Shown here in pieces: positions 1-39,419 of a stretch of DNA of 39,419 nt. Source of the DNA: an uncultured beta proteobacterium (GTDB lineage Bacteria > Pseudomonadota > Gammaproteobacteria > Burkholderiales > Rhodocyclaceae); assembly GCA_903959855.1 (NCBI GenBank), contig CAJBYR010000111.1, forward strand, positions 1 to 39,419. Reading direction: 5' to 3'. Positions within the stretch are counted from its first letter, which is position 1. Each line of letters opens with the position of its first letter. The translations under genes and the position numbers were made by a program. The notes below the pieces were generated by a model. It ran no database searches. It saw only the letters and a list, made by a program, of their open reading frames with translations, and had not been told where the DNA came from.

Positions 1-68
1 TCCGCCAGGCTCAGGCGCCGGTCCTGTTCCTGCGACATGAGTTCGGTGGCTTGCTTGCAGCTGAGCAC
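1..68 (-). CDS. Anti-sigma factor, zinc-finger (zf-HC2) type, N-terminal fragment
   Basis: The minus strand reads from a GTG at 68 into the window edge as 22 codons, with a cysteine and a CKQATELMSQ motif near the start. That is the typical opening of small zinc-finger anti-sigma factors, where the first Cys belongs to the HxxxCxxC zinc site; the rest lies outside the window. It starts 11 nt after the stop of the sigma factor gene, the usual sigma/anti-sigma order. Its expected role is to hold the ECF sigma factor inactive until a signal releases it. It is too short for the ORF track. The call rests on motif and context only. Confidence 0.7.
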   Translation of the reverse strand, partial: MLSCKQATELMSQEQDRRLSLA

Positions 69-79
69 GTTTTATCTTC

Positions 80-658
80 CTATGCCGATGCGCCGGCAAA
101 CCAGCGCTGTTCGAGGCAGGCGCGCAAGACCAGGCGAGCGCGATGCAGGACGACCCAGCAATTGGACGTGCTGATGCCGGTTTCCTTACAGATTTCGTCG
201 GTTTCAAGCCCGAGAATTTCGCGCATCATGAATACGCGCGCCGTTTTCGCCGGCAGGTGGTCGAGGCAGGCTTCGAACACGTGCCAGAACTGCTGCTGCT
301 CGAAGGACGCCTCGGGGTCGGCCCAGCGGGCCGGGCGCACATCCGCGCGCCAATGTCCGTCCGGCTCGAACAAGGTCTCGGCCAGCGCATCGTCGCCCTC
401 CGCATCCTGCGCCAGCGCGCTGGCCGGTATTTCGCGACCCTGCAGGCGGATGATGTCGACGATCTTGTTGCGCAGGATGGAAATCAGCCAGGTCTTGTAG
501 GAGGAGCGGCTCTCGAAGTTCTTGCTGCCGGTCAGCGCGGCAAGCAGGGTTTCCTGCACTGCATCCTCGGCCGCGCCGGCATCCCGCAACTGCAGGCGCG
601 CAAAGCGCAGCAGGTCGGGACGCAGGGCATCAAGCTCGGCTTGGCGATCCGGATTCAT
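80..658 (-). CDS. ECF-type RNA polymerase sigma factor
   Basis: Sigma-70 family factor of the ECF type, 192 aa from the ATG at 658. Region 2 is seen in the first ~75 residues (LRPDLLRFARLQL, AAEDAVQETLLAAL, TWLISILRNKIVDIIR) and region 4 near the C-terminus (LPAKTARVFMMREILGLETDEIC, then a recognition helix with STSNCWVVLHRARL). A long linker with FEPDGHWR and FWHVFEACLDHLP resembles the family with a downstream zf-HC2 anti-sigma gene. The track start at 775 adds 39 residues without family similarity, so the internal MNPDRQAELDALRP start is preferred. It is followed by the anti-sigma gene and is divergent from msrB-msrA, so oxidant-damage repair genes may be its targets (inference). Confidence 0.88.
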   Translation of the reverse strand: MNPDRQAELDALRPDLLRFARLQLRDAGAAEDAVQETLLAALTGSKNFESRSSYKTWLISILRNKIVDIIRLQGREIPASALAQDAEGDDALAETLFEPDGHWRADVRPARWADPEASFEQQQFWHVFEACLDHLPAKTARVFMMREILGLETDEICKETGISTSNCWVVLHRARLVLRACLEQRWFAGASA

Positions 659-822
659 CGGTACTGTTGCCAACGGGAAGGGAACGCATTTTGAACCAAG
701 ATGACTAAGATGGGCAAACCGCGCCGATTCCATGTAAGGATCGCCGCCCCGCCCCGACAGATAGCTGCGGAACACCCGTCACTCCCCGAGGCCGGTGCTC
801 CCACCCATGACAGGAGACAACA

Positions 823-1323
823 ATGAACCGCCGCAACTGGCTTTTTGGAATCACCGGCCTGATCGTCGCCCCCCTGCTGGCGCAACGCCAGGCAGGCGCC
901 GCCGAAACCTTTCCGCTCAACAAGCCGAAGCAGGAATGGAAAAAGCTCCTCGCCGCCGACGCCTATCAGGTGCTGTTTGAGGACGGCACGGAGCGCTCCG
1001 GCAGCAGTGCGCTGAACAACGAAAAGCGCGCCGGTACCTATGCCTGCGCCGCCTGCAACCTGCCGCTGTTCGACGCCGCCCACAAGTACGAAAGCGGCAC
1101 CGGCTGGCCCAGCTTCTGGCAGGGCTTGCCCGGCGCACTGGGCACATCGACAGATTTCAAGCTGATCTATCCGCGGACCGAGTACCACTGCTCGCGTTGC
1201 GGCGGACACCAGGGCCACGTTTTCAACGACGGCCCGCAACCTACAGGCAAGCGCTACTGCAATAACGGCGTGGCCCTGCGCTTCGTCGCCCGCGGCGAGC
1301 CGCTGCCCGCCCTGAGGACCTGA
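823..1323 (+). CDS. msrB: Peptide-methionine (R)-S-oxide reductase MsrB, exported
   Basis: Reduces the R epimer of methionine sulfoxide in proteins. The 166 aa protein has an N-terminal hydrophobic segment after an Arg-Arg pair (NRRNWLFG), suggesting Tat or Sec export. The MsrB fold follows: zinc-binding CxxC pairs at C75/C78 and C123/C126, the GTGWPSFW substrate motif near residue 92, and the catalytic Cys in RYCNNG at C146. The start is supported by AGGAGA six bases upstream. msrA begins 3 nt after the stop, so the two form an operon that repairs both sulfoxide epimers outside the cytoplasm. The divergent sigma/anti-sigma pair is a plausible regulator. Confidence 0.95.
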   Translation: MNRRNWLFGITGLIVAPLLAQRQAGAAETFPLNKPKQEWKKLLAADAYQVLFEDGTERSGSSALNNEKRAGTYACAACNLPLFDAAHKYESGTGWPSFWQGLPGALGTSTDFKLIYPRTEYHCSRCGGHQGHVFNDGPQPTGKRYCNNGVALRFVARGEPLPALRT

Positions 1324-1325
1324 CC

Positions 1326-1949
1326 ATGCGCCAATCGATCCTGATCGCTGCCGCCGGCCTGGTCCTGGCCTGGGCGGGCTTGACCCGCCCGCCGGAAGCC
1401 GCCGCCGCCCCGGCGGCCACTCCCCCCGGCAGCGCCACGGCGATCTTCGCCGGTGGCTGTTTCTGGTGCACCGAGTCCGACTTCGAAAAGCTGCCCGGCG
1501 TCATCGCGGCCGAATCCGGTTACACGGCAGGGAAAACCGTCAACCCTGCGTACAAGGAAGTCAGTGCCGGCGGCACCGGGCATACCGAGGCCGTGCGCGT
1601 GACCTATGACCCGAAGCTCGTCAGCTATCCGAAGCTGGTTGAGCATTTCTGGCGCACCATCGATCCGACGGTCAAGGACAGGCAGTTCTGCGATGTCGGC
1701 AGCCAGTACCGCAGCGGCATCTACTGGCAAAACGAGTCCGAACGCGCGACCGCCGAAGCCAGTCGCGACGCACTGCTGAAAAGCGGGCGCTTCAAGTCCA
1801 TCCACACGGAAATCATCGCCGCCACGCAATTCTGGCCTGCCGAGGACTACCACCAGGACTACTACAAGAAAAATCCGATCCGCTACCAGTACTACCGCAC
1901 CGGCTGCGGTCGGGATGCTCGCCTGCGGGAGGTCTGGGGCGAGAAATGA
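1326..1949 (+). CDS. msrA: Peptide-methionine (S)-S-oxide reductase MsrA, exported
   Basis: Reduces the S epimer of methionine sulfoxide. The 207 aa protein has a hydrophobic N-terminal signal or anchor (~residues 5-25) and an Ala/Pro-rich linker. The MsrA signature GGCFWCTE follows, with catalytic Cys at C45, then GYTAG, GTGHTEAVRVTYDP, and the conserved FCDVGSQYRSGIYW stretch. A C-terminal Cys in the RTGCGRD region is a candidate resolving residue. The ATG lies 3 nt after the msrB stop, so translation is probably coupled. Export of both Msr proteins implies a periplasmic role, as in systems that answer hypochlorous acid stress (inference). Confidence 0.95.
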   Translation: MRQSILIAAAGLVLAWAGLTRPPEAAAAPAATPPGSATAIFAGGCFWCTESDFEKLPGVIAAESGYTAGKTVNPAYKEVSAGGTGHTEAVRVTYDPKLVSYPKLVEHFWRTIDPTVKDRQFCDVGSQYRSGIYWQNESERATAEASRDALLKSGRFKSIHTEIIAATQFWPAEDYHQDYYKKNPIRYQYYRTGCGRDARLREVWGEK

Positions 1950-1964
1950 CGGGATGCGGGACTT

Positions 1965-2660
1965 ATGCAGGGCGCTGAGCTGTCCATCGTCATCCCGGTG
2001 CTCGACGAAGCGCCGCGGATAGGCGCCCAATTGCAGCAGTTGCAGCTACTGCGGCAAAACAATGTCGAACTCACGGTGGTCGACGGAGGCAGCTCCGACG
2101 GCAGCGCGCAAGCCGCCGCGCCTCTGGCTGACCAGGTCCTGCTCGCACCCCGCGGCCGGGCCCGGCAGATGAACGCCGGCGCCGCGGCAAGCCACGGTCG
2201 GGTTCTGCTCTTCCTCCATGCGGACACAACGCTGCCGCGAAATGCCGCAGGTGCCGTGCTGGAGGCGATCGATGCCGGGGCCCGCTGGGGTCGCTTCGAC
2301 GTGCGCATCGACGGCCGACATCCCATGCTGCGCATCGTCGAACGAATGATGAACTGGCGTTCGCGCCTGACAGGCATCGCCACCGGCGACCAGGCCATTT
2401 TTGTCCGTCGCGACTTGTTCGAGCACGTCGGCGGCTTTCCCGAACTGCCCCTGATGGAGGACATCCGCTTCAGTGCCCTGCTCAAGCGGCAGGCCGCCCC
2501 GGCATGCCTGACCGAAACCGTGACCACATCGGGCCGGCGCTGGCAGAAGCACGGCGTGCTGCGTACCGTCCTGCTGATGTGGTGGCTGCGCGCCGCCTTC
2601 TTCTGTGGTGCCGATCCGGCACGGCTGGCGCGGCAATACGGCTATCGCGAGGCCGGCTGA
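1965..2660 (+). CDS. Family 2 glycosyltransferase (TIGR04283-like)
   Basis: A 231 aa GT-A fold transferase. The N-terminal strand motif LSIVIPVLDEAPRIG, the nucleotide-binding VVDGGSSDGS and LFLHADTTLP (DxD-like) are all visible. The total length and the GDQAIFVRRDLFEHVGGFPELPLMEDI block match the short family 2 group often annotated as rSAM/selenodomain-associated transferase 2. No radical SAM partner lies in this window, so the substrate is unknown. It starts 15 nt after msrA and probably shares its transcript. A short hydrophobic stretch near the C-terminus (TVLLMWWLRAAFF) may contact the membrane. Confidence 0.82.
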   Translation: MQGAELSIVIPVLDEAPRIGAQLQQLQLLRQNNVELTVVDGGSSDGSAQAAAPLADQVLLAPRGRARQMNAGAAASHGRVLLFLHADTTLPRNAAGAVLEAIDAGARWGRFDVRIDGRHPMLRIVERMMNWRSRLTGIATGDQAIFVRRDLFEHVGGFPELPLMEDIRFSALLKRQAAPACLTETVTTSGRRWQKHGVLRTVLLMWWLRAAFFCGADPARLARQYGYREAG

Positions 2661-2731
2661 TGCGATGGCAACAGCCAAATCACAGGTGTCGCAATTTTTC
2701 ACCTTGCATCGCAACAATCCCGCGCAAGCCC

Positions 2732-2760
2732 TTGTCAGAAAAAGCGAAACACGGCATATT
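2732..2760 (+). promoter_or_regulatory. Putative sigma70 promoter of the FeeM-like gene
   Basis: TTGTCA (5 of 6 to consensus) is followed after 17 nt by CATATT (4 of 6). The predicted transcription start falls within a few bases of the ATG at 2768, so the message would be leaderless or nearly so. No Shine-Dalgarno sequence is seen before that ATG, which agrees with this reading. Confidence 0.4.
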
Positions 2761-2767
2761 CGGCATC

Positions 2768-3502
2768 ATGAACCCGAATTCATCGAATTCCGACCACATC
2801 ACCGAGGCTCTGCCTTTCGTGATACGCAGCGTGCGCGACGAGGCGGAACTCGCCAAGGCCGTGGCCATCCGCCGCAGCGCCTATGGCCGCCACGTACCGG
2901 AACTGGCCGCCCGTTTTACCGCGCCGGAGCCCAGCGATCTTGACGGCAGCAGCCGCGTTCTGGTCGCCCTCGCCAAGCTCGACGGCATGCCCCTGGGCAG
3001 CATGCGCTACCGCACCAACCAGTACCAGCCGCTGGATCTTGAACAGTCGGTAACCCTGCCCGCCGCCTTGCGCAACCGGGTGCTGACCGAGGCCACGCGC
3101 CTGGCCGTGAGCCAGGCCGCCGTCGGGCGCGTGGTCAAGGCCATGCTGATGAAAGCCATGTACTTGCAGTGCGAGGCGGGCGGGATTCAAACCATGGTGG
3201 TGACGGCACGCCACCCGATGGATCGCTTTTATCACTGGCTGCTGTTCGAAGATGTCTATCCCGATGGCGATTTCATCCCCATGAAACATGTCGGCATGAT
3301 TCCGCACCGGGTCATGGCCTGCGATGTGGTCGAAACCAAGCGGCGCTGGCAGTCAGTAGACCATCCCTGGTATTCGCTGTTTTTCGAAATGCACCACCCC
3401 GACATCGATCTGACGCCGTTTCCTGTCGTCACGGCGCGCGAAGAGCGCGAGCCGGACGGCACGCGAACCACCGCAAGGACTCGACACCGCGACATGCGCT
3501 AA
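2768..3502 (+). CDS. FeeM-like N-acyl amino acid synthase / GNAT-fold acyltransferase
   Basis: The 244 aa protein begins at the internal ATG at 2768; the track ORF from 2504 overlaps the glycosyltransferase and its extra N-terminus looks non-coding. Visible features are FVIRSVRDEAELAKAVAIRRSAY, a central LTEATRLAVSQAA segment, and YLQCEAGGIQTMVVTARHPMDRFYHWLLFED. This pattern resembles long-chain N-acyl amino acid synthases (FeeM) and related LuxI/GNAT-fold enzymes that transfer acyl groups from acyl carrier protein to an amino acid. No signal peptide is seen. It is followed 53 nt later by a c-di-GMP protein. The fold is fairly sure; the substrate is not. Confidence 0.65.
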   Translation: MNPNSSNSDHITEALPFVIRSVRDEAELAKAVAIRRSAYGRHVPELAARFTAPEPSDLDGSSRVLVALAKLDGMPLGSMRYRTNQYQPLDLEQSVTLPAALRNRVLTEATRLAVSQAAVGRVVKAMLMKAMYLQCEAGGIQTMVVTARHPMDRFYHWLLFEDVYPDGDFIPMKHVGMIPHRVMACDVVETKRRWQSVDHPWYSLFFEMHHPDIDLTPFPVVTAREEREPDGTRTTARTRHRDMR

Positions 3503-3555
3503 GATTCGCGCATGACCCGTAAACGCCGCCACCGCCCGCCCCCGGACGCGGCCAA

Positions 3556-6543
3556 ATGACCCCTCGTACGCGGCGTCTCCTGCTGCTGACTTCGCGCCAA
3601 CTGCTGCGCGGCTTCCTGCAGCGCAATACGCAGTGGCTGACCCGGATTTCCGTAGTTGCGATTCCGTTCGCACTGGGCGCCATCATGCTGCTGGCGCTGT
3701 TCGCATGGGAATCCGATACCGCGGTCAGGCAGCCGCCCAACCTGCCCTTCACTGCGTTGTCATTCGTCCCCGACGACGGGCAGATCGAGCCGGCCGCGGC
3801 CCGCGACGCCCTGCGCGGGGCAAGGCCGGTCACGTCCTTCGACACCCAGCTCTCCGAAGCCCCGGTCTGGTTCGCTTTCACGCCGCCCAAGCTGGAAAGC
3901 GACAGCGCGAGAGCGCCGCTGGTGTACTTCCCGTCGCGCCACATGCGCACCCTCTCCTGCTGGCGCGGCGCCACACTCAAGCCGCTGGGCAGCGCCACCC
4001 GCACCGGTACCGAAGGTGCGCTGGTAGCCGCCAATTCCGGCTTCGCCACCACTGGCGTGGGCCTCTCCGGCATCCCCTTGTTGTGTCGCGCAACGTTTAT
4101 CGGGCCGGCGCGACTTTCGGTGACGACCTGGAAGGCCGCGGATTTCGACCTCTCGACACGCGCCTTTGCCAACGACATGGGTCTGCTCGAAGGCGGCCTC
4201 ACGGTTCTGGCGATCTTCATGCTGCTGGCGGCCCTGGTCAATCGCGAACCGCTGTACATCGTGTTTGCCGCCTGGCTGATCGTGAATGCCCGGCTTGGCG
4301 CCAACTCCGCCGGCTGGGACACGCTCTGGCTCGGCCACCAGGTGCCCGCCGGCTGGCTCGACGGCATGCGGAAGATAGTTTTCGCCAGCAACTTCCCGCT
4401 GACGGTGTACCTGTTCACGCGCCTGTTCCAGAACGACCTGGCCAAAGTCGGCAAGGACACGTTGCTGCGCGTGCTGGAACTGCTCTACCTGCCGATGTTC
4501 GCCGCAGCACTGTTGCTGCCCTATCGCCATTTCATTCCCATGCTCTGGCTGGGCTCCTTCATCGGCTACGGCATCATCGTCTATTACCTGGGCAGCATCC
4601 TGCTGGTGTCGCGCTCGCGCATCGCGATGTGGTTTGCCGCCTCGCTGGTGGTGACGGCCGTGGCGGGCTTTGCCGAGGTGATCAAGGCCATGTTCGGCCT
4701 GCCCGGCCCCCTGCCCTACGTCAATAGCGTCACCGCCGCGCTGAGCTCCGGCCTGCTGGTGGCAATGGCGCTGGCCGAACAGATGCGCATCGAGCGCTCG
4801 GGACGCAAGGGCGCGGAGAAAGCGCTGCAGAAGACCTACGACCAGGTGCCGGTGGCCTTCTTCACCGCCGACGCGACCGGGCGCCTGCTGCGCGGCAATC
4901 CGGCACTGGGCCGCCTGCTCGGCCTGCAGGTACTGGGCGGCGGCACCCGCTGGCAGGATTATTTCGAACCCGGCACCTGGGAATCGCTATGCAGCCTGCT
5001 GGCAGACGGCCCGCGCGCCCAGCTGCGTTTCCAGTCGTCCGACCACGGCGCCTGGTATGAGGCGCGCGCGTCGATCGGCGAAAGCCTGATCGAAGGTTCG
5101 ATCGAGGACATCACCGAAGCGGTGACGGCGAACCGCAAGCTGATGTACCTCGCCGACCACGACCAGCTCACCGGCACGCTCTCGCGGCGCGCCATCGAGC
5201 AGGCGCTGCGCGGCGCGATCCGCTCCGCCGGAGAGCACGCCCCGGTCACGCTGGCCTACATGGATCTCGACCGCTTCAAAACCGTGAATGACCTCTTCGG
5301 CCATACCGCCGGCGACGAGGTGCTGCGCCAGTTGTGCAACCGCATGGCCACTTCGCTGGGCACCGAGCACCTGCTGGGACGCATCGGCGGTGATGAGTTC
5401 CTCATCCTGCTGCGCGGCACCACCCTGGCCGAAGCCACCGCGAAGTGCCGCGACCTGGTGGATCTGATCGACGGCAGCCCTTTCCGGGTTCAGGAACTGG
5501 CCTTCCGCATCGGCGTTTCCTTCGGCGCCGTCGAGGTGACCCCGGGCATCGAGATCGCCGACCTGATCTCCGCCGCCGACCGCGCCTGCCGCGACGCCAA
5601 ACGCCAGTCAAGATCCGGCCACGTCGTGGCCTATGGTGCGGATGCCCCGGCCTTCCAGGAGCATGAAGAGGAACGCTTGCTGGTGGCACGCCTGACGCCG
5701 GAACGCGCGCCGGAATTCCTCGCCATCGCCATGCAGCCGATCATGTCGCTGCACGATCCGCAGGGTAGCCTGGATTTCGAGGTGCTGCTGCGCGCCCGGG
5801 CGCCGGATGGCAGCGTCATGCCCGCCGGACGGGTGATCTCGGTGGCCGAAGCCCATGGCCGCGTCGGCGTGATCGACCGCTGGGTGCTGGCCACGGTGCT
5901 GGAATGGCTGGACACGCATCTGGCCCAGCTTGCCGGAACACGTTTCGTCACGGTCAATTTTTCCGGCGCCTCGATCAACGACGAACAGTTCATGGCCGAT
6001 GCCTATGCCATGCTGCGCGCCCACCCGCGTGCTGCGGCGCGGCTTTGCGCCGAAATCACGGAGGGCGTCGCGCTGCGCGATTTCGACCAGACCCGGCGCG
6101 TGCTCGAACGCCTGCGCGAATTCGACGTCAAGCTGGCGCTGGACGATTTCGGTGCCGGCTACACCTCCTTCATGTACCTCTCCGACCTCCAGGCCGATGT
6201 CATCAAGATCGACGGCGCCATCGTCGAATCCGCCGCGCGCCACCCGTCGCGACTTTCGATCGTGCAGGCGATCGCCGATCTGTCGCGCAACCTGGGCATG
6301 CGCTCGATCGCCGAATGGGTGGAAGATGCCGCCACCTTGCGCGCCATGGCCGAAGTCGGCATCGACTATATCCAGGGCTTCGCCGTCGCCCGCCCCATGG
6401 CGCCGCGCGAGATCCTGCTCGGGCCCCACGCCGCACACTGGATTGCCGACGGCACGATACACGCCGCGCTGGCCGACATCCAGGCCAACCGCCTGATGGT
6501 CGATGACGGCGCGGTGTATTCCGCCGGCAAGAACCTGCACTAG
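3556..6543 (+). CDS. 7TM sensor diguanylate cyclase/phosphodiesterase (PAS-GGDEF-EAL)
   Basis: Membrane-bound c-di-GMP enzyme, 995 aa. One TM near residues 30-50 precedes a periplasmic domain to ~200, then a cluster of about seven TMs to ~415 resembling 7TMR-DISM receptors, a PAS-like domain (~430-520), GGDEF (~535-690) and EAL (~715-965). The cyclase motif GGDEF is intact at 611-615. The product-inhibition RxxD site is absent (GTEH at that place). The EAL domain has EVL at 742-744, TVNFS, EITE, the DDFGAGYTS metal site (Asp863-864), VIKIDG, AEWVED and IQGF, so both activities look possible. The ATG overlaps the stop of a 15-codon upstream reading frame. A haem-kinase gene follows 14 nt later. 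Confidence 0.92.
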
Positions 6544-6557
6544 GGCCCGCTTCGATC

Positions 6558-9086
6558 ATGACCCTGCGCGGAAAGATCTGGCTTGCACTTGCCCTTCTGG
6601 CGGCAACCATTTCGCTGCTCGACCTCGGCTTCGAATACCGCCGCGCCGCCGCGGATCAGCATCGCGAGCAGCTGAATGATGCGCGCGGCATGGGCAACCT
6701 GCTGCTGGCGACGCGCCGCGTTTACCACGGGCAGGTCATCGACGGAAAGGCCGGCGACGGCTTCGTCGCCGAACTCGCCCTGGCGCGGATCTCGCGGGAA
6801 TTCTCGCGGATATACTCGGGCGGGGTGAGCTTCCGCAATGTCGCGGACCGGCCGCGCAATCCGGAGAACCAGGCCGACCGCTCCGAACTCGATGCCATCA
6901 AGTGGTTCCGCGACAACCCCGGGGCAGGCGAGCATTTGCAGCCCGTCGTCGACATGAGCGGCACCGCCCTGCTGCAGTACAGCCTGCCGCTGCGCATCGA
7001 GTCGTCCTGCCTGCAATGCCACGGCCCGTCCGGGCGCAATGCGGGAACCTCGCGGGGCGACGAATTCAAGGCCGGCGAAGTGCGCGGACTGATCAGCATC
7101 AAGCTGCCGATCACCCAGTACAAAGCTTTCGCCCTCGACCATTGGCTGAGCCGCCTGGGCTGGAGCCTGCCGGCCTATGCGCTGGTCTTCCTCGCCCTCG
7201 GCCTGTTGATGGATCGCCTGATACTGCGCCGCCTGGACCGCATTCGCGCCGGTACGCGACAATTCGCTGCCGGTGACGGCACGCTGCGCCTGGCGGATGC
7301 CGGCAACGACGAACTGGGCGAACTGGCGCAGGAACTGAACCAGATGGCCGACCAGGTCGCCGAGCGCACCGAAGCACTCGCCGCCAGCCGCGAGGAGCTC
7401 AGCCAGCATCGCGACCAGCTCGAGGAACAGGTCATCACACGCACCATCGAGCTGGCCTCGGCCAAGGAGGTTGCGGAAAAGGCCAATCTCGCCAAGAGCC
7501 GCTTCCTCGCCAACATCAGCCATGAAATCCGCACGCCGATGAACGCCATCATCGGCCTTACCCATCTCCTGCGGCGCAATGATCCGACGCCGGAACAGGC
7601 CGAACGCCTGGCCAAGGTCGACACCGCGGCCAACCATCTGCTGGCGGTAATCAACGACATCCTCGACATCTCCAAGATCGAGTCGGACACGATCGAGCTG
7701 GAACAGCAGGACTTCGCCCTGGGCGCGGTATTCGACCATGTGCGATCGCAAACCTTTGATGAAGCCAGGGCGCGCGACCTGGTGCTGGAAGTCGATGCCG
7801 GGTCGGTGCCGATGTGGCTGCGCGGCGACCCTCTGCGCCTGCGCCAGGCGCTGTACAACTATGTCTGCAACGCGATCAAGTTTTCCGAGCATGGCCGCAT
7901 CCGGCTGCACGCGATCCTGCTCGCGGAACAGGGCGACGAACTGCTGCTGCGCTTCGATGTCGAGGACAACGGCATCGGCGTCGAGGAAGCACAGCTATCC
8001 AGTCTGTTCCGCGCCTTCGAACAAGTCGATACCTCGGATACCCGCAGCTACGGCGGCACCGGGCTGGGCCTGGCCATCACGCGCCGCCTGGCCGAACTCA
8101 TGGGTGGCGAAGTCGGCGTCGAGAGCCGGCCCGGTCAAGGCAGCCGCTTCTGGTTCACCGCCCGCCTGCACCGTGGCCATGGCGTCATGCCGCCAGCGGC
8201 AGAGATCAGCACGGAAACCGCGGAAAGCGGACTGCGCCGCAACCACGGTGGTGCCAGGGTGCTGTTGGTCGAAGACAACGCGATCAACCGCGAAGTCGCG
8301 CTGGAACTGCTGTACGGCGCCGGCATGGACGCCGACATTGCCGTCGATGGCCGCGATGCGCTGGACAAGGCCGCCGCCAGGCGCTACCGGCTGATCCTGA
8401 TGGACGTGCAGATGCCGCGCATGGATGGCCTTGAAGCCACGCGCGCGATCCGCATGCTGCCGGGCAATCGTGAGATTCCCATCCTGGCGCTGACGGCCAA
8501 TGTTTACGAGGAGAACCGGCGTGCCTGCCATGACGCGGGGATGGACGATTTCGTCGCCAAACCCGTCAACCCCGAGGACCTGTATGCCGCCTTGCTGAAG
8601 TGGCTGCAGCGCAGCCCGCCGCCACCAGCCGGGCCGGAGCCTACGGCGCAGCGGTCAGCGCCAGCCAGGGCCGCCACCGGCCATGGCATCGCACCCGCGG
8701 TGCCGATGCGGGATGCCGAGGAATGGCGCCGACGCCTGCAGGCGGTTTCCGGCCTGGATTTCGAGCGCGGTCTTGACGTGGTGCGCGGCGATGTCCGTAC
8801 CTATTCGCGCATCCTCGCCCTGTTCGCCGAGACGCATTTCAAGGACATCGCACGGCTTGAGGAGTACCGTGTCGGCGGGAATATCGCGGCGCTCAAGGAA
8901 GTCTCCCATACGCTGAAGGGATCGGCCGGCAGCGTCGGCGCGCTGAAGCTCGCCGACGCATCCAAACACCTGCATGCCCTGATCCTCAAGGAAGGCCCGG
9001 CCGGGGAGATCGACGCCAGTTGCCGGGTCCTGGTCGCCAAGCTGGAAGCGACGATTGCGGAGTTGCGCGAGGCGCTGGGCGAATAA
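6558..9086 (+). CDS. Hybrid histidine kinase with c-type haem sensor domain and Hpt
   Basis: An 842 aa phosphorelay protein. An N-terminal TM is followed by a periplasmic DUF3365/Tll0287-like sensor domain carrying one c-haem site, CLQCH at 151-155. Next come a second TM (~190-215), a HAMP-like segment, a coiled coil, HisKA (His322 in SHEIRTP), an HATPase domain with DNGIGV and GGTGLGLAI, a receiver domain with Asp616 in LMDVQMP, and a C-terminal Hpt domain with His784 in HTLKGSAGS. The kinase therefore holds a complete His-Asp-His relay and needs an external response regulator. Haem implies redox or gas sensing (inference). It is in an operon with the GGDEF-EAL gene, 14 nt upstream. Confidence 0.92.
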
Positions 9087-9124
9087 GCGTCGCCCCAACA
9101 TCGCCGTAGCGCCGGCGCCGACTC

Positions 9125-10000
9125 TCAACCCGATCCGTTGCGCCGTCGCTCTGCGCCGGTGTGGTCCAGCCATTCGGCGACCATGGGCCAGAGATTCATT
9201 TCGCATTGCGGCTTGAAAAAGCCGAAATGGCCGATGCGCCTGAGCCCCTGTTGCGCGGGTTCGACCAGGCGGTAATCGACCTTGCGCTGGCGATAGGCCT
9301 CGTGCAGCAGGCGCGATCCGGCCTCGGCGAGCAACTCGTCGTCGGCGAAGCTCAGTGCCAGAACCGGGTAGTCTGCCGTGGCGTAGGCCTCGCGAGCACC
9401 GGGTTCGCCGCTCAGCAGGTACTCCGGGGTCAGGCACCAACGCCGCCACTGGTACATCGCAGCGGTAGGCAGGTCGCCGACAACGCCGATGCGTGAGCCG
9501 GGAAAATAGCCGAACACCGGGCACAGCGCGGGCGCGAGAACATGCCATAACAATGGTGCCGAACGCTTCGTGCGCGGCGACAGGTGGCGTGTCGAACCAC
9601 TGCCGACCGCGATGTTCACCACGCCGGCGAGGTGCTCGCGTGAAGGCAGCAAGGGCGCCACCTGGCCGCCGAAACTGTGGCCGACGACGAACAGCGGATC
9701 ATGGGGCGATGCCATCGTGATCATGCGCAGCAGCGCGTCGTAATCCTTGTGCAGCCAGTCGCCGAGGTCGGCCTTGATATGTCGGCGCGGCCCCTCGAAC
9801 GACTCGCCGATGCCGCGATAGTCAAAGGTCCAGGTGGTGTAGCCGCGCTTCGCCAGAAAGCATGCAAAGGGCGCGTAGAAGGCCTGCGGCACGGCCATCG
9901 CCGCGGCGATGACGACCTGGCCGCGCACCGGGCCGTGCGGGTCGAAACGATGAACGGCGAGTTTGTGGCCGTCGGTGGCGGTGAAGGGGATGCGCTGCAT
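9125..10000 (-). CDS. Alpha/beta hydrolase
   Basis: A 291 aa soluble alpha/beta hydrolase similar to the COG4757 group. The nucleophile elbow GHSFGG is clear, preceded by YRGIGES and by the N-terminal TDGHKLAVHRFDP. A candidate acid lies in LSFADDELL and a candidate His in RIGHFGFFKP near residue 256. There is no signal peptide. The substrate is unknown. Its ATG lies 9 nt downstream (minus strand) of a TAG that ends the left copy of a 14-bp repeat derived from the dnaE2 3' end. It was therefore probably the second gene of a dnaE2 operon before the R-M island inserted (inference). Confidence 0.85.
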   Translation of the reverse strand: MQRIPFTATDGHKLAVHRFDPHGPVRGQVVIAAAMAVPQAFYAPFACFLAKRGYTTWTFDYRGIGESFEGPRRHIKADLGDWLHKDYDALLRMITMASPHDPLFVVGHSFGGQVAPLLPSREHLAGVVNIAVGSGSTRHLSPRTKRSAPLLWHVLAPALCPVFGYFPGSRIGVVGDLPTAAMYQWRRWCLTPEYLLSGEPGAREAYATADYPVLALSFADDELLAEAGSRLLHEAYRQRKVDYRLVEPAQQGLRRIGHFGFFKPQCEMNLWPMVAEWLDHTGAERRRNGSG

Positions 10001-10010
10001 GCGCCAAGTC

Positions 10011-10024
10011 TAGTGAAAATCCCG
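10011..10024. repeat. Left 14-bp direct repeat of the R-M island
   Basis: Exact copy of TAGTGAAAATCCCG. On the minus strand it reads CGG GAT TTT CAC TA, completed to TAG by the next base, which reproduces the RDFH end of DnaE2. The hydrolase ATG follows 9 nt beyond that stop. Confidence 0.8.
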
Positions 10025-10173
10025 CCACCTAGACAGCGAAGTCTTTGCGGACCGATTCCGCGCGCAGGCATAATGAGACTCAGCATTTTGGAAGTGAGTA
10101 CGGCGTTATTGACGGCCCGCATGGCAATGGCTTTGTGTTGCAGTATTGCCCGCATTTTTCCAGGGATCATGAA

Positions 10174-10202
10174 TTGACATCCAGACAGCTCTACCTTGAT
10201 TT
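10174..10202 (+). promoter_or_regulatory. Possible promoter of the methyltransferase gene
   Basis: A perfect TTGACA lies at 10174-10179, with a poor -10 (TTGATT or TGATTT, 16-17 nt downstream). If used, the message would start close to the ATG at 10213. The weak -10 keeps confidence low. Confidence 0.25.
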
Positions 10203-10212
10203 GGATGGCGGA

Positions 10213-11907
10213 ATGGCTAGACCCCATTCCGCCAAGGTCGCAGCTGCGATCGAAAAGTTGTCCACCGCATCAGGATCCGAGTCTCGTGGTGCAATCTTCA
10301 CCCGCGTTGAAGTTGTCGAATTCATTCTTGACCTGCTTGGCTACACGGAAGACAAGCCACTAGCCCATCAGCGAATGCTGGAGCCATCATTCGGGGGCGG
10401 AGATTTTCTGCTACCTGCCGTAAGCCGCTTGCTGAGTGCCTGGCGAGCTGGATCGGGCAAAAAGTCGCCCTTGGAGGATCTCGGCGAGTCTATCCGTGCG
10501 GTGGAACTACACCGCGAGACTTTCGATGCAACTCGTGCTGCCGTAATCGCATTGTTAACGCAGGAAAACCTACCGCAATCAACCGCGCAAGACGTCGCCG
10601 ATCGCTGGCTAACGCATGACGATTTCCTGCTTACGGAACTTGACGGCCAGTTCGATTTTATTGTCGGCAATCCACCATATGTGCGTCAGGAAATGATTCC
10701 CGCAACCCTGCTGGAGGTTTACCGGAGCCGTTATCCAACCATGTACGACCGCGCTGACCTCTATATTCCGTTCATTGAGCGCTCCCTATCGCTCCTCTCG
10801 CAAGGCGGTAGCCTGGGCTTTATCTGCGCTGATCGCTGGATGAAGAATCGCTATGGTGGGCCACTGCGCAACCTGGTCGCCGAGCAGTTCCACATGAAGA
10901 TTTATATCGACATGGTCGACACCCCTGCCTTTCATTCCAATGTGATCGCCTATCCCGCGATCACCGTCATTAGCCGGGAGAAGCCCGGTGCGACGCGCAT
11001 TGCGCATCGACCGGCCATTGACCGGGCGACCCTAACCAAGCTGTCTGAAATGCTTCGCGCCACTGACCTGCCGAAGAATTGCAGTACGGTCCGCGAGCTC
11101 TCAAGTGTCACCAATGCCGCTGAACCGTGGCTCCTGGAATCGGCGGACCAGATGGTCCTCATCAGGCGGATTGAGCAGCAGTTCCCGACCTTGCAGGAAG
11201 CTGGTTGCATCGTAGGCATAGGAGTCGCGACCGGCGCGGACAAAGCCTTCATCGGTGACTTTGAAGACCTCGATGTCGAAGCGGATCGCAAGCTGCCATT
11301 GGTGACGACTCGCGACATCGCGTCGGGCGAGGTCAATTGGCAGGGACAGGGGGTCATCAATCCATTTGCCGAAAATGGCGGTCTGGTTGATCTGAAGGAT
11401 TACCCTCGTCTGCGCCGCTACCTGGAAGCCCGGCAGGAGGTCATCTCCGGTCGCCATTGCGCGCAGAAATCGCCGGGCAACTGGTATCGCACCATCGACC
11501 GGATCACACCGGCGCTCGCAAAAAAGCCCAAGCTCCTGATCCCCGACATCAAGGGCGAAGCCCATATCGTTTTCGAGGCTGGCAAGCTGTATCCGCATCA
11601 CAATCTTTATTACCTGACGTCCGAAGAATGGAACTTGAGGGCCTTGCAGGCCGTGATGCTTTCTGCCGTCACCCGCCTCTTTGTGGCAACCTATTCAACA
11701 AAGATGCGAGGCGGCTTTCTTAGGTTCCAGGCGCAATACCTCAGACGTCTGCGCCTTCCGCACTGGCGCAGCGTTTCCGAATCGCTGCGGATCGAACTGA
11801 TCGAGGCAGCGACAAAACGGGATATACAGGCCTGCAACCGCGCAGCATTCAAGCTGTATGGCCTCAGTCACGAAGAAAAATCTGGCCTTGGAGGCAATGG
11901 AAGCTAA
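10213..11907 (+). CDS. Type II DNA adenine methyltransferase, M.PaeR7I/M.XhoI-like
   Basis: N6-adenine methyltransferase, 564 aa from the ATG at 10213. The track begins at a TTG at 10045 and adds 56 residues without family features; GGATGG before 10213 can serve as ribosome site. The AdoMet motif FGGGDFLL and the catalytic NPPYVRQEM tetrapeptide are visible, preceded by [21 protein letters not shown] as in Eco57I-type enzymes. The C-terminal half is the likely target-recognition region. It ends exactly where the endonuclease gene begins (TAA then ATG). It should protect host sites from the partner enzyme, predicted CTCGAG. GC content is lower than in flanking genes, in line with horizontal transfer. 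Confidence 0.9.
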
Positions 11908-12648
11908 ATGGCGCTTGACCTTGTCGATTACGAACAAATGGCCCGCAAGGCGGTAAAGGCATTCTGGAAGAAACGGAAAGTCGCCACGCAAAAGCAGATT
12001 GAATCCGGCAAGGCCGACCAAGGCGAACGTGCAGGCGTCACCAGCGGCAAGAACATGGATGGCTTCATTGCCCTGATACTTGCCATTGTCCGAGCGAACG
12101 GATTGGCACATGCCGAAATTCACCTGAAGCGTGCTGTATTGACCCTGCCGGGTTACTTCAGACCAACCAAGCTCTGGGACATCCTGGTCATCCACAAGGG
12201 TGAACTGATCGCTGCAATTGAGCTGAAGAGCCAGGTGGGCCCTTCATTCGGAAACAACTTCAACAATCGTACCGAAGAAGCCATCGGTACCGCGCACGAT
12301 CTCTGGACAGCCTACCGTGAAGAAGCTTTCGGCAAACAGCCACGCCCCTTTATAGGCTGGCTGATGATGGTTGAGGATGCTCCCAAGTCCAGATCACCGG
12401 TCAAGGATACGTCGCCGCATTTCCCGGTTTTTCCGGAGTTCAAAAATGCGTCCTATCTCGAGCGATATGACCTGCTTTGCCAAAAACTGGTGCAGGAACA
12501 GCTTTACACCACGGCCAACCTTATTACGTCGAAGCGCAGTGCTGCCGCCCACGGCGAGTTTTCTGAGCTGTCGGCAATGACCGGACTCAAAACTTTTGTC
12601 ACGGCGCTGGCTGGGCACGTTGCTGCGGAGGCGGCGCGGCTTGGGTGA
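11908..12648 (+). CDS. Type II restriction endonuclease, PaeR7I-like (predicted CTCGAG)
   Basis: The 246 aa protein strongly resembles PaeR7I, an XhoI isoschizomer of the same length. Distinctive stretches are [35 protein letters not shown], and [23 protein letters not shown]-(D/E)xK-like catalytic core is suggested by KLWDILV followed by AAIELKSQ. The ATG directly follows the methyltransferase stop, so the two are probably coupled. Predicted specificity is CTCGAG, by family resemblance only. It converges on dnaE2 with 33 nt between stops. There is no controller-protein gene. A CTCGAG site occurs inside this gene at 12457-12462. Confidence 0.9.
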
Positions 12649-12681
12649 AATACCGCAGTAAAGTTGGTGTAGCGGATGCAC

Positions 12682-15600
12682 TTAGTGAAAATCCCGGCTG
12701 CCGGTCAGAAGCCCGCCGAGCAATTCGCTGTGGTCGAACAGTCGCTTGGCGACGAGGTGCACCACGGCGTGCTCGCCTTCGCCTTGCACCTGCAACTGGC
12801 CAGCCACTCCGAGCAGGCGGCTGCCGAGCAAGAGTCGGCGCTGACGGCACGCCAAATCATTGAATACCACGATGTTGGCGCTACCGGTTTCGTCTTCCAG
12901 GGTGACGAAGATCACGCCGCTGGCGGTACCCGGGCGCTGGCGGCAGGTGACGATGCCGGCGCAGCGCACCACGGCGCGGTCGCCGCAGTTGCGCAGTTCC
13001 ATGGCCGGGAGGTAGCGCTTCGCCGCCAGCCGCGTGCGCAACAGCGCCAGCGGGTGGCGGCCGAGCGTGAGGCCGAGGCTGCCGTAGTCGGCGACGATCT
13101 CTTCGCCTTCGCGCGGCGCGGCGAAAACCACGTCCGCGTCATTCAGTGCCATGCCGGCGAAGAGGTCGCGCTGCAGCGGCACGGCGGCAGCGGCCCAGGC
13201 GGCCTGGCGACGATGGCCGGCCAGCTGCCGCAGCGCCCCGCCGGCCGCGAGCAGGTCAAGGTCGCCCTGGCCAAGCTCGGCACGGCGCGCGAGATCGGCG
13301 AGGTCGGTAAAGGGCGCTTCATCACGCGCACCGACGATGCGCTCGCCGGCCGCAGTGGAGAAGCCGCGCAACTGCTGCAGGCCGAGGCGCACCGCCGCCA
13401 GGCCCTCGCCTTCCAGCGTGCATTCGCATGCGCTGGCCGTGACATCGACGGGCCGTACCTCGATGCCGTGGCGGCGCGCGTCCTGCACCAGTTGCGAAGG
13501 CGAGTAGAAGCCCATCGGCTGCGAGTTGAGCAGGCCGAGCAGGAAGGCTGCCGGCTCGTGGTGCTTGAGCCAGGCCGAGACATAGACCAGCAGGGCGAAG
13601 CTGGCGGCATGCGACTCGGGGAAGCCGTATTCGCCGAAGCCCTGGATCTGGCGATAAAGCGCCTCGGCGAATTCGTCGGCGTAGCCTCGATCACGCATCC
13701 CGGAAAGCAGGCGCTCGCGGAAGGGCTCCAGCCCGCCCTTGCGCTTCCAGGCCGCCATGGCGCGACGCAACTGGTCGGCCTCGCCCGGCGTGAAGCCGGC
13801 GGCGACGATGGCCAGCTGCATCGCCTGCTCCTGGAAGATGGGCACGCCCAGGGTGCGCGACAGCACCTCGCGCACCGCCACGCTGGGATACGCCACCGGC
13901 TCCAATCCTTGCCGCCGGCGCAGGTAGGGATGGACCATGTTGCCCTGGATCGGGCCGGGGCGCACCAGCGCCACCTCGATCACCAGGTCGTAGAAGCAGG
14001 CCGGCCGCAAGCGCGGCAGCATCGCCATCTGCGCGCGCGACTCGACCTGGAACACGCCGACGGTATCGGCGCGCGACACCATCGCGTAAGTCGCCGCATC
14101 CTCGGCCGGCACCTCGGCCAGCCCGAACGGCGTGCCATGCCGCCGCGCCACGGCCGCCAGCATGCGGCGGATCGCCGAGAGCATGCCCAGGGCCAGCACG
14201 TCGACCTTCATCAGGCCCAGCGCGTCGATGTCGTCCTTGTCCCACTGGATCACGGTGCGTTCCGGCATGGCGGCGTTTTCCACCGGCACCAGGCGGTCGA
14301 GGCGGCCGCGTGCAATGACGAAGCCGCCGACATGCTGTGTCAGGTGGCGCGGGAAGCCGATCAGCATTTTGGCGATGCCCAACCAGCGCCGCACCGCGGG
14401 ATCGTCCGGATCGAGGCCGACTTCGGCAAAGCGCTGCGCCAGTTCCTCGCGCTTCTCCCACCAGGCCAGGTTGCCGGCCAGGCGCTCGATCGCGGCCAGC
14501 GGAAAGCCCAGCGCGCGCCCGGCATCGCGCAAGGCGCCGCGGGTGCGCCAGGTGATCACCGCGGCGGCCAGCGCGGCACGCTCGCGGCCGTATTTGGCAT
14601 AGATGTACTGGATCACCTCCTCGCGCCGCTGGTGCTCGAAATCGACATCGATGTCGGGCGGCTCGTTGCGCTCCTTCGAGACGAAGCGCTCGAACAGCAT
14701 GCTGGCGCGCGCCGGATCGACCTCGGTGACGAAGAGCGCGTAGCAGACCGCCGAGTTGGCCGCCGAGCCGCGCCCCTGGCAAAGTATCCCCTGCGCTCGC
14801 GCCCAGGCCACGATGTCGTGTACGGTGAGGAAATAGGGCGCATAGGCCATCGCGGCGATCAGCGCCAGTTCGTGCTCGACCTGCGCCAATACCTTGTCCG
14901 GCACGCCGCCGGGATAGCGCCGCGCCAGTCCCTCCTCGCTCAGCCGCCGCAGCCAGGAATCCGGCGTCTGGCCCGGAGGTACGACTTCCTCGGGGTATTC
15001 GTAGCGCAGCTCGGCCAGCGAAAAGTTGCACAACGCCGCGACCTTCACGGTTTCGGCCAGCAGTTCAGGCGGATACAGGCGCGCCAGCGCCAGGCGCGAG
15101 CGCAGGTGGCGCTCGCCGTTGGGGAACAATGCATGGCCGGCTGCCGCCACCGTGGTATTAAGGCGCAATGCGGTCAGTGCATCCTGCACGGGCCGGCGCG
15201 AGCGCGCATGCATGTGCGCGTCGCCGGCCGCCACCAGCGGCAGCGATACGGCAGCAGCAATTTCGCGCAGCGCGGCGAGACGCTCGTGGTCGTCGGGCCG
15301 CAAGTGGCGCTCGAAGGCAATCCAGGCGCGGCTTGCGAAATGATCCGCCATCCACTGCGCCTGGTCGCGCCAGTCGGCCCTGTTCTCGCCACAGGGCAGC
15401 CACAGCGCCAGGCAGTCCGGCACGCCGCCGCCGTCCCAGCCGGCGAGGTCATGGCGCGTCAACTGGTAGCTGCCTTTTCCCGCGCGCCGCCGGCCCAGCG
15501 TGGCCAGCGCCGCGAGATTGCCGTAACCGGCGCGATTGCGCGCCAGCAACACCAGTTTCATGCCGCAAACGAGCCGCAGCTCGGTGCCGTGGATCAGTGT

Positions 15601-15801
15601 GAGCCCGAGGCCGCGCGCCGCGAGATGGGCGCGCACGCTGCCGGCAAAGCTGCATTCGTCGGTGACCGCCAGCGCCGCGTAGCCGAGTTCCACCGCCCGC
15701 GCCACCAGCTCCCCGGCGTGCGAAGCGCCGCGCAGGAAGCTGAAGTTGGACAGGCAGTGGAGTTCGGCGTAGGGCGGGAGGGAGGTCGTGGCAGGCTCGA
15801 T
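12682..15801 (-). CDS. dnaE2: Error-prone DNA polymerase DnaE2 (ImuC)
   Basis: Catalytic polymerase of the SOS mutasome, expected to act with ImuA and ImuB on damaged templates. The order is PHP domain ([18 protein letters not shown] and [14 protein letters not shown]), C-family polymerase core with catalytic aspartates in PDIDVDFEH and [10 protein letters not shown], then a C-terminal OB-fold region ending in the family-typical SRDFH. In-frame coding similarity reaches upstream of the track start (GTG at 15705), but no ATG, GTG or TTG exists between an in-frame TAA and that conserved segment. ATC at 15801 is used here as a provisional start (1039 aa). A LexA box lies 2 nt upstream of it. The 3' end abuts the R-M island. 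Confidence 0.93.
12683..12696. repeat. Right 14-bp direct repeat of the R-M island
   Basis: Exact TAGTGAAAATCCCG, forming the last four DnaE2 codons (RDFH) and the first two bases of the TAA stop on the minus strand. It pairs with the copy at 10011-10024. Confidence 0.8.
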
Positions 15802-15803
15802 AA

Positions 15804-15819
15804 CTGTGTTTTTTTACAG
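15804..15819. promoter_or_regulatory. LexA box of dnaE2
   Basis: CTGT-GTTTTTTT-ACAG is an exact match to the CTGT-N8-ACAG SOS box. It lies just upstream of the DnaE2 coding region and overlaps the in-frame TAA that bounds it, so it should place dnaE2 under LexA repression. A second exact box precedes lexA. Confidence 0.85.
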
Positions 15820-15849
15820 CTTACCGCAAAGCCCCGCCGACTGCATCGT

Positions 15850-15889
15850 TTGACCTGAATCAGCGCGCGCGTACCGAATTGCCGATACT
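15850..15889 (+). promoter_or_regulatory. FNR/DNR-like site and -10 for the haem protein gene
   Basis: TTGAC-CTGA-ATCAG at 15850-15863 matches 8 of 10 half-site positions of the FNR consensus TTGAT-N4-ATCAA. A GATACT -10 (4 of 6) at 15884-15889 would put the start near 15897, about 40 nt from the box centre. That is the class II FNR arrangement. It suggests oxygen-limited expression of the downstream gene. Confidence 0.45.
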
Positions 15890-15942
15890 GTCTTACCATG
15901 TGCCCGAATCGCACACTTCAATCTACATCGAAAGGAATCATC

Positions 15943-17241
15943 GTGAAAAAAGCTGCCCTGTTCCTGGCCGTAGCCGTCGGCAGCCTTGGCCATGCCCTCG
16001 CCGCCGACCCGGCGAAAATCGACTGGGGCAGGATCCCGGTGGTGAACGTACCCTTGTTCTACCCCGGCCAGTCCTCTTACGAATGGCTGCTGAGCGATGC
16101 CCACAAGGGCGCGGCCAAGGAAACCCGGCGTGGCGACGCCTGCACCTTCTGCCACGACGAACCCGACGGCGAGAAGGACATCGGCAACAACATCGTCACC
16201 GGCAAGCGCCTCGAACCGACGCCCCCCAAGGGCAAGAACGGCCACATCGACCTCAAGGTGCAAGCCGCCTATGACGAAAAAAACGCCTACCTTCGCTTCC
16301 AGTGGAAAACCAACGGCAAACCGACCGGCGACTACCCGGCTTACCGCTTCGACGGCAAGGAGTGGAAGGCCTACGGCGGCCCGCGCCTCCACGCCGACGT
16401 CCGCTCCGGCAAGCAACCGGCCGTGTACGAGGACCGGATCTCGATCATGCTCGATGACGGCAAGGTGCCGAACTTCGCCAAGCAGGGCTGCTGGCTGACC
16501 TGCCATGACGGCCAACGCGACATGCCGAAGCAGGCAACAAAGGAGGAAGTCGCCGCCAACCCCCTGCTCGCCGCAATCAAGAAGGCCGATGTGCGCAAGT
16601 ACCTCCCCGCCACCCGCAACGACCCGTCCGACTGGAAGAGCGGCAAGAGCGTCGAGGAGATCAACAAGATCAAGGCCGAGGGCGGCTTCCTCGACCTGAT
16701 CCAGTGGCGTTCGCATCGCACCAACCCGGTCGGTGGCGTGGATGACGGCTACGTGCTGGAATGGCGCAATTTCGATGCCGGCAAGAACCACTTCGCCTCC
16801 AACATGGACGGCGAAAAGAAGCAGCCGAAGTTCATGTTCGACGCGACAAAGTTCGGCACCAAGGCGATGACCGCCGACGATTTCGGCAAGAAGGACAATT
16901 TCCTGATCAAGGGTACCAATGTGGTGCCCTTCGACCCGAACGCAGGGTGGAAGGAAGGCGATATCCTGCCGCAGTACGTCCTCTCCGCCACTGACGCGGC
17001 CGGTTCCGCCGCCGACAACAAGGGCAATGGGGTCTGGAAGGATGGCATGTGGACTGTGGTCGTAATGCGCCCGCTAGGCCTCGCCAACCCCGACGACAAG
17101 GCGCTGAAGGCCGGCGGCGTGTACAACGTCGGCTTTGCCGTCCATGACGAAAACATCACCTCGCGCGGCCATCACGTCAGTTGGGTACGCAGCCTGGGAC
17201 TGGGCGCCAAAGCCGACATCGAAGCCGTCAAGCTGCCCTGA
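15943..17241 (+). CDS. Periplasmic haem protein, ethylbenzene dehydrogenase gamma-like (EB_dh)
   Basis: A GTG at 15943 behind AAAGGAA gives 432 aa with a clean Sec signal (KKAALFLAVAVGSLGHALA, cleavage before ADPAK). The track ATG at 15898 would bury this signal behind 15 extra residues. The mature protein has a c-type haem motif CTFCH near residue 66 of this reading and a second, CWLTCH, of the CxxxCH kind. The rest resembles the EB_dh haem-binding domain found in gamma subunits of DMSO-reductase-family enzymes and in free-standing cytochromes. No molybdoenzyme subunit is nearby, so it may be a stand-alone electron carrier. An FNR-like promoter upstream suggests use under low oxygen. Confidence 0.8.
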   Translation: MKKAALFLAVAVGSLGHALAADPAKIDWGRIPVVNVPLFYPGQSSYEWLLSDAHKGAAKETRRGDACTFCHDEPDGEKDIGNNIVTGKRLEPTPPKGKNGHIDLKVQAAYDEKNAYLRFQWKTNGKPTGDYPAYRFDGKEWKAYGGPRLHADVRSGKQPAVYEDRISIMLDDGKVPNFAKQGCWLTCHDGQRDMPKQATKEEVAANPLLAAIKKADVRKYLPATRNDPSDWKSGKSVEEINKIKAEGGFLDLIQWRSHRTNPVGGVDDGYVLEWRNFDAGKNHFASNMDGEKKQPKFMFDATKFGTKAMTADDFGKKDNFLIKGTNVVPFDPNAGWKEGDILPQYVLSATDAAGSAADNKGNGVWKDGMWTVVVMRPLGLANPDDKALKAGGVYNVGFAVHDENITSRGHHVSWVRSLGLGAKADIEAVKLP

Positions 17242-17263
17242 GCTCAAACCGGCTTCTGGCACA

Positions 17264-17301
17264 CCGCCGACGCCCCCGGATCAATCCGGGCGCGTCGGCG
17301 G
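17264..17301. terminator. Strong inverted repeat after the haem protein gene
   Basis: Two 18-nt arms match at 17 positions around a 2-nt CA loop, from CCGCCGACGC to GCGTCGGCGG. The stem starts 22 nt after the stop codon and ends 28 nt before the methyltransferase ATG. No T-tract follows, so it is either a terminator of a non-canonical kind, an mRNA-stabilising stem, or a REP-like palindrome. Confidence 0.6.
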
Positions 17302-17329
17302 TTCCATAAGCATCGCCACGGATTCGGCC

Positions 17330-17953
17330 ATGACCACCAGCGCCAGCATTGCCTTCTTCGACCGCCAGTTCCGCCAGCAACTCGCGGGGCAGGATTTCCA
17401 GCTCAACCCCTTTGAATTGGCCGCCCTGCCCCACCTGCGCGGGCACGTGCTCGACTACGGGTGCGGCCTCGGCAATCTCGCGCTGGCGGCCGCCGCGCAG
17501 GGCTGCACGGTCACCGCAATGGACGCCAGTCCGGCAGCCATTGCGGCACTGCGCGATCGCGCCGGCAGCGCCGCGCTGCCAGTGGAAGCAATCGAGGCCG
17601 ATCTGCGCGATTACCCGATCGCCGGCGAATTCGATGCCGTGGTTGCCATCGGGCTGCTGATGTTTTTCGATTGCGCAACGGCGGATCGTGTCCTGGCCCG
17701 CTTGCAGGAACGGGTCCGCCCCGGCGGCATCGCCGCCATCAACACCCTGATCGAAGGCACAACCTGGCTCGAGGTTTTCCGGAACGACGCCCATTGCCTG
17801 TTCGCCGGCGACGAACTGGGACGTCGCTTTGCCGGCTGGGACCTGCTGCACTCGGAGTTTCGCGACTTTCCCGCACCCGGCAACACACTCAAGTCGTTTG
17901 TCACCCTCGTCGCACGCAAGCCCCTGGCCACCGAAAATCAGCCGCCGGATTGA
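17330..17953 (+). CDS. SAM-dependent methyltransferase, TehB-like class I
   Basis: A 207 aa class I methyltransferase beginning at the ATG at 17330; the longer track ORF from 17135 runs through the upstream gene and hairpin. The AdoMet motif I is VLDYGCGLGNLAL, motif II is VTAMDASPAAI, and VVAIGLLMFFD corresponds to motif IV/post-motif. The TehB group can methylate oxyanions such as tellurite, but many members have other substrates, so no substrate is claimed. It overlaps the convergent GIY-YIG gene by 16 nt. The large hairpin upstream may separate its transcript from the haem protein gene. Confidence 0.8.
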   Translation: MTTSASIAFFDRQFRQQLAGQDFQLNPFELAALPHLRGHVLDYGCGLGNLALAAAAQGCTVTAMDASPAAIAALRDRAGSAALPVEAIEADLRDYPIAGEFDAVVAIGLLMFFDCATADRVLARLQERVRPGGIAAINTLIEGTTWLEVFRNDAHCLFAGDELGRRFAGWDLLHSEFRDFPAPGNTLKSFVTLVARKPLATENQPPD

Positions 17954-18321
17954 TCCCCGCGACGCTGCCGGCCGAGGTAGCGCAAGTGGCTGCCGCAGCC
18001 CTTGCGACAATCGGACGCGCCAAAGCCGGGAACGATGACTTCGCCGCCGGTACTGCGGTTCAAGCCGCATTCGGTGCGGGACGAGCGCCCGACGCAGAAC
18101 AGTTCGACGCCCGGCGCGGCAAGCAGGTAATCGATGTGCCAGCGCAGCGGCTTGTCCTTGCGGCAATGCCGCGCAATCCTCGCCTCCAGGCCACGCTTCG
18201 CGCTGCCGGTATAGACATAGACCCCGGCGGGGAAATGGAATTCGCCAAGGCGACCGACCGCGATGGTGAGCGGTCGCCGCAGCGCGATCCACAGTTGGTA
18301 GCTGGTCGCCCGCGCCGTCAT
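17938..18321 (-). CDS. GIY-YIG family protein (COG1833, DUF123-like)
   Basis: A 127 aa protein whose N-terminal half contains [12 protein letters not shown] (the GIY and YIG elements) followed by [10 protein letters not shown] and LRWHIDYLL. This matches the Uri-type endonuclease group (COG1833), small proteins whose function is not settled. Cysteines in [12 protein letters not shown] and [10 protein letters not shown] could bind metal. The ATG overlaps the stop of the upstream hybrid kinase by 4 nt (ATGA), so it is the last gene of that minus-strand operon. Its stop overlaps the convergent methyltransferase gene. Confidence 0.75.
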
Positions 18322-20633
18322 GTCTGCGGCCTCAGCCAGCGCTCGATACAGGCCACCAGGCCGGCGCGATCGAAGGGCTTGGCGAGAAAGTCGTTCATGC
18401 CGGCTTCGCGGCAGGCGTCCTGGTCGGACTGCATGGCGTTGGCGGTCAGGGCCACGATCGGCACGGTGCCATTGACCCCGCCCCCGTCGCGAATCCGTCG
18501 CGTGGCCTCAAGGCCACCCATCACCGGCATCTGCATGTCCATCAGGATCAAGGAATACGCTTGTCGTGCGGCGGCCTCGACGCCCTGCTGACCGTTTTCC
18601 GCGAGGTCGACGACGTAGCCGAGGCGGCCGAGCAGCGTCAGCGCCACCTTCTGGTTCACCTTGTTGTCTTCGACCAGCAGCAGTCGCACCGGCGCGGCGT
18701 CGGCATTGGTCGCAGGTGCGGAGACTGCGGAAGCCTGCACGACCGCGGGAACCGCTTCGACGACGTCCGTTTCTGCTGCCGGCGTCAGCGGCAAATCGAA
18801 CCAGAAGCGACTGCCCTTGCCCGGCGTGCTGTCCACGCCGATGCTGCCGCCCATGCCCAGCACCAGGCGCTTGCTGATCGCCAGCCCGAGGCCGGTGCCG
18901 CCGAAGCGACGGGCGGTGGCCACGTCAGCCTGGGTGAAATCCGAGAACAGCTTTTCGCGCACCTCTTCCGCAAAGCCGATCCCGGTGTCGGAAACCTCGA
19001 AGACAAGCCCGTCGGATGAGCGCCCGACCCGGACGCACACCTCGCCAACCTCGGTGAACTTGACGGCATTGCCCGCCAGATTGAGCAATATCTGGCGCAC
19101 ACGCAGGCTGTCCCCAATAAAATTCCGGGCGACATCGGGTGCGACCTCAACCCGCAGCGAGATCCCCTTGGCTGCGGCACGGTGCTTGAGTACCGATGCA
19201 ATCGCATTCACCAGCGCGGCGACCGCGAAGGGATGCCGGTCGAATTCCATGCGACCGGCCTCGATCTTGGACAAGTCAAGGATGTCATTGATGATCGCGA
19301 GCAGCGATTCGCCGGAGGTCGCGATGTCGTTGGCAAACTCCCGCTGTTGCGGATCGAGCGGGGTATCCAGCAGCAGTTGCGCCATGCCGATCACACCATT
19401 CATCGGGGTGCGGATTTCATGGCTCATGTTGGCCAGAAAATCACTCTTCGCCCGGTTGGCGCTTTCTGCCGCGAGCGCCGCCTCACGATTTGCCCGCACA
19501 TAAAGCACCACCGCAATCACCGCCACGATGAGCGTGGTGCCGGCCACGGCGATCAGAAAGAATATCCAGGGGCGCTCCGATTCGATACGCGCCAGTTCCG
19601 GCAGCGGGCGCGGCAGATGGATGCTGATGTTGCCGTCGGCCACGGTGCGCCCGACAAGTATCACCGGCACCCGGGATGCGCCGATGCGGACCAGTTCGTA
19701 GTCACGATCACTGTCCAGCGGGCGCATATCCACCGGATCGATCTGCCGCATGCGGTAGCGGCCAAGCAAGGCTTCCGGGGACAGGGCATTCACCGCTGCC
19801 CCGGGCATGCTGCGCAGTTCCAGCTCGCGGTCCTCGGTCAGCACGACCACACCAAGCGAGTCGGTGACAAAGGCGTTGTGCGGGCGGGTCCAGCGTCGCA
19901 GCTCGGCGATCTCGCGCTTGACCACCACGGCGCCGAGGAACCGGCCGCCCGAATCCATGACGGGATGGGAATAGTAGAGCCCGGCGGTACCGGTAACCAT
20001 CCCCATCGCATACTGCTGGCCGGACTGGCCGCGGCGCGCCTGCTGGAAATACTCGCGTTTGGCGTAGTTGGTGCCGACAAAGCTGGTCTTGCGCCCGGCA
20101 TTGCTGGCGGCGATGCAGTCACCCGTCGCATTGACCACCCAGATCACTTCGGCACCCAGGCCCGAGGCGGCGGCACCGAGAAACGCATGCAGGCCTGACT
20201 GGTTTCCGGCCTCGGTCCAGCGCCGCTTGCGCTCTTCATAAGGCATGGTGGCAGGCAGCTCGCGCGGGCCGAAGAGCGCCAACTCCCGCCTTACTGGTGC
20301 CTCGCCGGCCAGCACGCGTGGCACATTGCGCAGGTTGCGCAAGGCGCTTTCGATTTCATCCGTGATCACCTCGACCTGGCGACTGGCCTGGGCATGACCC
20401 TCCTGGTAAGCCAGGTCTGACATGTGCGTGCTGTAGTAGTTCGCGCTCTTCCAGGACAAAACGGCCCAGGACGCGATGAGGATGGCCATCGCCTTGTACG
20501 CCAGGTTCTTGGAGCGCCCCAGCGGACTGCCGAAAAAGCTCACCACCAGCATGCCCGCGATCAGCATGCTGGTGACAATCAGCATGATCGAGGCCAGGAA
20601 GTTCGTCGGCAGCTGGTACCAGAACGTATTCAA
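18318..20633 (-). CDS. Hybrid histidine kinase with periplasmic Cache-like sensor
   Basis: From a TTG at 20633, preceded by GGAG, the protein is 771 aa and opens with [17 protein letters not shown]. The track ATG at 20708 adds 25 residues without a ribosome site. Two N-terminal TMs are followed by a dCache-like periplasmic domain ([29 protein letters not shown]) and a TM ([22 protein letters not shown]). HisKA has [10 protein letters not shown], and HATPase has DTGIGF and [13 protein letters not shown]. One receiver domain has its Asp in LILMDMQMP. No Hpt domain is present, so it probably relies on the Hpt of the upstream kinase or an external one. It lies downstream of the HD-GYP regulator in the same direction. 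Confidence 0.88.
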
Positions 20634-20794
20634 TTTGCACGCTCCACCCTGTTGTGCCCCGTCTGCTCCGCCCGATGGAGCGCATTGCCGCAAACCGTCC
20701 CGGCACATTCCCGGGCCAGCCGGTCCGGCAGCCTGCCAATGGCCTTGAGTTCAACGAAAACGGCGAGATCCGGCATGGCTTCGTACCGTCCGCT

Positions 20795-21862
20795 TCAGGC
20801 CGCCTGCCCGAGCTCGGCAGCCGCCGGAGCATCGCTGTAGCAGCCGCGGATTTCGACCACTTCGTCCCAGTTCGCGAGAAAGGCCTCGACACAGGCCGGA
20901 TCGAAATGGCTGCCGGCCCCTTCCTTGAGAAAGGCGACCGCGGCATCGAGTGTCCACGCCTTCTTGTAGGGACGTTCGGAGGTCAGCGCGTCGAACACGT
21001 CGGCGACGGCGACGATACGGCCGTACAACGGTATCGCCTCGCCGGCCAGGCCGCGCGGATAGCCGCTGCCATCGAATTTCTCGTGGTGCGTCAGAGCCAC
21101 CACAGCCGCGTTCTGCAACAGTGTCGACACCGAGTCGCGCAGGATCTCGTAGCCGATCGTGGCGTGCTGCTTCATGATCTCGAACTCCTCGGGAGTCAGG
21201 CGCCCCGGTTTGAGCAGGATATGGTCCGGTGTTCCGACCTTTCCGACATCATGCATCGGTGCGGCTGCCATCAACTGCTTCTGTTCCGCGACAGGCAATC
21301 CCAGTCCGGCAGCAACGATCCGGGTGTAGTTCGACATGCGCAGAAGATGCATGCCGGTTTCCGGATCCCGATATTCCGCCGCGCGCGACAGGCGCAGTAT
21401 CGCCTCCTTCTCGCGCGCGGCAATGATCGCCGTCGCGCTTGCCACCTCTTCGGCCAGCCAGGCGGCGCGGTCGGCCAGCTGGCGGCGGCTCTCGCGCAAT
21501 GCCAGCAGGTTGCGCACCCGGGCGATCAGTTCCACCTTGTCCACCGGCTTGGTCAGAAAATCCTGTGCACCCAGGGCAAGCGCCTGGTGTCGCACATCGC
21601 TTTCGGTATCCGCGGTCACCATCACGATCGCGACATCCCGGCGTTCGGGCATGGCCTGCAGGCGCCGGATGAACTCGAGGCCGTCCATCACCGGCATCAT
21701 GTAATCGAGGAGGATCAGGTCGGGTTCATTCTCCACGCACCATTCCAAAGCCGTGGCCGCCTCGGCGAAACACTGGACCTCGGCATTCTCGATCTTCTGC
21801 AGCAGATGTCGAAACAGGGTCAGGTTGGTGGAATTGTCATCGACAACGAGCAACTTCGACAT
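20795..21862 (-). CDS. Response regulator with HD-GYP c-di-GMP phosphodiesterase domain
   Basis: The 355 aa protein resembles RpfG. The receiver domain has VVDDN near the N-terminus and the phospho-acceptor Asp53 in LLDYMMP, with DFLTKP at ~101-106. A coiled-coil linker leads to the HD-GYP domain, with HD at 204-205 (HDVGK), HH at 259-260 and GYP at 267-269 in FDGSGYPRGLAG. All signature residues are present, so c-di-GMP hydrolysis controlled by phosphorylation is expected. The ATG follows the upstream kinase stop by 3 nt. That kinase and the one downstream are the natural phosphodonors. Confidence 0.93.
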   Translation of the reverse strand: MSKLLVVDDNSTNLTLFRHLLQKIENAEVQCFAEAATALEWCVENEPDLILLDYMMPVMDGLEFIRRLQAMPERRDVAIVMVTADTESDVRHQALALGAQDFLTKPVDKVELIARVRNLLALRESRRQLADRAAWLAEEVASATAIIAAREKEAILRLSRAAEYRDPETGMHLLRMSNYTRIVAAGLGLPVAEQKQLMAAAPMHDVGKVGTPDHILLKPGRLTPEEFEIMKQHATIGYEILRDSVSTLLQNAAVVALTHHEKFDGSGYPRGLAGEAIPLYGRIVAVADVFDALTSERPYKKAWTLDAAVAFLKEGAGSHFDPACVEAFLANWDEVVEIRGCYSDAPAAAELGQAA

Positions 21863-21865
21863 GGC

Positions 21866-24865
<3,000 letters not shown>

Positions 24866-24971
24866 GGCAGAACTTTCTGCATTTGGCCGGGAAATCCTCA
24901 TGGTGTGTGCGAACGCGGGCGCATCGATGGCGGGTGCGCACCGCGGGAAGCAATCCTCTCAAACCGGCGGT

Positions 24972-25000
24972 TTTATGTTTATCCGTGAATTACGCGACAA
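24972..25000 (-). promoter_or_regulatory. Possible promoter of the kinase/HD-GYP operon
   Basis: On the minus strand TTGTCG (4 of 6) is followed after 17 nt by CATAAA (4 of 6). The start would fall about 100 nt before the ATG at 24865. The match is modest but sits in the only gap upstream of the operon. Confidence 0.3.
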
Positions 25001-25016
25001 ACTGCGGTATCTACGT

Positions 25017-25031
25017 AGCCGGTTTCCGGCT
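25017..25031. terminator. Small hairpin at the imuB stop
   Basis: AGCCGG-TTT-CCGGCT forms a perfect 6-bp stem directly after, and touching, the imuB stop codon. No T-tract follows, so terminator function is uncertain. Confidence 0.3.
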
Positions 25032-26323
25032 CAGGCGAAAAGCCCGTGGAGATACCAGCCACCGAGGCTGCGGGTATCACGGAAGATCCACAACCAGCGC
25101 CCGGCACCGTCAATGGCGATGAAGTAATCGCGGCGTGCATCCGCACCGTCCCACCAACCGGATTCGATGCGCTCCGGCCCCGCCGCCAACGCCAGCGGAC
25201 CGGCGTGCTGCGGCCGGCCACGCACTTCGCGCAGGGCTTCGGGCGCATCGAGCAACCACAGCGGTCGCGGCGGGATGTCGTACATCGACGACACGGCAGC
25301 AGTCTTCGCCGCAGTTGCCCTGCTGCTGCGTTCCGGACGGTGGTCGGCCTGGCATGCCAGGCCTTGTACCGCTTCGGGACCGAGGCGGGCAGCCAAACGA
25401 TCGAGCAAGTCGGCGAGTGCCTCCTGTGCCTGCGCGGCCCCCTCGAACAGGACCTGGCTGGCCCCCGGACGCAGTTCGACATCCGTCGCGCACAGCCGCA
25501 AGCCCAGGGCCGGGGCCGTCAGGCGCAGCGCCTCCAGGCTTTGCTTCAATACGCGCTCGATGCGCGAGGCCTGATGCACCGGCGTACTGAACGCCAGGGG
25601 CAGCAAGGTGACCGCCCCGGGAGCATGCTCTATCCGCCACTCGAGGCGACGCAAGGCCCCGTTGCGTACCTCCAGCCAGCCGGCCAGTGCCGCCACCAGC
25701 CGCCGCGCGGCGAACAGCAGCACCGGCGCGGCCGCCACCGGCGCCGGCAATTCCAGCCCCTGCTCGAAGCATTCGGGAAAAATGAAGTCAAGCTGCGGAT
25801 CGGGAACTTCCCCCAGCGCCCGCGCCAGATCGAGCAGCAAGGGCTTGCCCAGGCGGGCGCCGAGGCTGGCGCGCGGCAAGGCCAGCAGTTCGCCGACGCG
25901 GCGCAGGCCGAAGCCATCGACGCGACGCGCCAGCGGCGGCGGCAGTTGCAGCACGGAAACGGGCACCGCTGCCAGCCGCTGGCGCGTTGCTGCCAGGTCG
26001 GCACAGACTATGCCGTCGCCGGCACGGGCCAGCCACAAGGCCGCCAGCGGCGTCGTCGCCACTGCCAGTTGCGCGCTCACCTCCATCGCCGCGAGATCGG
26101 CACGAACCTGAGCCAGCAACGCCGGCAGGCCGCCGAACAGTCGCAGGCTGCCGCCGATTTCCAGGCGCAGGGCATCGGCGACGAGATTGACGCGCGGCGT
26201 ATAACGGCCGGCCCAGCAGGCGAGGGTCGGCCAGAAATCGTCGCGCGTCGCCGCCCTAGGCGACGACGCGACGTCGTTCGCGGCGCTCGCCGGCGGCGGG
26301 CAATGCAGTGCCAGCCAGAGCAT
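25031..26323 (-). CDS. imuB: Y-family polymerase-like mutasome protein ImuB, shortened N-terminus
   Basis: Accessory, catalytically inactive Y-family homologue that connects DnaE2 to the sliding clamp. The recognisable start is MLWLALHC at 26323, giving 430 aa; the track start at 26725 runs through imuA in another frame. Family features are CWAGRYTPRVNL, LEIGGSLRLFGG, FGLRRVGELLALPR, a later HRPERS segment and the C-terminal GGWYLHGLFA. Only about 30 residues separate MLW from the CWAGRYTPRV block, where relatives have about 85, so roughly 55 residues of the N-terminal domain are missing. It overlaps the end of imuA by 68 nt. Confidence 0.85.
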   Translation of the reverse strand: MLWLALHCPPPASAANDVASSPRAATRDDFWPTLACWAGRYTPRVNLVADALRLEIGGSLRLFGGLPALLAQVRADLAAMEVSAQLAVATTPLAALWLARAGDGIVCADLAATRQRLAAVPVSVLQLPPPLARRVDGFGLRRVGELLALPRASLGARLGKPLLLDLARALGEVPDPQLDFIFPECFEQGLELPAPVAAAPVLLFAARRLVAALAGWLEVRNGALRRLEWRIEHAPGAVTLLPLAFSTPVHQASRIERVLKQSLEALRLTAPALGLRLCATDVELRPGASQVLFEGAAQAQEALADLLDRLAARLGPEAVQGLACQADHRPERSSRATAAKTAAVSSMYDIPPRPLWLLDAPEALREVRGRPQHAGPLALAAGPERIESGWWDGADARRDYFIAIDGAGRWLWIFRDTRSLGGWYLHGLFA

Positions 26324-26984
26324 GGTGCATGCCCGGAAAATGACGCGCCGGGCGCGCGATGTCGAGCAGGATGTCCTGCCGTGCCGGCGGCCCGCGACGC
26401 TTGAGCAGATGCAGACGCAACTGCCGGCCGGCGGCCTGCAAGTGCAGGCGCAGCGGCGCCGGGGAAGCCTGCGCCGCGAGGCGCGCGGGACGGAAGCAGA
26501 AGGCCGCGCCGCCGCCCTCGCCCGCCGCCACCTGCAGGCGACGCAGGCTGTTGGCCGGCAGGCCGGCGCGCAGCCCCTGGTCGAGCCACAGCAGGGTCGC
26601 CGCCACGCCACCGCAACGCAGGGCTTCGACGCCTGCCCACAGCGCGTCGCGCGGGCTGCGCGGAAACACCAGGCGCAAGCCGGCCAAATCAAGGCCGGCA
26701 GCGGCCCAGGCCGGCGCATGAGCACCGTGTGGCGGCGCCACCAGTAACACGGTCCGGCCGGAGGCGGTCAGCGCGGCAAGTGCCGGCAGCAACAGGCCGA
26801 TCTCGCCGATGCCTTCGTGTTCAGCCAGGAGTTCGGTCAGCGCCCCGCGCGGCCAGCCGCCGCCAGGCAACTCGGCATCGAGGGCGGGGAAGCCGCTGGC
26901 AAGAGTCGGCGCTGGCGCCACGGCGAAAGCATCGCCGCGACGGATCTCGCCGCGCTCCAGCGCCCCGGTGAGGGCGGGATTCAT
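26256..26984 (-). CDS. imuA: Translesion synthesis-associated protein ImuA
   Basis: A 242 aa RecA-fold-like protein of the SOS mutasome. The N-terminal block LASGFPALDAELPGGGWPRGALTELL is characteristic, followed by LLPALAALTASGRTVLLVAPPH and LRLVFPRSPRDALWAGVEAL. It starts 12 nt after lexA ends, in the usual lexA-imuA-imuB order, and should share the LexA-controlled promoter. Its C-terminal codons run through the imuB start, and its TAG lies in the loop of an inverted repeat (26240-26272) near where imuB appears to have lost sequence. The last residues (ERRERRRVVA) may therefore not be ancestral. Confidence 0.88.
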   Translation of the reverse strand: MNPALTGALERGEIRRGDAFAVAPAPTLASGFPALDAELPGGGWPRGALTELLAEHEGIGEIGLLLPALAALTASGRTVLLVAPPHGAHAPAWAAAGLDLAGLRLVFPRSPRDALWAGVEALRCGGVAATLLWLDQGLRAGLPANSLRRLQVAAGEGGGAAFCFRPARLAAQASPAPLRLHLQAAGRQLRLHLLKRRGPPARQDILLDIARPARHFPGMHHALAGTALPAAGERRERRRVVA

Positions 26985-26996
26985 AGAGAGCAGCGC

Positions 26997-27602
26997 TTAT
27001 AGGGCGTGGCCGCCGCGAATCAGCCCTACGGCCACACCCTCGATCGCCAGCGACTCCTTGCGCGTATTGATCAGGATCGGGGCGAAATCGCGGTTCTCGG
27101 CAATCAGCTCGACCATGCTGCCGCGGCGCTTGAAACGCTTGACCGTGACCTCGTCGCCGAGCCGGGCGACGACGATCTGGCCGTTGCTGGCCTCGGTGGT
27201 GCGATGCACGGCGAGCAGGTCGCCGTCGAGGATGCCGGCCTCGATCATCGACAGGCCGCGCACGCGCAGCAGGTAATCCGCATGCGGCTGGAACAGCGCC
27301 GGATCGATGCGGAAGTTGCCGAGGCGATTTTCCACCGCCAGGAGCGGGCTGCCGGCGGCCACCGTACCGATCAGCGGCAGGCCGAGCTGCTCGACCAGGC
27401 GGATGCCGCGCGCCGAGCCCGGCTCCAGGGTGATCGCGCCCTTCTTGGCCAGCGCCCGCAGGTGGTCCTCGGCGGCATTGGGTGAGGCAAAGCCGAAGGC
27501 GCCGGCGATCTCGGCGCGCGTCGGCGGCATGCTGAAGACTTCCATGCTGTTGCGGATGAAATCGAGGATTTCCTGCTGGCGGGGGGTGAGGTCGTCGGCC
27601 AT
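26997..27602 (-). CDS. lexA: SOS repressor LexA
   Basis: A 201 aa repressor from the ATG at 27602, close to the usual length; the track start at 27641 would run across the LexA box. The winged-helix N-terminus is [34 protein letters not shown]. The autocleavage site is Ala83-Gly84 in VAAGSPLL, and the Ser-Lys dyad is Ser118 ([10 protein letters not shown]) and Lys155 (EVTVKRFKR). An AGGAG ribosome site precedes the start. It leads the lexA-imuA-imuB operon and is divergent from the glycine cleavage operon. The CTGT-N8-ACAG box just upstream indicates autorepression. Confidence 0.97.
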
Positions 27603-27617
27603 GCTCTGCTCCTGTGG

Positions 27618-27633
27618 CTGTTTTTTCGTACAG
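27618..27633. promoter_or_regulatory. LexA box of lexA-imuA-imuB
   Basis: CTGT-TTTTTCGT-ACAG is an exact CTGT-N8-ACAG SOS box, 15 nt upstream of the lexA start. It matches the box before dnaE2 and implies co-induction of the two mutasome loci. Confidence 0.88.
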
Positions 27634-27702
27634 TACAGCAAACTTCAGCCCCCGTAAACACCTGCCTTGGCAGATGACGAACCCCGCTCCTTCCGTTTGT
27701 AG

Positions 27703-27708
27703 GATAAT
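27703..27708 (+). promoter_or_regulatory. -10 element of the glycine cleavage operon
   Basis: GATAAT matches 5 of 6 to the -10 consensus and lies 7-10 nt before the first paired bases of the glycine riboswitch, so transcription would begin at the aptamer. No good -35 is seen at standard spacing. Confidence 0.45.
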
Positions 27709-27711
27709 TTG

Positions 27712-27890
27712 CCCCGGTCGTCGGGAGAGCGTGGCAGCTTCCCAGCCACCGCCGAAGGCGCAACCCCCAGGAACCGCTCAGGCAAACGGACCGGCGACGC
27801 AGCACAAATCTGGAGAGCGGCAGCTCATGCAGCACGTGAAGCCTGCCCGCCGACGGAGTAAATCTCTCAGGCGCCAAGGACAGATGGGGA
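27712..27890 (+). ncRNA. Tandem glycine riboswitch
   Basis: Two glycine aptamers lie in tandem. The first spans about 27715-27799, with GGGAGAGC, the CCGCCGAAGGCGCAA core and GAACCGCTCAGGCAAA, closed by pairing of GTCG and CGAC. The second spans 27808-27885, with GGAGAGC, CGCCGACGGAGTAAA and CTCTCAGGCGCCAAGGACAGA, closed by ATCT and AGAT. Only about 8 nt link them, as in the cooperative class of this riboswitch. It ends about 50 nt before the gcvT start and should turn on the operon when glycine is high. Confidence 0.95.
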
Positions 27891-27940
27891 TGTGACGGAG
27901 TCCCGTCATGACTCTTGCCGCCACCTGTTCGAGGATCGCC

Positions 27941-29116
27941 ATGCCGCTACGCACCCCGCTCTACGACTCCCATCTCGCCGCCGGCGCCAAGATGGTGGAT
28001 TTCTCCGGCTGGGAAATGCCCATCCATTACGGTTCGCAGATCGAGGAGCACCACGTCGTGCGCCGCGAGGCCGGCATGTTCGACGTCTCCCACATGTGCG
28101 CGCTGGATCTTTCCGGGCCGCAATCCCGCGACTACCTGCGCTTCCTGCTGGCCAACGACGTCGCCAAGCTCACCACCCCGGGCAAGGCGCTGTATTCCTG
28201 CATGCTTGACGAGGGCGGCGGCGTGATCGACGACCTCATCGTGTATTACCTCGGCCCCGAGCGCTACCGTATCGTGGTCAATGCCGGCACCACGGAAAAA
28301 GACGTGATGTGGATGCGCGGCGTGCTGACCCGCTTCGACGCCAGACTCAAGGTGCGTCGCCGCCGCGGCAGCGACGCCGTGGCCATCATCGCCGCCCAGG
28401 GTTCGGATGCCCATGAGCGCCGCCAGAGCGGCGTCGATGCCGTGGCGATGATCGCCGTGCAGGGCCCGCAGGCGCGCGAGCGCTTCTGGAAGGCGTTTCC
28501 CGAGATGCGCGCCTCGACCGAAGCCCTCGGCGTGTTCCAGGCCGCCGAACTGCGCTTCAACGATGCCGACTGGCTGGTGGCGCGTACCGGCTACACCGGC
28601 GAGGACGGTTTCGAAATCACCCTGCCCGCCGGCGAGGCCGCGCTGGTCTGGTACCAGCTGCGCGGCGCCGGCATCAAGCCCTGCGGCCTCGGCGCACGCG
28701 ACACCTTGCGCCTCGAAGCCGGCATGAACCTCTATGGCCAGGACATGGACGAAAACATTTCGCCCTACGAGGCCGGCCTGAAGTGGACCGTGGATATCAA
28801 GGACACCGCGCGCGACTTCGTCGGCAAGGCGGCCATTGAAGGCCCCGGGGCCCGCCCTGCGGCCAACCAGTTCCAGGGCCTGCTGCTGCTCGACCGCGGC
28901 GTGCTGCGCGCCCACCAGAAAGTCATCACGCCGCAGGGCGATGGCGAAACCACCAGCGGCAGCTTCTCGCCGACCCTCGAAAAATCCATCGCCCTTGCCC
29001 GCCTGCCGCACGGTGTCGCCGTCGGCAGCGAGGTCGAGGTCGAGATCCGCGACAAGCGCCTCAAGGCGCTCGTTGTCAAACCCGTATTCGTCCGCAATGG
29101 CAAACCCCTGATCTGA
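27941..29116 (+). CDS. gcvT: Aminomethyltransferase GcvT (glycine cleavage T-protein)
   Basis: Transfers the methylene group from the aminomethyl-lipoyl arm of GcvH to tetrahydrofolate. The ATG at 27941 has GAGGA six bases upstream and gives 391 aa; the track start at 27908 adds 11 residues. Family motifs are [39 protein letters not shown] and YTGEDGFEI, with a catalytic-region Asp in [12 protein letters not shown]. Relatives are about 360-365 aa. The extra length lies near residues 140-185, where [16 protein letters not shown] is followed 21 residues later by the normal [16 protein letters not shown], an internal duplication. First gene of the riboswitch-controlled operon. Confidence 0.95.
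28373..28498 (+). repeat. Diverged 63-bp tandem duplication inside gcvT
   Basis: The unit starting at 28373 recurs at 28436 in the same frame. About 38 of the first 54 bases match by eye, and 11 of 16 residues match between [10 protein letters not shown]... and [10 protein letters not shown].... The second copy carries the family-typical sequence. Confidence 0.7.
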
Positions 29117-29126
29117 GGAACCCGCA

Positions 29127-29501
29127 ATGAACGCACCCGCCAACCTGAAATACGCCGCATCCCACGAATGGACCAAGCTCGAGAATGACGGCACCGTCAC
29201 CGTCGGCATCACCGACCATGCGCAAAGCGCCCTGGGCGACATCGTCTTCCTTGAGTTGCCGGACGTCGGACGCGTAGTCAAGGCCGGCGAGGAATGCGCG
29301 GTGGTCGAATCGGTCAAGGCCGCCTCGGACATCTACTCCCCGGTCTCGGGCGAAGTCGTGGCCGCCAACCAGGCCGCCGTCGACGCGCCGGAATCGGTGA
29401 ATGCCGACGCCTATGCCAACTGGCTGTTCCGCATCAAGCCATCCAACCCTTCAGAGCTCGACGCCCTGCTCGCCGCCGACGCCTACGCGGCCACGCTCTG
29501 A
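29127..29501 (+). CDS. gcvH: Glycine cleavage system H protein
   Basis: Lipoyl carrier of the glycine cleavage complex, 124 aa, shuttling the aminomethyl group between P, T and L proteins. The lipoylation site is the Lys in [17 protein letters not shown] near residue 63. Other conserved parts are [31 protein letters not shown] and NWLFRIKP. It lies 10 nt after gcvT and 10 nt before gcvP. Confidence 0.97.
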
Positions 29502-29511
29502 TCGGCCACCC

Positions 29512-32372
<2,861 letters not shown>

Positions 32373-32376
<4 letters not shown>

Positions 32377-32900
32377 CTGCCTCTTCACTGATCCTCACCG
32401 TCATCGGCGACGACCGTCCCGGCCTGGTCGGCGAGCTCTCGGCCGTGATCAGCGCCCACCAGGGCAACTGGCTGGAATCCTCGATGGCGCAACTGGCGGG
32501 CAAGTTCGCCGGCATCGTCGAGGTCAGCGTTGATACCGCGCAGGCCGATGCGCTCAGCAAGGCACTGGGCCAGCTCAAGGGATTGAAAGTCACCGTCGAA
32601 TCCGCCGCAGCACAAAAGGCGGCGCCCACGGGACGGCGATTGAAGCTGGCGCTGGTCGGCCACGACCGCATCGGCATCGTGCGCGAGGTTTCCATGGTGC
32701 TGGCCAACCATGCGGTTAACGTCGAGAGCCTGGAGACACATACCTCGAGCGCGCCGATGTCGGCCGCCGTGCTGTTCCACGCCACGGCCGAACTCACTGC
32801 CGCCCCCGATCTCAATGTCGGCGCGCTGACCGGGGAACTGGAACGGATCTCCAACGATCTGATGGTCGACATCACCCTCGACGAGACCATCAGAGCGTGA
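32373..32900 (+). CDS. gcvR: GcvR-like ACT-domain regulator of glycine cleavage
   Basis: The 175 aa protein has two ACT domains, beginning at [21 protein letters not shown] and at [21 protein letters not shown]. This is the GcvR layout, a protein that in enterobacteria binds the GcvA activator and modulates gcv expression in response to glycine. No gcvA is in the window, so it may act through another partner here. It is coupled to gcvP by an ATGA overlap and to the glutathione transferase gene by a GTGA overlap. Confidence 0.85.
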
Positions 32901-33586
32901 GCTACACCCTGCACATCACCAACAAGAACTACTCCTCCTGGTCGCTGCGGCCCTGGGTGCTGATGCGCGCGTCGGGCATCGCCTTCAATGAAGAGCTGCA
33001 CCCCTTCACCCGCGGCAGCGCGCCGGACTTTCGCGAAATTTCGCCGGCGGGCAAGGTGCCCTGGCTGGTCGATGGCGACATCGCGGTCTGGGATTCGCTG
33101 GCCATCGTCGAATACCTTGCCGAGCGCCATCCCGGCGTGTGGCCGGCCGCTGCCGCCGCCCGCGCCTGGGCCCGCTCGGCCGCCGCCGAAATGCATTCGG
33201 GCTTCGCCGCGCTGCGCGGCCAGCATGGCATGAACGTCGGCGTCCGCGTCGCCGTGGCGCAGCGTTCGCCGGCGCTGCTGGCCGACATCGCCCGCATCGA
33301 GCGCCTGTGGAACGAAGGCCTGTCGCGCTTCGGCGGCCCCTTCCTGGCCGGCGCCGCGTTCACCGCGGTCGACGCCTTCTTCGCGCCGGTCGCCTGGCGC
33401 TTCCGCACCTATGGCATCGCCCCGCAGGGCGCCGCCGCTGATTACCTCGCCACCCTGCTCGCCCACCCCGCCATGCGCGAATGGGAGGCCGCCGCCCTGG
33501 CGGAGGATTTCCGCGACCCGCCGCACGAAGACGAACTGGCGCAGATCGGCACCGTCACCGCCGACCTGCGCACGCCCGCCCGGTGA
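32897..33586 (+). CDS. Glutathione S-transferase family protein
   Basis: A 229 aa protein from a GTG overlapping the gcvR stop. The N-terminal thioredoxin-like domain has ITNKNYSSWSLRPWVLMRASGI, with a candidate catalytic Ser in SSWS, then SPAGKVPWLVDGD and WDSLAIVEYLAE, which form the glutathione site. The helical C-terminal domain has GPFLAGAAFTAVDAFFAPVAWRF. The substrate is unknown. It is embedded in the glycine operon by overlaps at both ends, so glycine availability may affect its expression (inference). Confidence 0.9.
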   Translation: MSYTLHITNKNYSSWSLRPWVLMRASGIAFNEELHPFTRGSAPDFREISPAGKVPWLVDGDIAVWDSLAIVEYLAERHPGVWPAAAAARAWARSAAAEMHSGFAALRGQHGMNVGVRVAVAQRSPALLADIARIERLWNEGLSRFGGPFLAGAAFTAVDAFFAPVAWRFRTYGIAPQGAAADYLATLLAHPAMREWEAAALAEDFRDPPHEDELAQIGTVTADLRTPAR

Positions 33587-34950
33587 AGTCGCCCGAACTG
33601 CTGGCCCCGGCCGGCTCGCTGCTGATGGCGCGCACGGCGCTGGAGTTCGGCGCCAACGCGATCTACGCCGGCCAGCCGCGCTACAGCCTGCGCGTGCGCA
33701 ACAACGACTTCGGCACGCTGGAAAACCTTGCCGCCGGCATCCACGCCACGCAGTCGCGCGGCGGCAAGTTCTACCTCGTCAGCAACATCCTGCCGCACAA
33801 CGCCAAGCTCAAGACCTATCTGGAAGACATGGCGCCGGTCATGGCGCTCCAGCCCGACGCGCTGATCATGGCCGATCCCGGCCTGATGCTGATGATCCGC
33901 GAGCGCTGGCCCGAGATGCCGATCCACCTTTCGGTGCAGGCCAACACGGTGAACCACGCGGCAGTGAAGTTCTGGCGCAGCACCGGCGTGACGCGGGTGA
34001 TCCTCTCGCGCGAGCTGTCCCTGGATGAAGTCGCCGAGATCCGCCAGGAATGCCCGGACACGGAGCTGGAAGTTTTCGTCCATGGAGCGCTGTGCATCGC
34101 CTACTCGGGCCGCTGCCTGCTCTCCGGCTATTTCAACCATCGCGACCCCAACCAGGGCAGTTGCACCAACTCCTGTCGCTGGGACTACAAGGTGCATGAG
34201 GGTAAGGAAGACGACGGTGGCGACGTCGCGCTCGCCACGCCGCGCCCGCCCGCCGTCACACCAGCGCCGACTTTGCCTGCCTCCGCCAGGCCGAACACCC
34301 TGCGCCGCCCCGGTGCCACCTGGCTGCTCGAAGAGAAGGAACGCCCCGGCGAATACATGCCGATCGAGGAAGACGAACACGGCAGCTACATCCTCAACTC
34401 GAAGGACCTGCGCGCCATCGAGTACGTCGCCAAGCTCACCGAAATCGGCGTCGATTCGCTCAAGATCGAAGGCCGCACCAAGTCACCCTACTATGTCGCG
34501 CGCAGCTGCCAGAGCTACCGCCAGGCGATCGATGATGCCGTCGCCGGGCGGCCCTTTGACGCGCAGCTGATCGGCCAGCTCGACGGCCTCGCCAATCGCG
34601 GCTACACCGCCGGTTTCTTCGATCGCCACCCCGACCGCGACTACCAGAACTACCTGCGCGGCAGCTCCGAATCCAGCCGCAGCCAGTATGTCGGCGACGT
34701 TACCGGCTACGATGCAGATGGCCTCGCCGAGATCGCGGTGAAGAACCGCTTCGCCGTCGGCGACCGCATCGAAATCATCCGCCCCCAGGGCAACCTTGAG
34801 CTGGTCATCGCAGCCATGTGCAACACCGAGAACCAGCCCGTCAGCGTTGCCCCGGGCAGCGGCCACCACGTTCGAATCGCCCTGCCCCCCGGCTGCGAAG
34901 GCGCCTTCGTCGCACGCTTCCTTGCCACTGCGGAGACGACCGCGGCGTGA
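33583..34950 (+). CDS. trhP: tRNA uridine hydroxylation protein TrhP (YegQ), peptidase U32 family
   Basis: A GTG at 33583, overlapping the preceding stop (GTGA), gives 455 aa. The track ORF begins 34 codons earlier inside the transferase gene. The U32 family signature is VFVHGALCIAYSGRCLLSGYFNHRDPNQGSCTNSCRW, with several conserved cysteines. SPELLAPAGSL at the N-terminus, RPGEYMPIEEDEHGSYI and LKIEGRTKSPYYVA are typical of YegQ/TrhP, which takes part in prephenate-dependent 5-hydroxyuridine formation at tRNA position 34. A Pro/Ala-rich, variable insert lies near residues 218-245. Its stop overlaps the start of a lipoyl-domain gene. Confidence 0.88.
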   Translation: MKSPELLAPAGSLLMARTALEFGANAIYAGQPRYSLRVRNNDFGTLENLAAGIHATQSRGGKFYLVSNILPHNAKLKTYLEDMAPVMALQPDALIMADPGLMLMIRERWPEMPIHLSVQANTVNHAAVKFWRSTGVTRVILSRELSLDEVAEIRQECPDTELEVFVHGALCIAYSGRCLLSGYFNHRDPNQGSCTNSCRWDYKVHEGKEDDGGDVALATPRPPAVTPAPTLPASARPNTLRRPGATWLLEEKERPGEYMPIEEDEHGSYILNSKDLRAIEYVAKLTEIGVDSLKIEGRTKSPYYVARSCQSYRQAIDDAVAGRPFDAQLIGQLDGLANRGYTAGFFDRHPDRDYQNYLRGSSESSRSQYVGDVTGYDADGLAEIAVKNRFAVGDRIEIIRPQGNLELVIAAMCNTENQPVSVAPGSGHHVRIALPPGCEGAFVARFLATAETTAA

Positions 34951-35219
34951 GCGGCCTGCGGGAGATCCGCATCCCGATTTACCCCGACTGCTGGGAAACC
35001 TGCGGCAACTGTGCCCAGGGCGACATCACGGTCTGGGAAATCCTGGTCAAGCCCGGCGACACGGTCAACTTCGACGACAACGTGATCACCCTGGAAACCG
35101 GCAAGGTCGCGCTCGACATCCAGTCGCCGCATGCCGGTACCGTGGTCGAGATCTTCGTCGAGGAAGGCCAGCACGTCACCGAGGGAGCGCTGGTGATGAC
35201 CATCGCCGGCGGCGACTGA
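34947..35219 (+). CDS. Small stand-alone lipoyl/biotinyl-domain protein with CX3CX2C cluster
   Basis: A GTG at 34947 overlaps the trhP stop and gives 90 aa; the track ORF from 34818 begins inside trhP. Residues ~25-88 form a lipoyl/biotinyl fold (DITVWEILVKPGDTV, LETGKVALDIQSPHAGTV), with Lys53 at the hairpin turn as the candidate modified residue. The context ETGK is closer to lipoyl domains of dehydrogenase E2 subunits than to biotin carriers. Just before it, CWETCGNC (C15, C19, C22) has CX3CX2C spacing. No E2 catalytic domain or carboxylase is present. It is translationally coupled to trhP and is the last gene of the riboswitch operon. Function unknown. Confidence 0.8.
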   Translation: MSGLREIRIPIYPDCWETCGNCAQGDITVWEILVKPGDTVNFDDNVITLETGKVALDIQSPHAGTVVEIFVEEGQHVTEGALVMTIAGGD

Positions 35220-35234
35220 GGCCACGGCCCTCAG
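35216..35234. terminator. Shared hairpin between convergent genes
   Basis: CTGAGGCC-AC-GGCC-C-TCAG forms a stem with one bulged C and contains the stop codons of both the lipoyl protein gene and the convergent gene. It may end transcription from both sides, though no T-tracts follow. Confidence 0.4.
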
Positions 35235-36178
35235 ATCAGGATGTAGCGGTTCGCCTCGTCGCGCCGGCTGACGGCCTCCAGCGCGTCCTCGCGCCCTATC
35301 CTCACCACCAGCACGGACCATTGCCGGCGGTCGCGGCCGACCAGTTCGGGCAACCGCAGGGTGGCAAGCTCTCCATCCGGCGCCGAGGCATCGGCGATCA
35401 CGCCCATGCGATCGACGCGGACCTCGTCGTGCTTCAGATAAACGCGCTGTTCGGCACTGGCCAGCCAATCCGCATAGGCATCGAGCAGGCGCTCCGGCGC
35501 CAGCGAGGCGATGGCCTCGCGCTGCCTGGCTTCCAGCTCCAGACGGCGCTCGCCGCGGCCATTGCGCGCACGCTCGATCTGCAGGGCGGTGCGGGCATCG
35601 AGCTGCACCTGGCGCAGGTCGGCGACGCAGGCGGCGAAGCCACGGGCGACGCTGTCGAACGCGGCCTGGCGCAAGCGTTCGCGCGTGGCGTCCTGGTCGG
35701 CGGCGACTTCGTCCAGGGTATGGTCGGCGAAGTACAACAACCGCTGCGGCACGTCGCGCCGGATCACCTCGCCCTCCCTGGCCATGCCGCTGACGGCCTT
35801 CTCGCGGCGGCGCACGCCCAGCAAGGCATGGAAGCCGGCGCAGTCGGCATTGCCGGGATCGGCGAGGAACTCGCGGAGTTCGCGGCTGCGACCGAGCATT
35901 TCGCCGATGTCGTCAGGCGTGGCGAACAGCGCATGCACCAGGGAGTCGGCGCTGAAGCCACGGCGATCGATGGCCACCGGCCCCGGAATCGCCGCCGCCA
36001 GGCGCTCGCAATGCTCAAGCGCGGCCGCCACGGCCGGCGCCAGGCGCCGCTCCCAGCCGGAAACTGCCCTGAGCAGGGGATCGACAGTGTCCACCGCGCG
36101 TGCCAGCGCCACGCCCAGCGCGGCATCGGGTGCGGCGCGCGGCGCCAGCCAGTTGCCGAGCGTACCCAGCAGGCCCAT
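35231..36178 (-). CDS. Conserved protein of unknown function, 315 aa
   Basis: I do not recognise this family. The protein has no signal peptide or TM segment and is largely alpha-helical, rich in Ala, Arg and Glu. Its middle (~155-230) looks coiled-coil-like with many charged residues (RERLRQAAFDSVARGFAACV, ERRLELEARQREAIASL). The C-terminal part (~245-315) appears mixed alpha/beta (WSVLVVRIGREDALEAV). GGGAGAAG precedes the ATG. Codon use looks native. It stands alone, convergent with the glycine operon and divergent from ccdA, so context gives no clue to function. Confidence 0.75.
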   Translation of the reverse strand: MGLLGTLGNWLAPRAAPDAALGVALARAVDTVDPLLRAVSGWERRLAPAVAAALEHCERLAAAIPGPVAIDRRGFSADSLVHALFATPDDIGEMLGRSRELREFLADPGNADCAGFHALLGVRRREKAVSGMAREGEVIRRDVPQRLLYFADHTLDEVAADQDATRERLRQAAFDSVARGFAACVADLRQVQLDARTALQIERARNGRGERRLELEARQREAIASLAPERLLDAYADWLASAEQRVYLKHDEVRVDRMGVIADASAPDGELATLRLPELVGRDRRQWSVLVVRIGREDALEAVSRRDEANRYILI

Positions 36179-36247
36179 CCTGCTTCTCCCTGACTATCTG
36201 TTGCGGTGTTTTAACATGTCGCTGCCCCCACCGATCGGGGCACCGGA

Positions 36248-36283
36248 TTGACCCGGTCGTCGGGTGCGCGTATCTTATGCGCA
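36248..36283 (+). promoter_or_regulatory. ccdAB promoter with overlapping operator palindrome
   Basis: TTGACC (5 of 6) and TATCTT (4 of 6) are separated by 17 nt. The inverted repeat TGCGC-N9-GCGCA (36265-36283) overlaps the -10, where CcdA or the CcdA-CcdB complex would be expected to repress its own operon. Confidence 0.55.
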
Positions 36284-36304
36284 TTCTCCACAAAGGAGGA
36301 AACC

Positions 36305-36538
36305 ATGACCACGCCCAAGAAAGCCGCCAACCTGACCGTCCGCGCCGACCTGCTTGATGAGGCCCGCGCGCGCAAGATCAACCTCTCGCAGACGCTGGAA
36401 GTGGCGCTTGCCGCCGAGCTGAAGAAGCGGCGCGAAGCCGAGTGGCTGGAGCAGAACAAGGAGGCGATCGATGCCTACAACCGCGAGATTGCGGAACACG
36501 GGCTGTTCAGCGACCGTTACCGCGACTTCTGTCGATGA
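36305..36538 (+). CDS. ccdA: Type II antitoxin CcdA
   Basis: A 77 aa antitoxin from the ATG at 36305 behind an excellent AAGGAGGA; the track start at 36248 would lie within the promoter. The N-terminal ribbon-helix-helix DNA-binding part is AANLTVRADLLDEARARKINLSQTLEVAL, and the C-terminal part (WLEQNKEAIDAYNREIAEHGLFSDRYRDF) is the toxin-wrapping region typical of CcdA. Its stop overlaps the ccdB start (ATGA), giving coupled translation. It should neutralise CcdB and autoregulate. Confidence 0.93.
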   Translation: MTTPKKAANLTVRADLLDEARARKINLSQTLEVALAAELKKRREAEWLEQNKEAIDAYNREIAEHGLFSDRYRDFCR

Positions 36539-36852
36539 GCCAGTTCGATGTCTATGCCAATGCGGACCCGGCGACCAGAGCCCGGATTCCCTATGTCGTG
36601 GCGCTGCAAAGCGACCTGCTCGATGCGATCGAGAACCACGTCGTCGCCCCGCTGCGACTGAAGGCCGACAAATCCACGGTCCCCGTCGTGCGGCTGAATC
36701 CGCTGGTCGCGATAGCCGGCAAGCAGTACCTGGTGCGCGTGCAGGACATCGCCACCGTGCCGCGCAGCCTGCTGAAAAAGCCCGTCGCCAACCTTTCCCC
36801 CCAGCGCGAGGAAATCCTCGCCGCGCTGGATTTCCTTTTCACCGGTTTCTGA
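36535..36852 (+). CDS. ccdB: Type II toxin CcdB (gyrase poison)
   Basis: A 105 aa toxin starting with MSQFDVYANAD at 36535, where the family begins with QFDVY. LRPLNPLV-like VVRLNPLVAIAGKQYLV and ILAALDFLFTGF at the C-terminus match the fold. In plasmid CcdB the last residues (WGI) are essential for gyrase poisoning; here the protein ends in TGF, so activity cannot be assumed. The track ORF from 36442 overlaps ccdA. A chromosomal ccdAB may stabilise its neighbourhood or be a relic. Confidence 0.9.
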   Translation: MSQFDVYANADPATRARIPYVVALQSDLLDAIENHVVAPLRLKADKSTVPVVRLNPLVAIAGKQYLVRVQDIATVPRSLLKKPVANLSPQREEILAALDFLFTGF

Positions 36853-36874
36853 CCCACCTCATCCCGAAAGCACC

Positions 36875-38539
<1,665 letters not shown>

Positions 38540-38557
38540 TGGCGCGCTGAGGGTTAC

Positions 38558-39232
38558 GTGAGCAGCCTCAAGATCGCCGCGATCGTAGTCGCGGCGCTGG
38601 TCGCGGTGCTGGCTGCGCCGCTTCTGTTTCCGCCAAAACAGGAAGCCGCGCCGCCGATCACCCACGGCATGCCCTGGCAGATCGAGCTGCCGGCACCAGG
38701 GGCGTCGCGCGTGTTCGGCCTCACGCTCGGCGGCGAAAAGCCAAGCACCCTGACCGATGCGCAGCGTGCCTTTCCCGAACTCCTCAAGCTGGCCCTGCTG
38801 GCGCCGCCGGAACAGCCGCTGGCGCTCGAGGCCTACTTCGAGACGGTCGCGATCGGCCCCCTGAGCGGCAAGCTGGTGCTGACCGTCGCCGCCACGACGG
38901 CCGAACTCGAGGCCATGCGCGACAAGGCGGCGAAGACCGACCACCTCGAAACCGGCATCCGCAAGTTCACGCTCAACGAGGCCGACCGGCAGCGCGCGGA
39001 GAACATGCCTCTGGCGGGCATCGTCTTCATCCCGGCCGCCAGACTTGATGAAAGCATCATCCTGCAGCGCTTCGGCGCACCCGCCGAACGCATCCGCCAG
39101 GGCGAGACCCTGGAGCACTTCCTCTACCCCGACAAGGGTCTCGACCTGGTGCTCGACAGCAAGGGCAAGGAAGTGCTGCAGTACGTGGCGCCGTCCGGGT
39201 TCGCCAAACTGCGTGCGCCACTAAAGAATTGA
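38558..39232 (+). CDS. Membrane-anchored periplasmic protein of unknown function
   Basis: A 224 aa protein from the GTG at 38558. An N-terminal hydrophobic helix (LKIAAIVVAALVAVLAAPLLF) is followed by a predicted periplasmic domain. Recurring features are VFGLTLGGEKPSTLTDAQRAF, reminiscent of beta-sheet small-ligand domains, and YPDKGLDLVLDSKGKEVLQYV near the C-terminus. I do not recognise a named family. It lies 18 nt after ettA, in the same direction, and 4 nt before a glycosyltransferase gene, so it may share their transcript. Confidence 0.7.
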   Translation: MSSLKIAAIVVAALVAVLAAPLLFPPKQEAAPPITHGMPWQIELPAPGASRVFGLTLGGEKPSTLTDAQRAFPELLKLALLAPPEQPLALEAYFETVAIGPLSGKLVLTVAATTAELEAMRDKAAKTDHLETGIRKFTLNEADRQRAENMPLAGIVFIPAARLDESIILQRFGAPAERIRQGETLEHFLYPDKGLDLVLDSKGKEVLQYVAPSGFAKLRAPLKN

Positions 39233-39236
39233 CGCC

Positions 39237-39419
39237 ATGCAGCAGATAATTCCTGCCGAGGGAGTCCTCAGCATCGGCGTTGCAGCTCACGGCAACGTCG
39301 CCATCACCGAAGAGTGCCTCAAGAGCATTTTTGCCTCGGTGGCCGGCGATTTCGAGCTGGTGCTGATCGACGATGCCTCGCCTGACGACGTCTTGCCACT
39401 GTTTCGCGACGCGGCAGAA
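39237..39419 (+). CDS. Family 2 glycosyltransferase, N-terminal fragment
   Basis: The frame opens at ATG 39237 and runs off the window (61 codons seen). LSIGVAAHGNVAITEECLKSIF and FELVLIDDASPDDV match the first strand and nucleotide-binding Asp pair of GT-A family 2 enzymes. The acceptor cannot be told from this fragment. It starts 4 nt after the preceding gene. Confidence 0.75.
   Translation, partial: MQQIIPAEGVLSIGVAAHGNVAITEECLKSIFASVAGDFELVLIDDASPDDVLPLFRDAAE

Follow-up and report, generated by a model that had tools for sequence, protein, structure and literature searches.

The window analysed here is one whole contig of 39,419 bases from a draft genome of 347 contigs, in which dnaE2 and an alpha/beta hydrolase gene are separated by a two-gene restriction-modification (R-M) cassette. 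dnaE2 (12682..15705, minus strand) encodes an error-prone DNA polymerase of at least 1007 aa (NF004225, 1430 bits) and is intact to its conserved SRDFH end. The hydrolase gene (9125..10000, minus strand, 291 aa, Pfam Abhydrolase/Hydrolase_4) is the native downstream neighbour of dnaE2, since in the congener G030 a hydrolase 86% identical to it lies directly after dnaE2. The inserted stretch, comprising the cassette and its flanking sequence (10025..12682, plus strand, 2658 bp), is missing from G030. The only ORFs between its borders are two adjacent ones, an Eco57I-type N6-adenine DNA methyltransferase with the motif NPPY (10045..11907, plus strand; PF07669, E 2e-25; PADLOC MTase_II, 882 bits) and a restriction endonuclease of the XhoI/PaeR7I family (11908..12648, plus strand, 246 aa; PF04555, 345 bits; PADLOC REase_II). 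With an endonuclease beside an N6-adenine methyltransferase, the pair is an XhoI/PaeR7I-type type II R-M system, and by analogy with its family it would recognize CTCGAG. Both R-M genes are open in the window. The ATG used by the methylases of relatives is out of frame here after loss of one base (ATGAATTGACATCC at 10165-10180, compared with ATGAACTTGACATCT in G004), a TTG at 10174 is in frame with the methylase, and homologues align from about residue 40-65; the methylase of the window probably starts at this TTG.

The cassette is flanked by two exact copies of the 14-mer TAGTGAAAATCCCG, at 10011-10024 and 12683-12696, and no third copy was found in the 39 kb at up to two mismatches (shuffle expectation 0.06). 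Each copy, read on the minus strand, encodes RDFH (CGG GAT TTT CAC) and then a stop codon. The right copy is the present 3′ end of dnaE2, with the stop TAA at 12684-12682, and the left copy, whose stop TAG lies 9 nt from the hydrolase ATG (10000), is the displaced native 3′ end, in the same TAGACT context as in the empty site of G030. As exact 14-mer repeats are common by composition in this GC-rich window, where 73 different ones recur, the length of the repeat alone proves nothing, and its position and the empty site carry the argument. Between the two 14-mers GC content falls to 0.557, whereas the window as a whole has 0.655 and dnaE2 0.699, and no other 2.6-kb stretch of the contig has a GC as low. 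A search with PF00589 gave no tyrosine integrase on the 39,419-base contig; tyrosine integrases are present elsewhere in the genome. None of the inverted repeats listed within 9000-14000 sits at the cassette ends, and the imperfect terminal inverted repeats of a transposon-like R-M unit are thus lacking. The first-pass annotation had described this locus correctly as to the repeat and its translation, the 9-nt spacing, the low GC of the R-M genes and the lack of a recombinase in the island.

It had also predicted that removal of the cassette with one repeat would restore a dnaE2-hydrolase operon, and comparison with cassette-free relatives bears this out. In G030, dnaE2 is followed by a single CGGGATTTTCACTAG, then 9 nt and the hydrolase gene. 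When the cassette and one repeat were removed from the window, identity to G030 across the joint was 128/149, as against 85-87 when the joint was shifted by one base, and the flanks of the two genomes are colinear over 10 kb at 87% identity. Uninterrupted dnaE2-hydrolase adjacency was also found in G018, G015, G027 and G001; neither an empty locus with two copies of the 14-mer nor a general want of this adjacency was encountered. Carriers can be paired with a close relative that has the uninterrupted pair (G000 with G030, G007 with G018) or that lacks this R-M system (G004 with G009, G028 with G023). The empty site, the identity across the joint and the colinear flanks therefore demonstrate that the R-M cassette is an insertion between dnaE2 and its native operon partner, the hydrolase gene.

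Insertion at this point recurs within the genus, which belongs to the Rhodocyclaceae. In a comparison of genomes that are nearly all draft MAG-type assemblies, the two-gene R-M cassette was found directly after dnaE2, always in one orientation, in six of the 31 congeners (G000, G004, G005, G007, G010 and G028), and close cassettes were found at other loci in G006 of this genus and in G165 of another. Outside the genus, none of about 80 XhoI-type R-M loci from many phyla adjoins dnaE2, which rules out that XhoI-type R-M genes target dnaE2 generally. The number of R-M insertion events at the dnaE2 end may lie anywhere from one to six. Decay of the cassette is visible in two carriers, where the endonuclease is broken by an in-frame TGA (G005, L044 1605-2342) or by a frameshift (G010, L041 9912-10647) and the methylase is open.

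The first-pass annotation was right that the island carries R-M genes, but it missed unrelated defence cargos at the same spot in two further congeners. In G025 (G025:C63, L042 9318-14674) a 5.6-kb insert with a GC of 0.51-0.55 lies between dnaE2 and a dnaE2 stub and encodes a C5 DNA methylase, an ORC-CDC6-like ATPase (PF24389) and a protein matching the PADLOC CARF6 model (362 bits); no restriction enzyme was recognized among these three genes, and this low-GC locus is possibly an uncharacterized defence system. In G012 (G012:C29, L062 177-2112) a GmrSD_N-domain protein, with NsnA as its top PADLOC match, is followed by a dnaE2 3′ stub. The G012 insert, which is spread over two contigs, also contains a 211-aa ORF without a Pfam match, and its stub precedes an acyl-CoA ligase gene, which in G009, G004 and G021 is found downstream of dnaE2 itself. 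No recombinase or integrase was found among the ORFs of the G025 and G012 inserts inspected. Because both cargos are unrelated to the R-M genes, a single genus has seen no fewer than three separate insertion events that come with a dnaE2 stub. Two other arrangements beside dnaE2 were seen without a dnaE2 stub: a caspase-domain (Peptidase C14) protein gene of normal GC between dnaE2 and the hydrolase gene in G022 (G022:C86, L051 6630-8546), and a PIN-domain toxin-like pair in G023.

The search for islands downstream of dnaE2 with a duplicated 3′ end, proposed in the first-pass annotation, yielded eight occupied loci, the six R-M carriers and the loci of G025 and G012, and in five of them a longer duplicate of the dnaE2 3′ end has been kept beyond the insert. 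These stubs start at about codon 889 in G028, 923 in G004, 925 in G007, 948 in G012 and 977 in G025, with one further start at about codon 1004. In G004, G007 and G028 the stub lies on the methylase side of the cassette, and its alignment score exceeds 500 of 500 shuffles in each case; the duplication in G028 probably extends up to about 360 bp, and the G007 stub has an internal deletion, yet ends in RDFH-TAG before the hydrolase gene. A fresh case is G025, with a direct repeat of 101 bp (99/101 identical, 98%) running from codon 977 to 4 nt beyond the stop. Since the G025 stub and the dnaE2 of the same genome have a private arginine-to-histidine variant in common, the stub is a duplicate of its own host's dnaE2. 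The G012 stub (approximately codons 948-1006) is closer to the dnaE2 of other species than to its own (bootstrap 946/1000), which is not what one would expect if G012 had simply duplicated its own target. The search for dnaE2 remnants gave none for G005, whose contig ends inside the methylase, or for G010.

The 14-bp repeat of the window is the shortest duplication among the loci. Because the duplicates at sister loci are far longer or different, it marks the lower end of a range of target-duplication lengths, and the idea of the 14-mer as a fixed integration core, as implied by the first-pass annotation, is not supported. The accompanying proposal, that the dnaE2 3′ end serves as a target which leaves the polymerase intact, holds in its first part, the end being a recurrent insertion site, and fails in G004 (G004:C107, L061 9121-9300), where dnaE2 breaks off before SRDFH as it meets the cassette and its frame continues into the endonuclease gene in antisense. 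The G004 insertion therefore removed the last dnaE2 codons, and the polymerase is not always kept intact. Beside the left 14-mer of the window, decayed dnaE2 was sought and rejected, the alignment being no better than shuffles; the sequence there belongs to the cassette, because G165 has it with the cassette at another locus. As a control, the DnaE1 tail gave one weak extra fragment in the genus (G019, E 8e-4) and a second full-length tail on another contig (G021). In other genera of the family a second match to the dnaE2 tail was obtained in one genome only (G133), with a genus-specific query that would miss diverged stubs, and family-wide duplication of the dnaE2 tail was dropped as a candidate at that sensitivity.

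To follow the descent of the cassette, its tree was compared with a host tree built from rpoB and from dnaE2 without its 3′ end. The dnaE2-site cassettes form one supported group with those of G006 and G165, within which G007 pairs with G165 (100/99). In the host tree G000 and G007 fall in one clade and G005 and G010 stand together, whereas AU tests on the R-M tree reject G000+G007 (p 0.012), G005+G010 (p 3e-5) and monophyly of the dnaE2-site cassettes (p 0.0004). This conflict indicates that the cassette has moved laterally. The spacer between the endonuclease stop and the dnaE2 stop is homologous in G000, G005 and G028 (0-1 of 1000 shuffles for these three; the shuffle count is weak for G004, G007 and G010), so that the dnaE2-side junction of the three has a common descent, which speaks against six fresh insertions. 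The left cassette ends are related in G000, G010 and G007, and the R-M genes have diverged roughly in step with their hosts.

We favour, with a probability of roughly 0.6, the reading that the dnaE2 3′ end is a hotspot at which recombinase-less defence cassettes insert with variable target duplication. A small anti-phage cassette without a recombinase would arrive by horizontal transfer and be joined just after the dnaE2 stop, or within a few codons of it, and a variable 3′ stretch of dnaE2 would be duplicated, one copy completing the gene and the other being stranded on the far side, where it would decay. The joining itself would be illegitimate or homology-assisted recombination of the repair type and not an integrase reaction, and the cassette might be retained through R-M addiction together with the neutrality of the insertion point. 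At the junctions, the dnaE2-side joint at the stop is nearly constant and the far joint is variable and lies inside the dnaE2 3′ end. A single-repeat empty site, a target duplication that is variable and long at sister loci, and the lack of both recombinase and insertion sequence place the locus with known R-M insertions with long target duplication. The hotspot reading is favoured because of these R-M precedents and because direct repeats flank other loci of the same R-M family, being found within 1 kb at 5/68 XhoI-type R-M loci compared with 2/233 shifted controls.

The nearly constant dnaE2-side junction and the variable far junction would also result if a donor dnaE2 3′ end, arriving together with the cassette, recombined homologously in the recipient dnaE2 while the other side was closed illegitimately (homology-facilitated illegitimate recombination), stranding the recipient's own 3′ end. 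Short shared motifs at the far junctions (CGCTGGC in G004, TGCGCA in G028), the position of the native TAGACT context, next to the hydrolase gene in G000 and G007, and the likeness of the G012 remnant to other species all agree with such a one-sided import, which we consider possible, if tentative. However, when carriers are compared with cassette-free relatives, identity does not fall towards the dnaE2 3′ end; import of the dnaE2 tail from the R-M donor was rejected as a candidate on this ground, and only a very short tail, or one from a near relative, could have been imported. The private variant in both G025 copies also speaks against it. More doubtful is a single ancient R-M insertion in the ancestor of the genus, followed by vertical descent and many losses, often precise ones through the duplicated dnaE2 ends. 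The identical position and orientation in all six carriers, the spacer homology, the related left ends and the roughly parallel divergence of R-M genes and hosts speak for it, and the direct repeats would permit scarless loss. The rejected groupings in the R-M tree, with G165, from another genus and another locus, nesting with G007, are nevertheless difficult to reconcile with vertical descent, and the unrelated cargos of G025 and G012 at the same end are left unexplained.

At phage 21/e14 in icd and at similar islands, a copied 3′ end keeps the target gene and the displaced end stays on the far side, and dnaE2 is likewise kept by a 3′-end copy with its displaced end beyond the insert. The stranded ends, the near invariance of the last dnaE2 codons at the nucleotide level within the genus and the tyrosine integrases elsewhere in the genome could point to site-specific integration by a tyrosine or serine recombinase, with the dnaE2 3′ end as attB, an element carrying the replacement 3′ end, and an integrase that was lost or acted in trans. 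Unlike those islands, however, the cassettes at dnaE2 are only a few kb long and have neither an integrase gene, in any insert inspected, nor a constant crossover core, as the remnants begin at scattered codons, although later deletions could blur a common start. Because of these scattered crossover points, and because dnaE2 of G004 lost SRDFH and was not restored, we regard an integrase as unlikely. That the repeat is a chance 14-mer or the locus a metagenome assembly artefact is hardly credible: recurring 14-mers are plentiful in the window and the genome is a draft, but it is contradicted by a relative whose empty site matches exactly and by the repetition of the arrangement in six separately assembled genomes.

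The hotspot reading joins a known kind of event to an arrangement for which we found no description in the literature, namely a single gene end at which unrelated cargos have inserted repeatedly without an integrase; no paper naming dnaE2 as an integration site or defence hotspot appeared in our literature searches. In Helicobacter, R-M genes were reported to insert with target duplications that are long and of variable length (Nobusato, Uchiyama, Ohashi and Kobayashi 2000, as cited in PMC1643837, PMC3031569 and PMC3874152). The Helicobacter insertions resemble the present locus in being recombinase-less type II units with variable direct target repeats (on the order of 100 bp) and an empty site in a relative, and differ from it in that here one chromosomal spot is reused in a genus, also by unrelated defence cargos. 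The PaeR7I R-M cassette, whose specificity family includes the system of the window, moved in E. coli mostly in linkage with IS elements and in some cases through reciprocal joins with 1-3 bp of identity (PMC3031569); unlike in that IS-dependent laboratory movement, no insertion sequence flanks the window cassette. Different defence systems are found at the dnaE2 end, as they are at defence integration hotspots, for example in the E. coli pan-genome, where they exchange at one locus (PMC10121019), but here they sit at the end of a gene for an SOS-type polymerase, with no mobile element in sight. The short, well-defined dnaE2 site bears on how small recombinase-less R-M and defence cassettes enter chromosomes, because close relatives offer several unrelated cassettes there, along with empty sites and both a fresh duplication of 101 bp and older, decayed ones. 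The insertion mechanism can be read off its junctions and put to the test by comparing strains. The site further connects the turnover of defence genes with the end of a gene for a mutagenic repair polymerase, and dnaE2-end stubs provide a search handle for new defence systems.

A more speculative proposal, which we hold with little confidence, is that the conserved tail AGCCGGGATTTTCA is itself the true target, recognized or favoured by an undescribed, cassette-independent route that would take unrelated defence cassettes and duplicate the end of the SOS polymerase gene, possibly in connection with damage-induced transcription or repair. On the tail itself, the last dnaE2 codons, AGC CGG (G/A)AT TTT CA(C/T), hardly vary at synonymous positions across the genus, though GC3 of the gene is 0.86, and codon 1006 is TTT in 20 of 23 cases; such conservation may reflect a constraint on the nucleotides themselves where the cassettes insert. 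Two further XhoI-type R-M loci are flanked by long direct repeats that are candidate target duplications, one pair of 183 bp and 91% identity (L120, 5651-5833 and 8740-8922) and one of 740 bp and 92% identity (L136, 4753-5487 and 9050-9781).
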